This document shows positions 1 through 64,000 of a stretch of 64,000 bases of DNA, one piece after another. Source of the stretch: Halobiforma lacisalsi AJ5 (GTDB lineage Archaea; Halobacteriota; Halobacteria; Halobacteriales; Natrialbaceae); the NCBI RefSeq assembly GCF_000226975.2, contig NZ_CP019285.1:2852001-2916000 (forward strand), read 5' to 3'. The notes beneath the pieces were generated by a model. The model worked only from the letters and a program-made list of their open reading frames with translations. It was not told the DNA's origin and did not search any database. The position numbers and the translations under genes are program-made. How positions within the stretch are numbered: position 1 is the first letter of the stretch; each line of letters opens with the position of its first letter.

Positions 1-408
1 CACTCCTGTCGCAATCGGCTCTGAGAGGGGTCCTCTCCCCGGGGAACGGATACCCCTCGAGAACGACTACCACCAACGAGGGAAGTATAATCGAATTATC
101 GTTGCAAACGCAACTCGGGTATTAACGTGCGAAAATCGGACACTATCTCGAGCGAAACCGACTCAAGAACGCTGTACACCGAAACAGTCGATCGAACGAC
201 GCGAAACAATCACGAGTTCGACCGCCGGACGGAAACCGTTTCAGCAGCTAATCCGACGTTCTCGACCACGATATGGCATGGTTGCCGGACGGAAACGATA
301 CAGAACGTTGAACGATCCACCGGTCACGGCTGTGATTCCGTTCCGGGCGTGAAAGACGAAGAGAACGAGAAGAAAACGACGGGAACCGAACCGAGACGGT
401 CGGCGCGG
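1..408. other. Intergenic region downstream of secY
   Basis: No convincing gene is seen. The reading frames here are shadows or too short and basic to be credible. The secY mRNA, on the minus strand, runs into a pyrimidine-rich stretch opposite positions about 355-395, with several short T runs. Such stretches can act as archaeal terminators, but there is no hairpin to make this certain. Whatever follows secY, often adk in haloarchaea, lies outside the window. Confidence 0.4.
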
Positions 409-1902
409 TTACTCCTTGCCGAACATCTGGCGCATCATCGGATGCATCTCCATCATCTGCTCTTCCGCGATCTCCTCGTAGAGCTTGTAGGTGATGGAGA
501 CTGCCAGCAGGAGCCCGGTCCCGGTGACCGAGCCGATGGTGCCGAGCATGTTCGCCATGACGGCCAGCAGGCCGACCAGTGCGCCGCCGATAACGGTCAC
601 CTGCGGGATGTACCGCTCCATGACCTTCTCGATGACGCCGACGTTCTGTCGGAAGCCGGGGATCTGCATCCCGGAGTTCTGGATCTGCTTTGCTGTCGCT
701 TCCGGACCCATGTCCGTCGTCTCGACCCAGAAGATGGCGAAGACCGCGCCACCGACGATCATGAACGTCAGGTCGACGGCGACGCGGATCAGCACCATCC
801 AGACCTCGGCCGTGATCTCGCCGGTCCACCACATCCAGTCGTCGGGGCTGTAGATCGGGGAGACGTAGTAGAACAGCCCACTGACGGGCTGGCTCTGGTC
901 GTAGACCCCGAGCCACGACAGTTCCTGGCCGAACAGGATGATCGGGCCCGCCTGGCGGTCCGGACCGAGGGTGAACAGGATCTGTCCGATGAACTGGACG
1001 TTCGCCTGCAGCGCGCGAACGAGGATCATCGGCAGGACGCTCGCGTAGATGAGCTTCACGGGGAAGCGACCGCGGGCACCCTTGACCCTGGCGTGGCTGA
1101 GCGGGATCTCGACGCGGACCGACTCCGCGTAGACGACGATCCCGAAGATCAGGACCGTCGTGAACAGCGCGAGGAGCTGTCCGCCGTCCTGCGAGAGCAG
1201 CACGAACAGTCCATCACCGGTGAGCACCGACCCGACGGCGACTTCGTCGGTGAAGAGGATCTGGTACCAGCTGTAGAAGAACCCCTCCGCCGTCGGAGAG
1301 ATCAGGCCTGAGACGAGCCGCTGGCTCACGCCGGCGACGATGAACAGGCCGATACCGCTGCCGACCCCCCACTTGCTGACGACCTCGTCCATGTACAGGA
1401 GGAGGATACCGCCAGCGAAGATCTGGAGGAACATCAGCACCTGGACCTGCGAGCCGACGAACTCGAGCCCACCGAGGACTAACTGATCCTGGGCTGGCAG
1501 GAAGCCGCCGGCGAACACCATCGGAAGGGCGGTCAGCGCCGTCATGACGACGACCAGCAGCTTCTGGAGGCCCTGGTAGAGGACCTGGTCCCGGGGGTCG
1601 TCGGTGTCGAGCCCGAGCAGGTTTGCGCCCCCGAGCAACTGCATGACGATGCTTGCCGTGACGATCGGTCCGATACCGACCTGCAACAGCGAGCCCTGCT
1701 CACCTGCAAGGATCGCACGGAACTCGCCGAAGAGGTCTTGACCCCCGGCCGCGCCGAGGATGTCGATGTTCGTCAGGAAGAAGTACAACACGAGGATCCC
1801 CGCCGTCCACGCCAGCTTGCGCTTGAAGGGAACGTGCCCTTCGGGACGCTTCACTGCGGGCATCCGCGTCAGGACCGGTTCAGCGGCTTCCTTCCATCCC
1901 AT
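409..1902 (-). CDS. secY: Preprotein translocase subunit SecY
   Basis: SecY forms the membrane channel of the Sec translocon (SecYE-beta) through which unfolded proteins are exported or inserted. The product is 497 residues, with a short basic cytoplasmic N-terminus (MGWKEAAEPVLTRMPAVKR) followed by about ten hydrophobic segments, the usual archaeal SecY architecture and length. It is the last gene of the ribosomal run; its ATG lies 3 nt after the uL15 stop, so it is very likely co-transcribed with the spc genes. That arrangement, secY after rpl15, is standard in archaea and bacteria. Identification is secure. Confidence 0.97.
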   Translation of the reverse strand: MGWKEAAEPVLTRMPAVKRPEGHVPFKRKLAWTAGILVLYFFLTNIDILGAAGGQDLFGEFRAILAGEQGSLLQVGIGPIVTASIVMQLLGGANLLGLDTDDPRDQVLYQGLQKLLVVVMTALTALPMVFAGGFLPAQDQLVLGGLEFVGSQVQVLMFLQIFAGGILLLYMDEVVSKWGVGSGIGLFIVAGVSQRLVSGLISPTAEGFFYSWYQILFTDEVAVGSVLTGDGLFVLLSQDGGQLLALFTTVLIFGIVVYAESVRVEIPLSHARVKGARGRFPVKLIYASVLPMILVRALQANVQFIGQILFTLGPDRQAGPIILFGQELSWLGVYDQSQPVSGLFYYVSPIYSPDDWMWWTGEITAEVWMVLIRVAVDLTFMIVGGAVFAIFWVETTDMGPEATAKQIQNSGMQIPGFRQNVGVIEKVMERYIPQVTVIGGALVGLLAVMANMLGTIGSVTGTGLLLAVSITYKLYEEIAEEQMMEMHPMMRQMFGKE

Positions 1903-1905
1903 ACG

Positions 1906-2415
1906 TTAGTCCTCGTTCTGTTCGTCTTCGTCGTCTTCGGCGTCGGCCGCTTGCTCCTCGGCGCGTTGCTTTCCGCGCTCGGAGAGGACGGCGTCACCGC
2001 CGGCCTCCTCGAGTTTCTCCTGTGCGGCCGCGGAGAACGCGTCTGCCGTGACCTCGAGCTGGTTGCGGACCTGTCCGGAACCGAGGACCTTCACGACGTC
2101 GACCTCGTGGCCGTCCTCGACGATGTCACGAGCGTCGAGACGGTAGCCACCGTCGTCGAGCTCTTCGGCCTGCCCCTCGGCAGCGTAGAGGATCGCGTCC
2201 TCGTCGAGCTTCTGGACGTCGATCTCCGCGACGTCTTCGCGGATGCCCTGGGGGCGCTTGAAGCCGTGTTTGCCCTTCGGTTCGTAGTTGTGGAACTCGT
2301 GTTTGCTACGGCCGGCGCGACCGCGGCCACCGCGGTGGCCCGCTCCGCGTCGGTTCTTGTGGGAGCCACCACTGTGCGTGCGCGATCCGCGCTGGCGTCG
2401 TTTTTTGCTCGTCAT
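1906..2415 (-). CDS. rpl15: 50S ribosomal protein uL15
   Basis: Large-subunit protein uL15, which binds 23S rRNA late in assembly. The 169-residue product opens with a glycine/arginine/histidine-rich rRNA-binding tail (KKRRQRGSRTHSGGSHKN and on) and ends in a very acidic tail (DAEDDEDEQNED), a halophilic adaptation. It sits between uL30 (2 nt upstream) and secY (3 nt downstream), the conserved spc order. No separate promoter is evident. Confidence 0.97.
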   Translation of the reverse strand: MTSKKRRQRGSRTHSGGSHKNRRGAGHRGGRGRAGRSKHEFHNYEPKGKHGFKRPQGIREDVAEIDVQKLDEDAILYAAEGQAEELDDGGYRLDARDIVEDGHEVDVVKVLGSGQVRNQLEVTADAFSAAAQEKLEEAGGDAVLSERGKQRAEEQAADAEDDEDEQNED

Positions 2416-2417
2416 GG

Positions 2418-2885
2418 TTATCGCATCGATTCTAAGAGGTCGTTGATTTCCTCGGTTGTATGCTTTCCGAGTTGGCCGCCCTCGACGGTCGGCTTCTTGA
2501 TCCCGTCGTGGCCGCCACGCGGCGGGTGCAGTCGCAGCGTCGGCGACAGCCCCTCGTCACGAAGCGTCGTCTCCTCGGCGAGCAGTGCCTCGGCGAGCGC
2601 ATCGAAGTCGTCGTACTCCGTGTTCTCGGCGAGCCACTCCTCGTCGACGTCGGCCTGCCGACCCTCGAGAGGCTCGGAGCGGCGCTCGAGCAGCGTCGCG
2701 AGCACGTCGGCGCTCGGTTCGCCGTGGGCGACGTAGTCGTTGACCTTCGTCACCATCCCCTCGTACGTGTCCGTCTCGGGGACGAGCGCGCAGTGGTTGA
2801 CGCCGTGAATGTTCAGCATCTCCAGGGTGTCCTGGACCTTCTGCTGACGGTTCACTTCGCCACGAACCTGCACGACTGCCTTCAT
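2418..2885 (-). CDS. rpl30: 50S ribosomal protein uL30
   Basis: Archaeal-type uL30, 155 residues, about twice the bacterial length. The N-terminal ferredoxin-like core is seen in [20 protein letters not shown], followed by the motif [15 protein letters not shown] typical of archaeal L30. The C-terminal half ([12 protein letters not shown]) carries basic residues expected to contact rRNA. The start overlaps the uS5 stop by 4 nt, implying translational coupling. Confidence 0.96.
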
Positions 2886-3562
2886 TGTTCGCTCACCTCG
2901 GCTTCCATGTCGGATTCGGCTCGCTCGCTCCCCTCACGGAGACCGCCCGGGTGACGCGACTGGGACGCGTTCTCCAGGGCGTTGAACGTCGCTTTCGCGA
3001 GGTTCACCGTGGTGCGGGTGTTGCCGTGGCTCTTGGTCCAGGCGTTCTCGATGCCGGCCAGCTCGAGGACGTGTCGGACGGTGTCGCTGGCGGCAAGCCC
3101 CAGCCCTTCGGGGGCGGGGATGACCTCGACCTCGACGGAGCCGGCTTTCCCCTTCGTGCGTCGGGTCAGCGAGTGGGGCCGGTCCGAGCGGTCCTCCCAG
3201 GAACCGGAGCCGCGCGGAACCTTGATCATGTTCAGCTTCGCGATACCGATCGCCTTCTGGATGGCAGAGCCGACCTGATCGTCCCGGCCCTCCGCGTAGC
3301 CGACGTAGCCGTCGCGGTTACCCACGACGACGACGCAGCGGAACTTGACGCGGCGCCCGGAGTCGGTCATGCGCTGGACCATGTTGATGTCCAGCACCTC
3401 GTCTTCCAGCCCCGGGAGGAGCTGGTCGACGAGTTCGGGCTCTTTCAGCGGCAGGCCCGAGTTGAGGGCGGCCTCCATCGTGTCGATGTCGCCCTCCTGG
3501 ACCTTCCGGCCGAGACGGGTGACGGGCTGCCAACCGTCGTCGTTGTAGTCGTTTGCGCTCAT
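2882..3562 (-). CDS. rps5: 30S ribosomal protein uS5
   Basis: Small-subunit protein uS5, involved in decoding fidelity at the mRNA entry channel. At 226 residues it has the archaeal length. The S5 double-stranded-RNA-binding region is visible at about residues 60-115 ([20 protein letters not shown], then [12 protein letters not shown]), and the C-terminal domain contains the glycine-rich [20 protein letters not shown]. It overlaps uL18 upstream and uL30 downstream by 4 nt each. Confidence 0.97.
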
Positions 3563-4107
3563 TCTAGGATCGCCTCTCGTACCTCGTCGAAGTGTTCAGG
3601 GAGTTCGGTTGCGTCGAACTCGCCGCTGTACAGCGGCTCGTCGAGCTGTTCGGCGTACTCGGCGATATGTTCGCCGCGGGTACGCGACCAGTCCGCGAGC
3701 ACCTCGTCGTTGTGCGGGATCTCGAGGCCAGCGTCGATCGCACCTTCCTGGACGGCGAACACCTTGTTGCCGGGCGTCGCCGTGTTGAGGCCGATGTCGA
3801 GGACTGCTTCCTCGAGGCCCGCTTCGACGGCGCGCGTACCGGCCAGCAGACCGGTCAGGTACGCCGCAGAAATGTTACTCGTGGGTGCGTCCCAGCCGTA
3901 CTCCTCGAGATCGCTCGAGTGTGCGCTCGCGAGCGTCTCGTCGCCCTGTGGTCCGGGGACGATCAGCTGCGCCGTGGTGTGCTTGTTGCTCTTTCGAGCG
4001 ACGAGGCGGGGCTTACCCGACTTCAGCAGGCGCAACCTCTGATGGTAGTCCGTCCGGACCTCACGGCGACGCCGCATCGGAACGTTGTATCGTGGTCCTG
4101 TCGCCAT
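3559..4107 (-). CDS. rpl18: 50S ribosomal protein uL18
   Basis: uL18 binds 5S rRNA in the central protuberance. The 182-residue product starts [20 protein letters not shown], the characteristic archaeal uL18 opening with a basic cluster, and continues with the core [20 protein letters not shown]. The start codon shares one base with the stop of eL19 (TAATG arrangement) and the stop overlaps the uS5 start by 4 nt, so translation is coupled along the operon. Confidence 0.97.
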
Positions 4108-4556
4108 TATTGGTCACCGTAGTTTTCGTCGATGTAGTTCAACAGGTACCGGACGCTACGGAACTCCCCACCGCCAGCCTTCTTGTAGAGCTCGCGGTAC
4201 TGCGTGGGCGTGATCTCGCCCTTGTCGCGGAGTTCACGCAGTTTCCGGCGCTGTGCGCGGATCTTGTTCTGCCACTCCTCTTTCTCGTTCTGGCGTGCGC
4301 CCTTCTTGCCCTTGCGCTTGCCCGGGCCCTTCTGGTGGCCGTAGGCACGCTTCTCGTTGCGCTCTCGGGCGCGACCGCGGGAGTTGCCCGTGGCGTCTTC
4401 GGCCTGGATGCGACCGTCCTCGACGAGTTCGCGGATCTCGTCGCGGGTGATCGCTTCGGCGATGTCGGCCTGGGCGTCGGGGTCGAACCAGACGCGGTTC
4501 TCGCCGACGTCCAAGACGTCGGCTGCGAGTCGCTTCTGTGCGGAGAGATCAGTCAT
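4107..4556 (-). CDS. rpl19e: 50S ribosomal protein eL19
   Basis: Archaeal/eukaryotic eL19, absent from bacteria, and part of an intersubunit bridge. The 149 residues begin [23 protein letters not shown], the family signature, and contain a strongly basic helix ([20 protein letters not shown]) that penetrates rRNA, then REGELRDKG-like turns and [17 protein letters not shown]. The start overlaps the end of eL32 by 8 nt. Confidence 0.97.
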
Positions 4557-5301
4557 CCGTTTCCACCTCCACTTCCACTTCTTCGTAGGTCGGGTTCAGA
4601 ACGCGGACGCCCTGTTCCTCGGCCTGTTCTTCGATGCGCTCGCGTTTGCGAGCACCGACCGAGGAGGCGATCCGGACTGCCTCGCGGGAGCCGTCGACTC
4701 CCTCGAGGTCGTCGAGGTTTTCGACGTACACTTCTTCGAAGCCGCTTGGGTGTTTGCCACGAACGGCTTCGGGCGTACGGAAGCCGGCTTCGACCGTCGG
4801 GCCCTTGCCCTTGACGCCGCGGCGCTGCTTCGAGAGCTGACCGCGGGGTCGACGCCAGGATTCGGGCGTCCGCTTTTTCATGTGGTAGTCCTGACGGTTG
4901 AACTGCGGCTTGCCCTCGCTTTTGCGCCGCTCGAGGAGCCGTTCCTCCTCTTCGGAGAGGTCGGGCGTCTTGTCGACGAGCCCGCGGGGCTGCAGTTCGG
5001 TCTCGACGTCTTCGGCGGCCTCCGCTTCCTCTTCCTCGGGAGCCTCGTCTTCGATCTCGGCTTCGGTCTCTTCGGAGACCTCGAGGTCGCCGACGTCGGC
5101 CTTGATACGGGCCGCCAGCGCGTTGCCGATCCCGTCGGCCTCGGCCAGGTCGTCCTGGTCGGCCTCCTTGACGTCCTCGATGGACTCGTAGCCGGCCTCG
5201 CGCAGGGCCTCGGCCTTGCTCTCGCCGACGCCGCTGATGTCCTCGAGTTCCTGCGGTTCGTCTTCGGCTTCAGCGTCCGGTTCCGATTGTTCGTCTGCCA
5301 T
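4549..5301 (-). CDS. rpl32e: 50S ribosomal protein eL32 with N-terminal helix-hairpin-helix extension
   Basis: eL32 of the large subunit, 250 residues, about twice the length of eukaryotic eL32. The C-terminal ~130 residues are the eL32 domain ([20 protein letters not shown] onward). The N-terminal half is a halobacterial extension: a helix-hairpin-helix-like segment ([20 protein letters not shown], then [18 protein letters not shown]) and a glutamate-rich linker. HhH modules bind nucleic acid, so the extension may add rRNA contacts; that role is inference. It sits 3 nt after uL6. Confidence 0.95.
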
Positions 5302-5304
5302 CTA

Positions 5305-5838
5305 TTAGACACCCCCCTTCGCGGGTTTCTGGGTGATGTAGACCCCATCCTGGAAGACACGCGTGTCCTTGCCGCTGACACGCGTCAGCTGCTCGATGTC
5401 GGCCGCGGTCTGGCCGACGTCTTCCTTGTCGGGGCCCGAGAGGACGAGCTGCTCGTCGTCGACGGTGACCTCGGTGTCACCGTGAATAGTCGTGCGTCGC
5501 GGTGCCTTTTCGCCGAGGAAGTTCTCGATGACGACGTCGTCGCCCTCCACGCGGACCTGCATCGGGAAGTGGGAGTAGAAGACTTCCATCTCGTACTCCC
5601 AGCCCTCGGTCACGCCGTGGAACGCGTTCTCGATGTGGCTCTCGAAGGTGCCGACGGTCGCGTTCGTCTTCGCGTCCTCGGCGTCGCTTTCGATTACCAC
5701 GCTGTCGTCTTCCACGTCGACGCTCACGTCGGGGTACCAGAGGCGTCGCGTAACGCTGCCCTCCGGTCCGTCGACGGTCACGTCGAGGTGGTCTTTCTCG
5801 ACGGTTACGTTGTCGGGGATTTCCAGTTCGACTCGCAT
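5305..5838 (-). CDS. rpl6: 50S ribosomal protein uL6
   Basis: uL6 lies near the factor-binding site at the base of the stalk. The reading frame stays open upstream to 5970, but the start is placed at the ATG at 5838 (MRVELEIPDNVTVEK), which gives 177 residues, the normal archaeal length, 2 nt after the uS8 stop; upstream residues look like translated intergenic/uS8 sequence. The two tandem L6 domains are visible, the second ending with TRVSGKDTRVFQDGVYITQK. Confidence 0.96.
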   Translation of the reverse strand: MRVELEIPDNVTVEKDHLDVTVDGPEGSVTRRLWYPDVSVDVEDDSVVIESDAEDAKTNATVGTFESHIENAFHGVTEGWEYEMEVFYSHFPMQVRVEGDDVVIENFLGEKAPRRTTIHGDTEVTVDDEQLVLSGPDKEDVGQTAADIEQLTRVSGKDTRVFQDGVYITQKPAKGGV

Positions 5839-5840
5839 GA

Positions 5841-6233
5841 TTAGTAGACGTATGCGATCACCTGGCCCCCAATGCCCTGCTGGCGAGCCTCGTAGTGGCT
5901 CATGATGCCGTTGCTCGTCGTAACGACGAGCGCGCCGAAGTCCCGAGCGGGGAGGTATCGCTTCTCCCACTTCTCGAACTCGTCGGCGCCGACACTATAG
6001 CGGGGCTTGACGGGGCCACACTCGTTGATCGCTCCTTTCAGTTCGACCTCGAACTGACCGGCTTTGCCGTCGTCGACGTACTCGAAGCCGTCGATGTACC
6101 CGCGGTCGTAGAAGACCTCGAGCACGCTGCCGATCTCGTTCGAGGCGGGCGTTACCTCGTGCGTGAGATGCCCCACGCTCTCGGCGTTGTCGAGCCCCGA
6201 GAGCGCGTTGCTGAGTGGGTCGTTGCCTGTCAT
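5841..6233 (-). CDS. rps8: 30S ribosomal protein uS8
   Basis: uS8 binds helix 21 of 16S rRNA and in many organisms also regulates its own operon. The frame extends upstream to 6446, but the ATG at 6233 ([19 protein letters not shown]) gives 130 residues, the archaeal norm, and follows the uS14 stop by 1 nt. The conserved C-terminal signature [19 protein letters not shown] with the S8 rRNA-binding serine cluster is intact. Confidence 0.97.
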
Positions 6234-6234
6234 A

Positions 6235-6450
6235 TTATCGGTACTTCCTGAATCCCATGTCGCGGGCGATTTCTCGGAAGCACTGGCGGCACAGGTTGAT
6301 GTCGTACTTGCCGACCAGACCCTGCTTGCGGCCACAGCGCTGGCACTCCTCGATCTGGCCGGTACGCTTTGCGGCGTGCTCGCCGGTCCGGTCGGCCGCG
6401 TCGGCTTCCGGTTCGGATTCCGTCTCTGGTTCTGATTCGCTTTCACTCAT
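6235..6450 (-). CDS. rps14: 30S ribosomal protein uS14, zinc-binding
   Basis: A 71-residue C+ type uS14. The zinc ribbon is present as C-x2-C (CQRCGRKQG) and C-x2-C ([14 protein letters not shown]), ending in the invariant GFRKYR. The N-terminal ~30 residues are an acidic halophilic extension ([16 protein letters not shown]). Its start overlaps the last 8 nt of the uL5 gene, and the stop is 1 nt before uS8. Confidence 0.97.
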
Positions 6451-6979
6451 CTGCGGACTCCTCCACGGTTGCGTCGAAAGTCGACTCGAGGAACGCGACC
6501 GCGTCCTCGGTCGTGAGTCGGTGACTCGACGGGATCGAGCGGGTCGCCTTGTCGCGCTTGGCGATGCGGTAACCCGGACGGACCAGGTTGACGGTCACGT
6601 CCAGCCCGTAGATCCCGACGTTCGGGTCGTACTCCTGGCTCGGGAACTCGGTATGTTCCTCGATCCCGAAGCTGAAGTTGCCCGTGTCGTCGAACTGCGA
6701 CTCGGAGATCTCCGCGAGCGGCAGAGCCTTCTCGAGGAACTCGTGAGCGTCCTCGCCACGAAGGGTGACCTTCGTACCGATCGGGTCGCCCTGGCGAATG
6801 CCGAAGTCGGGTTCGGTCTCTTTCGCCTGGGTGCGGACGCTCTCCTGACCCGTGATCTCCTCGATGATGTCCTCGGCTTTGCCGAGTTCACGGCCACCCT
6901 GACCGACGCCCATGTGGACGACGACCTTCTCGACGCGTGGCTCGCGCATCTCGTGGAATCCGGTGTCGGCTTCGCTCAT
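6443..6979 (-). CDS. rpl5: 50S ribosomal protein uL5
   Basis: uL5 contacts 5S rRNA and the P-site tRNA. The 178-residue product contains the family core [20 protein letters not shown] and the C-terminal [20 protein letters not shown]. The start overlaps the eS4 stop by 4 nt and the stop overlaps the uS14 start by 8 nt. Confidence 0.97.
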
Positions 6980-7728
6980 TCGTCATCACCCGTGCTCACG
7001 GTTTCACCGTTCGCGTTTTCAGAGGACGAGTCCTCGCCCGTGAAGTTCTCGTCGATGACGACGACGTACTCCTCGACGGTCTCGAACCCGCCCTCGTCCG
7101 TCGAGACGGTGACGGTGTTCGAGCCGCTACCGAGGGTCACGTCGATGTCCTCGATCTCGCCGATCTTGCCGCCGTGGTTGCCACGAACGGCCGTCACGAG
7201 GGCGCCCTCCTCGTACGGGAAGTGCGCGACGATCGACTTGTCCTCGTTGTCGACGACGATCGAGTCCTTGGTGCTGTACTCGCCGCCGTCGCCCTCGACG
7301 AGGACGTTCGTCCCGTCGTGCAGCGTCAGCTGGGTGTCGCCGCCCGACACCTGCTGTTTGCCCTCGATCTTGCCGAGACGGCTCTCGGCGGCGTCCGCGT
7401 CGATTTCGGTCAGCGCGAGCCGACCGCCCTCGTCGGGGAAGACGCGGTAATACTCCTCTCGACCGGGGAACGCGATGATGTCGAAGATGCCGATCGGACG
7501 CTGCTCGTCGTTGATCGGCTCCCCGTTGACGAGGATCGAGTCCTCGGAGAGGGCGTACCGTGCTTCCTTCGTCGAGTCCACGTAGCCGAGCACGTCCCGC
7601 AGGAGGACGACGAGCGGCACGCCCTCCTCGCCATGGGGACCGGCACCGGCCTTGACCGTGAACACGTCGGTCTTCCGCTCGACCGGCCAGGTCTTCGGGA
7701 CCGACAGTCGTTTCTGGTGTTTCGTCAT
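6976..7728 (-). CDS. rps4e: 30S ribosomal protein eS4
   Basis: Archaeal/eukaryotic eS4, found in this operon in archaea but not bacteria. Domains in order over 250 residues: N-terminal eS4 segment ([20 protein letters not shown]), an S4-type RNA-binding fold ([37 protein letters not shown]), the central beta domain, and a KOW motif ([16 protein letters not shown]). The C-terminus carries an acidic serine-rich tail. It overlaps uL24 and uL5 by 4 nt each. Confidence 0.97.
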
Positions 7729-8093
7729 TCGCTATCACCTTCGGTTTCGCCTTCGAGGCGTGCTTCGCGACGCTCGTCTTCGAGGTCGAGCTCCGTGATA
7801 CGGACGTTCGACGGGTCCAGCGGTCGCGGCACTTCCTCGCCGTCCGCCGTCTCGACGGTGACGTCTTCGACGTGGATGACGCCGTCCTCGAGGATCGCAC
7901 GGACGACTTCGCCTTCATCGCCGGCGTGGTCGCCGCGCATGACCTCGACCATATCGCCCGCGTTGACGCGGGTGCGTCGAGTGTCGTACTCCTCGCGGAG
8001 CTCGTCGGAGAGCGTCGCGTGCAGCTGCTTCTGTCGCTTGTGCAGCGGTGCACGCTCGGTCTGCGTTCGCTGTTTGTGGGGTTGCTCCGTCAT
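7725..8093 (-). CDS. rpl24: 50S ribosomal protein uL24
   Basis: uL24, an early assembly protein at the polypeptide exit tunnel. The 122 residues include the SH3-like KOW motif ([20 protein letters not shown]), which binds 23S rRNA. The N-terminus ([20 protein letters not shown]) matches archaeal L24 and the tail is acidic. Gap to uL14 is 4 nt; overlap with eS4 is 4 nt. Confidence 0.96.
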
Positions 8094-8097
8094 GGTT

Positions 8098-8496
8098 CTA
8101 TACGATCATCGTCGCGGTGGAGGCGATCGCGCCGAAGCGTTCGGCGACTTCTCGAGCGATCGGCCCCTTGATCTCCGTCCCGCGGGGCTCCTCGTTCTCG
8201 TCGATGATGACCGCCGCGTTGTCCTCGAACTTGAGTCGGGTGCCATCGGGCCGGCGGATCGACTTCCGCTGGCGGACGATGACGGCCTCGAGGACCTGGC
8301 GGCGCATCTCGGGGGTACCCTTGGTCACGGAGACCGTGACCTTGTCACCGATCCCCGCCTTCGGCTGGCGGTTCTTGGTGCCGTGGTAGCCCGAGACGCT
8401 GACGACTTTCAGTTCGCGTGCGCCGGTGTTGTCGGCACAGGTGACCAGCGAGCCCTTCTTCAGGCCCTGCGTGACGTCGGCTTTCATCGCCTCCAT
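8098..8496 (-). CDS. rpl14: 50S ribosomal protein uL14
   Basis: uL14 forms part of an intersubunit bridge. An in-frame GTG lies at 8499, but the ATG at 8496 is preferred because it forms a TGATG junction with the uS17 stop and gives 132 residues, the archaeal length. The five-stranded barrel signature is visible ([20 protein letters not shown], then [15 protein letters not shown] and [20 protein letters not shown]). Confidence 0.96.
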
Positions 8497-8930
8497 CACT
8501 GATCACCCGTTTCGCCCGCAGCGAGGTCCTCGTCGGAGAGGCCCGGCTCGGGTTCGGTCTCGCCGGTCAGCTCCGCGACGTCCTCGGCGGTCGCTTCTTC
8601 AGTTACTTCGACGACCACGTGCGATTTGGTCTTCGACAGTGGTCGGGTCTCTGCGATCTTGACCGTGTCACCGACCGAGAGCGGCTCGAGCACGCCCGGC
8701 ACATGGGCCGGGATGCGCGAGCGTCGCTTCATGTAGCGGTCGTATTTCGGAACCGCTACGTCGTACTCTCGCTCGACGACCACGGTCTTGTCCATGTCCG
8801 TCGAGACGACCTGCCCCTCGAGGATCTGACCTCGAACGGACAGCTCGCCGTAGAACGGACACTTCTCGTAGTCGTATTCCTCCGGGTTTTCGGGTTCCGG
8901 AGGGGTTTCAACGTCTAGTCCTATTGCCAT
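8496..8930 (-). CDS. rps17: 30S ribosomal protein uS17
   Basis: uS17, a primary 16S rRNA-binding OB-fold protein. At 144 residues it is longer than bacterial S17: an N-terminal archaeal segment ([20 protein letters not shown]) precedes the OB fold ([20 protein letters not shown]), and an acidic tail follows. Its first 10 nt overlap the end of the rnp1 gene, so it is probably translated by coupling. Confidence 0.96.
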
Positions 8931-9430
8931 GGTGAATCACCATTCGTTTCCGTGCGTCGGGCGGGTCGTGAGAGCAAGCGCGATCCATCGACCGTAACGT
9001 AGGCCACGCCCTCGCCGGCACCGCGGCGGCGGTTCGTCGAACCGTCGCCGCGGCAGCTGGCGGCATCGCCGTCAGCTCGGTCTGCGGTGTCCGATCGCAC
9101 GGTCGCCGCAGGTTGAGTGTCGGCCAGTTTGGACGCGGTCCCCAACCCCTTCTCGAGGTCGGCGGCGTCATCTGTGATCGCGAACTCGAACGTCGAGCCC
9201 GATTTCGGCACCATCACTACCCGAGACTCGCCATCGTCACGATCGGCGGCGATGCCGCCTTTCCACCGTTCCGCCTCCGGCGGAACGCAAACCTCGATCG
9301 AGAGGGTGTTGGTCGTCTCGATGACGACCCGCCCCTCGAGGCCGACCCGCGACTCGTCGTCGCTCTCGACGACGCGGACGGGGAGCCCGTTGAGTTCGTG
9401 TTGTGGCAGGGTCTCGGGTGTCAGTGCCAT
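8921..9430 (-). CDS. rnp1: RNase P protein component 1 (Rnp1/Pop4/Rpp29)
   Basis: Protein subunit of archaeal RNase P, which removes 5' leaders from pre-tRNA; it pairs with Rpp21 and binds the RNase P RNA. The start is set at the ATG at 9430 ([20 protein letters not shown]), giving 169 residues; the longer frame is uL29 sequence read out of phase. The Sm-like core is seen in [17 protein letters not shown] and [14 protein letters not shown], and the family C-terminus in [19 protein letters not shown]. Between them lies a low-complexity insert of about 40 residues (roughly 102-142), including a cysteine, making it longer than typical archaeal Rpp29. Its place between uL29 and uS17 is conserved in archaea. 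Confidence 0.9.
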
Positions 9431-9437
9431 TTGTGTA

Positions 9438-9665
9438 TTACTGTTCGTCTTCGTCTTCGTCCTCGAGGTCGCCTTCCTCGGTCTGGATCGTCTTGATCCG
9501 CGCGATGGTCCGGCGAAGCTCGCCGATGCGGCCCGGGTTTTCCGGGGCCCCACCGGCCGCGAGAACGGATTTCTGGTTGAGCAGTTCGGTCTCGAGCTCC
9601 TCGAGTTCTTCCTGCCGTTCGGCAGGCGTCATGTCGCGGATCTCTTCGACGTGCAGGATCGCCAT
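9438..9665 (-). CDS. rpl29: 50S ribosomal protein uL29
   Basis: uL29, a two-helix protein near the exit tunnel. The 75 residues include the coiled helical hairpin ([20 protein letters not shown] and [20 protein letters not shown]) followed by an acidic tail. The start shares one base with the uS3 stop, and rnp1 begins 7 nt downstream. Confidence 0.96.
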
Positions 9666-10621
9666 TAGTCGTCACCTCCCTCGGACTCGTCTTCCTCGTC
9701 CTCCATCTCGGCGACGAGTTCCTCGGCTTCGGCTTCGACGTCTTCCTCGAGTTCCTCGAGTTCTTCCTCGACGTCCTCGTCGCCGCCGGGGACTTCGACC
9801 TCTTCGAACTCCTCGTCGGCGTCGTCGGCGTCGACTTCCTCTTCGATGACTTCCTCGACGACCTCTTCGTCGAGGTCGGCCTCGTCGGCCGGCGCCTCGG
9901 GTTCGGCTTCGGCCCCGGAGTCGGCCTCCGCGGCCTCGGCCCCTTCGGGCTCACCCTCGAGGAGTTCCTCGACGCCTTCGGCCTCGTTGGCCTCGACGGC
10001 TTCGGGAACGACTTCCTCGGGATCGAGGTCCTCGTGGATCTCGAAGTCGTCGGGCAACTGCGCGTCCGGCGGGATGATCTTCACCGTGACGCCGATCGTG
10101 CCCAGCTTCATGACGGCCGTCGCCTGCCCTTCGTCGACGATCTCCTCGGCGGGCTGGCCGTTGTGCTTGATGTAGCCGCGGTTGAACTTCTCGACGCGCG
10201 AGCGGGCACCCGTGACCTTCCCGGAGAGGACGATCTCGGCACCCAGGGCACCGGCTTCCATGATCCGGTCGATCGTCGTGTGACCGGCCTTCCGGAAGTA
10301 CCAGCCACGCTCTAGGGCGTTGGCCAGGCGGTCGGCGACGATCCGTGCGTTCAGGTCGGGTTCGTCGACCTCCTGTACGTCGACCTGGGGATCCTCGAGG
10401 TCGAACTTCTCCTCGAGGGCGGTCGTGACCTTTCGGATGTTCTCGCCGCCTTTGCCGATGACCATCCCCGGCTTCTCGGCCTTGAGGACGATCTGGGTTC
10501 CCATCGGCGTCTTGGCGACGTCCATGCCACCGTAGCCCGCGCGGCCGAGTTCTTCCTGGAAGAACTCGTCGATCTGGGACCGCTGCAGGCCGTTTTCGAT
10601 GAACTGTTGTTCGTCAGCCAT
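9665..10621 (-). CDS. rps3: 30S ribosomal protein uS3
   Basis: uS3 lines the mRNA entry channel. The N-terminal type II KH domain is clear ([20 protein letters not shown] with the GKGG loop), followed by the C-terminal S3 domain ([39 protein letters not shown]). At 318 residues it is long because of a roughly 110-residue C-terminal tail that is almost entirely Glu, Asp and Ala, a typical halobacterial extension likely to be disordered. Shares single-base junctions with uL22 and uL29. Confidence 0.97.
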
Positions 10622-11115
10622 TAGTTGTCACCCTCCTCGTCCTCGGATTCGGTGTCGGTGTCGGCCTCTTCGACGACGATCTCGACGTCGACCTCCGGCG
10701 TGTTCCACGCGGAGGCACGCCCCATCGCGCGGGGCTTGCGGCCGACCGACTCGCCGACCTTGTGGGCGGCGACGTGGACGATTTCCATCGACTCGCCGTC
10801 GAAGCCCTGGTGGTCGGCGTTGGCCTCGACGTTCTCGAGCAGGTCGAGGAACTCGTTCGAGACCTTCTCGGGGTACTTGCCTGCGTCCCACCCGTCGATG
10901 TCGGAACGGTGTCCGGCACCGGCGTTGTGGGACTTGAACGGGACCGACTGTTCCTCGTCGATCACGTCCTGGAGGTAGGCCCGGGCCTCGCCGACGGTTC
11001 GGCCCTTGATTTCGCGGGCGACCTCCTTGCTGTGCTTGTGGCTCATGTGACGCTCCCGGAGCATCGCTTTCGCGGTCGCGTCCGGATCCGCGTCGACTGA
11101 GTAGTTGATTCCCAT
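10621..11115 (-). CDS. rpl22: 50S ribosomal protein uL22
   Basis: uL22 reaches into the peptide exit tunnel. The 164-residue archaeal form starts MGINYSVDADPDATAKAMLR and contains HKHSKEVAREIKGRTVGEAR and the beta-hairpin region RKPRAMGRASAWNTPEVDVE. An acidic tail (ESEDEEGDN) ends the protein. The stop shares a base with the uS3 start; uS19 lies 7 nt upstream. Confidence 0.96.
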   Translation of the reverse strand: MGINYSVDADPDATAKAMLRERHMSHKHSKEVAREIKGRTVGEARAYLQDVIDEEQSVPFKSHNAGAGHRSDIDGWDAGKYPEKVSNEFLDLLENVEANADHQGFDGESMEIVHVAAHKVGESVGRKPRAMGRASAWNTPEVDVEIVVEEADTDTESEDEEGDN

Positions 11116-11122
11116 ACGATGA

Positions 11123-11545
11123 TCACTTCAGTGGGACGAACTTCGAGGAGCGAGTCGCGCCGATCCCGGCCTGTCCGTGTTCGACGGACGTGCGGGTCAG
11201 CTGGAACTCGCCGAGATAGTGTCCGATCATCTCGGGTTCGACGTAAACGCGCTCGAAGGACTGGCCGTTGTGGACTTCGAAGGTCAGTCCGACGAACTCC
11301 GGCAGGATCGGCATGTCCCGCAGATGAGTTCGGATCGGCGCGTTGGCGGTCTCCTCCTCGCCTTTCTCGCGGGCCTCCTCGAGAAGCTTCTGCTTCTCGA
11401 CGGAGAGACCGCGTTCGATACTTCGCCGCTTTCGTGCGGGTAGCAGTTCCGCGACTTCCTCGAGCTCCATGTCCTGCAGCTCGTCGAGCGTGTGACCGCG
11501 GTAGGTGAACTCACCTTCACGGCCGGTTCGGTACTCCTGGCTCAT
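11123..11545 (-). CDS. rps19: 30S ribosomal protein uS19
   Basis: uS19, in the head of the small subunit close to the A site. The 140 residues include an archaeal N-terminal segment ([20 protein letters not shown]) and the family C-terminus ([40 protein letters not shown], ending KFVPLK). The start overlaps the uL2 stop by 4 nt. Confidence 0.97.
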
Positions 11546-12264
11546 TTGTTTCCACCTCGACCGGTACGGCGCGAGGAGATGTCACCGACCTTCCGTCCCG
11601 GCGGGGCGTCCCGCGAGACGGACTTCGGTTTCCCGGGGTGCTGGCGACCGCCGCCACCGAACGGGTGGTCGACGGCGTTCATCGCGACACCGCGGACGCG
11701 GGGCCACTTCGTGCCTCGCGCTTTCATCTTGTGGTACTTGTTCCCTGCCTTGACCATCGGCTTCTCCGTGCGACCCCCACCGGCGACGACGCCGATGGTG
11801 GCTCGGCACTGCGGATCGAGGCGCTTGACCTCGCCGCTTGGCAGCTGGACGACCGCGGCGTTGCGGTCGTGGGTGATCAGGTCCGCGTTGACACCCGAGG
11901 CGCGGGCGAACTTGCCGCCGTCGCCCTGGTTCGCCTCGACGTTACAGACGGGGACCCCTTCCGGAATCTCCGCGAGCGGGAGCGTGTTGCCCGGCTTGAT
12001 CTCCGCGGAGACGCCGACCTGGATCTCCTCGCCGACGCTGATGCCTTCCGGGACGAGGATCAGACGCTGATCGCCGTCCTCGAACTCGACGGCCGCAACC
12101 GGCGCCGAGCGGGCGGGGTCGTGTTCGATGTCGACGACCGTCCCGCGGACGAGGTCGTCGTCTTCCTCTTTCTTGTGATCGAGCTTTGCCTTGTATCGGT
12201 GCGACGGGGCACGGAACGTGGAGGTACCGCGACCGCGTCGTTGTCCGAGAATGCGTCGTCCCAT
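11542..12264 (-). CDS. rpl2: 50S ribosomal protein uL2
   Basis: uL2 supports the peptidyl-transferase centre and subunit association. Over 240 residues, the N-terminal OB fold ([20 protein letters not shown]) and SH3-like region are followed by the C-terminal glycine-rich loop with the functionally important histidine ([20 protein letters not shown]). Two nucleotides separate it from uL23 and 4 nt overlap uS19. Confidence 0.98.
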
Positions 12265-12266
12265 CG

Positions 12267-12521
12267 TCAGAACACCCCGATTCGCGAGGCGACTTCCTGT
12301 GCGTCGTCGTCCTCGGAGAGTCGAACTGTCGCTTTCTTCTTGCCGTTCATCGTTACCTGGGTGTTGATGTCGTCGACGGAGACCTCGAAGCGCTCCTCGA
12401 CTTCGTCCCGAATTTCGGGCTTGGCGGCGTCGGGAGAGACGACGAACTGGAGCTTGTTCTCGAAGTCCATGTCGTTCATCGCCTTCTCCGTGACGAGCGG
12501 GTGCTCGATGACCGTACTCAT
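12267..12521 (-). CDS. rpl23: 50S ribosomal protein uL23
   Basis: uL23 sits at the exit tunnel and is the docking site for SRP. The frame is open far upstream, but the ATG at 12521 (MSTVIEHPLVTEKAMNDMDF) gives the normal archaeal length of 84 residues and overlaps the uL4 stop by 4 nt, so upstream sequence is an out-of-frame read of uL4. The C-terminal VNTQVTMNGKKKATVRL-like strand is present (DDINTQVTMNGKKKATV). Confidence 0.97.
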   Translation of the reverse strand: MSTVIEHPLVTEKAMNDMDFENKLQFVVSPDAAKPEIRDEVEERFEVSVDDINTQVTMNGKKKATVRLSEDDDAQEVASRIGVF

Positions 12522-13270
12522 CGTTCTGCCACCTCCTCGAGAGCGCTTTCGGTCCAGACCGTCAGTCGACCCGGCTGTGCGCCGGGCGCGAGGTCCTCGG
12601 CGTTGACCTCCGCAGCCGTCGCGACGTCGGCGCCGGCCAGGTTTCGAGCGGCACGGGACGGACCCGTCTCGCTCGAGGTGACGAAGAGGATCGACGTGGG
12701 CTCCTGGTACTTCCGTCCGCGGGTCTTCCCACGTCCGGAACGGACGCCCCGACCCTCGTCGGCGCGTTCGATGTCGGCCTCGAGACCGGCGGCCTCGAGG
12801 AACTCGACGACTTCGCGGGTTTTCACGAGGTCCTCGAACTCGTCGTCGACGACGACGGGCAACTCGAGGTCCTCGTCGAACTCGTGGCCGCGCTCGGCGA
12901 CGAGTTCGGCGTCGGTCGTCGCAGCGATCGCGCTGCGGACGGCCAACTTCCGCTCTTTGGTGTTCATCGATTCGGTCCAGTCCTTCTCGGCCTTCGGCGG
13001 GTGGGCCTTGCGTCCCTTGACGGACTGGGGAACGCGTCGGGCGCGTCCGTCCTGTCGTGGGACGTGGGCCATCCCTCGGCCGCTGCCGAACGATTCGGCC
13101 GGCGTTCGGAGGCCGGCGAACTCGTCGGCACCGTAGTCCTGTTTCCGGTTGGCCTGGGCGGCCTGTACGGCGCGGGCGATCAGGTCCGGGCGGTACTGCG
13201 TCTCGAAGACCGCCGGAAGATCGACCGAATCCGCGTCCGAGCCGTCCAGGTCGTATACTGTTGCTTCCAT
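12518..13270 (-). CDS. rpl4: 50S ribosomal protein uL4
   Basis: uL4 lines the peptide tunnel with its extended loop. The 250-residue archaeal form (rpL4e type) shows LPAVFETQYRPDLIARAVQA, the tunnel loop RGMAHVPRQDGRARRVPQSV, and the Rossmann-like C-terminal part (ILFVTSSETGPSRAARNLAG). It lies 3 nt after uL3. Confidence 0.97.
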   Translation of the reverse strand: MEATVYDLDGSDADSVDLPAVFETQYRPDLIARAVQAAQANRKQDYGADEFAGLRTPAESFGSGRGMAHVPRQDGRARRVPQSVKGRKAHPPKAEKDWTESMNTKERKLAVRSAIAATTDAELVAERGHEFDEDLELPVVVDDEFEDLVKTREVVEFLEAAGLEADIERADEGRGVRSGRGKTRGRKYQEPTSILFVTSSETGPSRAARNLAGADVATAAEVNAEDLAPGAQPGRLTVWTESALEEVAER

Positions 13271-13273
13271 ATG

Positions 13274-14293
13274 TTATCCCTGGTTGGATGCGGTGGAGAC
13301 GTACCGGACCTCGGGATCGAGGCGCGGCTGGTCTCCGGGTCGGATCGCCGGGCGGAAGCGTACGAGACGCTTCTCCGGCCCGGGGAGCGAGCCCTTGATC
13401 AACGCGTGCGGCCCGTCGACTTCGCCGTAGTTGACGAAGCCGCCGTCGACCGTCGCGTCTGCGCCCTCGCCCATGTCGACGAGGCGCTTGTTGAGTTCCG
13501 TCCGCTGGTGGTAGCCGGTCTGGCCCTGCTGTGGGACCGTCGACCGGACGCGGGACGGATTCCAGGGACCGAGGTTCCCGATGCGGCGGCGCCATCCCTG
13601 CCGGGCGTGTTTGCCCTTGCGCTTCTGGACGCCCCAGCGCTTGACGGGACCCTGGGTCCCTTTCCCTTTCGTGACGCCGCTTGCGTCGACGTACTCGCCG
13701 GCGCGGAACACGTCGTTCATGACGTGTTCGCCACCGTCCCCGAGCAGCTCGAGGCCGAAGTCGACGCGTTCGTCGACGGAGCCCCCGCCGATGCGGGTCT
13801 CCATGACGTCCGGCTTCTTCTTGGGCACGGACGGTACCTCGCTCGGTACCGTGTGCGTGATGGCACGAACGTCGTCGACGCGCCCGTTCTCGAGCAGTCC
13901 GCGAAGCTCGTCTGCGGCGGCGTCGCTGTCGTAGTCGTCGCCGGGGAGGTCCAGGACGCGATCGAGTTCGGGTGCGAACTCGTCGGTCCAGACCTCGGTT
14001 ACGGGGTTCATTCCGTACGGCGTGTCTTCGTACGCACGCAGGGCGACGGCGCGCATCGGCGGCGTCTCCACGATCGTCACGGGGACGGTCTGTTCCATCC
14101 CCTCGGTCGGCGAGTTCGCTTTATCGTCGACCATGACGACGTGGGTCATGCCGGCCTTGTAGCCCGCGAAGCCCTGGAGCGTCGGCTGTCCGTCAGTGTC
14201 CGGCCACGAGTTAAAGCGCGGAACCTCCGAGGAGGCGCGCTTCCGTGGGCCGAACCCGAGTGAGCCTTTCCGTGGTGCGTTTGATTGTGGCAT
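13274..14293 (-). CDS. rpl3: 50S ribosomal protein uL3
   Basis: uL3 helps shape the peptidyl-transferase centre. The 339-residue archaeal form begins MPQSNAPRKGSLGFGPRKRA, continues with TLQGFAGYKAGMTHVVMVDD and the long internal loop containing the conserved RWGVQKRKGKHARQGWRRRI and GYHQRTELNKRLVDMG. It is the first ribosomal protein gene of the run and is preceded by the SPOUT gene with a 4-nt gap. Confidence 0.98.
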   Translation of the reverse strand: MPQSNAPRKGSLGFGPRKRASSEVPRFNSWPDTDGQPTLQGFAGYKAGMTHVVMVDDKANSPTEGMEQTVPVTIVETPPMRAVALRAYEDTPYGMNPVTEVWTDEFAPELDRVLDLPGDDYDSDAAADELRGLLENGRVDDVRAITHTVPSEVPSVPKKKPDVMETRIGGGSVDERVDFGLELLGDGGEHVMNDVFRAGEYVDASGVTKGKGTQGPVKRWGVQKRKGKHARQGWRRRIGNLGPWNPSRVRSTVPQQGQTGYHQRTELNKRLVDMGEGADATVDGGFVNYGEVDGPHALIKGSLPGPEKRLVRFRPAIRPGDQPRLDPEVRYVSTASNQG

Positions 14294-14297
14294 TCTA

Positions 14298-15188
14298 TCA
14301 CTCTCTCAGTGAGAGGGGAGCGAGCGTGGCGAACACCGCTTCTTCGGTGCGCACCACGTCGCTTCCCTGATCCGGAACCGTGTTTAGCCAGAGGTCGAAC
14401 CCCGGATCGGCCGGTGTGGGTTCGACTCCGTCGTCCGCGTCGGAATCCCCTCGATCCGATGGATCCGGATCGACGGCGACGGCGGACGCCTCGATTCCGA
14501 GGATATCCGGCAGCCCTCTCTCGGGCGCGCCGAAGGCGACGGTCAGACCGTCGTCCTCGATGCGTCCGGCCAGCGTCTCGAGCCGCCCCACGGTGAGTTC
14601 CTCACCGTGTCGGGAGGCGGCGATGCGGACGCCGGCGTCCTCACGGCCGAGTGCTGCCGATAGGTCCGTCCGCTCGACTGAAAGCCCCGGAAGGGGGCGA
14701 TCGACGAGCTTCGCCCGGACCGGTCGTCGCGAAGAGATCCTGACGGTCACGCGCTCCCCCTCTTCGACCTCCATGTCAGGAGGGGTGTTGAGGGAGATCG
14801 GGTGTTGCATTCCGCAATTGACCCGGACGCGCCCTTCAGGTCCGACCTCGGTCACGATCCCTTGTCTTAACGACCCCGAATCGTTCGATTCGGAGCCGGT
14901 CCGTGACACGGCGCGGAGCGGCGGCAAGACGCCGACGTACTCCAGTTCGTCTCGCATCCCCCAGGCCTCGTTTCGGAGGTAGGGGGGCGTTGCGGCGTAC
15001 CGCAGGACGGTACTGACGAACCCGTCGCCGAACCGCCCTGTTTCGCCATCCCGATCGGGATAGACGATCAGGCGATCGACCCGGTAGATCGTCGCCGCGC
15101 GGGCGACGTATCCGAGCTTGCGAGTTGCCTCGCGTTTGTCCTCGGCTTCCCGGGTGAGCGACGACGGCACGAGTACGCTGACGGTCAT
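14298..15188 (-). CDS. SPOUT-family RNA methyltransferase (COG2106/C9orf114-like)
   Basis: A 296-residue protein of the SPOUT superfamily, SAM-dependent enzymes that methylate rRNA. It begins MTVSVLVPSSLTREAEDKREATRKLG with YRVDRLIVYPD, as in the archaeal C9orf114-like family, and has a central OB-like insert (GIVTEVGPEGRVRVNCGMQH). The C-terminal region TVAFGAPERGLPDILG, then FDLWLNTVPDQGSDVVRTEE, matches the knot that binds SAM. It heads the ribosomal run, 4 nt before rpl3, a placement common in archaea and consistent with a ribosome-assembly role. Substrate base is not deducible here. Confidence 0.85.
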   Translation of the reverse strand: MTVSVLVPSSLTREAEDKREATRKLGYVARAATIYRVDRLIVYPDRDGETGRFGDGFVSTVLRYAATPPYLRNEAWGMRDELEYVGVLPPLRAVSRTGSESNDSGSLRQGIVTEVGPEGRVRVNCGMQHPISLNTPPDMEVEEGERVTVRISSRRPVRAKLVDRPLPGLSVERTDLSAALGREDAGVRIAASRHGEELTVGRLETLAGRIEDDGLTVAFGAPERGLPDILGIEASAVAVDPDPSDRGDSDADDGVEPTPADPGFDLWLNTVPDQGSDVVRTEEAVFATLAPLSLRE

Positions 15189-15243
15189 GCCGTGACGCTT
15201 CGGCGCCGCGTCACTAGACTGTAGCGATGTATTGCGGATAGGG

Positions 15244-15253
15244 TCTTAAAAGG
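15244..15253 (-). promoter_or_regulatory. Probable TATA box for the SPOUT-ribosomal gene run
   Basis: Read on the minus strand the segment is CCTTTTAAGA, an A/T-rich box in G+C-rich surroundings, 55-65 nt upstream of the start codon at 15188. It is the only good TATA candidate before the 25-gene run, so it is the likely main promoter. Predicted from sequence only. Confidence 0.5.
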
Positions 15254-15442
15254 ATAGCGGATTCGAATACGGCTGTGAACTCCTCACAGGCCTGAATTCG
15301 TGGGGAACGGACACATACCAGTCACGGAAAGAAAGCCGGGTTCCGGCGAACCGTTTCGGGGCCGCCGGAACTCCCCGAGGCGGCTCGAGGAGCGGCCGCG
15401 TCTCGCGGCCGGACAGCCGCGTTTCGCTCGCTCGAGGTCAGT

Positions 15443-17602
15443 TCACGTCTCGTACCCGGACAGGGTCACCTCGCCGAAGGTGACGAACGACGTGGTGCCC
15501 GCCGGATGGGGCAACTGGTCGGTCGCGGCTTCCATCAGCAGCCACGCGATCACGCGTTCGCCCTGGATCGGGTCGCCGTCGACGTACTGTGCCGGGTGGT
15601 AGAACGACGATTCGACGTCCATGTCGTCGATACGCTGTTCGACGCCGATTTCGCCTTCCTTGCGCCTGACCACGACGAGTTCCTTGTCGTGATCGAGGGG
15701 AACGTCGATCGTCTCCGAGCCGTTCGGGTTCGTGAATCGCGCGATCATGCCGGGTTCGCCCTCGACGTAGAACTCCCCGTCCGGTCTGACCCACTCGTCG
15801 CCGTCGAAGACCTGGACGTCGACTCCCTCCGTCGTCCCCGGCGTTACGTCCATCGCGATACAGGAGATGTAGTGCTGGACGACGCTGTCGTCGTCCTCCC
15901 CGACGTATTCGGTGACGAAGCCGGGTCCCTGTCGACGCCAGACCGGCATGAAGACGCCGTCGTCGTAGAAGTCGTAGGAGATGTCGTAGTTGTAGGGGCC
16001 GAAGCGGTGACCGGAGTGGAAGTCCTGACTCGAGCGCCCGTGCGCGCCCGTGTGATAGTGCGACCGGAACCGGAAGCCGGCGGGGCGACCCGGCTCCTCG
16101 GGGTACTCGATGACGCCGATCGGGCCTGGGCCGCCGAAGTCGACGCTGTGGATGTCCCAGAACAGCAGATCGCCGTTGAAGACGGGTTCGTCGTCCGGGA
16201 AGAACCACTCGCGCGTGTTTTCGTCCCCCCGCGGCGGAAGCATGTACCCGGTGTAGGTCACCGGGGTATCCAGGGTCTCGAACACCGGCCGACCGCGGTA
16301 GGAGGCCGTCACTTCGATCCCGTGAACCCCGGGCGGTTCCCAGTCGATGTTCCACCCCGCTCGGTCGAACGAGTCTTCGGGTTCCTCGATCCGGTGGAAA
16401 CCGTCGTTTGCAGTGTACCACGGCCGCTGCTCGAACGGAACGTCGGGGAGCTCCCCGACGACCGATCGATCCGCCGTGGCGACGCGGTCGGCCAGTTCGT
16501 TCGGCGGGTACTCGACGAACCGATCCATCCGGACGACGTCGACCACTTCGCCGGCCTCGTCGTCGCGAACGTCGAGGTAGGCCGCAACTGCTGTGAGTCC
16601 GTCGTCCCCGACGACGAACAGGACGATGGGGCTGACCCCCGCGTGTTCGATCCCGCGTGCGGACGTGATCTCTTCGGCGACCTTGAACAGCGGATACCAG
16701 TCGTTGCCCTCGATCTGGTCGCGGACCCGCGAATCCTCGAGCGCCGTCCGCAGGCGCGCTTCGCCGAGCTCGTCGGCCTCCCAGGCCGTCCAGGAGACGT
16801 CGTGCGGTTCGGTCACCGTCGCCCCGACGAGTTCGTCCCGTTCCCGATCGACGAGCCCGTAGGCGACCTGCCGATCGCGGACGGTGACGTCGAACGCCCC
16901 TTCATCGATTCCGCCCTCGATCTCGACGGCCGGGCTCCCCTGCACGCTGATCGCGTCGAGCCGTTCCGTGAGCGCGTCGTAGGCTTCGAACCCCGACAGG
17001 AAGTTCCCGACGACCTCGTTTACGTCCGGGTCGGACAGCAGGACCTCGAGCGCCCGTCGCTTACGGTAGGTGTACAGCATCTCGTAGTTCGAGTTGTCGA
17101 GGTCCCGTACCGACAGCCGCCGAGCGTCGAGCGACTCCGTTCCGCCGCTTTCCGCCTCGGTCTCGTCGCCGGCCACATCGATCCGTCCCCGCATCGATTG
17201 GCTGTGTGGCTCGCAGTAGTACTCGCTCATCTCCTCGCTCGCGACGAACTCGACCGTCTGACTCTCCTCTTCAGTCGAGACGAGGTCGGTCGGACCGACG
17301 AGGTCGTTGCCGGCCTCGTCCTCGATGGCGAAATTGTGCGCGACGCCGTCGACGTTCGTCCACGTGAGGGTGTACTCCGCACCCGGCTCGAGCACGAGCG
17401 TCGGGTTCGTTTCGCCCTCGATCTCGGCCGGCGCTCGCCCGACCCAGCCGCTCGTTTCCCCGCCGAGGCGAATCTCGCCGTCCTGCCCGAACGCTGTCCC
17501 GCTTACACCCATCGCGGCTCCCGCACTGGCTGCCGTCTGCATGAACCGCCGCCGATATACCTCTCGTACGCTCCCGTTATCGCCATTGGTATGTTTTACC
17601 AT
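15443..17602 (-). CDS. Tat-exported cupredoxin fused to a copper-amine-oxidase-like region
   Basis: Predicted exported copper protein of 719 residues. The start is placed at the ATG at 17602, giving a compact Tat signal (RRRFM at residues 17-21, then a hydrophobic Ala/Gly segment). Residues about 40-145 are a type 1 cupredoxin with all ligands: H89, then C130-x2-H133-x3-M137. Residues about 190-719 resemble copper amine oxidase, with N2/N3-like segments, RGRPVFETLDTPVTYTGYML, and a candidate topaquinone site N538-Y539-D540 followed by YDFYDDG. The usual His-x-His copper pair is not clear: VQHYI has one histidine (H577). It may oxidise amines and pass electrons to its own cupredoxin, or be a non-catalytic relative. 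The gene stands alone between the ribosomal run and tRNA-Gly; a TATA-like TTTATT lies about 28 nt upstream. Confidence 0.65.
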   Translation of the reverse strand: MVKHTNGDNGSVREVYRRRFMQTAASAGAAMGVSGTAFGQDGEIRLGGETSGWVGRAPAEIEGETNPTLVLEPGAEYTLTWTNVDGVAHNFAIEDEAGNDLVGPTDLVSTEEESQTVEFVASEEMSEYYCEPHSQSMRGRIDVAGDETEAESGGTESLDARRLSVRDLDNSNYEMLYTYRKRRALEVLLSDPDVNEVVGNFLSGFEAYDALTERLDAISVQGSPAVEIEGGIDEGAFDVTVRDRQVAYGLVDRERDELVGATVTEPHDVSWTAWEADELGEARLRTALEDSRVRDQIEGNDWYPLFKVAEEITSARGIEHAGVSPIVLFVVGDDGLTAVAAYLDVRDDEAGEVVDVVRMDRFVEYPPNELADRVATADRSVVGELPDVPFEQRPWYTANDGFHRIEEPEDSFDRAGWNIDWEPPGVHGIEVTASYRGRPVFETLDTPVTYTGYMLPPRGDENTREWFFPDDEPVFNGDLLFWDIHSVDFGGPGPIGVIEYPEEPGRPAGFRFRSHYHTGAHGRSSQDFHSGHRFGPYNYDISYDFYDDGVFMPVWRRQGPGFVTEYVGEDDDSVVQHYISCIAMDVTPGTTEGVDVQVFDGDEWVRPDGEFYVEGEPGMIARFTNPNGSETIDVPLDHDKELVVVRRKEGEIGVEQRIDDMDVESSFYHPAQYVDGDPIQGERVIAWLLMEAATDQLPHPAGTTSFVTFGEVTLSGYET

Positions 17603-18002
17603 GGCTTGCTTGGGGTCGCCCGGCAACCGGAATAAACTACCATTTTCGTTGTCACGGAAACACCGAATTTCGATCCGGGGCCCCGAAGTAACACTCTGTT
17701 GTCAATTTCCTAAACACGTGTTTCGCTTGTGCTTGCGAGAGCAAGATCACGGATCGAGGAGTCCACCCGGCTCAGCAACGGTCGACGGTCTCGATCACGG
17801 TCGACCGACATCCGCTGTCTCTATCCAGTATTGACTCTGACTGCGGGGGAAGTGTCGCAAGTGAAAAGACCGCAGTATGCCCGCGCTCCGGCCATCGCTC
17901 TCGTCCCCTAACCGCCCCACGGTATCGTGTTCCACTGTGTCTAACTCCGATCGATTCGCAACCCTTATACATCCCTCCGACAGTAGGTGTAAGTGCAGCA
18001 GG
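17603..18002. other. Intergenic region between the cupredoxin gene and tRNA-Gly
   Basis: No gene is supported. The right part is relatively A/T-rich (ccttatacat at about 17962-17971), which could be the TATA region of the tRNA gene 30-40 nt before it. The left end holds the likely promoter of the leftward cupredoxin gene. Confidence 0.4.
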
Positions 18003-18073
18003 GCGCTGGTAGTGTAGTGGTATCACGTGACCTTGCCATGGTCACAACCTGGGTTCAAATCCCAGCCAGCGCA
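18003..18073 (+). tRNA. tRNA-Gly (anticodon GCC)
   Basis: A 71-nt cloverleaf without intron: acceptor stem GCGCTGG pairs with CCAGCGC, discriminator A; anticodon stem TGACC/GGTCA encloses loop TTGCCAT with anticodon GCC; the T arm contains GGTTCAAATCC. CCA is not encoded. It decodes GGC/GGU glycine codons. The 3' end is duplicated 138 bp downstream (see the direct-repeat entry). Confidence 0.95.
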
Positions 18074-18214
18074 TTTTTGGGAGAACAACGACGACGAGCG
18101 AAGCGAGGAGTCCGTTCACCCAAAAATCGTCCTGGATTTGAATCAGGTCAGTCGCAGTGACGAGCGAAGCGAGGCAAGCGTCTGACTGTGGTTCAAATCC
18201 CAGCCAGCGCATTT
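18052..18214. repeat. 25-bp direct repeat of the tRNA-Gly 3' end (attachment-site scar)
   Basis: The 25 bp at 18052-18076, covering the T arm, acceptor 3' strand and three flanking bases of tRNA-Gly, recur exactly at 18190-18214. Such duplications are left when an integrase inserts an element into a tRNA 3' end, which restores the gene and leaves a second att copy at the far side. Only about 113 bp lie between the copies, so the element itself has been lost or reduced. The spacer also holds two copies of acgagcgaagcgagg (18094-18108 and 18160-18174). Confidence 0.7.
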
Positions 18215-18575
18215 CTCTGCATTCAAACTCACGAGCGATCGCGATAGCGTGTCGCGAGTACGCCCGAACCCGAACACCGGAAATCACTCTTGGAGTTGAA
18301 CGGGAGCGGTCGCAGCGCCGAACGGAGTGAGATGATCCTCCGTAGTCGCGAGCGAAGACCGTGTCTCGAGTCCTATCAGAAGACCGCTCGGCCGACTCGA
18401 GGGTGGGACAGGGTTCGAGCACCCGACTGTGCCTGCTGTTCCCACCGTTCGTCCGGCCGGCGCCACCGACTCCTAGCCGGCCGAGTAGTTCACGAATGAG
18501 TACTAATGTAGCAGGCGGTTGGCTTTTATGCCAGAGCTAACTATGGATCAATAGACGATTGACCACCAGATAGCA
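18215..18575. other. Intergenic region after the tRNA repeat
   Basis: No credible gene. The left half could be decayed integrated DNA. The right end is A/T-rich, with ttggcttttatgcc at about 18521-18534, a plausible TATA region about 40 nt before the HalOD1 gene. Confidence 0.35.
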
Positions 18576-18905
18576 ATGCAGACTGAAACCCCACTCCCCG
18601 ATGACGCGGACGACCTGCAGTACGACCAGCGCAACGACAGGTACGTCTTCCACCACGACACCGACGGCCCCGCGACGATCACGACGACGATCGTCCACGC
18701 CCTGACGTCGATCACCGAGACCGACGTCTCCCAGGGTGAGTTTTCCCTCTACGACAGCATCGATCCCGACGCGCTCGACCGCCTGTTCCGACCCAAGGCC
18801 GACGGCACCGAGCGTACGAGCGGCCACGTCGCGTTCACGGCGCTCGATCACGAGGTCTACGTCTACGCGAACGGCGACGTGATTATCTATCCGCCATCGA
18901 ACTGA
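18576..18905 (+). CDS. HalOD1 output-domain protein
   Basis: A 109-residue acidic protein of the HalOD1 type, a small domain found as a stand-alone protein or at the C-terminus of haloarchaeal signalling proteins. Recognisable features are YVFHHDTDGPATITTTIVHA near the N-terminus, SLYDSIDPDALDRLF in the middle, and the terminal VAFTALDHEVYVYANGDVII. The biochemical role is unknown; an output function in two-component or bat-type regulation is inferred from family context. Confidence 0.75.
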   Translation: MQTETPLPDDADDLQYDQRNDRYVFHHDTDGPATITTTIVHALTSITETDVSQGEFSLYDSIDPDALDRLFRPKADGTERTSGHVAFTALDHEVYVYANGDVIIYPPSN

Positions 18906-19003
18906 GGGCGGTCCTTTCTTCCATCTTCATCGTTCCACGTGTCCGCGTGAGTCGCATTGCCCCTCCCCGCCCATTTAGAACCGTGGCGGTCCTTCGTGGA
19001 CGT

Positions 19004-19327
19004 ATGACCGTCATCGCACTGTTGAGCGTCGCCCCGGTGATCGAGGAGAGCATGGCCGACGACGTCGCGGACGCCGTCGCGGCCCTCGAGGGATACGACG
19101 TCGAGTACGAGACGAACCCGATGGGGACGGTGATCGAGGCCGACGACGTCGGGGAACTGTTCGCGGCGGCCCAGGCGGCCCACGAGGCGGTCGACGCCGA
19201 CCGGGTCAGTACCGTGTTGAAGATCGACGACAAGCGCGACCGCGGGACTACCGCGTCCGAGAAGGTCGACGCGGTCGAGGAGGCGCTCGGCCGGCCGCCG
19301 ACGAACAGGGACGGGGAGGGCAGCTAG
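19004..19327 (+). CDS. Thiamine-binding (MTH1187/YkoF-type) family protein
   Basis: A 107-residue protein resembling the MTH1187/YkoF family, ferredoxin-like proteins some of which bind thiamine or its hydroxymethylpyrimidine precursor. The start at 19004 (MTVIALLSVAPVIEESMADD) is chosen because the upstream part of the frame is non-coding in character. The motif YDVEYETNPMGTVIEADDVG is characteristic. The last 25 residues are charged and variable. It stands alone, with the HMA gene 67 nt downstream. Confidence 0.75.
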   Translation: MTVIALLSVAPVIEESMADDVADAVAALEGYDVEYETNPMGTVIEADDVGELFAAAQAAHEAVDADRVSTVLKIDDKRDRGTTASEKVDAVEEALGRPPTNRDGEGS

Positions 19328-19394
19328 GGTGGTTTCAGCGGACGAACCCGCCGGAGGGAAAACACTCAACTCCCGGCCGGCCCTGCTCTCGCGT

Positions 19395-19604
19395 ATGGAA
19401 CGTACCACCATCGACGTCAGCGGAATGTCCTGTAGCGGCTGCGAGGAGAACGTCGTCGACGCGCTCGAGGCGCTGTCGGGGGTCTCCTCCGCGACGGCCG
19501 ACCACGAAGCCGGCGAGGTACGGGTCGAACACGACGGCGACGCGGTCGACGAGGCGACGATCGGCAACACGATCGAGGACGCGGGGTACGAGCCCGCAGT
19601 TTGA
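19395..19604 (+). CDS. Heavy-metal-associated (CopZ-like) chaperone
   Basis: A 69-residue stand-alone HMA domain. The metal-binding motif GMSCSGCEENVV supplies the Cys-x2-Cys pair at residues about 13-16, and the fold ends with the usual EDAGYEPAV. Such proteins carry Cu(I) or another soft metal to P-type ATPases. No copper ATPase is adjacent, so the partner is encoded elsewhere. The start is the ATG at 19395; the longer frame upstream has no similarity to the family. Confidence 0.85.
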   Translation: MERTTIDVSGMSCSGCEENVVDALEALSGVSSATADHEAGEVRVEHDGDAVDEATIGNTIEDAGYEPAV

Positions 19605-19718
19605 GACGAGGGCGCGCTGCCGACGAGAGAACGGGAACGAGAACGGGGACGAGTGTCGAGCGATAGGGCCCTCGCGAGAACTGACAAACTGTTTTACGCC
19701 GGAGGCTGAAGGACGGCC

Positions 19719-20651
19719 ATGGAGAGTCTGAACCGGATGGCGATCGAACTCGTCGACGAGGCCCTCGAGTACGCCGAGGAGCTGAACGTCGGCGGCTACG
19801 ACCTCGAGAACGAAGCGACCGTACTGGACTTCGGGATCGAGTTCGACGGCGGCGTCGAGGCCGGACTGCTGTTGACCGAGATCCAGACGGCCGGGATGGC
19901 GACGCCGAGCCACGAACTCGACGAACTCGGTGGCGCGCCGATCCCGTACGTGGAACTGACGACCGACCAGCCAGCCCTCTCGCTGCTGTGTTCCCAGAAG
20001 GCCGGCTGGGAGCTGACCACCGAGGACTTCGAGGGGCTGGGCAGCGGCCCCGCGCGAGCGCTGGTCGCCGAGGAGGACGAGTTCCGCCGGATCGGCTACA
20101 CCGACGCGTTCGACCTGACGGCGCTGGCCGTCGAAACCGACGAGTTGCCGACCGAATCGGCCGCCGCGCAGGTCGCGGACCTCGCGGAGGTCGAGGAAAG
20201 CAGCGTCTTCCTGCTCGCCTATCCGACCGCCAGCACCGTCGGGAGCATCACCAACGCCGCTCGGGCGGCCGAACTCGCGACCTTCCGGCTGTCCGAACTC
20301 GGATACGACCCGCTAGATATCGTCTCCGCGACCGGCCGCGCGCCCGTCGCGCCCGTGGCCGACGACGAGGCGACGGCCATCGCGCGCACGAACGACGCGA
20401 TCGCCTACGGCGGGGTCGCCCACCTCACCGTCCGGGAGGACGCCGACGTCTTCGACTCGATCCCGTCGACGGCAGCCGAGGACCACGGCCGCCCGTTCGA
20501 GGAGGTCTTCGACGACCTCGAGTGGGAGTTCGACGAGGTTCCCTCCGACCTGTTCGCCCCCGCGAAGGTGACGGTCGACGTGATCGGCGGCCCGACCTAC
20601 GTCTACGGCGAGACGAGCGAGGACGTGCTGGTGGAGTCGTTCGGTCTGTAG
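19719..20651 (+). CDS. mch: Methenyltetrahydromethanopterin cyclohydrolase
   Basis: Mch interconverts methenyl- and formyl-tetrahydromethanopterin. In haloarchaea, which are not methanogens, it belongs to C1-folate/pterin metabolism. The 310-residue protein matches the family in length and in segments MESLNRMAIELVDEALEYAE, FGIEFDGGVEAGLLLTEIQT, QKAGWELTTEDF and ARTNDAIAYGGVAHLTV. The gene is followed by an HD-domain gene 5 nt later, which suggests a two-gene operon. Confidence 0.93.
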   Translation: MESLNRMAIELVDEALEYAEELNVGGYDLENEATVLDFGIEFDGGVEAGLLLTEIQTAGMATPSHELDELGGAPIPYVELTTDQPALSLLCSQKAGWELTTEDFEGLGSGPARALVAEEDEFRRIGYTDAFDLTALAVETDELPTESAAAQVADLAEVEESSVFLLAYPTASTVGSITNAARAAELATFRLSELGYDPLDIVSATGRAPVAPVADDEATAIARTNDAIAYGGVAHLTVREDADVFDSIPSTAAEDHGRPFEEVFDDLEWEFDEVPSDLFAPAKVTVDVIGGPTYVYGETSEDVLVESFGL

Positions 20652-20656
20652 TCGCG

Positions 20657-21349
20657 ATGGTCGAGTTCGATCGAGGCGACGCGGTCGACGGCGAGTTGTC
20701 GTCCCTGCTCGAGTTCCTGGAGCTCAAAGACGAGCGCCGCACCGGCTGGGTGCTCCGGGGCGTCGAGGAGCCGGAGTCGGTGGCGGCCCACACCTGGGGG
20801 ACGGCGACGCTCTGTCTGCTGTACGCCGACCACGAGGCGGTCGACGACGACGTAGACCGCAGCCGAGCGGTAGAGATGGCACTGGTTCACGACCTCGCGG
20901 AGGCGCGCACCGGCGATGTTCCGACTCGCGCCGAGCAGGGGCGGGAACGGATCTCCGACACCGAGAAGGAACGGGCGGAACGGGAGGCGATGACCGCAAT
21001 GCTCGCCCCGTTCGGACTCGAACTCGAGGACGATGGGGCCAACCCCGCGAGCGAAAACGCGGGGACGGACCTCTTTCACCTCTGGGAGGAGTACGAGCGG
21101 CGGGAGACGCCGACCGCCCGGTTCGTCAAGGAAATGGACCTCATCGAGAACTGTCTGCAGGCGCTCACGTACGAACGCGAGGGGCGTTACGACGCCGACG
21201 AGGACAACGAGCACTTCGACGAGTACGACGACCTGGACGAGTTCTTCGCGACGGCGGCGCCGCGATTGCAGACGACGTTCGGCGAGCGGCTGTTCGAGCG
21301 GATCAGGTCGGCCTACGAAGGGGAGATCGGGCGCGAGTGTCGGCTATAA
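20657..21349 (+). CDS. HD-domain hydrolase (YfbR/HDDC2-like 5'-nucleotidase)
   Basis: A 230-residue metal-dependent phosphohydrolase of the HD superfamily, closest in pattern to the YfbR/HDDC2 family of 5'-deoxynucleotidases. Metal-binding residues are visible as AAHTWGTATLCLLY (first His), MALVHDLAEARTGDV (the HD pair) and the later FVKEMDLIENCLQAL (Asp). An acidic insertion (RYDADEDNEHFDEYDDLDEF) is near the C-terminus. The start at 20657, 5 nt after mch, gives MVEFDRGDAVDGEL; co-transcription with mch is likely. Confidence 0.8.
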   Translation: MVEFDRGDAVDGELSSLLEFLELKDERRTGWVLRGVEEPESVAAHTWGTATLCLLYADHEAVDDDVDRSRAVEMALVHDLAEARTGDVPTRAEQGRERISDTEKERAEREAMTAMLAPFGLELEDDGANPASENAGTDLFHLWEEYERRETPTARFVKEMDLIENCLQALTYEREGRYDADEDNEHFDEYDDLDEFFATAAPRLQTTFGERLFERIRSAYEGEIGRECRL

Positions 21350-21359
21350 GGGGTCGGCC

Positions 21360-22961
21360 TCACTCCATCGGGTGGACGTCGGTCACCGTTCCGACGCCCT
21401 TGCTCCGACCCTCCCGGAAGACGAACTTCTGTCCCTCCTCGACGAGATACGGACGGAACTTGAACCGGACGGTGGTCTCGCCGGTGTCGCCGGGGAGCAG
21501 GCGGCCGTTCTCCGGGTAGAAGGCCGCCGCTTCGCCGATCGTCTCGAGGTGGACGACCGGTTCGTAGCCGTCCCCGATCCGGGTCGGGTGGTTGAGCACC
21601 ATCACCTCGGCCTCGAACTCGCGGACGGGGTCGGGGTCGGCCTCGCGCGGGAGCAGGACCATCCCCCGCTCGATGGCGCTCTCCTTGATCCCTTTCAGCG
21701 CGATGCCGACGATGCGGCCCGCCTGGGCCTCATCGACGCGGTGGTAGTGCATCTCGATGGAGCGCACCTCGACTTCATGGAACCGGCCGTCGGACATCGG
21801 CCCGATCAGTAGTTCGTCGCCGGCCTCGACCTCGCCGGACATCACCGTCCCCGAGGCGACCGCACCGACCCCCGTGACGGAGTAGCTGCGGTCGACGTAC
21901 ATCCGGAACTCGCCGTCGTCGTGGGCGGTCTTGGGCAGCCGATCGAACAGTTCGTCGAGCGTCTCGAGGCCGTCCATCGTGATCGCGCTGGTCTCGACGA
22001 TGGGGACGACGCGCTCGCTGATTTCCTCGACGGCGGCGTCGACGCCGTGGCGCGAGACCCGCAGGGGCGACTTCTCGACGTCCCGAAGCAGGCTCTCGAC
22101 CTCGCGTTCGACCTCCTCGACGCGCTCGTCGGAGACGGCGTCGGTCTTGGTGATCGCGACGATGGTCGGGAGGTCGGTCGCGAGCAGGACGCCGAGGTGT
22201 TCCCGCGTGGTCCGCGTAGGACCGTCGTCGGCGGCGACGACCAACAGCCCGTAGTCGAGTTTCTGCCCGACGAGCCCGCGGATCGTCGTCCGGAGCCAGG
22301 GCTCGTGGCCGACGGTGTCGACGAACGAGACCAGGCGGTCGGCCTCCTCGACGACTGCCGCACGATCGGACTTGCGGTTGGGGTTGCGGACCCGGACTGG
22401 CCCGTCGTCGTCGAAGCCGTAGACCGCGTACGAGAGGTCGGCCGACAGTCCGCGTTCGACCTCGTGGGGCTGGACGTCGAGGTACGCTCGCGTCGCGCCG
22501 TCGCCGTCGTCCGGCTTCCCCGTTACGAGCGAGCCGACGAGCGTGCTCTTCCCGTGGTCGACGTGGCCTGCGGTGCCGATCACGACGTGTTCGTCGTCGG
22601 TCTCGAGGACGCCGCCTTCCTGGATCAGTGCGACCCCGACCAGTCCGTCCTCGATTCCCCACGTCTGGACGTCGTCGATGTGGGCGTCGGCCTCCTCGGC
22701 GAGCAAGGAGAGGACGTCCATCGTCTCCGAGAAGGTATCCGGATCGACCCCGGCCAGGCCGCCGTCGTCGGTGACGCCGACGACGTAGGTCGCCTCGCCG
22801 TCGCCGGAGAGCAGTCGGTGTCGCAACTGCGCCGCCAGACTTTCCCGTCGTCCACCCTCGAGGTGGACGTCCCGTGAGAGTCGTTCCTTGAATTCGACGC
22901 TGCCACCGTCCTGTTCGCCACGTTCCAGGGCCCGCTCGAGGAGGGCCCGGTCACGGCTCAT
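21360..22961 (-). CDS. GTPBP1-family translational GTPase
   Basis: A 533-residue EF-Tu/EF1A-related GTPase of the GTPBP1/GTPBP2-like archaeal family. About 130 N-terminal residues precede the G domain. Walker A is GTAGHVDHGKSTLVGS, G3 is DTVGHEPW, and G4 is ITKTDA in place of canonical NKxD. Beta-barrel domains 2 and 3 follow (TGVGAVASGTVMSGEVEAGD; RFKFRPYLVEEGQKFVFREG). Eukaryotic GTPBP1 is linked to ribosome rescue and mRNA surveillance; the archaeal role is not settled. The start at 22961 (MSRDRALLERALERG) is chosen over an ATG nine codons earlier on family pattern. Convergent with the HD gene, 10 nt apart. Confidence 0.85.
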   Translation of the reverse strand: MSRDRALLERALERGEQDGGSVEFKERLSRDVHLEGGRRESLAAQLRHRLLSGDGEATYVVGVTDDGGLAGVDPDTFSETMDVLSLLAEEADAHIDDVQTWGIEDGLVGVALIQEGGVLETDDEHVVIGTAGHVDHGKSTLVGSLVTGKPDDGDGATRAYLDVQPHEVERGLSADLSYAVYGFDDDGPVRVRNPNRKSDRAAVVEEADRLVSFVDTVGHEPWLRTTIRGLVGQKLDYGLLVVAADDGPTRTTREHLGVLLATDLPTIVAITKTDAVSDERVEEVEREVESLLRDVEKSPLRVSRHGVDAAVEEISERVVPIVETSAITMDGLETLDELFDRLPKTAHDDGEFRMYVDRSYSVTGVGAVASGTVMSGEVEAGDELLIGPMSDGRFHEVEVRSIEMHYHRVDEAQAGRIVGIALKGIKESAIERGMVLLPREADPDPVREFEAEVMVLNHPTRIGDGYEPVVHLETIGEAAAFYPENGRLLPGDTGETTVRFKFRPYLVEEGQKFVFREGRSKGVGTVTDVHPME

Positions 22962-23148
22962 AGGGGCCGGTAACGGCCCACACGGCAAAAGCCTTCCCGT
23001 CCATTGGTACCTAATGTCACACTAACGCCGTGTATCAGCCAGTTTCGATCTCGAGAGATGGGGACACAGGGGGAGACGAGTCCACTCGGCGGCCTGGCAC
23101 GGATCGTTCCGGGCCCGGTTTCAAGACGCTCGAGAACCTATCACGGCC

Positions 23149-23334
23149 ATGAGCGTCAGCGGCCTCTGCCAGATCTGCGAGTCGCGACCCGCCGAACACC
23201 GGTGCGATAACTGCGGGACGCTCGCCTGCGATCCCCACTTCGAACCGGAGAAAGGGCTGTGTGCCGACTGTGCGGCCCGGGCGGATCCCGGACCCGGCCA
23301 GGACCGGGACGACGTCGACGTCCATCGGTTCTAA
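23149..23334 (+). CDS. HIT-type zinc-finger small protein
   Basis: A 61-residue protein with metal-ligand spacing of an HIT/treble-clef zinc finger: C7-x2-C10, C19-x2-C22, C27-x2-H30, C38-x2-C41 in MSVSGLCQICESRPAEHRCD and LACDPHFEPEKGLCADC. The rest is acidic. Function unknown; such modules usually mediate protein or nucleic-acid contacts. It ends 1 nt before the next gene, so the two are probably one transcript. Confidence 0.7.
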   Translation: MSVSGLCQICESRPAEHRCDNCGTLACDPHFEPEKGLCADCAARADPGPGQDRDDVDVHRF

Positions 23335-23335
23335 C

Positions 23336-23605
23336 GTGACGTCGATACGTGACCATCTCGCGGAGTCGCTCGGCGTCGGCGAGACCCTCCGGGTCGTCCT
23401 CGAGGAGCGGGACGGTCGGCTGGTGGCCGACCACCCGCGGGAGGAGAGCCCGCTCGACATCGTCGTCGAAGACGGGGAGCGACTGGCAGCACAGTCCGCA
23501 GATGAACCGCTCGAGACCGGTGGCGAAGTCGACGTCGAAATCCAGGAACGGATCGTCGACGGCCGCGTCGTGGGGCGGATCGTCGATACGGCCGACGGGT
23601 CCTGA
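23336..23605 (+). CDS. Small conserved haloarchaeal protein, function unknown
   Basis: An 89-residue acidic protein starting at GTG 23336 (TSIRDHLAESLGVGETLRVV), 1 nt after the zinc-finger gene stop. The residues fall into alternating beta strands (LRVVLEERDGRLVADHP, GEVDVEIQERIVDGRVVGRI) suggesting a small barrel. The frame is open further upstream inside the preceding gene but that part is a shadow. It converges on pyrF with a 6-nt gap. I do not recognise a family. Confidence 0.6.
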   Translation: MTSIRDHLAESLGVGETLRVVLEERDGRLVADHPREESPLDIVVEDGERLAAQSADEPLETGGEVDVEIQERIVDGRVVGRIVDTADGS

Positions 23606-23611
23606 TCGCTG

Positions 23612-24409
23612 CTACCGGTGCCGGTTCAACCGCTTCTTGAGCCGTTTTGCAGCCCGTTCGCTCGCCTTCGCGAACTCCTCGCCCCGATCCTCCCCGGCGA
23701 AAATGATCCCCCGCGAGGAGTTGACCAACCCGACGCCGCCCGCGAGGCCGTACTCGACGGCCGCCTCGGCGTCGCCGCCCTGTGCGCCGATGCCCGGCAC
23801 GAGGAACGGGAGGTCGGGCACCTGCTCGCGCAGTTCCTCGAGTTCCTCGGGTTTGGTCGCGCCCACCACGAGCCCGACGTTGTCGTTTTCGTTCCACAGG
23901 TCGGCGAGCGCGGCGACCCGTTCGTAGACCGGTTCGCCGGTCTCGAGTTCCAGGTCCTGGAGGTCCTCGCCGCCGGGGTTCGAGGTCCGACAGAGGACGA
24001 AGACGCCGGCCTCCTCGTCGGCCAGGAACGGCTGCAGCGAGTCCCGGCCCATGTAGGGATTGACCGTGATCGCGTCGACCGTCTCGAGGATCCGTGCGTA
24101 CTGGCGGGTCGTGTTCCCGATGTCGGCGCGTTTGGCGTCGAGCAGGACTGGGACACCTTTCCCGTGTGCGTACGCGACGGTCTCCTCCAGGGCGGCCCAG
24201 CCGTCCGGATCCTCGTAGAACGCGGCGTTTGGCTTGAAGACGGCGGCGTGTTCGTGGGTGGCGTCGATGATCCGTCGGTTGAACGCCCAGCGGGGCAGGT
24301 CGTACTCGTGGAGGTGGTCCGGAATCCGGTCGAGGTCGGGGTCGAGGCCGACGCTGACGACGCTGTCGACCGTCCGGATCCGGTCGTGGAGGCGATCGAA
24401 GAAGTTCAT
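23612..24409 (-). CDS. pyrF: Orotidine 5'-phosphate decarboxylase
   Basis: PyrF decarboxylates OMP to UMP, the last step of de novo pyrimidine synthesis. The 265-residue protein is of the long (type 2) family. The catalytic motif LLDAKRADIGNTTRQYA provides the Asp-Lys-x2-Asp set, and the phosphate-binding loop is LVPGIGAQGGDAEAA with NSSRGIIFA. The start at 24409 (MNFFDRLHDRIRTVDSVVSV) is supported by the conserved N-terminal SVGLDPDLDRIP. Confidence 0.95.
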   Translation of the reverse strand: MNFFDRLHDRIRTVDSVVSVGLDPDLDRIPDHLHEYDLPRWAFNRRIIDATHEHAAVFKPNAAFYEDPDGWAALEETVAYAHGKGVPVLLDAKRADIGNTTRQYARILETVDAITVNPYMGRDSLQPFLADEEAGVFVLCRTSNPGGEDLQDLELETGEPVYERVAALADLWNENDNVGLVVGATKPEELEELREQVPDLPFLVPGIGAQGGDAEAAVEYGLAGGVGLVNSSRGIIFAGEDRGEEFAKASERAAKRLKKRLNRHR

Positions 24410-24510
24410 GCGATGTTGGACTCGAGTGGAGCCCCAACCGTCGAAAAGGTTGCTATCCTGCCGGAGGTCCAACGCCGGCGGCCGCGCGAGCTACCGATCG
24501 GTGCAGACTC

Positions 24511-24619
24511 ATACTGTTGGACAGAACTACGTGAAGCCGATCGTTCCCCTGAAGTCGTCACCGGTGGCGACGACGCCGAATTCACGATCGACTTCGTATT
24601 GACTTCTGTCCGACAGTAT
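24511..24619. repeat. MITE-like element with imperfect terminal inverted repeats
   Basis: The 16 bp at 24511-24526 (atactgttggacagaa) match the reverse complement of 24604-24619 at 15 of 16 positions, and a further block inside (gaagccgatcg versus gaagtcgatcg) pairs at 10 of 11. The 109-bp unit has no coding capacity and fits a miniature inverted-repeat element or a long imperfect hairpin. The last base is the first base of the VOC gene stop. No target duplication is visible. Confidence 0.5.
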
Positions 24620-25044
24620 CAGGCCTCGAGCAGTTCGATCAGGTTGTCCTCCGGATCACGGAGGAAACAGATCGTCGTCCCGCTCTCGGTCGTCCGGGGT
24701 TCGCTGATCGTTCGGACGTCGTCGGGCAACTCGCGGTAGAACGACTCGAGGTCGTCGACCGAGAGGCCGACGTGGACCGCGCCGGGCTGGTTGAGACCGG
24801 CGGCCGGCGAACCGCGGGCCTCGGGGTCGTACTCGACGAGTTCGATCCGGGAGCCGTCGGCCGCGAGGTGGGCGAACCGGGCGCTCGCGTCCTCGACGTC
24901 GACGGCCACGGAGAACTCCTCGCCCGCGACCTCGAACCGGTCGACGACCTCGAGACCGAGCGTATCGCGGTAGAACGGGAGGACGGTCTCGAGGTCACTG
25001 ACGGTGATACCGACGTGGTGGGCGGCAGGGGCCTGGCGTGCCAT
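24619..25044 (-). CDS. VOC-family (glyoxalase/dioxygenase-like) protein
   Basis: A 141-residue vicinal-oxygen-chelate protein with two beta-alpha-beta-beta-beta modules. Candidate metal ligands are His in AAHHVGITVSDLE, His in AVHVGLSVDDLE and the terminal Glu in EDNLIELLEA; this pattern is shared by glyoxalase I, methylmalonyl-CoA epimerase and dioxygenases. The substrate cannot be fixed from sequence. Being divergent from methylglyoxal synthase makes a glyoxalase-type role attractive (inference). The stop abuts the MITE-like element. Confidence 0.8.
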   Translation of the reverse strand: MARQAPAAHHVGITVSDLETVLPFYRDTLGLEVVDRFEVAGEEFSVAVDVEDASARFAHLAADGSRIELVEYDPEARGSPAAGLNQPGAVHVGLSVDDLESFYRELPDDVRTISEPRTTESGTTICFLRDPEDNLIELLEA

Positions 25045-25194
25045 GCCCGATCGTGGGGCGAGTAGCTACGAAAAACGTTCGACTCCGGGCCCGCGTTCGT
25101 CCCCGATACCTCCCCCTCGAGTCCGCGGGTCCGAGTCAGCCGGGGCGTTCGCTCCGGTCCGTACCGTTATCTCCCTGGCGTACGACCGTCCGGT

Positions 25195-25563
25195 ATGCCC
25201 CGCGTGGCTCTCATCGCCCACGACGAGAAGAAACCGGATCTGATCGAGTTCGTCCAGGACAACGAGGACCTGCTCGACGAGTGCGAACTGATCGCGACCG
25301 GTACCACCGGAAAGCGGCTGCTCGAGGAGACGGACCTCGACATCGAGCGCAAGGCGTCCGGACCGCTCGGCGGCGACCTGATGATCGGCGCGGAGGTCGC
25401 CGAGGGTATCCTCGATGGTATCGTCTTCCTCCGGGACCCGCTCCAGGCCCAGCCCCACGAGCCGGATATCTCCGCGCTGTTGCGGATCTGTGACGTCCAC
25501 GAGACCCCGCTCGCGACCAACCTCGCGTCTGCCGAGTACCTCGTCGAGGGGCTCGCCGAGTGA
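25195..25563 (+). CDS. mgsA: Methylglyoxal synthase
   Basis: MgsA converts dihydroxyacetone phosphate to methylglyoxal and phosphate, a bypass that relieves sugar-phosphate build-up. The 122-residue protein has the full catalytic set: H9 in LIAHDEKK, the phosphate-binding TGTTGKRL, the general-base Asp D61 in [11 protein letters not shown]81 in FLRDPL and H88 in QPHEPD. Length is slightly shorter than the E. coli enzyme. It lies divergent to a VOC gene and upstream of a KhtT/KhtU pair, a context that suits methylglyoxal handling. Confidence 0.93.
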
Positions 25564-25656
25564 GCGGCCCCGGGCAGTGGCCGGCCAGGGATCCCGCCCA
25601 AGCCCGCAGTCGGTTCCGTCGCGTCTTTTATGATCGTGGCACCACCTCGTATCACC

Positions 25657-26148
25657 ATGACCATCTACGAGAGCGACCTCCCCGGCGTCGGGAAGAAATA
25701 CGAGGTCGAACTCGAAAACGGGGAACGACTGGTCATCGTGACCCACAATACGGGGAAACGGGAGGTCTTCACGAAAGCCGACGAGGACGCCGACAGCGAG
25801 AAGGTGTTCGAGGCGTCGGATCGGCTCGCGCGCAAGATCGGGACGATCCTCGAGGGGGCGTACTTCCAGCCGGTCCGGACCGACCGAGTCGAGACGATGC
25901 TGTCGGACGAGACGTTCATCGAGTGGTACGGGGTCGACGACGACGCCCAGCTGGCGGGCGTCTCGATCGGGGACGCGGAGGTCCGGGAGCGGACCGGCGT
26001 CTCGGTCATCGCGATCCAGCGCGATGACGAACTGATCACCCCGCCCACGCCGGAGACCGTCATCGAACCCGACGACACCGTCGTCGTCATCGGCGACCGG
26101 GAGGACTGTCAGGAGTTCGAACGACTGCTCCGCGAATCCGAGGTCTAA
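25657..26148 (+). CDS. K+/H+ antiporter regulatory subunit, TrkA-C (RCK-C) domain (KhtT-like)
   Basis: A 163-residue soluble regulatory protein. The N-terminal half (MTIYESDLPGVGKKYEVELE, LVIVTHNTGKREVF) matches the KhtT-type domain and the C-terminal ~80 residues are a TrkA-C/RCK-C ligand-binding domain (GVSVIAIQRDDELITPPTPE, DDTVVVIGDREDCQEF). KhtT gates its antiporter in response to nucleotides and ions. The start at 25657 is chosen because the frame upstream has no family match. The antiporter gene follows 36 nt later. Confidence 0.85.
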   Translation: MTIYESDLPGVGKKYEVELENGERLVIVTHNTGKREVFTKADEDADSEKVFEASDRLARKIGTILEGAYFQPVRTDRVETMLSDETFIEWYGVDDDAQLAGVSIGDAEVRERTGVSVIAIQRDDELITPPTPETVIEPDDTVVVIGDREDCQEFERLLRESEV

Positions 26149-26170
26149 GCGACCGATGATGGCTCTCGTT

Positions 26171-26187
26171 GGAGGGGATCGATAGTG
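26171..26187 (+). promoter_or_regulatory. Shine-Dalgarno site fixing the antiporter GTG start
   Basis: GGAGGGG at 26171-26177 ends 7 nt before the GTG at 26185. Most haloarchaeal genes in this window lack such a clear site, so it supports the GTG as the true start and translation from an internal site of a bicistronic khtT-khtU message. Confidence 0.55.
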
Positions 26188-27504
26188 GCTGCTGAATCGA
26201 CCGCACTGATCGACGTTGGCGTCCTCTTCGCTGCAGTCGGCTTCGCAGGCGTGATCGCGAACCGGATCAATCAGTCGGTGATCCCGTTTTACATCTTCGC
26301 GGGAATGGCCCTGAACCCGTACGTCCTGGGAGAACTGCCGTCGGTCGTCGCGAACGCCGTCGGGCAGGGATTCGATCCCTCGGTCTTCGGCTACGACCTC
26401 CTCGAGGCGGCAGGCGCCATCGCGTTGACCGAAACTGACTTCATTCACCTCGGCGCCGAACTCGGGATCGTCCTCCTGCTTTTCTTCCTCGGCCTGGAGT
26501 TCAACCTCGATCGACTGATCGCGGCCAGAGAGCGGATCGGCAAGGCCGGCACCGTCGACCTCGCAGTCAACTTCGGCGTCGGACTGGTCCTCGGGTGGCT
26601 GCTGTTTCGCGCGTTCCTGCCCGCCTTTCTCACCGCCGGCGTCGTCTACATCTCCTCGAGTGCGATCATTACGAAGTCACTGATCGATCTGGGCTGGATC
26701 GCCAACAACGAGGCCGACCCGATGCTCGGGACGCTCGTCTACGAGGACCTGTTCATCGCGGTCTATCTGGCGATCGCCACGGCACTCGTCATGGGCGGCG
26801 GCGACGTCGGCGAGGCGCTGGGACAGATCGGCGTCGCAGTCGGATTCATCCTCGTATTGCTCGCTCTCGTCTCTTTCGGCACCGCGTGGTTCCAGCGCAG
26901 CCTGGAAACGGACACCCACGAATTCCTCGTCCTGCGGGCGCTCGGGATCACGACGCTGATCTCGGGTGCCGCACTCGCCCTGGGCGTTAGCGAAGCTGTC
27001 GCGGCCTTCTTCGTCGGGATGGCGTTTTCCTCGACCGGCCACGTCCACGACCTCGAGAACTTACTCGAGCCGGTCCGGGACACCTTCGCCGCGGTGTTTT
27101 TCTTCTGGATCGGACTGCTCACCGACCCCGGAGTGTTTCTCGACGCGTTCGTCCTGGCCGCGATCGCCGCCGCAGTCGTGCTGACGGCCCCGTCGAAGCT
27201 CGTGAGCGGCTACCTCGGCGGCCGGATCTACGAGCTGAGCGAACGCCGCTCGCTCCGGGTCGGGCTCGGGATGACGACCCGCGGCGAGTTCTCCCTGATC
27301 ATCGCAAGCATCGCGATCGGCGGGGCCGGCATCGGCCTCGCCGAGGGGACTGCCGAGGCGCTGTACGCCTTCACCGTCGGCTACGTGCTCGTCATGAGCA
27401 TCCTCGGGACGACGCTCATGCAGTACTCGGGCCGGATCGAGTCCGTCGTCGTGCCCCGCCTCGAGGCCCGCCGCGAGACGACGGCCCAGCCGAGCGACGA
27501 CTGA
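26185..27504 (+). CDS. CPA2-family cation/proton antiporter (KhtU/Kef-like)
   Basis: A 439-residue integral membrane antiporter with about 12 hydrophobic segments and no C-terminal TrkA domains, because those are supplied in trans by the preceding gene. CPA2 features include the acidic-hydrophobic cluster HLGAELGIVLLLFFLGLEFN, the unwound region SSSAIITKSLIDLGW with LVYEDLFIAVYLAI, and TRGEFSLIIASIAIG. It likely exports K+ in exchange for H+. In Bacillus KhtTU-type pairs protect against methylglyoxal, and here mgsA is directly upstream. Confidence 0.88.
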   Translation: MAAESTALIDVGVLFAAVGFAGVIANRINQSVIPFYIFAGMALNPYVLGELPSVVANAVGQGFDPSVFGYDLLEAAGAIALTETDFIHLGAELGIVLLLFFLGLEFNLDRLIAARERIGKAGTVDLAVNFGVGLVLGWLLFRAFLPAFLTAGVVYISSSAIITKSLIDLGWIANNEADPMLGTLVYEDLFIAVYLAIATALVMGGGDVGEALGQIGVAVGFILVLLALVSFGTAWFQRSLETDTHEFLVLRALGITTLISGAALALGVSEAVAAFFVGMAFSSTGHVHDLENLLEPVRDTFAAVFFFWIGLLTDPGVFLDAFVLAAIAAAVVLTAPSKLVSGYLGGRIYELSERRSLRVGLGMTTRGEFSLIIASIAIGGAGIGLAEGTAEALYAFTVGYVLVMSILGTTLMQYSGRIESVVVPRLEARRETTAQPSDD

Positions 27505-27594
27505 GTGGGACTCGGGTTGTCGTCCCGGTTCGCTCCGCCGCCGGAGCCGATCCGAAGGGATAACTTCAACCGCCTCGAGCCCTCCGTCCTCCCT

Positions 27595-28326
27595 ATGATA
27601 CGGGCGGTCGTCTTCGACCTCGATTACACGCTCGCGGTACCGACCCGGGATCGCGAGACGATCCTGCGGGAGGCCGTCGACGCCACCGGCGCACCGGAGA
27701 TCACGCGCGAGGAGTACCTCGAGGTCCACGGCCAGCACCTCACCCGCGAGAGCCGTGAACCGATCTTCGCGGACTTACTCGAGGGGAGAGTCGACGAGGA
27801 CGGAGGTGGAGACGGGAACGAAGACGGGGACGAGGACAAGGACGAGACCGAGGTCGGAGTCGTCCCCGAACGGCTCGCCGCCGCCTATCGCGAGACGATC
27901 GCCGACGCCCTCGAGCCCCTCCCGGGCGTCGAAGCCATGATCGCGGACCTCAGAGGGGAGTACCGCGTCGGCCTGCTCACAAACGGCCCCGTCCGCGCCC
28001 AGCGGGACAAACTCGAGACCCTTGGCTGGGAGGACGCCTTCGACGCTGCGCTGGTCACCGGGGAACTCGAGGCTGGTAAACCCGATCCGCGCGCGTTCGA
28101 GGCGATCGCGGCCGAACTCGACGTCGCGCCCGGCGAGACGGTCTACGTCGGTGACGACGTCGAAGCGGACGTCTACGGGGCGACGAACGCAGGGATGGCG
28201 GTCGTGCAAGTGCTCCTCGAGGACGGCCCCGACCCGGACCCGCGAGCCGCGGCTCACGTCGACCAGAAAGCGGTCGCGACGGCGATACCGGAGGTCGTCG
28301 CGAATCTGGACACGAACCGTAATTAG
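27595..28326 (+). CDS. HAD-family hydrolase
   Basis: A 243-residue haloacid-dehalogenase-type phosphatase. Motif I is VFDLDYTLAVP (nucleophile D8, acid D10), motif II LLTNGPV, motif III the Lys in EAGKPDPRAF, motif IV VGDDVEADVYGA. The cap domain carries an unusual acidic low-complexity insert (GGGDGNEDGDEDKDETEV, about residues 66-83), probably a disordered loop. Substrate unknown. The start is the ATG at 27595. Its stop overlaps the convergent next gene by 4 nt. Confidence 0.88.
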   Translation: MIRAVVFDLDYTLAVPTRDRETILREAVDATGAPEITREEYLEVHGQHLTRESREPIFADLLEGRVDEDGGGDGNEDGDEDKDETEVGVVPERLAAAYRETIADALEPLPGVEAMIADLRGEYRVGLLTNGPVRAQRDKLETLGWEDAFDAALVTGELEAGKPDPRAFEAIAAELDVAPGETVYVGDDVEADVYGATNAGMAVVQVLLEDGPDPDPRAAAHVDQKAVATAIPEVVANLDTNRN

Positions 28327-28808
28327 GTGTCGGCGTCGGACTCGAGGTTCTCCTGCTCCTGCTCCTGCCCCTGCTCCCCCTCGAGGCCGCGAACGACCGC
28401 ACTCACCACGTCCGTCGCCCGCTTGACCGCCGCGCCGCTCTCGACGAACACGAGCGTCCGGGGCGGCTGCGTCGCCTTGGGTCGCACCCGAAGGTCCGCG
28501 GCCTCGGCTTCCTCGGCCGCGCGGTCCTGTTGCAGTTCGAACTCGAGATGGGCGCGATCCTCGTGGACGAACGTTCGAGCGATGCGTCGGCCCGCCGTCT
28601 CGTCTTCGTCACTCTCGGTACCTCCGTCGTCTCGAGCGTCACCGACTATTTCGACATCGTACGCGCGCGCTCCGTCGGCGGTCGGCTCGACGTCGGTATC
28701 CGCGTTGGTTACCGCAACGGCCGCAAAAGCTCCGTCTTCGCGGCCGTCGAGTTCGGAGGAGAGCAACTGGGCGATCCGCGTCCCGTCGGTGATCCGATCT
28801 TCGACCAT
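28323..28808 (-). CDS. Conserved haloarchaeal protein, function unknown
   Basis: A 161-residue acidic protein with no cysteine-rich or membrane segment. The N-terminal part (MVEDRITDGTRIAQLLSSEL) is amphipathic, a central stretch is beta-rich (AHLEFELQQDRAAEEAEAAD), and the segment TLVFVESGAAVKRATDVVSA looks like a folded terminal motif. A Q/E-rich tail ends it. I do not recognise the family. It overlaps the HAD gene tail to tail by 4 nt. Confidence 0.65.
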   Translation of the reverse strand: MVEDRITDGTRIAQLLSSELDGREDGAFAAVAVTNADTDVEPTADGARAYDVEIVGDARDDGGTESDEDETAGRRIARTFVHEDRAHLEFELQQDRAAEEAEAADLRVRPKATQPPRTLVFVESGAAVKRATDVVSAVVRGLEGEQGQEQEQENLESDADT

Positions 28809-28867
28809 GTGCGTCGGTCGGTCGGGCGGGGATTAAGAGTACTCGTCTTCGGCTTTTCCCGAGTGCG

Positions 28868-29344
28868 TCAGGCTTCCGCGTCCGAGTCGTCCTCCCCCAG
28901 CGCCGCCTTCGCGATCGGCGCGAGTTCCGAGACGTCGATCCCCTCGCGACGGGCGTAGACGACCGCCGCGGCCTCGATCGTCAGCCCGAGTTCGTCCTGG
29001 AGTCCGTTGATCGCGCCGACGGCCTCGTGTTTCTCCATCCCCTCGGCCACGAGCGCGTCGAGGACCTGCTCGAACGCCGATCGCTCCGTGAGAATATCGT
29101 CGTCCGGGACGAAATCCTCGGGAACCGTCACCTCCGTGTGGTCGAACGTCGGGACGAGGTCGTCCCCTTCGGGCCCCTCACGCTCGAGCAGCCCCTCTCG
29201 CGTGGCGACGTCGATCAGCCGCTTTGCCTGGTCGGGCGAGAACCAGTCACGGTCCAGCGAAAGCGAGACGACGAACTCGCCCTCCTCGAGGCTGTTCGTG
29301 CCGTGCTGGATGAACGGGGCTGCGACGGCGACGCGAAGGCTCAT
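28868..29344 (-). CDS. DUF2240 family protein
   Basis: A 158-residue protein matching the archaeal DUF2240 family: MSLRVAVAAPFIQHGTNSLE opening, a helical segment DRDWFSPDQAKRLIDVATRE reminiscent of a winged helix, and a C-terminal EGMEKHEAVGAINGLQDELG. Function is unknown; a nucleic-acid role is guessed from the helix-turn-helix-like N-terminus. It lies 53 nt downstream of the RNase HI gene on the same strand. Confidence 0.75.
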   Translation of the reverse strand: MSLRVAVAAPFIQHGTNSLEEGEFVVSLSLDRDWFSPDQAKRLIDVATREGLLEREGPEGDDLVPTFDHTEVTVPEDFVPDDDILTERSAFEQVLDALVAEGMEKHEAVGAINGLQDELGLTIEAAAVVYARREGIDVSELAPIAKAALGEDDSDAEA

Positions 29345-29397
29345 CGGGGACGACTCTCGTGAGCGGCGAAATAACGGTGGCGGTTCGGGGACGTGGG

Positions 29398-30051
29398 TCA
29401 GTCCGAGGCGCGGCCGCCTCCGCCGTTGCGATCCGCGCGGGACGGCGGCGGGAACTCGGTGGCCGAGGACCCAGACCTCGCGGGTTCGGGCGGGTCGGGG
29501 AGCACGCAGCGGTCGGGCTCCTGGTTGACGTGCTGGTACCGGTCCGGTTCGTTCGCGAGGGGGTGGGCGGGGTTCTGGTCGCTGTCGATGCGAGCGGCGC
29601 GTACCTCGTCGAATCCACAGAGTCGCGCCCGAATGCCTCGCCAGTGGTAGCGGGTCTCCGCCGGGACCGACAGCGGCTGTGGCGGTCTTCCGTCGGGATG
29701 GTCGGTCGCGAGGATGGCGTTGTTCACGTTGCTCGCCAGGGCGTCGTGATCGATGAGCACCCCCACGCGAGCGTCACGCGGCGCTCTCGCGGCGAGGACG
29801 TCGAGTCCGAGGTGAAGCGCTCGGTACTCGGCAACGTTGTTGTCCGGCGGCGCGTCCGCGGTCGCGATCCGTGCGACGCGGGCGCCGTCGCGCGTTTCGA
29901 TGACGGCCCCCAGGCCGCCGCCCGATTCCCGGAAGGACCCGTCGGTGGCGAGGTAGAAATCGCGGTGATGAGTCCGGGGAGGATGGGCGATATGCGGCGT
30001 GGGCGACTCGTCGAACAGGTCCCGCAGTGCGGACCGGCCGTGAGCGGCCAT
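29398..30051 (-). CDS. rnhA: Ribonuclease HI family protein
   Basis: Archaeal type 1 RNase H, which cuts the RNA strand of RNA-DNA hybrids. The four-residue DEDD active site is visible: Asp in FYLATDGSFRE, Glu in NNVAEYRALHLG, Asp in VGVLIDHDAL, and Asp in RIDSDQNPAHPLAN. The 217-residue protein has an N-terminal segment of about 30 residues and a variable proline-rich tail. The start at 30051 (MAAHGRSALRDLFD) is chosen over an ATG eight codons earlier. It transcribes away from the ABC transporter operon. Confidence 0.85.
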   Translation of the reverse strand: MAAHGRSALRDLFDESPTPHIAHPPRTHHRDFYLATDGSFRESGGGLGAVIETRDGARVARIATADAPPDNNVAEYRALHLGLDVLAARAPRDARVGVLIDHDALASNVNNAILATDHPDGRPPQPLSVPAETRYHWRGIRARLCGFDEVRAARIDSDQNPAHPLANEPDRYQHVNQEPDRCVLPDPPEPARSGSSATEFPPPSRADRNGGGGRASD

Positions 30052-30177
30052 ATCCCGTGTAGGAGACGAGTACAACTTAAACTTGTGGGTGAATTCAGTG
30101 CTCGCGACGGGCCGACCCCGTTATGTGAGTGATTCAATGTCGAATGAGTAGTGAAAATGTGTCCCATACCACCAACA

Positions 30178-30186
30178 TTTATATTA
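30178..30186 (+). promoter_or_regulatory. TATA box of the peptide ABC transporter operon
   Basis: TTTATATTA lies 24-32 nt before the ATG at 30210, within an A/T-rich stretch from about 30140. The spacing puts the transcript start at or just before the start codon, as in the leaderless mRNAs common in haloarchaea. Confidence 0.65.
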
Positions 30187-30209
30187 CATATCCCTCTCAT
30201 TAAGCTCGT

Positions 30210-31838
30210 ATGAAGGGTGCTAACAACATAGCAATCGATCGCCGAACGCTGCTGAAACTCACCGGGGCTGCTGGAACCACGACAGGCCTGGCCGCGCTCG
30301 CCGGGTGCATGGGCGAGGACGGAGAGGAAGACGGGGAAGAAGGCGGAAACGGGAACGGATTCGACCCGAGCGAGATGACCGTGACGCTGTCGCAGTTCCC
30401 CGACACCATCGACCCGCTCGACCACATCACCGGGGACTACTTCGACGTCTACGACCACATCTACGAGCCCCTGTTCGACTTCGAGCCGGGCGAGGGGATC
30501 TTCCCGCGCGTCGCCGAGGACTGGGAAGCACAGGGCGACGGGACGACCGAAATCTACCTGCGCGACGACGTCGTCTTCCACAACGGCGACGACCTGACCG
30601 CGGAGGACGTCGCCTGGACGATCGAGCGGACGATCGACCCCGAGATGGGCGTCCCCAGCCCGATCGGGACGTTCGGCCTCGGCTCGATCGAGGGCGCGGA
30701 GGCGGTCGACGAAACGACCGTCGCCATCGAGTACGGCGCCGCGCCGGGTCTCGCCGAGTTCGAGTTCGGCAACTACGCCCGCGCGCTCAACCGGCAGTGG
30801 GCGATCGACAACTACGACGCCGAGAACGACGCGATCTCCGGGTCCAGTCCCGAGGACTTCAACGGGACCGGCCCCTACGAGGTCGTCGACTTCACTTCCG
30901 GCGAAGAGATCGTCCTCGAGTCGTTCGACGACTACTGGGGCGACGAGCCGCCGTTCGAACAGGTCACGTTCAACTCGGACAGCGAATCCAGCGGTCGCGT
31001 CGCCTCGCTCGAGGCGGGCGAGACCGACCTGACGATCAACATCCTGCCGGAGGACGTGGCGACGGTGCAGGAAGCGCCGGACATCGAGGTCCGACGAGTG
31101 ACGAGCTTCCGGAACATCTTCTGCCCGATGAAAAACACCGTCGAGCCGTTCGACAGCCAGGAGTTCCGGCAGGCGATGAACTACGCCGTCGACAACACGG
31201 AGATTGTCGAGACGGCCCTCAGCGGGTTCGGCGAACCGCGCGGGCAGCCCGTCGCGCCCGGTATCAACGGCTTCAACGACGACATCGAGCCCTACGAGCA
31301 GGACATCGGCATGGCCGAGAGCCTGGTCGAGGAGAGCGGCTACGGCGGCGCCGAGATCGAACTGGTCGCGCCCCAGGGCCGGTACCTCAACGACGCCGAC
31401 ATCGCCGAGATGGTCGCCGACCAGATCGACCAGCTCGAGAACGTCAGCTGCGAGGCGAGCATCGTCGACTTCGGTGTCGTCTCCGACGCGAACTCCGCCG
31501 GCGTCGATCCCGACGAGTTCGAGATCCCGTTCTACATGATCGGGTGGGGGACGATCACCGGCGACACCGACTACGGCGTCCAGGGCTTCTTCACGATCCC
31601 GGACAATCCGAACCGGACCTTCGACGACGAGGAGCTCAGCGACGCGATCCTCGAGAGCCAGCAGATCGAGGATCCCGACGAGCGACGCGAGAAACTCGAG
31701 GAAGTCAACCAGCTGGCCCACGAGAAGGCGCCGTTCGTGTTCCTGCACACCCAGGAGAGCATTTACGGCATCCGCGAGGAGATCCAGTGGGAACCCCGCG
31801 AGGACGAGACCGTCTACCTCTGGGGAATGGACGCGTAG
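30210..31838 (+). CDS. ABC transporter substrate-binding lipoprotein (Dpp/Opp type)
   Basis: Extracellular binding protein that captures the peptide or related solute. The 542 residues begin with a Tat lipoprotein signal, RRTLLKLTGAAGTTTG then the lipobox LAALAGC, after which the mature acidic chain is anchored by a lipidated Cys. The SBP class 5 fold is visible (VFHNGDDLTAEDVAWTIERT; FRQAMNYAVDNTEIVETALS; VAPQGRYLNDADIAEMV). First gene of a complete five-gene importer. A second A/T-rich box before the next gene could allow separate expression. Confidence 0.92.
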   Translation: MKGANNIAIDRRTLLKLTGAAGTTTGLAALAGCMGEDGEEDGEEGGNGNGFDPSEMTVTLSQFPDTIDPLDHITGDYFDVYDHIYEPLFDFEPGEGIFPRVAEDWEAQGDGTTEIYLRDDVVFHNGDDLTAEDVAWTIERTIDPEMGVPSPIGTFGLGSIEGAEAVDETTVAIEYGAAPGLAEFEFGNYARALNRQWAIDNYDAENDAISGSSPEDFNGTGPYEVVDFTSGEEIVLESFDDYWGDEPPFEQVTFNSDSESSGRVASLEAGETDLTINILPEDVATVQEAPDIEVRRVTSFRNIFCPMKNTVEPFDSQEFRQAMNYAVDNTEIVETALSGFGEPRGQPVAPGINGFNDDIEPYEQDIGMAESLVEESGYGGAEIELVAPQGRYLNDADIAEMVADQIDQLENVSCEASIVDFGVVSDANSAGVDPDEFEIPFYMIGWGTITGDTDYGVQGFFTIPDNPNRTFDDEELSDAILESQQIEDPDERREKLEEVNQLAHEKAPFVFLHTQESIYGIREEIQWEPREDETVYLWGMDA

Positions 31839-31860
31839 CGCGGTAACCGAAGCGAAACCC

Positions 31861-31869
31861 TAATTATTA
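31861..31869 (+). promoter_or_regulatory. Possible internal promoter before the first permease gene
   Basis: TAATTATTA lies 28-36 nt before the permease ATG at 31897, within the 58-nt gap after the binding-protein gene. The spacing fits a TATA box, so the membrane and ATPase genes may also be transcribed independently. Confidence 0.4.
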
Positions 31870-31896
31870 TCCTTTCGATCTTCATGGTATGTTCCA

Positions 31897-32883
31897 ATGA
31901 GCCTGGGTAAGTTTCTCGTCCGGCGGATACTCCAGGGTATATTCGTCATCTGGGGCGCGATTACGATCATGTTCGGCCTCCGTGCGGTGTCGCCCGGCGA
32001 TCCGGCGAGTCTGATGCTCGCGGAGGGCGCGACCCAGGAGCTGATCGAACAGGTCAGGCGTGAGGAAGGCCTCGACCAGCCGATCTACGTTCAGTACTTC
32101 GACTACCTGCAGGGGATCGTCACCGGCGACTTCGGCTACTCCTGGCAGTCGAACCGGGAGGTCGAGGCGATGGTCATCGAGCGGATCCCCGCGACGGTCG
32201 AACTCGCGGTGGCCGCGACCATCGTCGCGGTCGCCATCGCGATCCCGCTGGGCGTGATCTCGGCGACGCGGCGAAACCAGCCGTCCGACTACGGTGCGAC
32301 GCTGTTCTCGCTGCTGGGCATTTCGACGCCGAACTTCTGGCTGGGTCTGATGCTGATCCTGGTGCTCGGCGTCTGGACCGGGGTCTTCCCGACCGGGCGT
32401 CGGCCGGTCGGACTCGGCGAAGCCGCGATGACGTTCGCCCAAACCGGGTCACCCGGCGACCTGTTCACGTGGCTGCGGTACATCACGCTCCCGGCGCTCA
32501 CGCTCGGGACGTACTTCACGGCGCTCATCACCCGCCTCACTCGGAGCGGCATGATCGACGAACTCGGGAAACCGTACGTGACCGCCAGCCGCGCGAAAGG
32601 GCTGCCCAACGTGCTCGTCCGGTACAAGCACGTGCTCCGGAACACGATGATCCCGATCATCACCGTCCTGGGGCTCCAGATGGGGACCCTGATGGGCGGT
32701 GCGGTCATCACGGAGACGGTGTTCAACTGGCCCGGACTGGGCTTGCGGCTCATCGACGCGCTGGACACCCGTGACTGGCCGCTCATGCAGGGCATCATCC
32801 TGTTCATCGCAGTCGCGTTCGTGGTGATCAACATCGTCGTCGACGCGCTCTACTCGTACCTCAATCCGCAGGTGAGAGAATGA
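31897..32883 (+). CDS. dppB: Peptide ABC transporter permease (DppB-like)
   Basis: Membrane subunit of the importer, 328 residues with about six transmembrane segments. The binding-protein-dependent permease motif (EAA loop, VTASRAKGLPNVLVRYKHVL) that contacts the ATPases is intact near residues 228-247. The N-terminal GKFLVRRILQGIFVIWGAIT and the signature GDFGYSW are typical of DppB. It overlaps the next permease gene by 4 nt. Confidence 0.93.
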   Translation: MSLGKFLVRRILQGIFVIWGAITIMFGLRAVSPGDPASLMLAEGATQELIEQVRREEGLDQPIYVQYFDYLQGIVTGDFGYSWQSNREVEAMVIERIPATVELAVAATIVAVAIAIPLGVISATRRNQPSDYGATLFSLLGISTPNFWLGLMLILVLGVWTGVFPTGRRPVGLGEAAMTFAQTGSPGDLFTWLRYITLPALTLGTYFTALITRLTRSGMIDELGKPYVTASRAKGLPNVLVRYKHVLRNTMIPIITVLGLQMGTLMGGAVITETVFNWPGLGLRLIDALDTRDWPLMQGIILFIAVAFVVINIVVDALYSYLNPQVRE

Positions 32884-33875
32884 TCTCGGACAGAGTCAAG
32901 TCGAACCTGAAACAGACGCTCTCGCAGAGTTTGCTCCCGAAGATCGGGCTGCTACTGCTGGTATCGATCGTCCTCATGGCGATCTTCGCACCGCTTCTGG
33001 CCACCCACGATCCGACGAGGACGGGGTACTACAGCGAACAGGGGTCGGAGTATCCGCCGATCGGCTACGAGTACACGACCCAGGTCGCATCGGAGGGTGA
33101 GATCGCCGAAATCACCGTCGAGCCGACATCCGAACACGTCCTCGGTACCAACAACGTCGGCCAGGACGTCTACTCGAGGTTCCTCTACGGCGCTCGAGTG
33201 TCGTTGTTGGTCGGGATACTCGGTACCACGATGGCGCTGGTGATCGGGGTGCCGTTCGGCCTCATCTCGGGCTACTACGGCGGCCGGGTGGACGACGGGC
33301 TGATGCGGATCGCCGACACCATGCTCGCGTTCCCCGCGCTCGTGCTCGCGCTGGCGTTGATCGGCGTGTTCGGCGAATCGCCGGTGATGGTCCCCGACCC
33401 GTTCGTCATGGCGGGACTCGCCGACGGGATGCCGGAGTCGATCCCCATCCCGGGTACCGTGACGATCGTCGTCGCGCTCGTGACCTGGGTGTGGTTCGCC
33501 CGCGTCGCCCGCGGGGAGGCCCTGTCGATCCGCAACGAGGAGTACGTGAAGGCGGCTCGGAGCTTCGGCACCAGCAACAGGACGATCCTGCTCAAACACG
33601 TCCTGCCGAACAGCCTCACGCCGATCATCGTCCTCGCGTCGATCCAGGTCGCGACCATCATCCTGATCGAGGCCTCCCTGGCGTATCTCGGCTTCTCCGG
33701 GACGACGCTGTCGTGGGGGTACGAGATCGAGCGCGGACAGGACGTCCTCAGGACGCGACCGTGGGTCGCGATGATCCCCGGCATCGGGATCGTCCTGGCC
33801 GTGATCAGCATCAACCTGCTCGGCGACTGGTTCCGCGACGCACTGGACCCGAACATCGAGGGTGAGGCGCGATGA
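32880..33875 (+). CDS. dppC: Peptide ABC transporter permease (DppC-like)
   Basis: Second permease, 331 residues. After an N-terminal cytoplasmic segment there are about six transmembrane helices; the DppC-type motif DVYSRFLYGARVSLLVGILG and the EAA loop (YVKAARSFGTSNRTILLKHV) are present. An extracytoplasmic segment of about 60 residues (STRTGYYSEQGSEYPPIG-like, with VEPTSEHVLGTNNVGQDVYS) lies between the first two helices. Overlaps both neighbours by 4 nt. Confidence 0.93.
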   Translation: MISDRVKSNLKQTLSQSLLPKIGLLLLVSIVLMAIFAPLLATHDPTRTGYYSEQGSEYPPIGYEYTTQVASEGEIAEITVEPTSEHVLGTNNVGQDVYSRFLYGARVSLLVGILGTTMALVIGVPFGLISGYYGGRVDDGLMRIADTMLAFPALVLALALIGVFGESPVMVPDPFVMAGLADGMPESIPIPGTVTIVVALVTWVWFARVARGEALSIRNEEYVKAARSFGTSNRTILLKHVLPNSLTPIIVLASIQVATIILIEASLAYLGFSGTTLSWGYEIERGQDVLRTRPWVAMIPGIGIVLAVISINLLGDWFRDALDPNIEGEAR

Positions 33876-35188
33876 CAGAAACAGAAATGGACACGACGCC
33901 ACGAAACACGAACGCGGAGGAGATCCTCCGCGTGAGCGGTCTCTCGACTCGCTTCTTTACGCAGGAGGGACAGGTAAACGCGGTCTCGGACCTCGATCTA
34001 CGGATCGAACGCGGCGAGGTCTTCGGGATCGTCGGGGAAAGCGGCAGCGGTAAAAGCGTTACCGCCAGGTCGCTCATGGATCTGATCGAACCTCCCGGCG
34101 AGATCACCGAGGGGAAAATCGAGTACAACGACCCGGACCTGGCCGACGCGGTACGAGACGACTACCCCCAGGCCGTCGACGGGGAGTACGTCGACCTGCT
34201 CGAGGTTCCGGCGGACGTCCGCGAGTCGTTGCGCGGGACGTCGTTCAGCATGATCTTCCAGGACCCCGAGAGCAGTTTCAACCCGACGCTGACCGTCGGC
34301 GAACAGCTCGCGGAGGCCGTCGAGGTCCAGCGCCGCGCAAGTGCGCGGCCGCGATCGACGCGGGCCAAGACCCAGGACTACACGCTCACCTCCTTCGCCC
34401 TGTCGACGGTGCTCCCCTCGAGGGAGTACGTCAGCGAGGAGAGCCACGAGCGCGCCATCGAACTGCTCGAGATGGTCGGCATCCCCGACCCCGTCGAGCG
34501 GGCCGACGAGTACCCCCACGAGTACTCCGGGGGGATGCTCCAGCGGGCGATGATCGCCCAGGCGCTCGCCGGCGAACCCGACGTACTGGTCGCCGACGAG
34601 CCGACGACGGCCCTCGACGTAACGATCCAGGCGCAGGTGCTCGACCTGCTCGCCGACCTCCAGGAAGAAACCGGGATGACGATCGTCCTGATTACGCACA
34701 ACCTCGGGGTCATCGCCCGCATGTGCGATCGCGTCGGCGTCATGTACGCCGGCGAGATCGTCGAGCGCGGCACCCTCGAGGACGTGTTCGACGACCACGT
34801 CCACCCCTACACGGAGGGGCTGCTCGGCTCGATCCCCGACCTCGAGGGGGCACGCGGCCGTCTGCAGCCGATCCCCGGCAACGTGCCGAGTCTCCTCGAT
34901 TCGGAGATGGAAGATCGGTGTTACTTCGCCGACCGCTGTCCGAATGCCATGGAGGACTGTCTGGATCACCCGCCGGAGTACGACGCCGACGGGAGCGCGG
35001 ACCACGAGGTCCGGTGTGTTCTCGCCGAACGGGACTACGAGGAGTCCCGGGCGTTGCCCGAGGGCTACTTCGGCGGGACGGAACGCCCCGCCGCGGACAA
35101 ACACGCCGACCCCGACCGCACGGAGGAGGACGTCCAGCCCGAGCGGGCCGAACAACCGGTCGACGACTCCGGGGGTGATCGCCTGTGA
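33872..35188 (+). CDS. dppD: Peptide ABC transporter ATP-binding protein (DppD-like)
   Basis: First nucleotide-binding subunit, 438 residues. Walker [14 protein letters not shown]-loop [14 protein letters not shown], signature [16 protein letters not shown], Walker [13 protein letters not shown] and H-loop LITHNL are all present. An insertion of roughly 45 residues between the Q-loop and signature ([18 protein letters not shown] onward) and the C-terminal oligopeptide extension with [14 protein letters not shown] are noted; the latter cysteines may bind an Fe-S or other metal centre in some homologues. Co-translated with DppC and DppF (4-nt overlaps). Confidence 0.92.
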
Positions 35189-36594
35189 GTTCGGACCTTT
35201 CGGACGCGACGGCAGCAGAGACGGCGGACGCCGTGAGCGAAGCCGACGGCGAGCAACCCCTCGTCCGCGTCGAGGGGCTGAAGAAGTACTTCTGGGAGAA
35301 CGACTCCCTGATCGACCGTCTGCTCGGGGACGAGCCCGTCGCCGTCCGCGCGGTCGACGGCGTTAGCTTCGACATCCGTGAGGGCGAAACGCTCGGCCTC
35401 GTCGGCGAGTCCGGCTGCGGGAAATCCACCACGGGTGAGACCCTGTTGCGCCTGCAGGAGCCGACGGACGGTCGCGTCGAGTTCGACGGCGAGAACGTCT
35501 ACGATCTCGACGGGAGCGAGCTAACCGACTTCCGGCGGTCGGCCCAGGTCGTCTTCCAGGACCCCTTCTCGAGTCTCGACCCGCGGATGACGATCGGCGA
35601 CATCGTCCAGCAACCGCTCGACGTCCACGACGTCGGAACCGAAGCCGAGCGCGAAAAGCGCGTTCGCGACCTCCTCGAGCGGGTCGGGCTCTCGGTCGAC
35701 CAGCTCGATCGGTTCCCCCACGAGTTCTCCGGCGGCCAGCGCCAGCGCATCGGCATCGCGCGGGCGCTCGCGCTCGATCCGGAGTTCCTCGTCCTCGACG
35801 AACCGACGAGCGCGCTCGACGTCTCCGTCCAGGCGCAGGTGTTGAACCTGTTGGACGAGTTGCAGTCCGAGTTCGACCTGACCTACCTGCTGATCAGCCA
35901 CGACCTCTCGGTGATCCGCCACATCTGCGACCGCGTCGCGGTGATGTACCTCGGCGAGATCGTCGAGGTCGGTCCGGTCGAGGACCTCTTCGAGGATCCG
36001 AGACACCCCTACACGCGGGCGCTGCTCGAGAGCGTCCCGCGTGCGTCGACCGAAGAACAGGACCGCGACATCGAGACGCTGTCGGGCGACGTACCCTCGC
36101 CGCGGGATCCGCCCAGCGGCTGTCGGTTCCGCACCCGGTGTCCGAAGGTGATCCCGCCGGCCGACCTCGAGATCGAGCAGGCGGATTTCCGCGAGCTCAT
36201 GGACCTCCGCGAGCGCATCGAGCGACGGGACGTCTCCCTCGAGACGGTCGGCGAGGACGGCCAGTTCGAGTTCGAGGACGGATCGGTCCCCGAGCGGGAC
36301 GTCTCCGCGTTCGTGACGGCACTCAAGGACAGGTTACTCGACCGCGACCTGCCGGCGGAACACGACGCCGTCGTCGAGGAGGCACTGGCCGAACTCGCCG
36401 CCTCGAACTGGGATGCCGCCGCAGAGACGCTCCGTGCGGAGTACGAGAGCGTCTGCGAACGCGAAAATCCGCCCCTCGAGACGCCCGCGTCCTGGGCCGG
36501 AGCGGATGTGGACTCGAGCGAGGGTGAGGATCATCCCGTTGCCTGTCACCTCTACGCGGAGTCGACACGGTCCGCCCCCGAGCCGGACCCGTAA
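35185..36594 (+). CDS. dppF: Peptide ABC transporter ATP-binding protein (DppF-like), long C-terminal region
   Basis: Second ATPase, 469 residues, starting at GTG 35185. Walker [14 protein letters not shown]-loop [12 protein letters not shown], signature [16 protein letters not shown], Walker [13 protein letters not shown] and H-loop LISHDL are intact. The C-terminal oligopeptide extension begins [20 protein letters not shown] but its final motif DHPVACHLY appears only about 130 residues later; between them sits an acidic helical insert (residues about 330-448) not usual in bacterial DppF. Ends the operon. Confidence 0.9.
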
Positions 36595-36713
36595 TCTCGC
36601 TTATCGGCGGCGACTACCTTTCTCCGCCGGCATATCGGAGAAAAAGAGGATTCCGGGGGAGACCCAATCTGTATTGGCACCAGGTGTAATACCGATGGTC
36701 TCCTGGAACGGGT

Positions 36714-37079
36714 ATGAACCGATCCAGCGACAGCCGAATGGAAGCCGCCTGTTCCCTCCTCGCGAAGTCAAAGCGCCGCTACGTGCTCTATCAGCTGGTA
36801 GACGACCGCGCTGCACACATCGAGGACCTCGTGACCCAGGTCGCGGCCTGGGACGCGGGCGAGCCCGTCGACCGGATCGACGACGAGACCCGACAGCGGA
36901 CCTACGTCTCGCTCGTCCACAACCACCTCCCACGACTGGCCGACTACGACATCATCGACTACGACCTGCGCAGCGGCGACATCGTCCTCGCCGACGGCTT
37001 CGAGGACATCCAGCCGCTGCTCGAGCAGTTCAGACAGACCGAAGAGGATCCGGAGCTTCGCGCACGGCCCACGCTCTGA
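36714..37079 (+). CDS. DUF7344-type winged-helix protein
   Basis: A 121-residue predicted DNA-binding protein of the haloarchaeal family whose domain starts near MEAACSLLAKSKRRYVLYQL and runs through DDETRQRTYVSLVHNHLPRL. The pattern, helix, helix, recognition helix and wing, matches stand-alone transcription regulators (inference from family). It could regulate the adjacent ABC importer or the downstream exporter, but neither is shown. Confidence 0.7.
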   Translation: MNRSSDSRMEAACSLLAKSKRRYVLYQLVDDRAAHIEDLVTQVAAWDAGEPVDRIDDETRQRTYVSLVHNHLPRLADYDIIDYDLRSGDIVLADGFEDIQPLLEQFRQTEEDPELRARPTL

Positions 37080-37203
37080 TCGGCGATCGGGTTCGAGGGA
37101 GTCGTCCGTTCGCGCTGTCGATTTCGGCGTCCGTATCGGTGTCGCCGCCCCTCTCTTTGCTTCGAATCGAAATCAATAGGACACTCCGAGCGGGAGTGCC
37201 GAT

Positions 37204-38136
37204 GTGAGCCGTTATCGAAACGTCGGACTCTTCCTGACGCTTGCAGCCTGCTGGGGATCGGCCTTCGTCGCGATCAGCGCCGGCCTGGAGCACTTCCCGC
37301 CGGTGCTGTTCGCCGCGTTACGGTACGACGTCGCCGGCGTCATCATGCTCGGCTACGCGGCCTACGCCCTCGAGGACGGGGCGTGGCTCCCGCGGGGGCG
37401 TGCCGAGTGGGCGGTGGTGGCGGTCGGCGCCGTGCTGTTGATCGCCGCGTATCACGCGTTCCTGTTCGTCGGCCAGCAACACACGACCGCGGCCGCCGCA
37501 GCCATCCTCGTGAGCCTCTCGCCCGTGTTGACCACCGGGTTCGCCCGGGCGCTGGTCCCGTCGGACGCCCTGTCCGCGATCGGGATCGTCGGCGTCGCCC
37601 TGGGACTTGTCGGCGTGGCGATCATCTCCCAGCCCGATCCGTCGAACCTGCTTGCGACCGACTTCGTCGCGAAACTGCTCGTCTTCTGTGCTGCGGCCTC
37701 GTTCGCGCTCGGGAGCGTGCTGACGCGGCGGATCGACGCCTCGCTGCCGATCGAGACGATGGAGGCCTGGTCGATGATCGGCGGGGCACTGGTGATGCAC
37801 CTCGTCAGCCTCGCGCTGGCCGAGCCCATCGAGCCGTCCGCCTGGACTGACCCACAGGCGCTCGGCGCGCTGGGCTATCTCGCGCTCGTCGCGAGCGCCT
37901 TCGGCTTCCTGCTTTATTTCGACCTGCTGGAACGGCTGGGCGCCGTCGAGATCAACATGGTGTCGTACGTCGCGCCGATCTTCGCGACGGTCGTCGGCTG
38001 GCTCTATCTGGGAGAGGTCGTCGACGCGACCACCGTCCTCGGGTTCGGCTTCATCGTCGTCGGCTTCGCCCTCGTCAAACGCCGGGCGCTCCGGGAGGAG
38101 TTCGCCCACGTCAACCGGCTGTACTCGAGGGAGTGA
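37204..38136 (+). CDS. EamA-family (DMT) transporter
   Basis: A 310-residue inner-membrane exporter of the drug/metabolite transporter superfamily, starting at GTG 37204. Ten hydrophobic segments form two EamA repeats; the first shows LTLAACWGSAFVAISAGLEH and VGQQHTTAAAAAILVSLSPV, the second YLALVASAFGFLLYFDLLER with VSYVAPIFATVVGWLYLGE. The substrate is not predictable. No partner genes are next to it. Confidence 0.9.
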   Translation: MSRYRNVGLFLTLAACWGSAFVAISAGLEHFPPVLFAALRYDVAGVIMLGYAAYALEDGAWLPRGRAEWAVVAVGAVLLIAAYHAFLFVGQQHTTAAAAAILVSLSPVLTTGFARALVPSDALSAIGIVGVALGLVGVAIISQPDPSNLLATDFVAKLLVFCAAASFALGSVLTRRIDASLPIETMEAWSMIGGALVMHLVSLALAEPIEPSAWTDPQALGALGYLALVASAFGFLLYFDLLERLGAVEINMVSYVAPIFATVVGWLYLGEVVDATTVLGFGFIVVGFALVKRRALREEFAHVNRLYSRE

Positions 38137-38150
38137 CAGCCGCCGACCGG

Positions 38151-38573
38151 CTATCGACCGTACGAATGGCCCACGTACAGCGCAACCAGGTTGAGCGCCA
38201 CGAGCCCGACGAAAGCGAGTGTCTGGAACCCCGTCGACAGGCCGGACGCGAGCAGCGGCAGGGATAGAAACGGTAACACGACTGCCATCCAGAACCCCGC
38301 CCGCCGGATCGGCGTCGCGAGCGTCGGGACGGCTCGCTCGAGGCGACGGTCGTGGTCCTGAGTCGTCCCCGCCTGCGGCTCGGAGTCGTCCGTGGCGGTC
38401 GTCGACGTCGATGCGGCCGTGTTCGCTGCACTTGCGGCACTCGAGGCCGAGTTCTCCCTCGCGTTCGGCGAGTCCGCCGACCCGGATGCGGAGGGAGAGG
38501 ATCGGGACTGGACCGTCGAGGCCGACCCGGACGCCGGGGTCGATCCATCGCCTGCGGCTGACGAATCGCTCAT
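38151..38573 (-). CDS. Small membrane protein with Ser/Ala-rich cytoplasmic tail
   Basis: A 140-residue protein with start taken at the ATG at 38573 (MSDSSAAGDGSTPASGSAST). The N-terminal ~80 residues are low complexity (Ser, Ala, Thr, Asp), followed by a Arg-rich linker and two C-terminal hydrophobic segments (AGFWMAVVLPFLSLPLLASG and FQTLAFVGLVALNLVALYVG). No family recognised; the tail-anchored layout is visible only from the hydrophobicity. Confidence 0.6.
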   Translation of the reverse strand: MSDSSAAGDGSTPASGSASTVQSRSSPSASGSADSPNARENSASSAASAANTAASTSTTATDDSEPQAGTTQDHDRRLERAVPTLATPIRRAGFWMAVVLPFLSLPLLASGLSTGFQTLAFVGLVALNLVALYVGHSYGR

Positions 38574-38860
38574 CGAAACACCTGCTATCGGCGCTAGTTC
38601 CGCCCCGAGAGCCATATATCGTCCCGACGGTTTCGTTCGGTTAGCGACGATTCACTCGAGTAACCGCCGCGATCCGTCGTTCATCGCCGCCTTCGCGGAA
38701 ACTGCTGTTTTCAGCGCTCGAAAAACCCGTTTCCGTTCGATTCTCGGCGAGAGGTGTTGCCTTCCCGCATTCAATTTCGAATTACGGCGCCAGCGTCGCC
38801 GTCGCTCGAGGACTGAGCCAGGGACAGGATTTACCTACCCGGAATATGTTGGGCATCTGT

Positions 38861-39283
38861 ATGGTAAAGGAACTCAAAGTGTCCGGGTTCCTTGGACTTA
38901 CGGTGATGATGAGCGTCGGAATGTACCAGAACGTACTGAACGCGACGGGCGAGGGCGTCCCCGGCTGGTTGATCGGCGGCCACGCCCATCTGGGGGTGCT
39001 GTCGATAATCGCGATCGTCCTCGGGGTAGCGATCCCGACGTTGGGGATGGCCGATCGCTACCGAACGCTCGTCACGTGGACGTTCATCCCCGGGCAGTGG
39101 GGGCTCCCGCTCGTTCCGTGGCTGGCCGTCGGCGGCGGACTCGAGGTACTGCATCCGACCGCGTTCCTCTCGGGTGGGTTGCTCATCGTCTCGATGCTCG
39201 TCCTGACCTGGCAGGCTGCCGTCGCGCCGGAAGCGGAACCCGGCGAACGCGGCGACCCGGAGTCGATCGTCGCGGACGACTAG
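38861..39283 (+). CDS. Small multi-pass membrane protein, function unknown
   Basis: A 140-residue protein with four hydrophobic segments. The start at 38861 (MVKELKVSGFLGLTVMMSVG) is preferred to an in-frame ATG 15 nt earlier. The second segment starts with GGHAHLGVLSIIAIVLGVAI; paired histidines next to a membrane helix recall heme-binding sites in oxidase-like membrane proteins, but the evidence stops there. It has an acidic C-terminus and no obvious partner. Confidence 0.6.
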   Translation: MVKELKVSGFLGLTVMMSVGMYQNVLNATGEGVPGWLIGGHAHLGVLSIIAIVLGVAIPTLGMADRYRTLVTWTFIPGQWGLPLVPWLAVGGGLEVLHPTAFLSGGLLIVSMLVLTWQAAVAPEAEPGERGDPESIVADD

Positions 39284-39345
39284 TCGGCGGTAGTAGCGAC
39301 TCTCCGGTGGGATAGGGGGACGAATGGGTGGAGTCGACATCGAAA

Positions 39346-39440
39346 CGAGAACTGGAACCGGGACTGGAACTGGAACTGGAACCGGGACTGGAACTGGAAC
39401 TGGAACCGGGACTGGAACCGGAACCGGAACCGGAACCGGT
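39346..39440. repeat. Hexanucleotide (GGAACY) tandem repeat with 24-bp higher-order unit
   Basis: About 95 bp made almost only of ggaact, ggaacc and gggact hexamers. A 24-bp arrangement (ggaacc-gggact-ggaact-ggaact) repeats twice, followed by a run of ggaacc. It lies just past the cdc48 stop (39445) on the strand-reversed side. Translation in any frame is low-complexity, so the region is best viewed as a simple-sequence repeat. Confidence 0.8.
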
Positions 39441-39444
39441 TCGA

Positions 39445-41676
39445 CTACTGGAAACCGATCCGGCTGCTGCGACGACCCGTCGGGTCCGGCCCGGCGGAGC
39501 CGCCCTGGAACTCCTCTTCGATCCGCTCGTAGTAGTCGAGGATGTCGTCCGTGATCGTCGGCCGGACGTTCTCCATCGCCTGGCGGAAGTGCCGCATCTC
39601 GACGACGTCCGCCTCCTCGTCCTCGCGCAGCGCCTCGATCGCCGCCTCGCGGGCGATCGACTCGAGGTCGCTCCCGACGTAGCCGTCGGTGATCTCGGCG
39701 ATCTCGCGCAGCGTGACGTCGGCCGCCAGCGGCGTATCCTGGGTGTGGATCTCGAGGATGCGCTCTCGGCCATCGACGTCGGGCTGGCCGATCATGACCA
39801 GCCGGTCGAACCGGCCCGACCGCAGGAGCGCGGGATCGATCATGTCCGGTCGGTTGGTCGCGCCGATCACCATCACGTCCTCCATCTCCTCGAGGCCGTC
39901 GAGTTCGGTCAGCAGCTGGTTGACGACCCGTTCGGAGACGTTCGAGCCGGTCTCGCCGCCGCCACGACCCGGCGCGAGCGCGTCGAGCTCGTCGAAGAAG
40001 ATGACGGTGGGTGAGACCTGTCGGGCCTTGCGGAACGTCTGGCGGATCGCCTTCTCGGACTCACCGACCCACTTCGAGAGCAGTTGCGGTCCGCGCACCG
40101 AGATGAAGTTCGCGTTGGTCTCGTTGGCGACGGCTTTCGCCATCAGCGTCTTCCCGGTGCCCGGCGGCCCGTACAGGAGGACGCCGGCCGGCGGGTCGAC
40201 GCCGAGCCGGTCGAACCGCTCGGGGTTCGAAAGCGGCCACTCGACGGACTCCTGGACCTGGTCTTTGGCGTCCTGCAGGCCGCCGACGTCGTCCCAGGAG
40301 ATCTTCGGCAACTCGACCAGCACCTCCCGCATCGCGGAGGGTTCGACCTCGTTCAGGGCACCGCGGAAGTCCTCCCGCTTGACGATCATCCGGTCGATCA
40401 GGCTCGGCGGGATGTCCTCCTCGTCGAGGTCGATCTCCGGCAGGTACCGACGGAGCGCCTTCATCGCGGCTTCCTTCGTCAGTGACTCGATGTCCGCGCC
40501 GACGAAGCCGTGGGTCTCGTCCGCGAGGTGGCCGAGGTTGACGTCGTCCGAGAGGGGCATGCCGCGGGTGTGGATCTGGAGGATCTCCTCGCGGCCCGTC
40601 TCGTCGGGGACGCCGATCTCGATCTCGCGGTCGAAGCGACCGGGGCGGCGGAGGGCAGGGTCGACGCTGTCGACGCGGTTGGTGGCCGCGATGACGATCA
40701 CCTGGCCGCGGGCCTCGAGGCCGTCCATCATCGTCAGCAGTTGTGCGACGACGCGGCGCTCGACCTCGCCGGTGACGTCCTCCCGCTTGGGCGCGATGGA
40801 GTCGAGTTCGTCGATGAAGATGATCGACGGCGACTCCTCGCTCGCGTCCTCGAAGATCTCCCGGAGCTGTTGCTCGGATTCCCCGTAGTACTTCGAGATG
40901 ATCTCCGGTCCGGCGATGGAGAAGAAACTCGCGGAGGTCTCGTTGGCGACGGCCTTCGCGAGCAGGGTCTTCCCGGTGCCCGGCGGCCCGTGTAACAGGA
41001 CGCCCTGTGGCGGCTCGATGCCGAGCTTCTTGAAGATCTGCGGGTGTTTCATCGGGAGTTCGACCATCTCCCTGACCCGCTGGATCTCGCTTTGGAGGCC
41101 GCCGATGTCCTCGTAGGTGATCCCGCCCCCGGTCTTCTCGAACCCGGAGATGGGTTCCTCCCGGAGTTCGACGTCCGTGTCCTCGGTGATGAGGACGACG
41201 CCCTCCGGTTCGGTCTCGACGGCTATGAGTGGGATCGCCTGGCCCGGCGATCGCATGAAGGGATGGTTCGTCGAGGACATGACCGGGACGATGTCGCGAC
41301 CGACGACCGGCCGCTTGAGGATCTGGCGTTTCACCATGCCGGCGGCGTCGGAGCCGAACTGGACCGAAGCTTCCTCCGGGGGCGCGAGGACGAGTTCGTC
41401 GGCTTTCGTCGCCTCGGCCTTCCGGATCGTCACCCGCTCACCGATCCCGACGTCGGCGTTCTGTCGCGTGAAGCCGTCGATCCGGACGGTGTCCGTGTTC
41501 CAGTCCTGCCGGTCTGCACGCCACACTTTCGCGGCGGTCGTATCCGCACCTTCGATCTCGATGATGTCGCCCGGACTGAGCTTCAGGTGCAACAGCGTGT
41601 CCGGGTCGAGTCGGGCGATACCACGACCCGAGTCGTTCGGGTACGCCTTCGCAACCTCCAGTTGAACTTCGTTCAT
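39445..41676 (-). CDS. Cdc48/VAT-family AAA+ ATPase
   Basis: Hexameric protein unfoldase that feeds substrates to the archaeal proteasome. The 743-residue protein has the VAT-type N-domain (residues 1 to ~185: double-psi barrel [20 protein letters not shown] onward and a second subdomain), then two AAA modules. D1: Walker A GPPGTGKT ([20 protein letters not shown]), Walker [13 protein letters not shown], arginine finger region [18 protein letters not shown]2: Walker [15 protein letters not shown], Walker [31 protein letters not shown]. Complete; ends with a basic tail ([11 protein letters not shown]). Confidence 0.96.
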
Positions 41677-41880
41677 GATTCGGGATGGACGGCGATGTCA
41701 ATGACTCCGATTCGTTATCGGATAGGCTTTTTGCTAGCTTGGGTTTGCTAGATGCTACCAAGTCAAAGAACGGGGAGCGGATACATAGATGTGACGGCAT
41801 CGGCGGATTTGGTTCCCACTCCGGTCCGGTCCCGGCCCCGAGAAGATGGGTTTTTGCCCGTGCCGGTCCCCCACGTAGCC

Positions 41881-43215
41881 ATGACTGGGACCAGTGCGCG
41901 CACGCTCGCGTTCGACGGCCGCATGGGCGCAAGCGGCGATATGATCCTCGCCGCCCTGCTCGACGCCGGCGCGGACCCCGACGCGCTCGAGGCCGTGACG
42001 GAAGAACTCGACCTCGAGTATCGACTCGAGGAGACCACGAAATGCGGCATCTCCGCGACCGCGGTGGACGTGTTCCTGACGGACGTGGAAGAAACGGGGC
42101 TGGAAGAGGGCGGCGACGAGACGGAAGGGCACGACCAGCACGAGCATGGTGGCGAAGACGAGGGCCACGATCACGACCACGATCACGACCACGATGGCGT
42201 CCACGCCGAGGGCCACGGCCCCCACCGCAGCTACCTCGAGGTCCGCGACATCGTCGAGCGAATGGCCCTCCCCGACCCCGTCGAGCGCGACGCGCTGGCC
42301 ATCTTCGAACTCCTCGGTGAGGCCGAGGCCAGCGTCCACGGCGAACCCCTCGAAGAGATCCACTTCCACGAGGTCGGTGCCGACGACGCGATCGCCGACG
42401 TGGTCGGCGCGGCGGCCCTCGTCCACGATCTAGACGTCGACCGGATCGTCACCACACCGCTTTCTACCGGCGGTGGAACCGCACCGATGAGCCACGGCGA
42501 ATACCCCATCCCGACGCCCGCGGTCGTCGAGATCGCCGAGCGCGCCGACTGGTCGCTGCAGGGCGGCCCCGTCGACGCCGAACTCCTGACTCCCACGGGC
42601 GCGGCGATCCTGGGTCACTACGCTAAGGGCGTCGACTCGCTGCCGCCCCTCGAGGTGGACGGATCGGGGTACGGTGCCGGCGGCTACGACCTCGATCCCC
42701 ACCCGAACGTCCTCCGCGTGCTGGTCGGCGACGGCTCCGGCGACGGGGGACTGGTGAAAGACGACATCGCGGTGCTCGAGACGAACCTCGACGACGCGAC
42801 GCCCGAGGTGCTCGGTGGGCTGCAGGAGACGCTTGCGGACGCGGGTGCGCGAGACGTTTCGATCCTCCCGGCGACGATGAAGAAGTCCCGGCCGGGGCAT
42901 CTCGTGAAGGTGATCTGCAAGCCCGAGGATCGCCAGCGGGTTGCCCGCCGACTCGCCGAGGAGACCGGCACGCTCGGGATTCGCGACTCCGGCGCGAGCC
43001 ACCGGTGGATCGCCGAGCGGGCGTTCGAGACCGTGGAACTGGATCTCGACGGCGAGACCTACGAGGTGACGGTGAAAGTCGCAAGCGACAGCGAGGGCGA
43101 GGTGTACGACGTGAGCGCCGAGTACGACGACGCACGGGACGTGGCTCGAGCGTCCGGCGTCGCCGTTCGCGACGTGATTCGGCGGGCCGAAGCGGCGGTC
43201 GAATCGGAGTCGTGA
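41881..43215 (+). CDS. larC: LarC, nickel-pincer cofactor biosynthesis protein
   Basis: LarC inserts nickel into the pincer nucleotide of LarA-type racemases. The 444-residue protein starts at 41881 (MTGTSARTLAFDGRMGASGD); the family motifs DGRMGASGDMILAALLDAG, EEIHFHEVGADDAIADVVGA, STGGGTAPMSHGEYPIPTPA and ETNLDDATPEVLGGL are present. Between about residues 83 and 113 is a histidine/aspartate-rich insert (GHDHDHDHDHDG), a likely nickel-handling segment. In bacteria LarC is split in two frames; here it is one open frame. LarA and other Lar partners are not in the window. Confidence 0.92.
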   Translation: MTGTSARTLAFDGRMGASGDMILAALLDAGADPDALEAVTEELDLEYRLEETTKCGISATAVDVFLTDVEETGLEEGGDETEGHDQHEHGGEDEGHDHDHDHDHDGVHAEGHGPHRSYLEVRDIVERMALPDPVERDALAIFELLGEAEASVHGEPLEEIHFHEVGADDAIADVVGAAALVHDLDVDRIVTTPLSTGGGTAPMSHGEYPIPTPAVVEIAERADWSLQGGPVDAELLTPTGAAILGHYAKGVDSLPPLEVDGSGYGAGGYDLDPHPNVLRVLVGDGSGDGGLVKDDIAVLETNLDDATPEVLGGLQETLADAGARDVSILPATMKKSRPGHLVKVICKPEDRQRVARRLAEETGTLGIRDSGASHRWIAERAFETVELDLDGETYEVTVKVASDSEGEVYDVSAEYDDARDVARASGVAVRDVIRRAEAAVESES

Positions 43216-43342
43216 CGACCTGAACTGCGGCCCGACTAGAGGGGGTGGCCTCGAGTGTCGATCAGCGCCGAAAACGGACGGAAGGTCGTCGCAGCCGCCG
43301 ACGTATCAGCGAATCACGTCGGACCGGTTGCCGCTAGGCCAG

Positions 43343-43630
43343 CTACTCCAGGTCGTCGACGTCGACGGTAACGGAGACGCCGGTGACGTCACCGGAGGTG
43401 GCCGACTGGTTGACGTCAGCGACGTTGTTCTGCTGCGCGTTCTGGACCTGGTTCGTCGTCGCGTCGGCGAACGCGATCGATACCGCGATCGAATCGCCGC
43501 CGTCTACGCCAGCGAGGGTCTCGGCTGCCCCGCTGTCCTCGTGATAGGCGGCGGCCGTTCCCGCGAATCCCATTGCCAGTACACTGGCCATCAGTGCTAT
43601 CGTCAGTGTGATCGTAAGTGCGCGTTTCAT
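43343..43630 (-). CDS. Small secreted Q/N-motif protein (paralogue A)
   Basis: A 95-residue protein with a Sec-type signal peptide (MKRALTITLTIALMASVLAM to TAAAYHED) and a mature chain of about 65 residues containing QVQNAQQNNVADVNQ, then ATSGDVTGVSVTVDVDDLE. The Gln/Asn spacing and the tail are shared with the 185-residue protein at 44097-44654, whose signal peptide is also nearly identical, so they are duplicates. Function unknown; see the cluster finding. No cysteine is present. Confidence 0.7.
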   Translation of the reverse strand: MKRALTITLTIALMASVLAMGFAGTAAAYHEDSGAAETLAGVDGGDSIAVSIAFADATTNQVQNAQQNNVADVNQSATSGDVTGVSVTVDVDDLE

Positions 43631-43822
43631 AGTTGATCGTTATGAGGCACGCATCACACCGGCGATCGACAGCGGGAACGACGATCCGACAGTTGTTTGC
43701 TCCCCGGCAGATAGACACCGCCGTCTCCCCGCTGCTCCCGCTGTGACGCGTTACCCAGTCGTTCCCTATCAGGGAAGCCCACTTCAACCCGAAGAACGGT
43801 TTCGGGGAGAATTGGGCCATTA
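43631..43822 (-). promoter_or_regulatory. Long conserved 5' leader of paralogue A
   Basis: About 190 bp upstream of the start at 43630 align with the region upstream of paralogue B (44655-44852) in three blocks: next to the start (aggcacgcatcacac), a middle block (cccgctgtgacgcgtt) and a distal block of about 45 bp containing CCCGAA-ACCGTTC-TTCGGG on the minus strand, a 6-bp stem with a 7-nt loop. Most haloarchaeal messages have almost no leader, so this conserved leader is notable. Further left (43823-44096) nothing clear is seen. Confidence 0.5.
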
Positions 43823-44096
43823 GCAGGACTCTATCGACGCCCAAAGACCGACTGCGACAGGTCTCTGAACGAATTCGAGGTGATCGGTAGAGCGCGTTGA
43901 CACGATACTGGGCGTGCAATGGACGACGCGTCTGGACGGGGCGGGACGGGCGTCGGGCTCTCGCGACGACGCTGTGTGTCGTTCTCGATTGACAGTCGGA
44001 ACATACGGTAGCCACGGGCTGCGAGTCGACGGCCGAAAAAAGCAGAATCAAAATTCCGTTCGAGACGGATAGTCGGCGTGTGAGTATCAGTGAACG

Positions 44097-44654
44097 TTAC
44101 GTTTCTCCGTCGGTATCCTCATCGTCATCGTCGTCATCGTCGTCATCATCGTCCAGGTCGTTCTCCCAGTCGACGTTCACGTCGACGCCGGTGACGTCAC
44201 CGGTCGTGGCAGTCTGGTCGACACTGGCGATGTTGTTCTGCTCGACGTTCTGGACCTGCGTCGTCTCGGCAGCGGCGAACGCACCGCTCGCAGCCACCGC
44301 ATCGCCACCGCCGCCATCAGTCAGGGCTCCGCCAGCAGTGCCACCCTTCTGGTGGTCGGACTGACCCGCAGCGGCGGCACCGGAGCCACCACCGTCGCTC
44401 GCGGCGAACGCGTCGCCGGACTGGGCGACGGCGAGGGTGTTAGCCTCTTGCACGTTAGTGTTGTCCTGGTTTACAGTGGCCGTGGTGGTGGCGTCACCGG
44501 ACGACAGGTTCTGATCACCGACGCTGATGTCGATATTGATCCCGTCATCGTCGTCAGTGTCGTGGTTCGATGCCGCAGCCGTTCCGGCGAATCCCATCGC
44601 CATCATACTGCCGATCAACGCTACTGTCAGTGTAATTGTGAGTGCGCGCTTCAT
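44097..44654 (-). CDS. Secreted Q/N-motif protein (paralogue B)
   Basis: A 185-residue protein with signal peptide MKRALTITLTVALIGSMMAM. The mature chain has NVQEANTLAVAQ and QVQNVEQNNIASVDQ with the tail ATTGDVTGVDVNVDWENDL, matching paralogue A, plus an inserted Gly/Ala-rich region (SDGGGSGAAAAGQSDHQKGG) and a C-terminal run of Asp. The frame continues upstream to 44849, but this extra part belongs to the conserved leader rather than to a signal peptide. Function unknown. Confidence 0.7.
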   Translation of the reverse strand: MKRALTITLTVALIGSMMAMGFAGTAAASNHDTDDDDGINIDISVGDQNLSSGDATTTATVNQDNTNVQEANTLAVAQSGDAFAASDGGGSGAAAAGQSDHQKGGTAGGALTDGGGGDAVAASGAFAAAETTQVQNVEQNNIASVDQTATTGDVTGVDVNVDWENDLDDDDDDDDDDDEDTDGET

Positions 44655-44852
44655 AGTGGTTGTAGTGTCTATTAGGCACGCATCACACGGGCGGGCCGTA
44701 ACGAGATCCGTGGCCCACTCGGAGCCACACCTCGTCGGGGTAGGCACCGCCATCTCCCCTGGTCTCCCGCTGTGACGCGTTGCCCAATCGCCACACATCA
44801 CGGAAACCCACTTCAACCCGAAGAACGGTTTCGGGGAGAATTTGGTCATTAG
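44655..44852 (-). promoter_or_regulatory. Long conserved 5' leader of paralogue B
   Basis: Counterpart of the leader at 43631-43822. The distal block (about 44808-44852) contains the same CCCGAA/TTCGGG hairpin and the middle block repeats cccgctgtgacgcgtt. Both leaders also keep an in-frame open reading frame fused to the gene, with the common peptide FSPKPFFGLKW. Whether it is translated or only DNA/RNA conservation cannot be decided here. Confidence 0.5.
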
Positions 44853-45298
44853 AAGACTCGAGAGGCGGATTTAGTTGCCTACGGCGAGATTCCAGCCACG
44901 ACGAATGAACATCCGTTCTCGGTACGAGGGATCTATCGGCCCCGTTTGCGACAGTTACATCGGTTTCATACCGGATGCCGCCCCCGAAATACCGGCTGAA
45001 CGATCGTCAGTAGGTTCGTCGTCTCGGGAATCCTGACGATACGATCGGCGAGACACTTCACCGGAACGGAACACCGGCGGCTGCTGTCGCACTCGGAGCG
45101 GTCGACCGTTCCGAAGTCCTGCAATTCTGCCACGAGACAGTTTCTATCTAGTGGTCTCTCCGGTCCGTATTCACACCTTGTAACTGGAAGCCACCGGTTT
45201 CGGCCTGCGTACGCTCGACGTGGAACGAGTAGGCTCCTTCATATCGGAATCAACTGACAGATAACAAAGTCTGTCATCCGGATACGAAGGTTCACGCC
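44853..45298. other. Intergenic region before the long Q/N-repeat gene
   Basis: No gene is supported. This is the upstream region shared by two divergent secreted-protein genes and must contain their promoters, but I could not single out a TATA box with confidence. The last 40 bp (gataacaaagtctgtcatcc) are the most A/T-rich. Confidence 0.3.
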
Positions 45299-45304
45299 GT
45301 GGAG

Positions 45305-46879
45305 ATGCAGAAACAAACGACTCTCACGGCTCAAGTCAAACGAATCATGACCAACACGACGACGATACGTTCACAGTGTACGACGGTTCTTATGGCCTGT
45401 ATAGTCGCCTTAGCGATGGTAGCCGGCGGTGCACCGGCGGTTGCCGCGGGCGAGGACGCCGACACCGGTTCGGACTCCATCCACGCCCTCGAGGATGGCG
45501 AAGAGCTGTACCTGGTGTTCGGTGCTGACCTCGGCGATATGACGCTCGAGGAGTACATCGAAGCGCACGCGTCGGGCACCGCCGCGGCCGACGCGGAGGT
45601 CACCCAGTACCAGGACGTCAGCCAGGTCAACATCAACCAGCAGGGGAACGCGACCTCCATCTCGATCGACGGCGGTGAGGCAACCGCCGTCCAGGAGGCG
45701 ACCCAGCAGAACGACAACGTCCAGTTCGGCGACGGCTCTTCCTCGAGCGTCCAGTCGACGCAGTTCGAGGACGTCGGGAGCGTGACGGTCGTCCTCGGGA
45801 ACGGCGACGGCAAGCACTTCGACGGCTGGGGTGTCGCCGACAAGAAAGGCGACAAGGCAGACGTCGACGCCGATCAGGCCGCCGATGCGGAGGTCACCCA
45901 GGTCCAGGAAGTCGGCCAGCTCAACTACAACGAGCAGAACGTCGCCTTCGCGATCGCCGAAAACGAGAGCGAGGCCGTCGCCCTGCAGTACTCCGAGCAG
46001 GCCAACCAGAACCTGCAGCAGGGCGTCGCGAACGCTACCAACGTCTACATGGGCGACGGTGAGTTCAGCGACCAGTCCGCCCAGGCCTCTGTCGAACAGG
46101 GCCAGGCGACGGACCAGATGAACGTCAACGAACAGGACGGCGCGGTCGCGATCGCCGTCGGCAACAACAGTACGGCGACCGCGATCCAGTTCACCGAACA
46201 GACCAACTTCAACGAGCAGATCGGCGAGGCCGACGCCGCGAACATCATTGCCGGCATGCCCGGCATGAACGTCGCGACCGCCGGCTTCACCGGCGACAAC
46301 GGCGTCGTCCAGACCGAAAGCACGCTCGAGGGACTGCACGGTGACAAGGACGCGGACAAGGATCACAAGAAGGGCTCCGACGAGATCCAGACCGCGACCA
46401 CCGAGGTGACCCAGGAGCAAGGCGTCGAGCAGATGAACGTCAACCTGCAAAACACCGCGTTCGCGTACGCGACCAACAGCAGCAACGCCACCGCGCTGCA
46501 GTTGTCCTACCAGCAGAACATCAACGCACAGGTCGGATTCGCCGAGGCGCTGAACGTCTACGCCGGCCCCGGTCACGTCAACGACGGCGTCATCGCCTCC
46601 GAGACGACCAGCGTGACGCTCGGTGGCAACGACGTCGGCGGCGTCTCCGGAATCGCCTACGACTCCGACGCCAACCAGACCAACGACGTCGAGCAACACG
46701 CCACCGCGCAGATCGAGCAAGTTCAGTTCGTGACCCAGGAGAACGTCAACGAGCAGCAGGCCGCAGTCGCCGTCGCCGACAACGGCGGCAGCGCCGACTC
46801 CGCACAGTTGACCATCCAGGAGAACGAGAACGTCCAGTTCGCGTCGGTCGCCGCGACCAACGTCTGGGCCGCTTCGTAA
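45305..46879 (+). CDS. Secreted protein with five Q/N-rich (curlin-like) repeats
   Basis: An exported acidic protein of about 524 residues. Starts at 45305 (MQKQTTLTAQ) or at an internal ATG giving MTNTTTIRSQC; either leads to the signal helix TTVLMACIVALAMVAGGAPAVA. Five repeats begin near residues 96, 194, 260, 366 and 467: each has a strand like TQVQEVGQLNYNEQ, then alternating Ala (VAFAIAEN), then a second like ALQYSEQANQNLQQG ending in an NV. The Q-x3-Q-x-N-x-N-x-Q ladder resembles curlin repeats in style, though not in exact spacing. Between repeats lie Lys/Asp-rich spacers. No cysteines in the mature part. A cell-surface fibre or beta-solenoid is inferred. The divergent genes to the left carry the same motif. 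Confidence 0.7.
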   Translation: MQKQTTLTAQVKRIMTNTTTIRSQCTTVLMACIVALAMVAGGAPAVAAGEDADTGSDSIHALEDGEELYLVFGADLGDMTLEEYIEAHASGTAAADAEVTQYQDVSQVNINQQGNATSISIDGGEATAVQEATQQNDNVQFGDGSSSSVQSTQFEDVGSVTVVLGNGDGKHFDGWGVADKKGDKADVDADQAADAEVTQVQEVGQLNYNEQNVAFAIAENESEAVALQYSEQANQNLQQGVANATNVYMGDGEFSDQSAQASVEQGQATDQMNVNEQDGAVAIAVGNNSTATAIQFTEQTNFNEQIGEADAANIIAGMPGMNVATAGFTGDNGVVQTESTLEGLHGDKDADKDHKKGSDEIQTATTEVTQEQGVEQMNVNLQNTAFAYATNSSNATALQLSYQQNINAQVGFAEALNVYAGPGHVNDGVIASETTSVTLGGNDVGGVSGIAYDSDANQTNDVEQHATAQIEQVQFVTQENVNEQQAAVAVADNGGSADSAQLTIQENENVQFASVAATNVWAAS

Positions 46880-47242
46880 CTGAACACCCTCGAGACTGCC
46901 TTCGGCTACCGCTTCGACGTCGTATTCGATTTCTCCCGTTTCTTCGGAGCCTCGTGCCGCCAGAGGCGTCTCGGTCTCGCTGTGAGGACACAGTACCGTC
47001 ACCGGAGAGTCGTGGTATCCGATCGATCGCTGGCGTCGCTACCGTACGATCCGCTACCGAGATATCGGTCGGTAAGTGCGAAGCGACGCGATCGATTCGG
47101 CCGGAGTGTGAAATTTATCGCTCGAACGAGGACTGTTTCAGCGAGTTCCAACCGTATTGACGAAACCGTTCAATCCTATTGTCTATTTATCCGGTGAGAC
47201 GATCACGGACGCAAACGATACCCCTTATCGATACGAGCGGGT
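46880..47242. other. Intergenic region between the Q/N-repeat gene and the glmU-like gene
   Basis: No gene supported. The first part is the 3' region of the repeat gene. A/T-rich patches (ctatttatccgg at about 47182-47193 and ccttatcgat at about 47223-47232) could be promoter elements for the glmU-like gene at 47243. Confidence 0.35.
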
Positions 47243-48426
47243 ATGGCTATCGAGACCGCCGTCGTCCTCGCTGCCGGGGAAGGAACCCGACTCCGCCCGC
47301 TGACGCGGAATCGACCCAAGCCGATGCTCCCGGCGGCGACGAAACCCATCCTCGAGCACGTCTTCGATCAACTCCTCGAGGCGGGGATCGAGAGGCTGGT
47401 CGTCGTCGTCGGCTACGGCCGGACCCGGGTCCAGTCACACTTCGGGCCGACCTACCGGAACGCACCGATCACGTACGTCACCCAGGAGTCACAGCTCGGG
47501 ACCGGCCACGCGTTGCTGACGGCGGAGTCCGCCGTCGACGGCTCGCTCCTGGCGATCAACGGGGATCAGATCGCCGACGAATCCATCGTTCGCGACGTCC
47601 TCGAGGCCCACGGCGACGGGGGGAAAGCGACGCCGAACGACGGTCCCGCCGCGACGCTCGCGCTGTTGCGGCGGGCGGGCCGCCCGACGGCCGCGTGACC
47701 GAACTCGAGGAGTCGCCCGGCGACGATCGATCGTATCACCTGAACGCAGGAATCTACGCCTGCGAGCCGGCGGTGTTCGACGCTGTACGGGAGGCGACCT
47801 CGGAGACGGGAGAACACTCCCTGATCGACGGCCTTTCGCGGCTCGTCTCGTCGGACGCCCTCGTTCGCGGGGTCGTCACCGAGGGGACGTGGGTCGACGC
47901 GACCTATCCCTGGGACCTGCTCGACGTCTCGTTCGCGCTGTGTGACGCAGGAATGCTCGAGGCCGATCCCCCGGCTGGGGATCGTTCGGCGGCGACGATC
48001 CACGACCGGGCCGTGGTCAGGGAGCCTGCGGTCATCGACCGGGACTGCGTGATCGGCCCGGGAGCCGTCGTCGGCCCCTACGTTTGCCTCGGGGAAAACG
48101 CGACCGTCGGATCCAACGCCGTCCTCGAGCGGAGCGTCGTCGACGCCGATACGACCGTCGCGGACAACGCGACCGTCGTCGACTGCGTGACCGGGACGGG
48201 AGTGACGATCGGTGCCGGATCGACGGTTCCGGGCGGCCCGGGCGACGTCCGTGTCGGCGACCGCGTCTTCGAGGACGAGTCCCTGGGTGCGTTACTCGCC
48301 GATCGCGTCACCGACCACGGGGGCGTCGCGTACGTTCCCGGAACGATCGTCGGTCCCGACACCGAACTCCGGACCGGGGCGACCGTCCGCGGAACGGTGC
48401 CCGAGAGAACGGAGGTGTGGCCCTGA
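47243..48426 (+). pseudogene. glmU: GlmU-like sugar-1-phosphate nucleotidyltransferase, frameshifted
   Basis: Bifunctional glucosamine-1-phosphate acetyltransferase / UTP transferase-like protein, now read in two frames. The first part (47243-47698, MAIETAVVLAAGEGTRLRPL onward) holds the nucleotidyltransferase signature GEGTRLRPL, KPMLPAATKPILEH and LLAINGDQIADE. It stops at 47698, but the next frame continues DGRVTELEESPGDDRSYHLN and then a left-handed beta-helix (VIDRDCVIGPGAVVGPYVCL) to 48426. Adding one G in the run at about 47672-47680 would rejoin both as LLRRAGPPDGRVTEL. This could be a real lesion or a sequencing error in a G+C-rich palindrome. The stop overlaps the glmS start (TGATG). 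Confidence 0.8.
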
Positions 48427-50240
48427 TGTGCGGGATCGTCGGCTACACCGGTGCGCGAGCGGACCGGAGCGTCCGCGAGGTGCTGTTGACGGGCCTGTCG
48501 AACCTCGAGTACCGTGGCTACGATTCGGCGGGCGTCGCCATCGCGAACGGCTCGCTGGCAGTTCGCAAGCGGGAAGGCGAGCTTCCGGAACTGAAAGCCG
48601 CGATGGAAGGCGGAGCGGAACCGGTTCCCGACGACGGCCTCGCCGGCATCGGACACACCCGCTGGAGCACGCACGGGCCACCCTCGGACGCGAACGCCCA
48701 CCCCCACACCGACTGCGGGGGTCGCGTCGCCGTCGTCCACAACGGCATCATCGAGAACTACCGCGATCTCCGCGAGTCGCTCGCCGAACGGGGACACGAA
48801 TTCGAGAGCGACACCGACACCGAAGTGATCCCGCACCTGATCGAGGAGGCGCTCGGCCAGGGCGACGAGTTCGAGGCCGCGTTCCGGCGGGCCGTCGACC
48901 GGATCGAGGGGAGCTACGCGGTGGCGGCCGTCCACGCCGACCGGGAGACGGTCCACGCGACGCGCTACCGGTCCCCGCTGGTCCTGGGGCTCGACGACGA
49001 CGGCTACTTCCTCGCGAGCGACGTCCCGGCCTTCCTCGAGTACACCGACCGCGTCGTCTACCTTGAGGACGGCCAGTTCGCGTCGATCCGTCCCTCCGGG
49101 GCCGAGATCACCGACGAACGGGGTTCGCTGGTCGACGTGTCGGTCGAGACCATCGACTGGGAACCCGAGGACGCGGGCAAGAGCGGGTACGACCACTACA
49201 TGCTCAAGGAGATCCACGACCAGCCCCGCGCGATCCGGCGGTGTCTCCGCGGCCGGTTACGAGAACTCGACGGGGCCGTCGAGATCGACGAACTCGGCGG
49301 GCTGGACCGGCCGGATCGGGTTCACTTCGTCGCCTGCGGGACGTCGTACCACGCGTCGCTGTACGGGGCTCGCCTCTTCCGGGAGCGGGGGATCCCGTCG
49401 ACGGCCTTCCTGGCGAGCGAATACGACGTCGGCAAGATTCCAATCGACGAGGGGACGGCCGTCATCGGCGTCACCCAGAGCGGCGAAACGGCCGATACGC
49501 TGGCCGCGCTCCGGGAGGCAAACAGTGCGGGGGCGACGACGGTCACGGTGAGCAACGTCGTCGGGAGTTCCGCCTCACGGGAGGCCGACCACGTGCTGTA
49601 CATCCGGGCCGGACCGGAGATCAGCGTCGCCGCGACGAAGACCTTCGCCTCCCAGCAGGTGGCGCTGACGCTGCTCGCGAGCGCGATCACGGGAGCGTGC
49701 GACAGGGACACCCTCGAGGCGTTGCGATCGCTCCCCGACCACGTCCAGTCCGTGCTCGATCAGTCGCGTACACACGAGATCGCCGCCGAGTACGCGGACG
49801 CGGAGATGGACGCCTACTTCTTCATCGGCCGGGGGTACGCCGCACCGGTCGCCCTCGAGGGGGCGCTCAAACTCAAAGAGATCTCCTACGCCCACGCCGA
49901 GGGGTTCCCGGCGGGCGAGTTGAAACACGGTCCGCTCGCGCTGGTGACCGAACGCACGCCGGTGTTCGCCGTCGTGACGGGTGACTCGCGCGCGGAGACG
50001 ATGCTCGGGAACATCAACGAAGTCTCGTCCCGGGGTGCCCCCGTCGTCGCGGTGACGGACTCGCCGGAACCGCTCGCCGCCGACGTCGATCACGTGGTAC
50101 CGATCCCGGAGACCGACCCGCGGCTCGCGCCGATCCTGGCGAACGTCCAGCTACAGCTCGTGGCCTACTGGATCGCCAGGGAACTCGGACGGTCGATCGA
50201 CAAGCCACGAAACCTCGCGAAAAGCGTCACCGTCCAGTGA
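48426..50240 (+). CDS. glmS: Glutamine-fructose-6-phosphate aminotransferase
   Basis: GlmS makes glucosamine-6-phosphate from fructose-6-phosphate and glutamine, the entry to UDP-GlcNAc for S-layer and N-glycan precursors. The 604-residue protein begins MCGIVGYTGARADRSVREVL, with the nucleophile Cys2 and the GATase motifs GHTRWSTHG and NGIIENY. Two SIS domains follow (CGTSYHASLYGARLF, GVTQSGETADTLAALREAN; FIGRGYAAPVALEGALKLKE, AEGFPAGELKHGPLAL), and the C-terminus PRNLAKSVTVQ is typical. It overlaps the glmU-like gene by one base (TGATG), so both are one operon. Confidence 0.96.
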   Translation: MCGIVGYTGARADRSVREVLLTGLSNLEYRGYDSAGVAIANGSLAVRKREGELPELKAAMEGGAEPVPDDGLAGIGHTRWSTHGPPSDANAHPHTDCGGRVAVVHNGIIENYRDLRESLAERGHEFESDTDTEVIPHLIEEALGQGDEFEAAFRRAVDRIEGSYAVAAVHADRETVHATRYRSPLVLGLDDDGYFLASDVPAFLEYTDRVVYLEDGQFASIRPSGAEITDERGSLVDVSVETIDWEPEDAGKSGYDHYMLKEIHDQPRAIRRCLRGRLRELDGAVEIDELGGLDRPDRVHFVACGTSYHASLYGARLFRERGIPSTAFLASEYDVGKIPIDEGTAVIGVTQSGETADTLAALREANSAGATTVTVSNVVGSSASREADHVLYIRAGPEISVAATKTFASQQVALTLLASAITGACDRDTLEALRSLPDHVQSVLDQSRTHEIAAEYADAEMDAYFFIGRGYAAPVALEGALKLKEISYAHAEGFPAGELKHGPLALVTERTPVFAVVTGDSRAETMLGNINEVSSRGAPVVAVTDSPEPLAADVDHVVPIPETDPRLAPILANVQLQLVAYWIARELGRSIDKPRNLAKSVTVQ

Positions 50241-50338
50241 CGGTCGCCCGGAAGCTCCGGACGCCAAAGTGAGGCGACTCTCGAGTCGACGCCGTAAAAA
50301 GTGAAACGGCGACTCGAAGTGCGAACACACGGGGAGCG

Positions 50339-50686
50339 TCAGAAGAGGTCGGTGACGCCGAGCGCGTCGTCGACGACGTTGTCGACGTCGACACCGACCC
50401 CGAGGTCGTCGTCGACGTCAGCCACGTCGTCACCAGTCCCCGTCACCACTACTGCAGTCTCCTCCTCGAACGAGACGTCCGTTTCGTCGATTTCCTGCGA
50501 GCTATCTTCGACGATCGACTGTTCTTCGACCGCCTCGCCGGTCTCCTCCTGGCCGGGTTCCGATACTGTCACGTTCTCCGTCTGTGCCGCGACACCACCG
50601 GCCCCGACGGCCATCGCGAGGAGACTCACCGCGATCGCGAGGACCGCCAGCCGCCGACAGCGGGTCAGTTGATTCGTTCCAGTCAT
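50339..50686 (-). CDS. Small secreted acidic protein
   Basis: A 115-residue protein with an N-terminal region (residues 1-35, ending in AVGAGGVAAQ) that looks like a signal peptide followed by a highly acidic mature chain (VSEPGQEETGEAVEEQSIVE; DDDLGVGVDVDNVVDDALGV). No family recognised. It lacks the Q/N repeats of the 43-47 kb cluster. It is transcribed toward glmS, with a 98-nt gap. Confidence 0.55.
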   Translation of the reverse strand: MTGTNQLTRCRRLAVLAIAVSLLAMAVGAGGVAAQTENVTVSEPGQEETGEAVEEQSIVEDSSQEIDETDVSFEEETAVVVTGTGDDVADVDDDLGVGVDVDNVVDDALGVTDLF

Positions 50687-51321
50687 GGTAATTCCCCTCC
50701 GCGGGGCAGCGGGAGGTCGACAGATTCGATCAAAAACGACTGGAATCGTTTGGCCGAAAACACGCTATTGGCGCCCCTGTAAGTCCGAATTTGTCCCGAA
50801 ACGGTGTGAGATCGGAACGGTCGCCGTGGATCGAAGCAGCCACCGGTCTCTCCGATAGACACCGGTATTGCTACGGGCAGTCCTGAAGCGGTAATCACCG
50901 TTCGACTCCTGAGCAACGGACGAACGATCATGCGGCGGTCCGGCAAAGGGACGGGTTGCAGTCGACGGCAAAACCGTGGGTAGGAATCGCTTACTTAATG
51001 CGACGGTTCTCGTAGATCGTTATCACACGATTCAGTATCGCATTGTATTATGTGCTTTCGAGCTGTAATCAGAGCCATGCAGGATCGCGACACTGCGAGC
51101 GGGGGGACTGCGCGATCGTCGGCCACCCCGTTCCACCGCTACGGGCGCCGCCCTGATATTCCGGCGGAGACGCCCGACCTACGGCGACGCGCGAGCACGA
51201 AAGCGGGAAACGAAATCGCCGAACGGAGACCGAGGGGGTTTCGCGAGCGACGGACTCGAGCGGTGCGTTACCGGCAGTCGTCGAGACCGCAAACACGGGG
51301 CCGGAGGCGAGGTGAGAGGTC
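50687..51321. other. Intergenic region with no supported gene
   Basis: 635 bp. Open frames here are short, basic and lack haloarchaeal composition. The part around 50990-51060 is A/T-rich (ttacttaatgcg, cattgtattatgtgc) and may hold promoters; no tRNA, hairpin cluster or repeat was noticed. Confidence 0.4.
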
Positions 51322-52233
51322 GTGGAACTGATCGACGAGGAGGGCAACCTCTTGGGCGTCGTCAACGTCATCGACGCGCTCGTTGTCCTCCTGTTGCTGG
51401 CCGTCGTCGTCGCGGGGGTCGCACTCGTTACCGGCGGACAGGACCGGACTAGAGACGTCGATTCGGCGGAAACCGGCTACGCGACGCTCGAACTCGGCCA
51501 GCAGCCCGGGTACGTAATCGACAATCTCGAGTCCGGTGACGTCGGAACGCTCGGCGAGACCGGCCAACCGGTGACGGTGACCGACGTCTACGTCACTCCG
51601 CTGGCGACCGCCGAGGACGAGAACGCCACGACGACCGAGAACGGCACGAACACGGATGCCGACAGTACCGACGACGCCGTCGAGCCGATCGCCTCCGACA
51701 ACGCCGTCGAGCCCCACGTCACGGTCCGCATCGAGTTCGAAACCGTACAGACCGGCGACGACGGCCCGGAGGAGTTCCGGGCTGGCGACGAGACGCTGTT
51801 GCTCGGGACCGAACAGCGTCTCGATATGGGAACCTACCGAACGAACGGGACGGTCACCGACCTCTCGCTCGAGGGCCAGTCGCTCGAGATCGACGAAACG
51901 ACGACCACCGTCGAGCTCGAGATGCACAACGTCAGTCCGAGCGTCGCCGACGCACTCGAGGAAGGGATGACCGAAACCGTCCGCGGGACGACCCACGCCA
52001 GGATCGTCGACGTGGAGGAAGAACCCGCCGCCGTCGTGCTCGAGAGCGACGACGGAAACATCTACGAGCGCGACCACCCGCGGAACGTGGACGTGACGCT
52101 GACGGTGGAGCTACGGACCCAGGAGGCAGGGACGACGGAACGGTTCCGCGGGGAGCCGGTCCGGATCGGCTCGACCGTGGTGCTGGACTTCGAGACGCTC
52201 GTCGTCGAGGGTGAGGTCACCGCGATAGCGTAG
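51322..52233 (+). CDS. DUF4330-type membrane-anchored protein
   Basis: A 303-residue protein starting at GTG 51322. MELIDEEGNLLGVVNVIDAL is a family-type opening, followed by a single transmembrane helix (LVVLLLLAVVVAGVALVTGG, about residues 20-40) and a large exported domain with beta-rich segments (YATLELGQQPGYVIDNLESG; VDVTLTVELRTQEAGTTERF). A Thr/Asn/Asp-rich linker lies near residues 95-115. The fold matches DUF4330; function unknown. Confidence 0.7.
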   Translation: MELIDEEGNLLGVVNVIDALVVLLLLAVVVAGVALVTGGQDRTRDVDSAETGYATLELGQQPGYVIDNLESGDVGTLGETGQPVTVTDVYVTPLATAEDENATTTENGTNTDADSTDDAVEPIASDNAVEPHVTVRIEFETVQTGDDGPEEFRAGDETLLLGTEQRLDMGTYRTNGTVTDLSLEGQSLEIDETTTTVELEMHNVSPSVADALEEGMTETVRGTTHARIVDVEEEPAAVVLESDDGNIYERDHPRNVDVTLTVELRTQEAGTTERFRGEPVRIGSTVVLDFETLVVEGEVTAIA

Positions 52234-52416
52234 ACGGCGATCCGCTCTCCGAGACTCGGTGGCGCTCGAGGGACGGCCTCTTGGAACAGGTATGTTGAAT
52301 CGCGAGCCGATTCTCACGAGCCGGGAAACCGCCCGTCATACATGGGGTCCAGAAACCAACAGCAGGGTGAGAACGTACCACACATCGGGGTCACGACACC
52401 CTGGGTTTCAGTGAAC

Positions 52417-53400
52417 ATGTCCAACGTGAGCGTCAACTCGGTCGAAACGGACCGGTCGAAGAGCACCGAGCAAAGCAGGGCGCAGTCGGAACGCACAGTC
52501 TGCCCCGAGTGCTCGGGACGGCTCCGCCACGACGTCAGCCACGGCGAACACGTCTGTGTCGAGTGCGGGCTCGTGGTCGACGCAGACGAGATCGATCACG
52601 GACCGGAGTGGCGCTCCTTCGACGACGAGGGCGACGCCCGGACCCGGGTCGGCGCACCGATCACCGAGCGGAGACACGACAAGGGACTGAGCACGACGAT
52701 CGGCTGGGAGGACAGGGACGCCTACGGGAACGACCTCTCCGCGAGCAAGCGGACGCGACTGCGTCGGCTCCGGACCTGGAACGAGCGGTTCACCTCGAAA
52801 GACGCTCGCGAGCGGAACCTGAAACACGCCTTCGGCGAACTCGAGCGGATGGCGTCCGCGCTTGGCCTTCCCGACCCGTGTCGCGAGACCGCCGCGGTGA
52901 TCTACCGGCGGGCCGTCGAGGAGGACCTGCTCCCTGGTCGCTCGATCGAGGCGATGGCGACCGCCAGCCTCTACGCCGCCGCGCGCCAGCACGGAACCCC
53001 GCGAACGTTCGTCGCCTTCGACTCGGTGAGCCGCGTCGACGACCAACCCGTGAAACGCGCGTACCGGTACCTCTCGGGCGAACTCGACCTCGAGATCGCC
53101 CCGCCGGATCCCGAACAGTACCTCCGGCCGTTCGCGTCCGACCTCGGGGTGACCGACGAGACCGAACGCCTCGCCCGAGAGATCCTCGAGGCGGCGAAAG
53201 CCGCCGAACTCCACATCGGCAAGAGCCCGGCCGGGATCGCGGCGGCGGCCATCTACGCGGCCGGTCGCCTGACGAACGACCGCGTCACCCAGGAGACGAT
53301 CGACGAGACGACCGGCGTCAGCAAGTTCACGATCCGAAACCGGTACCAGGAGTTGCTCGAGGCCTACGGGATCTACGAGGAAACGGAACACGATCGCTGA
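52417..53400 (+). CDS. tfb: Transcription initiation factor IIB (TFB)
   Basis: Archaeal TFB recruits RNA polymerase to TBP-bound promoters; haloarchaea keep several paralogues. The 327-residue protein has the N-terminal zinc ribbon (CPECSGRLRHDVSHGEHVCV with C-x2-C pairs), the B-reader/linker with EWRSFDDEGDARTRVGAPIT, and two cyclin folds (AVIYRRAVEEDLLPGRSIEA; AAAIYAAGRLTNDRVTQETI with a recognition helix SKFTIRNRYQEL). Start at 52417 is preferred to an ATG 75 nt earlier because the preceding sequence is not homologous. It stands alone. Confidence 0.93.
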   Translation: MSNVSVNSVETDRSKSTEQSRAQSERTVCPECSGRLRHDVSHGEHVCVECGLVVDADEIDHGPEWRSFDDEGDARTRVGAPITERRHDKGLSTTIGWEDRDAYGNDLSASKRTRLRRLRTWNERFTSKDARERNLKHAFGELERMASALGLPDPCRETAAVIYRRAVEEDLLPGRSIEAMATASLYAAARQHGTPRTFVAFDSVSRVDDQPVKRAYRYLSGELDLEIAPPDPEQYLRPFASDLGVTDETERLAREILEAAKAAELHIGKSPAGIAAAAIYAAGRLTNDRVTQETIDETTGVSKFTIRNRYQELLEAYGIYEETEHDR

Positions 53401-53465
53401 CGACGAGTCCGGATCAGATCGGATCGGTTCTCGGCCGCCGCGTCGACCGGATCCGGTCCCGACGA

Positions 53466-54638
53466 TCAGTAGCCGAGTTCGAGCAGCCAGTTCGCCACGA
53501 GACTGAGAACGGTGATCGCGAACAGGCCGGCCAGCAGGAGAAACGCCGTCCCCCAGCCGAACAGGTCCGCGAGCAGTCCGACGCCGACCGAGCCGGCCGA
53601 GCCGACGACGGTGTAGACCGTCCGGACGAGGCCGAACCCGGCCCCTTGCTCCCGGTCGCCGAACTGGTCGAGGAACCGGGGATCGATCGCCGAGAAGAAA
53701 CTCGAGCCGGTGCCGGCAAAGAGGATGGCGACGGCGACCGCCGTCAGTCCGTCGGCGACGACCAGCGCGAGGAGGCCGACAGCGCCGGCGAACATGGAGC
53801 CGCCGATGGCGAGGTCCCGGCCGTACCGGTCCGAGAACTCGCCGATGGCGAACTGGCTCCCGGTCCGGACGACGAAAAACCCCGAGAAGGCGGTGCCGGC
53901 GAGCGTCGCCGAGTACCGGTGGTACTCGACGAGGAAGGTCGGGAGGAACGTGAGCAGTCCCTGGACGATGAACGTCCCGATCATCGCGATGGCGAGCGTA
54001 AACGCGATCGGCGGCCGGGAGACGAGTTCGACCAGCGCGGATCGTTCGAACCGTTCGCGCATGGGCTGGTCGGGGCGTCGGGGTTCGGTCGGCCGGATCC
54101 GCCAGGCGACCAGGATGAAAATCGGGAGGCCGACGAGGAGCGCGACGGCGACCGCGGGACGCCAGCCGTACCGGACGCCGACCCAGGAGGCGGCGACGGG
54201 TGCGACCAGGCCGGCCAACGGGCCACCCAGCGAGTGGATGCCCACGGCACGACCGAGTTCCTCGTACGTGCGCGAGAGGAGCGTCGTGGCGACCGCGTAG
54301 TGGAGACCGGCGACCGCCCCGAGGACGACGGCGATGGCAACGAAGGCGGCAAATGCCGGCGCGAACGCGAGCAGGAGGCTCGCGAGCGAGGTTCCGCCGA
54401 CGGCGACGAGGATGACCGGCTTCTCGCCGTACCGGTCGCCGAGGACGCCGCTCGGGAACTGGGAGACGCCGTAGGCGAGCCACATCCCCGAGAGGGCCAG
54501 GCCGATCTGGGTGTTCGTCACGTCGAAGTCGGCCGCGATGAAGGGGATGACCGGGCTGATCCCCATCCGGGCGAAATAGGTGACGAAAAACGCGAGCGTA
54601 CAGAGTGCAAGCACCGTAGTCCGATACTGCCAGCGCAT
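53466..54638 (-). CDS. MFS transporter
   Basis: A 390-residue major-facilitator protein with 12 hydrophobic segments. Start at 54638 (MRWQYRTTVLALCTLAFFVT). The motif A-like loop is GVLGDRYGEKPVILVA after TM2 and its second copy IGEFSDRYGRDLAIGG in the C-terminal half. A long central loop (RPTEPRRPDQPMRERFERSA) separates the two six-helix bundles. Substrate unknown. Confidence 0.9.
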   Translation of the reverse strand: MRWQYRTTVLALCTLAFFVTYFARMGISPVIPFIAADFDVTNTQIGLALSGMWLAYGVSQFPSGVLGDRYGEKPVILVAVGGTSLASLLLAFAPAFAAFVAIAVVLGAVAGLHYAVATTLLSRTYEELGRAVGIHSLGGPLAGLVAPVAASWVGVRYGWRPAVAVALLVGLPIFILVAWRIRPTEPRRPDQPMRERFERSALVELVSRPPIAFTLAIAMIGTFIVQGLLTFLPTFLVEYHRYSATLAGTAFSGFFVVRTGSQFAIGEFSDRYGRDLAIGGSMFAGAVGLLALVVADGLTAVAVAILFAGTGSSFFSAIDPRFLDQFGDREQGAGFGLVRTVYTVVGSAGSVGVGLLADLFGWGTAFLLLAGLFAITVLSLVANWLLELGY

Positions 54639-55267
54639 TCGGTGTCTCCGGCGATTTCGGCGACTGGGGGTTAAGTGTAGCGACTGCAGGGTCGGAGTTC
54701 CGGCCGGACGGATGGACGGACGGGCGCTCACCCGGTAGTCCGGTCCGCCAGCACCAGCCTCGCAGAAGAACGCGGAGGAACTGCGACGCCTGCCCGAAAA
54801 GGGATCCCCCGCCCCTGCCATTGGATATTAATATCCGACACGATTACCTCTCAAAATTGAGTATAACTAAGTAGGAGTTGTTCGAAGTACGACTGCGCCG
54901 CAAGGCGCGACCCGGCGGGGAAACATCCCCACCACCCCTATCGAGCCTCCCCGCCGGGGCTTTCTCTCGGAAGCGATCGGTTGTTTCTCCCGGTGATACA
55001 AAACGGCGTCGGCTACGGGCGCGCCGACTATCGAACATGTGTGGTCGGTGTCCCCGTGTTTCGGGGTCTTTCTCACGACATGGACGTACGCCGTATCGGA
55101 ATCACGAGACTCGTTAGAGGTGACCCGCTCGAGACCGGGACCTCGGGTCCGAGCCGTCTCGCAGCGGGTGATCGGCCACGAACCTCCCCGCCGCTACCGT
55201 GAGGCAACGAGTGGCCCGACCGGGGATACGGAAGATCGCTCTCGACACCGCCGGATTCCGCCGATCG
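54639..55267. other. Gene-free region containing a hairpin-rich segment
   Basis: 629 bp with no credible gene. Its central part (54895-55080) is described separately. Left part is A/T-rich (ggatattaatatcc at about 54825-54838, a perfect palindrome; tgagtataactaagtagg), which may hold promoters for the structured segment. Confidence 0.45.
54895..55080. ncRNA. Candidate structured RNA locus with four hairpins
   Basis: Four stable stems lie in series: GCGCC-GCAA-GGCGC (54895-54908, a GNRA-type tetraloop); a 10-bp perfect stem, CCCGGCGGGG at 54911-54920 with CCCCGCCGGG at 54949-54958; GTCGGC/GCCGAC around 55008-55028; and CCCCG-TGTTT-CGGGG near 55053-55067. Such density of stems with no protein-coding capacity suggests a non-coding RNA or a regulatory leader. 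Strand is unknown. It does not show the SRP RNA or RNase P RNA signatures I looked for. Confidence 0.4.
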
Positions 55268-56905
55268 TTACGCGTCGTGTTTCTCCTGTTCCTGTTCGCG
55301 GAGTTCGATACGGCGGATCTTCCCGCTCGAGGTCTTGGGGAGTTCGTCGACGAACTCGATCCGGCGGGGGTACTTGTACGGCGCCGTCTCCTCTTTCATG
55401 AATTCCTGCAGTTCGTCCTCGAGGTCCTCACCGGGCTCGTATCCCTCGGCGAGGATCACGTAGGCCTTGACGACGCTTCCGCGTTCGTCGTGGGGGCTGT
55501 CGACCGCGGCGGCCTCGGCGACGGCATCGTGACTGACGAGTGCGTCCTCGACCTCGAAGGGACCGATCCGGTAGCCCGACGAGATGATGATGTCGTCGGC
55601 CCGGCCCTCGAAGAAGAAGTAGCCGTCCTCGTCCTTCGAGGCCAGGTCGCCGGTCCGGTAGTACTCGCCCGAGAGCTTCCGTTCGTCGAGGTGGGGTTTC
55701 TCGTAGTAGCCGTCGAAGATCGCCGGCGAGTCGATCGGGACCGCGATCTCGCCGATCTCGCCCGGTTCGACCTCCTCCTCCTCGTCGACGTCGAGGATCG
55801 TCGCGCCGACGCCCGGCGTCGGCTTGCCCATACTGCCGGGCTTGACGTCGATCCCCGGATAGTTCGTCACCAGTGCGACCGTCTCGGTCTGGCCGTAGCC
55901 GTCCCGCGGGGTCACGCCCCAGGCCTCCTCGATGCGCTCGATGGGTTCGCGGTTCAGCGGTTCACCCGCCGAGAGCGCGTCGTTCAACTGGACGTCGTAG
56001 TCCTCGAGGTCGGCGTTGGCGAACATCCGGTACTGGGTTGGGACGGCACAGAGCTTGGTGACCCCCTCGGTCTCGAGGATCTCGAGGAACGTTTCGGGGT
56101 CGAACTCCCCGTCGTAGATCAGCTGGGTCGCGCCGGTCGTCAGCCCGACGCCGACGGGGCTCCAGAACCACTTCGCCCACCCCGTTCCCGTGGTGGCCCA
56201 CAGGAGTTCGTCCTCGAGGTCGGTGTCCTCGTCGACGCCCCACCAGTACGGCGCGTTGACCGCGTTGAAGCAGTACATCCAGCGGTGCTTGTGGAGGACG
56301 GGTTTGGGCTTGCCGGTCGTCCCGCTGGTGTAGTTGATCGACATCGGATCCTCGGCCTCTAAGTCCGGGCCGTCGTACTCCGTCGGCTGGCCGTCGACGA
56401 CCGACTCGAACGTCGTCCACCCGTCGCCGTCGGGGTCATCTTCGTCGCCCTCGAGGACGATCACGCGCTCCAGCGGCGTCTCCTCGAGCACCGGTTCGAC
56501 CATGTCGGTGAGCGACTCGTGGACGACGACCGTCGAGGCCTCGCAGTCGTTCGCCCGGAACTGGATGTCTTTCGCCCGGAGCATCGCCGAACACGGGACG
56601 AGAAGCGCGCCGACCGCGAGCGCGCCCAGCTGGATCGCGAACGCGTCGGGGTGGCGCGGGAACAGGTGCATCACCCGGTCGCCCTCACCGACGCCGAGGT
56701 CCTCGAGGCCGTTCGCGAACCGGTACATGTCGTCGCGAAGGTCGGCGTAGGTCCGTTCGGTCCGCGTACCGTCCTCCGAGCGGAATTTGACCGCGACCCG
56801 GTCGCCGATCTCCCCGGCGTACTCCTCGACCACAGAGGGGATCGCATAGGTGTCCGGAATATCCCACTCGAACTCCGACCCTGTAGCTGTGTGATTTTCA
56901 CCCAT
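55268..56905 (-). CDS. Acyl-CoA synthetase (AMP-forming)
   Basis: An ANL-superfamily ligase of 545 residues that activates a carboxylate to an acyl-CoA through an acyl-adenylate. The AMP-binding P-loop is YTSGTTGKPKPVLHKH, further core motifs are DGYGQTET and YRTGDLASKDEDGYFFFEGR, with the C-terminal hinge and catalytic Lys in PKTSSGKIRR. The overall form is of the acetyl-/medium-chain type; the exact substrate is not decidable. The gene stands alone; upstream it has an A/T-rich promoter region (about 56912-56935). Confidence 0.9.
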   Translation of the reverse strand: MGENHTATGSEFEWDIPDTYAIPSVVEEYAGEIGDRVAVKFRSEDGTRTERTYADLRDDMYRFANGLEDLGVGEGDRVMHLFPRHPDAFAIQLGALAVGALLVPCSAMLRAKDIQFRANDCEASTVVVHESLTDMVEPVLEETPLERVIVLEGDEDDPDGDGWTTFESVVDGQPTEYDGPDLEAEDPMSINYTSGTTGKPKPVLHKHRWMYCFNAVNAPYWWGVDEDTDLEDELLWATTGTGWAKWFWSPVGVGLTTGATQLIYDGEFDPETFLEILETEGVTKLCAVPTQYRMFANADLEDYDVQLNDALSAGEPLNREPIERIEEAWGVTPRDGYGQTETVALVTNYPGIDVKPGSMGKPTPGVGATILDVDEEEEVEPGEIGEIAVPIDSPAIFDGYYEKPHLDERKLSGEYYRTGDLASKDEDGYFFFEGRADDIIISSGYRIGPFEVEDALVSHDAVAEAAAVDSPHDERGSVVKAYVILAEGYEPGEDLEDELQEFMKEETAPYKYPRRIEFVDELPKTSSGKIRRIELREQEQEKHDA

Positions 56906-57178
56906 ATGTAGCCGCTATTACTATTTGGATGATAATTGTTGTGTGAGTGGAGTTCGCATGGGGGTCCGCTGGCGAGTACATCGGCCACGGGTCGGCTCTC
57001 ACCCGGTTCGGACGGTGCCGAAATGCGGGGCGATCGTCGTCCACGGAGAACGGACGGTGACGCCACTCGAGTGTGGTTGCGGTGGTCGAAGAACGAAATC
57101 AGCAGACGCTTCATCGGCTGGGTCGCAGTCTCCGGAATCGCTCCGTTTTCGCACCCGCCAGTACGACCTGCTCGCTGC

Positions 57179-58597
57179 TCACTCCTCGAGCGTCTCGTAC
57201 ACTCGTTTCCGGACCGAGACGTCTTCTTCGGCAAGATTCCGAAGGAGCGTCCGCAACTCGTCTGGCGTGGTGGACTCGAGTACTGTCTCGAGCGATCGGT
57301 CCGCGCCGATATCTTCGACGTCGCCGCTGGCAAGCACGGCTGCGACGATATGCTTGCACGGAACCGTATCGTCGGGACAGCTGCACTCTCCCTCGACGTA
57401 GCTCCCGTTCGAGAGCGTCACCTGGACTTCGTACGGCTGGCTTCCCTGCACCGTCGCCCGAAGCCGATCGTCGACCCGGACGGCGTCGGTGACAGCCCCG
57501 CGTTCGTAGTAGCGTTCGCCGCGCTCGTACCGCCCGGGGTCGGTCACCGACCGGAGCGTGGCCGTGTCGACTGCCGACGACGCCTTTCGGGTGCGGAGGC
57601 GCGGGAACTCCTCGACGACCGGGTCGTCACCCGGTATCGACGGCACGGCCCCTCGCCGGTGCACGTAGCCCTGCTGTGGCCACCCCAGCGGGAACCAGTA
57701 CGACGGGTCGCTGACGACGTCCCAGCACGCGTCGATCACGTCGATGCGATCCGCCGGAAGAACGTTTTCGAGGGTGACGGTCCGTGGCGTCGTCCCTATC
57801 TCGAGCGTGACCTCGGCCTGGTGAGTGTCCTCGGTGGCGACGCGGTCGGCGTACTCCGTGCGGACGGACTCGAGTTCGGCGATTCCCTCGGCCGAGAAGC
57901 CGTGACCGGTGCGCTCGAGTTCGAAGATTACCTCGGCGTACGTGCGTTTTTCGCGGTACGTGATCACCGGCCGGTTGCTCCCGACGAGTTCCGTCGGCTC
58001 GTAGTCCGGGAGATCCGTCTCGAGGACGATCGGCGCGATCGGGTCCGTCGGCGTCTCGGGAAGCCGATCGGTGTCCGGTCTGCGGCCGTCGCTCGGCTCG
58101 CCAAGCGGCGTCTCGAACAGACGGCGACAGACCGGACAGACTGTCGCACCGAGGCCGTCGTAGGTCGTCCGCTCGTGCGCCCGACACCAGTCACAGGCCC
58201 GGCGCGTCTCCCGGTCCGTTCGATCCCAGTCGATATCGCGACGTGTCGTCACGCGTTTGAGATCGGCGATAACTCGGGCCCGTCGTTGCTGCTGGCGCTC
58301 GAGTTCGGCGCGACACGATCCGCACAGATCGGCGTCGCCGTCGGCAATAGCTGATGGGAGAACGAGCCGCTGCTGGTCGGAACGGCCTCGCATCGAACCG
58401 CTGGTTGGCGGCGAGATCGGGCCGGTCGGAGCGTCGGCGGGCTCGCCGGGTGTGTCGTACGCGACGATATCGCTTGCAGTCACGGTGTCGTCGGGCGTGG
58501 CGTCCTCGGCGTCGAACTCCCGGCCGTATCGGCAGCCATCGGGGCCGACGAGGTGCCACTTGCCGGAGCCGGAGCCGGAGCGAGCGAACGTGGGCAC
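57179..58597 (-). CDS. SWIM zinc-finger protein
   Basis: A 472-residue protein (GTG start at 58597) with several zinc-type modules: an N-terminal CGSCRAELE, then CDWCRAHERTTYDGLGATVC with CPVCRRLF, and near the C-terminus the SWIM finger CSCPDDTVPCKHIVA (C-x-C...C-x-H). SWIM proteins bind DNA or act in recombination-related complexes. A stretch of Arg/Tyr residues (GRYERGERYYERGAVTDAV) directly precedes the finger as in other SWIM proteins. No SNF2 helicase neighbour is present. Role unknown. Confidence 0.8.
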   Translation of the reverse strand: MPTFARSGSGSGKWHLVGPDGCRYGREFDAEDATPDDTVTASDIVAYDTPGEPADAPTGPISPPTSGSMRGRSDQQRLVLPSAIADGDADLCGSCRAELERQQQRRARVIADLKRVTTRRDIDWDRTDRETRRACDWCRAHERTTYDGLGATVCPVCRRLFETPLGEPSDGRRPDTDRLPETPTDPIAPIVLETDLPDYEPTELVGSNRPVITYREKRTYAEVIFELERTGHGFSAEGIAELESVRTEYADRVATEDTHQAEVTLEIGTTPRTVTLENVLPADRIDVIDACWDVVSDPSYWFPLGWPQQGYVHRRGAVPSIPGDDPVVEEFPRLRTRKASSAVDTATLRSVTDPGRYERGERYYERGAVTDAVRVDDRLRATVQGSQPYEVQVTLSNGSYVEGECSCPDDTVPCKHIVAAVLASGDVEDIGADRSLETVLESTTPDELRTLLRNLAEEDVSVRKRVYETLEE

Positions 58598-58702
58598 GGT
58601 AGTCGGGAGAACGTCAGGACGGTGAAACAGCGTTTCGGTCGACCTCGAGAACCGGACGAACCCGGCCTCTCACTCGAGCGCTATTGCAGACGCCGGTCTG
58701 TG

Positions 58703-58912
58703 CTATCGGTCTCTCTGGCGGCCAGCCCGCTCTGTGGCAGCGATGACGTCACGCATCTGGGTCACCTGATCGTCGTCGAAGACGTCCCGGAGATCGCGGA
58801 GCGACCGGCTATCGGTGAGCCGGTCTACCGCGTCGCTGAACGACTCGTCGTCACGCTTGTGAGCTCTGATACGATCGTAGACCTCGTCCTCGAGGCGAAC
58901 CCAGTGAGTCAT
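58703..58912 (-). CDS. VapB-type antitoxin, no cognate toxin adjacent
   Basis: A 69-residue protein resembling the DUF217/VapB antitoxin family: MTHWVRLEDEVYDRIRAHKR, then DAVDRLTDSRSLRDL and QVTQMRDVIAATERAG. The start at 58912 is set by this family N-terminus. In the usual layout a PIN-domain vapC overlaps the 3' end, but downstream (below 58703) there is only the SWIM gene, 100 bp away. So it is orphaned, and the IS605-type element's left end begins about 40 bp upstream of its start. Confidence 0.7.
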   Translation of the reverse strand: MTHWVRLEDEVYDRIRAHKRDDESFSDAVDRLTDSRSLRDLRDVFDDDQVTQMRDVIAATERAGRQRDR

Positions 58913-59068
58913 GCTCGTTGGTAGTGCTATCTTTGAACAGCGAGAGAATCCCACCGTTTACGGTGGGCGTGAATCGCGTCGTTGGATGACACAATCCACT
59001 GTCGGTAGCAGGCTGGATATTCCACGATCATCCACACCATTAAGTTGGATTATCCACATAGGCTATAC

Positions 59069-60223
59069 ATGGCGATTGAGGTCACTCGTACCTACGTTGG
59101 CTCTATCCAGAACCAGCAACAGGTCCGCGATGACCTCGACTCGCTCGGAGGCTCCGCCTCAAAAATCTGGAACAGCGCACGCTGGACAGCCGACCGTATC
59201 TGGAACGCAACAGGCGAAATCCCAGACGAAGGGACGCTGAAAGCGTACATGAAGAACCAACCCTGCTGGAAAGACCTGAATGCACAATCCAGTCAGAAAG
59301 TCATCGAAGAACTTTCTGACGCTTTCCAGTCGTGGTTCGATCTGCGACAGACAGACGACGAGGCGAATCCGCCCGGCTACCGCAAACACGGCGACACTCG
59401 GCCCAAGAGCACAGTCACGTTCAAAGCAGACGGGTTCAAACACGACCCAGAGAACAACCGCGTCCGACTCTCGAAAGGCTCCAACCTCAAAGAACACTGG
59501 TCGGACTTCATCCTCTGTGAGTACCAGACTCGTCCCGACGTTGATCTTTCGGAAGTCAACAAGGTACAGAACGTTCGAGCTGTCTGGAACGGTGACGAGT
59601 GGGAATTACACTTCGTCTGTAAAGTCGTACTCGAAACCAACGACGCCGCAGGCGACGGCGTTGCTGGAATCGATCTTGGAATCACGAACATCGCCACGGT
59701 CGCGTTTCCCGACGAATACGTTCTCTACCCCGGTAACTTGCTCAAACAGGACAAGCACTACTTCACCCGAGCAGCGTACGAGACTGCGGGTGAGAACGGC
59801 CCATCAGAGAAGTCGATGTGGGCACGTCGAAAACTCGCAGAGCGTGAAACCCACTTCTACCACGTTCTCACGGACACAATCATCACCGAGTGTGTCGAAC
59901 GTGATGTTGGCACGCTCGCGGTGAGTTGGCCTGAAGACGTACGAAAATCAGACTGGGGCAAAACGGGGAACAAGAAGTTGCACTCGTGGGCGTTTGACCG
60001 TCTCTACCAGTACCTCGAATACAAGGGCGAAATCCGTGGCGTCGAGGTGCTGAAAGAGAACGAGTGGAACACCTCGAAGACGTGTTCACGGTGTGGTGAC
60101 GATACGACGTCGAACCGTGTCGAACGTGGCCTGTACGTCTGCTCATCGTGTGAGTTGGTAGCCAACGCAGATTGTAACGGGGCGGAGAATATGCGACGCT
60201 CTTGTGGCGGAGATTGTTGGTGA
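59069..60223 (+). CDS. tnpB: TnpB RNA-guided nuclease, 3' end replaced by IS insertion
   Basis: TnpB is the RuvC-like nuclease of IS605-type elements. Start at 59069 (MAIEVTRTYVGSIQNQQQVR). RuvC motifs: GIDLGITNIATV (Asp), SWPEDVRK (Glu) and NADCNGAEN (Asp); zinc ribbon CSRCGDD and CSSCELV. The frame now ends RSCGGDCW (384 residues) because the ISH4-like element entered the codon run after ENMR. Removing the element and one target copy restores the frame to QKITPSPHGEDRSNG and on to 61332, a 416-residue protein. The core is intact, but the natural C-terminus and the 3' guide-RNA region are displaced by 1 kb. Confidence 0.88.
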   Translation: MAIEVTRTYVGSIQNQQQVRDDLDSLGGSASKIWNSARWTADRIWNATGEIPDEGTLKAYMKNQPCWKDLNAQSSQKVIEELSDAFQSWFDLRQTDDEANPPGYRKHGDTRPKSTVTFKADGFKHDPENNRVRLSKGSNLKEHWSDFILCEYQTRPDVDLSEVNKVQNVRAVWNGDEWELHFVCKVVLETNDAAGDGVAGIDLGITNIATVAFPDEYVLYPGNLLKQDKHYFTRAAYETAGENGPSEKSMWARRKLAERETHFYHVLTDTIITECVERDVGTLAVSWPEDVRKSDWGKTGNKKLHSWAFDRLYQYLEYKGEIRGVEVLKENEWNTSKTCSRCGDDTTSNRVERGLYVCSSCELVANADCNGAENMRRSCGGDCW

Positions 60224-61201
60224 CTCATAGCGCAGTTTTGAGGATGGTTTTCAGCGCTTCTTTTCCCGGTTTTCGATACACGCGGCGACGGAGCTGGAAG
60301 GCTCGGAGATACGGCGTGAGCTTGTCCTTGGAGACGCCTCGATGGGGCGAGAGCCAGGATCGCGCCAGCGATCCGTGGCTCTCGCAGGTATTGACGTGAA
60401 CGTCTCCATCGGCGTATTCGCCGTCGCCGTGGACGACGTATTCGCGGTCGAATGCGTCGTCCTCATCAAGCGGTTCGTACGCTCGAAAGCCGTCGGTATA
60501 GACCGTGAGCGACTCCTCTTTACGGTCAGCAAGGAGGAGTCGAATCGTCGATTCATCAGCGGCTTTCGCTGGGATCACGTAGCGGTTGCCGGTGCCGCGA
60601 TCAGCCAGAATAAACACGGGTAGCTTGTCCTGTTCGTACGATCCTCTTCCGCGCGTGGACAGGCCACGCGAGCGCGACCGTCCGTCGCGCTCGCGGCCTT
60701 TGAGCCCGGCTTTCACGTACAGTTCGTCAATCTCGACTGGTCCTTCGAGTTGTGGCTGAGGCGCGTCCAGCGCTCGCAGGAAGCGCTGGACGCGCCGGTA
60801 CACTGTTTTGTAGGAGACATCAATCTCTACGTCTAACTGTCGAAGACTGGTGTTGAAGCGGATGTAGGTGTAGACGGCGAGAAACCACTTCCTGAGTTCG
60901 ACCGCTGAGTGTTCAAAGACGGTGCCGGTCTGATCGTTGAACGTGCGGTCGCAATTCTTACAGCGATATCGCTGAAACACCCGATAGCTGCCGTACCGAA
61001 TCGCGGATTCGGCACGGCAACGTGGGCAATAGACGCCGTCACGCCAGCGAATCTGTCGGAGCAGGTTCGCGGCGCGACGCTCCGAGACGAACGTCTTGAG
61101 TGGAATCATGCTTTCGTCGGGTGGCGCGAACGCGCCACCCTTGCCCGCTACGACTTTCAGCTACTGCTGCGGGCTGACCAACAATCCTCTACCCATGAGC
61201 G
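60197..61201 (-). mobile_element. ISH4-like (IS1595 family) insertion sequence
   Basis: A complete 1005-bp element. Its ends are inverted repeats matching at 19 of 25 positions (CGCTC-TG...ATTGTTGGT). It is flanked by an exact 8-bp target duplication ATATGCGA (60189-60196 and 61202-61209), as expected for this family. The element contains one transposase gene on the minus strand and has no other cargo. It sits inside the tnpB coding region, so it is younger than the IS605-type insertion. Confidence 0.92.
60225..61109 (-). CDS. IS1595-family transposase (ISH4-like)
   Basis: A 294-residue transposase with an N-terminal zinc ribbon (C28-x2-C31, C50-x2-C53) and a DDE-type catalytic domain: first Asp in VEIDELYVKAG (D128), second in YTDGFRAY, and the third acidic residue in HVNTCESHGS. 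The C-terminal LARSWLSPHRGVSKDKLTPY motif is the IS1595 signature. It is full length and has no internal stop, so the element could still move. Confidence 0.92.
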   Translation of the reverse strand: MIPLKTFVSERRAANLLRQIRWRDGVYCPRCRAESAIRYGSYRVFQRYRCKNCDRTFNDQTGTVFEHSAVELRKWFLAVYTYIRFNTSLRQLDVEIDVSYKTVYRRVQRFLRALDAPQPQLEGPVEIDELYVKAGLKGRERDGRSRSRGLSTRGRGSYEQDKLPVFILADRGTGNRYVIPAKAADESTIRLLLADRKEESLTVYTDGFRAYEPLDEDDAFDREYVVHGDGEYADGDVHVNTCESHGSLARSWLSPHRGVSKDKLTPYLRAFQLRRRVYRKPGKEALKTILKTAL

Positions 61202-61332
61202 ATATGCGACAGAAGATAACTCCGAGTCCTCACGGCGAGGATAGGAGTAACGGCTGTGTGGCACAGCCATCGGTACACCTGTTCGACCGCGAAAGCGGGA
61301 TGTTCCAATCGAGAGAACAGGTCGTATCGTAG
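61202..61332 (+). pseudogene. tnpB: Displaced 3' end of tnpB
   Basis: The 41 codons after the second target copy continue the tnpB frame: QKITPSPHGEDRSNGCVAQP, HLFDRESGMFQSREQVVS and a stop at 61330-61332. This is the conserved C-terminal tail of haloarchaeal IS1341-type TnpB, cut off by the ISH4-like element. It cannot be translated with the first part. Confidence 0.88.
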
Positions 61333-61389
61333 ACCAGCAAATATCCCACCCTGCGGTACGGGAAGCCGCGTCCTTCAGGGCGCGGAGGA

Positions 61390-61622
61390 TGTCACCCTCA
61401 GGAGTTCCACCGTGGGTCCAATCGTCCGGATCGATCTCGATGAGACCGTCCATCCACGTTTTCGTCGTCAACGAAAGGGCAATATACTGGTCACCGTGGA
61501 ACGGACGGCCTTCGTGGTTCGAGACGATGAGCCACGGCCGGGCCGCCTCGTCGCCCTTGTACGGGTCAGCACCGTATACGACATCGCCCGGTTAATAAAT
61601 GGGTGTCTCGTTTTCTGTCACT
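61390..61622 (-). pseudogene. PemK/MazF-type toxin remnant
   Basis: Starting at GTG 61622, which overlaps the stop of the MarR-like gene, the minus strand reads TENETPIY, a TAA stop at codon 10, and then in the same frame PGDVVYGADPYKGDEAARPW, LIVSNHEGRPFHGDQYIALS and TWMDGLIEIDPDDWTHGGTP. This is the N-terminal two thirds of a PemK/MazF-like endoribonuclease. The 3' end is missing: the frame enters the right end of the IS605-type element after THGGTPEG. The toxin is therefore inactivated twice. It would have formed a two-gene module with the MarR-like gene. Confidence 0.85.
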
Positions 61623-61992
61623 CTTCATCATCCCTCAGGCTCGGGTGGGGATCCTCAGGAGCGTGCTCTTTCCATGCTTCACCGTCCTCTTCGCCAAGCT
61701 GCTCGTTAAACAGCGCAGTTGCACGGGCGTATCCATCGTAGCTCTCGAGGCGTCGATAGTCAGTAGTTACGGCCCAGTACGTTCCCTTATGTTCGACCAG
61801 GTCACGGTTCTTTAACCGCGACAGGGCAGTGCTTACACTTCCTTCGTTGAGGCCAGTTTGTCGTGCGATTTCTTGCGCCTTGAACGCCTGGTCGTCGTTG
61901 GCGGCGAGAAATCCGAGTACCTGATCCGTCGTCGATAACCCCTCGAGCTCCTCTTCGCTCGATCGTTCGAACGTCTCTCTGTCGATTGACAT
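61618..61992 (-). CDS. MarR-like winged-helix regulator (PemK partner)
   Basis: A 124-residue DNA-binding protein. The winged helix runs from EEELEGLSTTDQVLGFLAAN through AQEIARQTGLNEGSVSTALS to LKNRDLVEHKGTYWAVTTDY; the tail (LFNEQLGEEDGEAWKEHAPE) is acidic. In haloarchaea this family is commonly found directly before PemK/MazF toxin genes, as here. It probably acts as the antitoxin and operon repressor. The gene is intact though its toxin is not, so loss of the toxin may have left it as a free regulator. Confidence 0.8.
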   Translation of the reverse strand: MSIDRETFERSSEEELEGLSTTDQVLGFLAANDDQAFKAQEIARQTGLNEGSVSTALSRLKNRDLVEHKGTYWAVTTDYRRLESYDGYARATALFNEQLGEEDGEAWKEHAPEDPHPSLRDDEE

Positions 61993-62155
61993 TCCTGTGC
62001 GTTAGTAGCGAGCGTTTCGTTATAGATGTTACTAGTGAAATTACCGTGATTCAGTTGGTGGTTGTTATTTTTGACATGCCTTGTTGAACGCAAGACAGCG
62101 TCGGGGTAGGATCGATCCTGCACAGTCACATAGTGTCAAAGGCGGGTTCTTAGAT

Positions 62156-62400
62156 TGACCTCCTTCACGCCCTGAAGAACGTGGAATCCACCCATCGGAT
62201 TTCCGCCGAGTGTGGCGTTCGAGGTTCCAACCCGCACTCAAGGGGAACCAGAGACACTCTGGCGAAACTCTCGTTTTCCCCCTGTCTAGGGCTGTGGCCC
62301 GGCCAATGAGGCTCCATCGAATACCATGTCATCGCCGTCTGAGAATAGACCGCGTTCGTCATCGCCCCTTATCTGTTCGGGGCCGGCATCTCACGGTATT
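62156..62400 (-). mobile_element. IS200/IS605-type right-end relic
   Basis: Read on the minus strand, 62181-62156 is CGTTCTTCAGGGCGTGAAGG and on to AGGTCA, closely matching the right-end hairpin and tail of the complete element (CGTCCTTCAGGGCGCGGAGG, then ATGTCA) at about 21 of 26 positions. Upstream the sequence is degenerate coding (ESFARVSLVPLECGLEPRTP in one frame). No intact tnpB or left end is seen. It is oriented opposite to the element at 58.9 kb. Confidence 0.55.
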
Positions 62401-62490
62401 CGTAGCATTCCATGGTACTCAGGGCCGCACAAGCGAGAAGAACGATCGGTACAGGTAGAGAACCCATCTCCGCAAGATGTGGGAAGATTA

Positions 62491-62523
62491 CTATATAGTC
62501 GGGAAGAATTTTACATCTTCCCG
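62491..62523 (+). promoter_or_regulatory. vapBC promoter with operator-like palindrome
   Basis: TATA-like CTATATAG (62491-62498) is followed by a perfect 8-bp inverted repeat CGGGAAGA-8 nt-TCTTCCCG (62500-62523), 19 nt before the vapB start at 62543. A further half-site GGGAAGA lies at 62481-62487. The palindrome lies where RNA polymerase starts, as expected for autorepression by a VapB-VapC complex. Confidence 0.65.
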
Positions 62524-62542
62524 TACAACAGGTAATCGCGCC

Positions 62543-62809
62543 ATGTCAAAGTCGACAGATGAACGGGGCCGGATCTACCTCCCGAAAGACGTCCGAGAGC
62601 GGTTCGGTGACCAGTATCGTATCGTCGAACTCCCGAGCCACGTCGCGCTCTTTCCCGTCGACGAGGACCCACTAGAGGGGCTCCGAGCTGCCGTTGGCGA
62701 TGCCTTTGAGGGGACGGAAGACGCCGATCTGAAAGCAGACGCGCGCGAGGCGATCGCCCGAGAGGTTCGGGAGGAAACGGACGGCCGGTCGCAGGACGAT
62801 GAGGAGTGA
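62543..62809 (+). CDS. vapB: AbrB/VapB-type antitoxin
   Basis: An 88-residue antitoxin. The N-terminal swapped-hairpin domain (MSKSTDERGRIYLPKDVRER through VALFPVDEDPLEGLR) binds DNA, and the charged C-terminal half (ADLKADAREAIAREVREETD) would neutralise the toxin. Start at 62543 gives the family N-terminus and follows the palindromic operator. The toxin gene starts 3 nt after the stop, so the pair is one transcript. Confidence 0.88.
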   Translation: MSKSTDERGRIYLPKDVRERFGDQYRIVELPSHVALFPVDEDPLEGLRAAVGDAFEGTEDADLKADAREAIAREVREETDGRSQDDEE

Positions 62810-62812
62810 ACT

Positions 62813-63214
62813 GTGTACGTCGAAACTGACTTTCTCACAGCACTAGTGAAGGAGGACGACTGGCTTCAGGATGCCGTAATCCGCGCCCTCGAAGAGCGCG
62901 ATGACATTCATACCTCGATACTCGCATATGCCGAGGTTCTGGTGTTGTTCTACGACCATGAGACTGCCGAGTACGAAATCGATGCGCCGCGGGCGATTAC
63001 CAACCTGCTCGAACTGGTTCCTATCGTGCCGAACGAACACGAGGACGCGGTTCTGGCCGCTGCGGCGTTCCTCGACGAGTACGATCTCACCCCGTTCGAC
63101 GCACTTCACGCCGGACTCGTCACCGTCGGCGACGAATGCGTTCTTACGACCGAACAGGATTACGACACGGTCGGTCTCGACCGGACACCGTTAAAACCTG
63201 TATCTTCCGAGTGA
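62813..63214 (+). CDS. vapC: PIN-domain toxin VapC
   Basis: A 133-residue PIN-domain ribonuclease starting at GTG 62813. Metal-binding acidic residues fall at D6 (YVETDFL), E41 (AYAEVLV), D96 (TPFDALHAGL) and the aspartates of TTEQDYD. VapC enzymes cleave RNA, often tRNA, when not bound by VapB. It pairs with the preceding vapB, and the gene is intact. Confidence 0.9.
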   Translation: MYVETDFLTALVKEDDWLQDAVIRALEERDDIHTSILAYAEVLVLFYDHETAEYEIDAPRAITNLLELVPIVPNEHEDAVLAAAAFLDEYDLTPFDALHAGLVTVGDECVLTTEQDYDTVGLDRTPLKPVSSE

Positions 63215-63252
63215 ATCGTTTCGGAGAGATATCCAGTGTCTACAGAATCTGG

Positions 63253-63369
63253 CAGGGCAGTCCAGCCAGCGCACGCCGCTGGCTCAGACGCTTCAGACAA
63301 CATTACAACCACGATCGACCGAATCAAGCGCTGAATGGCCGAACACCAGCCGAGTAGGTGCTGAACTAG
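63253..63369 (+). pseudogene. C-terminal fragment of a DDE integrase-type transposase
   Basis: The frame to 63357 reads GSPASARRWLRRFRQHYNHD, then RPNQALNGRTPAE and a TAG stop, with VLN after it. The motif Y-N-x2-R-P-x2-A-L-x-G-x-T-P is the C-terminus of rve-type (IS481/IS3-like) transposases. Nothing recognisable precedes it, so it is a short relic of an otherwise lost element, with the last residues read through a stop. Confidence 0.7.
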
Positions 63370-63412
63370 ACCGTGCCATCGACAATATCTGATACCGTAC
63401 TGATCACAGCTT

Positions 63413-63634
63413 TCACCACCACGATTCTTCAACCTCTACCGAGTCAGGGAGCCGATCCCGATCGACAGTGTCGTAGCAGTTTACGCACTGGACAACGTTT
63501 TTAGTCCGACCGGTATCAGCCCAGCTGTGATCACCGCCTTCATCGTACGGATCGATTGGAGTTCGATTCTTCCGTTGCACACTTTGATCCTCGATCTCAG
63601 CTGAATCGGGGTGACGTGCCCTTGTGACGGTCAT
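63413..63634 (-). CDS. Small hypothetical protein with Cys-x2-Cys
   Basis: A 73-residue acidic protein: MTVTRARHPDSAEIEDQSVQ, then TPIDPYDEGGDHSWADTG and VVQCVNCYDTVDRDRLP with a C-x2-C pair that could be half of a zinc site. Composition is haloarchaeal, and the protein is flanked by mobile DNA, so it may belong to an element. No family recognised. Confidence 0.5.
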   Translation of the reverse strand: MTVTRARHPDSAEIEDQSVQRKNRTPIDPYDEGGDHSWADTGRTKNVVQCVNCYDTVDRDRLPDSVEVEESWW

Positions 63635-63736
63635 GTAACATCGGTTGTACTGAACTGCGCCGTACTGGTTGTATTTGACCTGAGGGTGTCATAGAACGAT
63701 TACCACACCAAAGAGCAGGGTGAATGCTGAGATGGT

Positions 63737-64000
63737 ATGGCCTCAGCGACCCTGCAAGATGATCCTTCGGTAGAGTCGTTCTTCAATGTCGCGGAGACCG
63801 AGACGCTAGCGTTGTTCGAGCACCTCTCCTTCGAGTTTCTCGAAGAGTTCGACGTGTTCGCCCCGGCGCAGACGGGGCGAACACGAGAGCATGAACCACC
63901 AGAGTTGATGCGTGGCTTCCTCCACTGCTACTACAAGGACATCTACGGGATTCGTCCGGTTGAGCGAGAGCTTCGGAACACGGTTGTTTGGCTCAGCTGT
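63737..64000 (+). CDS. IS transposase, partial (runs off window end)
   Basis: The first 88 codons of a transposase, starting ATG 63737: MASATLQDDPSVESFFNVAE, ETLALFEHLSFEFLEEFDVF and RGFLHCYYKDIYGIRPVERE. The pattern matches the N-terminal domain of a haloarchaeal IS transposase that would carry its catalytic residues further right. The upstream region around 63680-63720 (gagggtgtcatagaacg) is a candidate left terminal repeat. The family cannot be fixed without the rest of the gene. Confidence 0.75.
   Translation, partial: MASATLQDDPSVESFFNVAETETLALFEHLSFEFLEEFDVFAPAQTGRTREHEPPELMRGFLHCYYKDIYGIRPVERELRNTVVWLSC

Follow-up and report, generated by a model that had tools for sequence, protein, structure and literature searches.

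Whether a haloarchaeal cupredoxin has been joined to a working amine oxidase, to a decayed one or to something else is the question raised by a single gene of Halobiforma lacisalsi AJ5, which we examined within a window of 64,000 nucleotides (the whole stretch of DNA analysed). The first-pass annotation described its product as a Tat-exported cupredoxin fused to a region resembling copper amine oxidase (CAO), forming either a self-contained extracellular amine oxidation unit or a carrier attached to a degenerate oxidase. The gene begins with an ATG at 17602, 24 bases downstream of an alternative TTG start, and is laid out as follows (window positions):

15443..17602, minus strand: whole gene, encoding an exported cupredoxin joined to a CAO-related protein (719 aa; 719 codons, no stops)
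17486..17602, minus strand: Tat signal, residues 1–39, with RR at 17–18 (TIGR01409)
17165..17485, minus strand: cupredoxin domain, residues 40–146 (PF00127 and ligand positions)
17120..17164, minus strand: linker, residues 147–161, with the fastest change at residues 147–160
16820..17119, minus strand: N-terminal part of the family domain, residues 162–261, conserved in unfused relatives and matching no named family
15920..16819, minus strand: CAO-aligned region, residues 262–561 (hhalign score 50.0–50.7)
15446..15919, minus strand: C-terminal part, residues 562–719, only loosely alignable with CAO (forced alignment, 28 reliable columns)

The N-terminal half of the first description holds in full. 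In an NCBIfam scan of the window protein, the Tat signal domain reaches 17.6 bits (cut-off 16.7), and the twin-arginine pair is invariant across the aligned family members (50/50). Copper-bind (PF00127) matches residues 78–143 at 25.6 bits, above its curated cut-off of 21.2, and ligand mapping locates all four type-1 copper ligands:

17336-17338, minus strand: H89
17213-17215, minus strand: C130
17204-17206, minus strand: H133
17192-17194, minus strand: M137

All four fused members of the family retain Cys, His and Met at the equivalent positions. A scan of genome contigs matched cupredoxin relatives only. A close relative of this cupredoxin also stands at the C-terminus of proteins of 460–520 aa (L003:382-1827, L038:3798-5360, L039:3912-5300), one of them in the window's own genome, whose first 360–410 residues match no Pfam family.

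Beyond the Tat signal and the cupredoxin, neither Pfam (E up to 10) nor NCBIfam names anything in the window protein, and the family to which it belongs is large and undescribed. The window protein finds matches in 194 of 391 haloarchaeal-class genomes, mostly through the cupredoxin. A hand count among the matches listed puts its C-terminal domain in no fewer than 43 of these 391 genomes; scoring was limited to two candidates per genome, so the figure is a minimum. The window genome holds a second, unfused copy (L002, 53%). Family genes on named plasmid records are called 'hypothetical protein' where annotated, RefSeq likewise terms them hypothetical, and scans of viral contigs found no relative. 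A literature search by title and start of abstract returned nothing on the family; no literature was found joining CAO with haloarchaea, nor any on DUF7405, a family encoded beside some of the relatives.

The main family alignment started from 53 sequences that blastp matched to the C-terminal region, was reduced to 50 members by excluding three truncated ORFs (L059, L061, L062), and was extended to 55 with five more distant members from G339, G258, G303, G328 and G233, which we designate subfamily 2. The short ORFs L061:8034-8546 and L062:7998-8423, from two genomes, match only family residues about 552–719 and are probably remnants. The same cupredoxin is fused in 4 of the 50 aligned members, drawn from three genomes (the window protein, a G292 member 81% identical to it, and G297 C2 and C1 at 69% and 62%), which rules out an assembly accident as the origin of the fusion; the G297 C2 gene is also present on a named public plasmid, that of Natronococcus sp. 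AD-5. All four lie within one nine-row clade of the tree, on which fusion costs two changes, and most unfused members have short N-termini of Tat or lipoprotein type. A closely related cupredoxin also occupies the N-terminus of an oxidoreductase in Halostagnicola larsenii (WP_049954330.1), although the catalytic domain there is PF07995 (PQQ-type sugar dehydrogenase), unrelated to the window domain by Pfam scans; fusing this type of cupredoxin to an oxidoreductase is therefore a recurring design.

The relation of the C-terminal region to CAO is visible in profile–profile comparison, whereas single-sequence and HMM searches miss it in all but one member. Pfam Cu_amine_oxid (PF01179) leaves the window protein unmatched even at E up to 10, and only the distant member L060 matches it, at E 0.044, below the cut-off and elsewhere in the domain. 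The 55 members were compared with 23 CAOs, comprising 14 haloarchaeal and nine plasmid-borne bacterial sequences (L064 and L076 were excluded; L187, one of the nine, lacks the N-[YF]-[DE] motif-printing pattern and was retained), and hhalign aligned residues 262–561 with a score of 50.65 after removal of mostly-gap columns. The score had climbed with added diversity through 30.7, 32.2, 38.5 and 50.0, the first value being for 50 members against haloarchaeal CAOs and the last for 55 members against all 23. None of the decoys reached 50.65, whether column shuffles (0/150, maximum 28.4), reversed-block shuffles (0/150, maximum 26.4) or unrelated neighbour-gene families (0/55, maximum 22.8), and a reversed control scored 16.4. 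Because hhalign's own probability for the family against CAO is only 69–71%, we grade the homology of the C-terminal part to CAO as well supported, not proven. The resemblance first noted thus stands as a well-supported homology that outscores all 355 controls, but a weak one that PF01179 does not register in the window protein. The window genome has no PF01179 match of any kind at E up to 10, and true CAOs occur in 19 of the 195 genomes of the organism's order.

Whether the CAO active site is retained was assessed at the following residues:

16244..16246, minus strand: Y453, opposite the CAO VPYG Tyr (Y304 of L063), posterior digit 5
16154..16156, minus strand: D483, facing D345 of L063, an Asp that does not vary among the haloarchaeal CAOs; 55/55, posterior digit 9
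16052..16060, minus strand: H515-x-H517; in the main family H515 in 49/50 and H517 in 44/50
16016..16018, minus strand: H529; 46/50
15986..15994, minus strand: Y537-N538-Y539, with Y537 at the topaquinone position; Y537 in 49/55, posterior digit 9
15872..15874, minus strand: H577, the earlier candidate copper ligand; His in 22/50
15596..15598, minus strand: H669; 50/50 in the main family, 0/5 in subfamily 2 (Asp there)

Passages of PMC3382800 portray the CAO active site as unusually strict, with three strictly conserved copper His, a catalytic Asp base and a strictly conserved active-site Tyr touching the topaquinone. The register of our alignment is anchored on G-x-Y-x-Y...D-G, which sets CAO G-N-Y-D-Y over G535-P536-Y537-N538-Y539 and the CAO run Asn-Tyr(TPQ)-Asp-Tyr over P536-Y537-N538-Y539 (posterior digit 9). 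The residue facing the quinone-forming Tyr is Y537, in the context P-Y-N, and N538-Y539-D540, put forward earlier as the candidate topaquinone motif, is two residues out of register. Y539 and its flanking Asn are indeed conserved (44/50 and 45/50), but as parts of a Y-N-Y element rather than of an N-Tyr-D motif, and the Thr, Asn and Asp/Glu of the CAO topaquinone consensus are replaced by R533, P536 and N538.

None of the three copper-binding His was recovered by mapping. The CAO-type His-x-His that follows the motif is absent at the CAO position in the family alignment; H577, taken at first as its one clear remnant, is excluded as a ligand, being His in fewer than half of the members and replaced by Gln in the closest relative (81% identical across the whole protein); and the third copper His falls over about T694 in a low-confidence forced alignment of the last third, which has only 28 reliable columns. 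H669 was considered for this third position and rejected, since the CAO His lies near T694 in the forced alignment and subfamily 2 has Asp at 669. The CAO Asp base (D318 of L063) falls weakly over P473 (posterior digit 1). D483 was likewise rejected as the base, as it aligns with a different Asp, D345 of L063. Y453 is found in 50/50 main-family members and is a gap in 5/5 subfamily-2 members; the Tyr that it faces, Y304 of L063, is presumably, from its VPYG motif, the strictly conserved active-site residue. Judged by alignment, then, the window protein does not qualify as a CAO strictly defined, because topaquinone consensus, copper His and Asp base are all absent. What it shares with CAOs of the E. 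coli TynA type (PF01179) is the homology of residues 262–561 in profile comparison, a Tyr at the topaquinone position and probably another at the conserved active-site Tyr position.

The best fit to these observations, to which we give a probability of roughly 0.45, is an exported oxidoreductase derived from CAO, with an altered active site, that hands electrons to its own cupredoxin. The C-terminal part would descend from the CAO fold, whose copper site and topaquinone consensus it no longer has, and its catalytic centre would be remodelled around Y537, Y539, H517 and probably Y453. Most likely a small extracellular substrate would be oxidised there, either an amine or some related compound that yields an aldehyde, and the electrons would pass to the type-1 copper of the N-terminal cupredoxin and on to the respiratory chain, so that the protein would not act as a plain oxidase. 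The fusion, the four cupredoxin ligands, the statistical homology to CAO, the loss of its hallmarks, the purifying selection and the neighbours of unfused relatives are observed, whereas its enzyme status, substrate, electron path and cofactor are inferred. Oxygen-using CAOs differ from such a dehydrogenase with intrachain transfer to type-1 copper. The proposed electron path resembles that of methylamine dehydrogenase and amicyanin, in which amine oxidation delivers electrons to a type-1 copper protein; fold and cofactor are different there and the carrier is a separate protein. A more specific proposal, which we regard as doubtful, is that a new active site has arisen on the CAO fold, with H515, H517 and H529 clustered in a moved position beside Y537/Y539, possibly as a metal–Tyr or quinone centre, in a dehydrogenase feeding the type-1 copper of the same chain. 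A strict three-His site is disfavoured by subfamily 2, in which H517 and the Tyr pair are retained but positions 515, 529 and 669 all lack His. Of the self-contained amine oxidation unit first envisaged, the fusion of a carrier to a CAO-related domain stands, whereas a working topaquinone enzyme of the known type is not supported, its hallmarks being absent.

A serious rival, if on balance an unlikely one, holds that the CAO-related domain is non-catalytic and serves as a scaffold binding a substrate or partner, leaving the cupredoxin as the sole redox centre. It accords with the absence of every CAO hallmark residue tested and with the maintenance of a clade that has lost the Tyr pair and H517, even in cupredoxin-fused form: the fused member L041 belongs to this Tyr-lost clade and retains its cupredoxin. 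It sits poorly with the redox genes adjoining unfused clades and with the joint retention of H515, H517, H529, Y537 and Y539 in 44/50 members, the remaining six lacking H517, Y537 and Y539 together; with subfamily 2 included, each of these three is present in 49/55. The joint loss is one event on the tree, hence a single observation, so the co-loss is not strong proof. Against the G292 relative, residues 395–719 give a dN/dS of 0.073/0.713, about 0.10, compared with 0.166/0.896 for the cupredoxin and 0.528/0.777 for the linker. The CAO-like domain is not decaying and is under strong purifying selection, and with this ratio and conserved residues of its own, a degenerate oxidase is not its best description.

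A redox role for the family is suggested by the neighbours of unfused relatives. In clade B, a halocyanin gene (PF00127 at 3e-15; TIGR03102) lies directly upstream and is divergently transcribed in 10/19 tree rows, and an aldehyde dehydrogenase gene (PF00171) lies within four genes in 6/19 (both raw tallies); public annotation places both products beside the unfused gene of Haloarcula sinaiiensis. The unfused gene of Halorubrum sp. PV6 sits amid genes for an aldehyde dehydrogenase, a halocyanin, paaC, paaD and another gene of phenylacetic acid catabolism, a setting that resembles the tynA-feaB-paa arrangement of E. coli, the phenylacetate context being that of a single locus. Two points count against the oxidoreductase reading here: halocyanin adjoins only these 10 of the 19 clade B rows, and the fused genes keeping the Tyr pair (window, G292, G297 C2) have no common neighbour and no adjoining partner genes. 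At the window gene itself, the flanking run, which we take from its sequences to encode ribosomal proteins and an RNA-methyltransferase-like ORF, does not consist of pathway partners.

Other parts of the family show further associations. An unnamed, multi-copy small protein is encoded alongside in 6/6 rows of the Tyr-lost clade (raw tally); its genes are in tandem and divergently transcribed, and the products have no Pfam match (L041:5397-6985, L056:5610-7183 and five more loci). Distant members of the subfamily-2 type at L144, L146 and L147 have ammonium transporter and P-II genes in their vicinity, with a hemB-type gene just upstream in L144 and L147, and the distant members L143:4962-6062 and L145:7004-8110 are directly followed by a gene for a PQQ-type glucose/sorbosone dehydrogenase.

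Clade A differs in its partner: a gene of the DUF7405 family, whose product matches DyP at its C-terminus, stands directly downstream in 16/16 tree rows (raw tally; 15 via clustering and one via tblastn). At L165:7775-9049 and the 15 other clade A loci, the DUF7405 product carries the motif G-F-R-S-G, with Ser at the DyP Asp position; classical DyP peroxidases have G-x-x-D-G. This constant adjacency is what a working, peroxide-making oxidase would have in its favour, with the DUF7405 partner using or removing H2O2 and the fused cupredoxin otherwise employed, for example in copper supply. We consider it improbable, as the DUF7405 motif departs from that of DyP and the fused Tyr-pair genes have no DUF7405 neighbour.

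It is very improbable that the CAO homology is an artefact and the domain of another fold. The missing Pfam match of the window protein would agree with it, as would the PDB sequence searches, in which the window protein retrieved cupredoxins plus a weak match due to chance and the family profile a single chance hit, and the useless single-sequence AlphaFold model of residues 395–719 (mean pLDDT 33.5); the decoy-calibrated hhalign score and the independent match of L060 to a different part of PF01179 argue against it. A conventional CAO, with copper and a topaquinone at Y537 or Y539 oxidising amines with oxygen, is more improbable still: Y537 and probably Y453 do occupy the right positions, but the consensus Thr, Asn and Asp/Glu have given way to Arg, Pro and Asn, the surroundings of the poorly conserved H577 contain no His-x-His, the Asp base falls over P473, and other haloarchaea possess true CAOs in which every hallmark is present.

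What is new here is that a known fold family and a known carrier come together in a protein whose active site lacks the marks of the established enzyme. If the oxidoreductase reading is true, the family would show the CAO fold changing its chemistry, with the Tyr position kept, the copper ligands dropped and a type-1 copper protein fused or adjacent, and it raises the questions of what the changed site contains and whether haloarchaea carry out extracellular amine oxidation with a cupredoxin as acceptor.

Follow-up and report, generated by a model that had tools for sequence, protein, structure and literature searches.

Within a 64,000-nucleotide stretch of the Halobiforma lacisalsi AJ5 genome (hereafter the window), a forward-strand gene codes for a secreted protein built of regularly spaced glutamines and asparagines, and two small genes, A and B, lie upstream of it on the opposite strand (Table 1). 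All three products had been predicted from the raw sequence to be exported and to share Gln/Asn ladders, and both the signal peptides and the ladder motifs were found in them: the quoted motifs are present in the translations, namely QVQNAQQNNVADVNQ in the product of gene A, QVQNVEQNNIASVDQ in that of gene B, with TQVQEVGQLNYNEQ and then ALQYSEQANQNLQQG in the forward-strand product ending at 46879. The big protein has a conserved N-terminal segment (ALEDGEELYLVFGADLGDMTLEEYIEAHA) and five units of fixed length, connected by linkers that are charged and variable. These units correspond to the five copies of a longer repeat in the original prediction, each resolving into a pair of half-repeats (QxxxQxNxNxQ), so that there are ten half-repeats in five units of about 54-60 residues. 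The QxxxQxN motifs are spaced by 27, 27, 28, 27 and 27 residues inside the pairs and by 39-77 residues from pair to pair. Against ten observed copies of each, 20,000 composition-preserving shuffles of the big protein yielded a mean of 0.43 copies of QxxxQxN (maximum 5) and of 0.04 copies of QxNxNxQ (maximum 2).

The big protein had been given as 524 residues long, which an in-frame ATG at 45305 makes possible, but the ATG at 45347, giving 510 residues, is the better start: it sits immediately 5' of the Sec signal peptide and is preferred because the upstream DNA, though conserved, differs in length by one nucleotide in some homologues. The start of gene B was likewise corrected to 44654. Both small genes are preceded by a leader predicted to be structured. 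RNAalifold returned no consensus structure for the alignment of small-gene leaders; the stem was tested as an explicitly specified pairing. An Rfam search gave no credible match. Covariation was observed in these predicted structures. Further upstream, a promoter-like pattern, probably BRE/TATA-like, occurs in just two copies in the window, one before A and one before B.

Table 1. Features of the five-unit and small-protein genes in the window
Feature	Position	Strand	Remarks
Small secreted protein A, 95 aa	43343..43630	-	One clear half-repeat; signal peptide same as in B
Half-repeat in A	43403..43459	-	TTNQVQNAQQNNVADVNQS
Predicted structured 5' leader of A	43631..43758	-	Stem same as in B leader
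Promoter-like element upstream of A	43782..43803	-	Pattern same as for B
Small one-unit secreted protein B, 185 aa	44097..44654	-	Signal MKRALTITLTVALIGSMMAMGFAGTAAA; two separated half-repeats; poly-Asp tail
Half-repeat in B	44199..44282	-	AFAAAETTQVQNVEQNNIASVDQTATTG stretch
Half-repeat in B	44415..44501	-	SGDATTTATVNQDNTNVQEANTLAVAQSG
Predicted structured 5' leader of B	44655..44787	-	5' block GGGCAACGCGTCACA pairs with TGTGATGCGTGCC, adjoining start codon
Promoter-like element upstream of B	44811..44832	-	GAAACCGTTCTTCGGGTTGAAG, conserved
Conserved leader of big gene, probably untranslated	45247..45346	+	GATAACAAAGTCTGTCAT, GGATACGAAGGTT; homologue upstream alignment
Five-unit Q/N-ladder protein, 510 aa	45347..46879	+	Sec-type signal peptide, about aa 1-34
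Repeat unit 1	45584..45751	+	Anchors Q89, Q116; AlphaFold strands 80-98, 101-107, 111-135
Repeat unit 2	45875..46051	+	Anchors Q187, Q214; AlphaFold strands 177-205, 209-235
Repeat unit 3	46073..46249	+	Anchors Q253, Q281; AlphaFold strands 243-271, 276-301
Repeat unit 4	46388..46564	+	Anchors Q358, Q385; AlphaFold strands 348-375, 380-406
Repeat unit 5	46694..46870	+	Anchors Q460, Q487; AlphaFold strands 450-477, 482-508

Relationship to known families

Searches of the window proteins against Pfam, NCBIfam and PDB sequences recovered no family, and the members are annotated merely as hypothetical proteins. The repeats had been likened to those of curlin. A curli-like design does stand, in that the proteins are secreted, show an alternating core with Gln and Asn ladders and come as two kinds of subunit, as do CsgA and CsgB, but the family is not curlin: the curlin model PF07012 (cut-off 20.7 bits) matched none of the window proteins at E<=10, is absent among the families listed for the homologues (74 of the big protein, 40 of the small ones), and found nothing in the organism's own genome. 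Membership was rejected; profile comparison with E. coli CsgA and CsgB using hhalign gave 0.1%. Genuine curlin-repeat proteins do occur in a few haloarchaea; one of them, serving as positive control, scores 152.8 bits against PF07012. The reported lack of a nearby CsgG partner extends to the whole genome (PF03783 search) and is uninformative either way, because the haloarchaeal envelope lacks the outer membrane that a CsgG pore would span. The spacing was rightly described as unlike that of the bacterial repeat: the curlin repeat of about 23 residues comprises N-x-Psi-x-Psi-x-Q, an XGXX arc and a second such strand, with QX10Q spacing (PMC10192328), whereas the half-repeat found here has 27 residues, X9 between glutamines and no XGXX. 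The small proteins contain NxAxVxQ, which is identical to a motif that the same work defines for one of the curlin strands.

The family also resembles the Fap system of Pseudomonas (FapC/FapB) in its fixed-length imperfect repeats, variable linkers, near-constant repeat number and conserved Asn/Gln. In FapC there are three repeats, each 38-39 residues long, with conserved Asn/Gln and separated by linkers of variable length (PMC12392863), in contrast to the five units here, each made of two 27-residue halves. Fap proteins adopt a fold of stacked Greek-key layers and are encoded in a fapA-F operon that includes the FapF pore. Profile searching of PDB sequences recovered no FapC up to E=10, and membership in the Fap family is not demonstrable. 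A match of that kind to PhoQ (E 0.0066) covers a Q/N-rich stretch only and was taken as chance. A half-repeat HMM search, covering the window small proteins, CsgA/CsgB and shuffled controls, was uninformative, probably owing to composition bias correction.

The suggestion of a beta-solenoid fared less clearly: AlphaFold predicts long strands, but the pTM values of the two models are 0.49 and 0.46 and no structural match is significant, so that a solenoid fold is only weakly indicated. In the full model, with pLDDT of about 74-92 across the repeats (the two-unit model reaches only 70), each half-repeat is one strand of about 26-29 residues with a turn between the halves. A Foldseek search of 350,542 chains placed FapC first for both models (E 1.0 and 0.35) and CsgA second and fifth, none of them significant. 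VIA-align matched CsgA (8c50) to the full model with Z 2.9, below significance, and for the two-unit model gave no match at Z >=2. Further matches below significance include SufB/SufD, ice-binding and bactofilin beta-helices, and the best E in a viral structure library was 0.0096, with no usable match. These insignificant matches may partly reflect Q/N composition.

Phyletic distribution, conservation and gene neighborhoods

The big gene is present in 62 of 293 Halobacteriales genomes and in this sample is confined to Natrialbaceae, the Haladaptatus group and a few others. Across 74 big homologues, with a mean identity of 39%, the invariant columns are mainly ladder Q, N, A and G, and the 62 homologues that parse cleanly have ten half-repeats with near-fixed spacing and variable linkers. 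Over 734 half-repeats, core-phase positions are 56% Q/N and 3% D/E, compared with 9% Q/N and 27% D/E at the alternate positions; on the predicted strands, one face carries near-invariant Q, N, A and V and the opposite face is acidic and variable.

The small proteins are one-unit or half-unit relatives with signal peptides of their own, and hhalign finds the small set homologous to a single big-protein unit (97.1%, E 5e-11); several small proteins hold two half-repeats set apart. Five-unit and one-unit proteins are encoded together, as originally proposed, with 38 small genes at 26 loci, one to four per locus, and a signal peptide common to all; at some loci there are several diverging small paralogues. 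The Sec branch keeps big and small genes together, the small ones upstream and divergent. The expected co-occurrence in other haloarchaea was borne out: a small gene is found in 49 of the 62 genomes with the big gene and in 4 of the 231 without it (p ~1e-38 before phylogenetic correction, a comparison confounded by shared ancestry). The four exceptions, weak small-protein matches in genomes G041, G100, G244 and G292, were discarded as false positives after inspection showed no such small protein.

Neighboring genes, which we take to code for a VAT-type AAA ATPase, LarC and sugar-metabolism enzymes, were also considered; LarC and the AAA ATPase were rejected as partners, their conserved adjacency being taken as shared gene order. 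The PGF-CTERM sorting model, which describes a C-terminal PGF motif, a TM helix and a basic tail in archaeosortase A substrates, is matched by nine of the 74 big homologues and not by the window's big protein, so anchoring is not universal. Paralogues in the Haladaptatus group carry Tat signals and have no small gene in the inspected flanks (about 1-5 kb). From these anchors and Tat signals, the system is by its sequence features a cell-surface one. Of 62 homologues, 39, 31 and 44 have an N-glycosylation sequon at the hairpin turn of unit 2, 3 and 4, respectively, and 3 and 5 have one in units 1 and 5.

Functional interpretation

The two gene types, one for a five-unit and one for a one-unit secreted protein, form a previously unnamed pair that appears to fall in neither the curli nor the Fap family and, by analogy with these, looks like the parts of a self-stacking surface fibre. 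We regard the chances as evenly poised that they form a two-part archaeal beta-stacking surface fibre that is functional-amyloid-like. Each half-repeat would be one long strand of about 27 residues and two would make a unit; units would then pack against one another, by their faces and at their edges, via their Gln/Asn ladders. Because every unit presents the identical ladder, in-register stacking would be possible within and between chains, so that the five-unit protein would serve as nucleator, cap or cell-proximal stalk while the small proteins add units and extend it into a fibre or matrix. In some species the five-unit protein would be tethered by its PGF-CTERM tail, and Sec (or Tat) would suffice for export since the outer membrane is absent. 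The principle would be that of CsgA/CsgB or Fap, realized with another repeat. The fuller proposal, of a new functional-amyloid-like fibre in which one unit is reused in an anchored or nucleating five-unit protein and in separate one-unit subunits, exported by Sec only and with the subunits under a conserved structured mRNA leader, is put forward tentatively, at slightly less than even confidence.

The fixed number of five units counts against a fibre, being what a defined protein, globular or stalk-like, would show. It favors a surface glycoprotein or adhesin that does not polymerize, with the five units forming one closed stalk or beta-domain per envelope-attached monomer and the small proteins acting as independent one-unit adhesins or matrix proteins. 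The PGF-CTERM anchors, the sequons at the turns of the three middle units and the Tat signals, which imply folding before export, point the same way; indeed, the Tat branch may not polymerize as proposed, because its members would be exported folded and have no small gene in the inspected flanks. In the Sec branch, however, the one-unit partners are genetically tied to the big gene, and an identical ladder in all units and in separate proteins exceeds what a monomer needs. We consider this account unlikely, if still one to be taken seriously.

The long strands and hairpins of the models, and the separated half-repeats of several small proteins, would also suit a polymer formed by strand donation, in which each half-repeat would complete its neighbor as a long edge strand or hairpin, much as in TasA or archaeal bundling pili. 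No immunoglobulin- or TasA-like partner domain is predicted, though, and to our knowledge in-register Q/N ladders are atypical of donor-strand polymers, which makes such a polymer improbable. Least probable is that these are secreted peptides with another job (halocin-like, or binding nutrients or metals), the Q/N repeats being no more than a halophilic low-complexity habit. The diverging small paralogues would fit, as would a Pfam Bacteriocin_IIc match of protein A (E 0.0012, 19.2 bits), but the latter is under the curated cut-off of 27.1 and recurs in no other of the 40 small members, no double-glycine leader was seen, and ladder spacing is invariant over the 74 homologues, unlike low-complexity drift.

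Returning to the fibre reading, an archaeal precedent for an extracellular, amyloid-like, beta-rich polymer is the Methanospirillum sheath protein SH with its beta-arch kernel (PMC10593813), which differs by description in being a single sheath protein with a cap domain that forms hoops, with neither Q/N repeats nor small partners. Congo red and thioflavin T both stain the extracellular biofilm matrix of Haloferax volcanii (PMC4180959), a property that need not come from this family given its narrow range in our sample.

Detailed knowledge of functional amyloids comes from Gram-negative bacteria, which need an outer-membrane pore and accessory proteins for export. If our reading is true, a Sec-only Q/N-ladder system of two size classes would show how fibres can be built in molar salt without outer-membrane machinery. 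The genes, conserved family-wide, are defined candidates for the composition of haloarchaeal biofilm matrices, and the ladder, invariant in five-unit and one-unit proteins alike, opens the stacking hypothesis to testing with point mutants.

Repeat architecture of the big protein

The original prediction, which had suggested curlin-like repeats and an archaeal functional amyloid or surface fibre, was accurate in its observations: all three open reading frames and every motif it quoted are present in the window. The start codon best supported for the big protein is at 45347 (510 residues), with an in-frame start at 45305 giving the 524 residues first described. The protein contains exactly ten QxxxQxN half-repeats arranged as five pairs, with anchors spaced by 27, 27, 28, 27 and 27 residues inside the pairs and by 39-77 residues between them. 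Given that 20,000 residue shuffles yielded a mean of 0.43 and a maximum of 5 such motifs, these repeats are not a chance product.

The gene is single-copy in its genome, and the protein is present in 62 of the 293 sampled Halobacteriales genomes, nearly all from the window's own family and the Haladaptatus group; in nine plasmid records it is annotated as "hypothetical protein" or "PGF-CTERM sorting domain-containing protein". When 74 homologues are aligned, mean column identity is 39%, and the invariant positions consist almost exclusively of ladder Gln/Asn and small residues (Ala, Gly) of the repeats. Ten half-repeats can be parsed cleanly in 62 homologues; in these the within-unit spacing is, with few exceptions, 27 (28 in unit 3), and the anchor-to-anchor distance between units varies from 35 to 108. 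Across 734 half-repeats the core-phase positions are 56% Q/N and 3% D/E, as against 9% and 27% at the alternate positions, which indicates two faces, one acidic and the other of Q/N and small hydrophobic residues.

Small proteins, gene order and upstream elements

Proteins A and B are members of an extensive group of small secreted proteins that share the near-fixed signal peptide MKRALxITLTVAxIGSLMFMGFAGTAAA, past which two QxN anchors are the only near-invariant residues (40 diverse proteins). The cleanest examples comprise one complete unit, as in Haladaptatus-group genomes, where their genes lie elsewhere in the genome. When the profile of two big-protein units was compared with that of the small proteins, the match (97.1% probability, E 5e-11) spanned one unit; the same building block thus occurs five times in the big protein and once in the small ones.

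At the 26 loci where a small gene was detected, 38 such genes are encoded on the strand opposite to the big gene, upstream of it; one further candidate (locus L086) is co-directional with it. Co-occurrence in other haloarchaea, proposed as a check on the original prediction, was borne out, with a small-gene match in 49 of the 62 genomes with the big gene versus 4 of the 231 without it (p ~1e-38, shared ancestry not being allowed for); inspection of the latter four showed no such protein. No small gene was found in the ~1-5 kb inspected around the Tat-type paralogues of the Haladaptatus group, or detected at a few Sec-type big-gene loci. The genes otherwise conserved nearby encode LarC and a VAT-type AAA ATPase; we take these as shared gene order.

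The conserved element GAAACCGTTnnnCGGGTTnAAGT, a near-palindrome (GAAACCG...CGGGTTC), is found upstream in 60 of the 68 distinct small genes and is followed by a leader; the related GGTTTC recurs upstream of the big gene in many homologues. In the small-gene leader a 5' block, GGGCAACGCGTCACA, pairs with TGTGATGCGTGCC immediately 5' of the start codon. Across 36 leaders this stem has 82% standard pairs, changes on both sides in 34 cells versus 16 expected from shuffling, and stands far above slid controls. Compensatory replacements are seen from U-A to C-G (10/36 sequences) and from A-U to G-C (6/36). Both window leaders adopt it when folded (z -3.0 and -3.6). An Rfam search of these leaders returned no credible family. 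Haloarchaeal mRNAs are mostly leaderless. The big-gene leader differs by one base in length in some homologues, so what is conserved there is probably the DNA or RNA and not a protein sequence.

Features of the repeat-protein system and related loci
Feature	Coordinates	Strand	Remarks
Protein A	43343-43630	minus	small secreted protein
Leader of small gene A	43631-43758	minus	structured 5' leader, predicted fold
Promoter-like element GAAACCGTTnnnCGGGTTnAAGT	43782-43803	minus	conserved, near-palindrome
Protein B	44097-44654	minus	small secreted protein
Leader of small gene B	44655-44787	minus	structured 5' leader, predicted fold
Promoter-like element GAAACCGTTnnnCGGGTTnAAGT	44811-44832	minus	conserved, near-palindrome
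Leader of big gene	45247-45346		long, conserved; one-base length difference in some homologues
Tat-signal protein	L074 904-1719	plus	C-terminal tail of one half-repeat; window's own genome
Tat-signal protein	L075 1480-2121, reaching window positions 1-3	minus	C-terminal tail of one half-repeat; window's own genome
Genuine curlin-repeat protein	L157 3055-3789	minus	PF07012, 152.8 bits, ten matched stretches

Cell-surface location

The window's big protein has a Sec-type signal. The PGF-CTERM sorting model, whose targets are processed by archaeosortase A, is matched by 9 of the 74 homologues, and the Haladaptatus-group paralogues begin with KRRGYLKG-type Tat signals; together these place the family at the cell surface. 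Among 62 homologues, N-glycosylation sequons occur at the hairpin turn of unit 2 in 39 proteins, of unit 3 in 31 and of unit 4 in 44, compared with 3 for unit 1 and 5 for unit 5, the per-protein total being not higher than chance. Lys-rich tails are frequent in the Haladaptatus-group and related Tat-exported paralogues (L088-L105); several of these tails have a Cys at or close to the end. Two Tat-signal proteins of the window's own genome end in the half-repeats ESGDATTSTDINQSNTNVQ and ESGDARTNVDLNQSNTNVQ, possibly a docking tag onto a structure of the big and small proteins.

Relationship to curlin and Fap

The curlin label itself did not survive. PF07012 matched neither the window's big and small proteins nor 74 big and 40 small homologues, a meaningful negative since the same search detects genuine curlin repeats elsewhere among the haloarchaea (152.8 bits); comparison with E. 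coli CsgA and CsgB by hhalign gave 0.1%. The curlin repeat has QX10Q and an XGXX arc, whereas here a 27-residue repeat has QX9Q, in line with the differing spacing already remarked upon, and the reported lack of a nearby CsgG partner extends to the entire genome. Genuine curlin-repeat proteins, with an acidic 19-residue repeat (NDADVDQxNxAxVxQDGxN), occur in 3 of the 293 genomes (loci L157, L167 and L168), two of which (G237 and G246) also have the big-protein system. A secreted tandem-repeat protein at L169 (QQQQDVDQxNDATVYTGPGSGDVDLEQNNDNHQHQ) is a possible further Q/N-ladder variant.

The AlphaFold2 model of the full big protein (74 homologues) has pLDDT ~74-92 in the repeat units, low-confidence linkers and a global pTM of 0.49, each half-repeat being mostly one strand of ~27 residues; with units 2-3 modelled alone (pLDDT 70, pTM 0.46) the first half-repeat is split into three strands. 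Foldseek searches of PDB with both models found no significant match. The non-significant top match for both was the Pseudomonas functional amyloid FapC, with CsgA entries ranked second for the full model and fifth for the two-unit model, whose remaining matches were mostly beta-helix or solenoid proteins; this ranking is suggestive only, as such scores can be fed by Q/N composition. Fap shares the design of fixed repeats, variable linkers and conserved Asn/Gln but differs in repeat number and length, and we do not assign the big protein to it.

Proposed assembly

As the same ladder recurs in all units of co-encoded, exported long and short proteins, the simplest account is that units of different chains would stack upon one another, much as curli and Fap do, with the five-unit protein perhaps serving as nucleator, cap or anchor and the small proteins as extenders of the stack. 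A surface protein that does not polymerise appears rather unlikely to us, yet stays a serious rival, mainly because the unit number is fixed and paralogues are exported via Tat. Among single explanations we rank an archaeal fibre of the functional-amyloid type highest; it is testable, and we would give it roughly an even chance of being correct.
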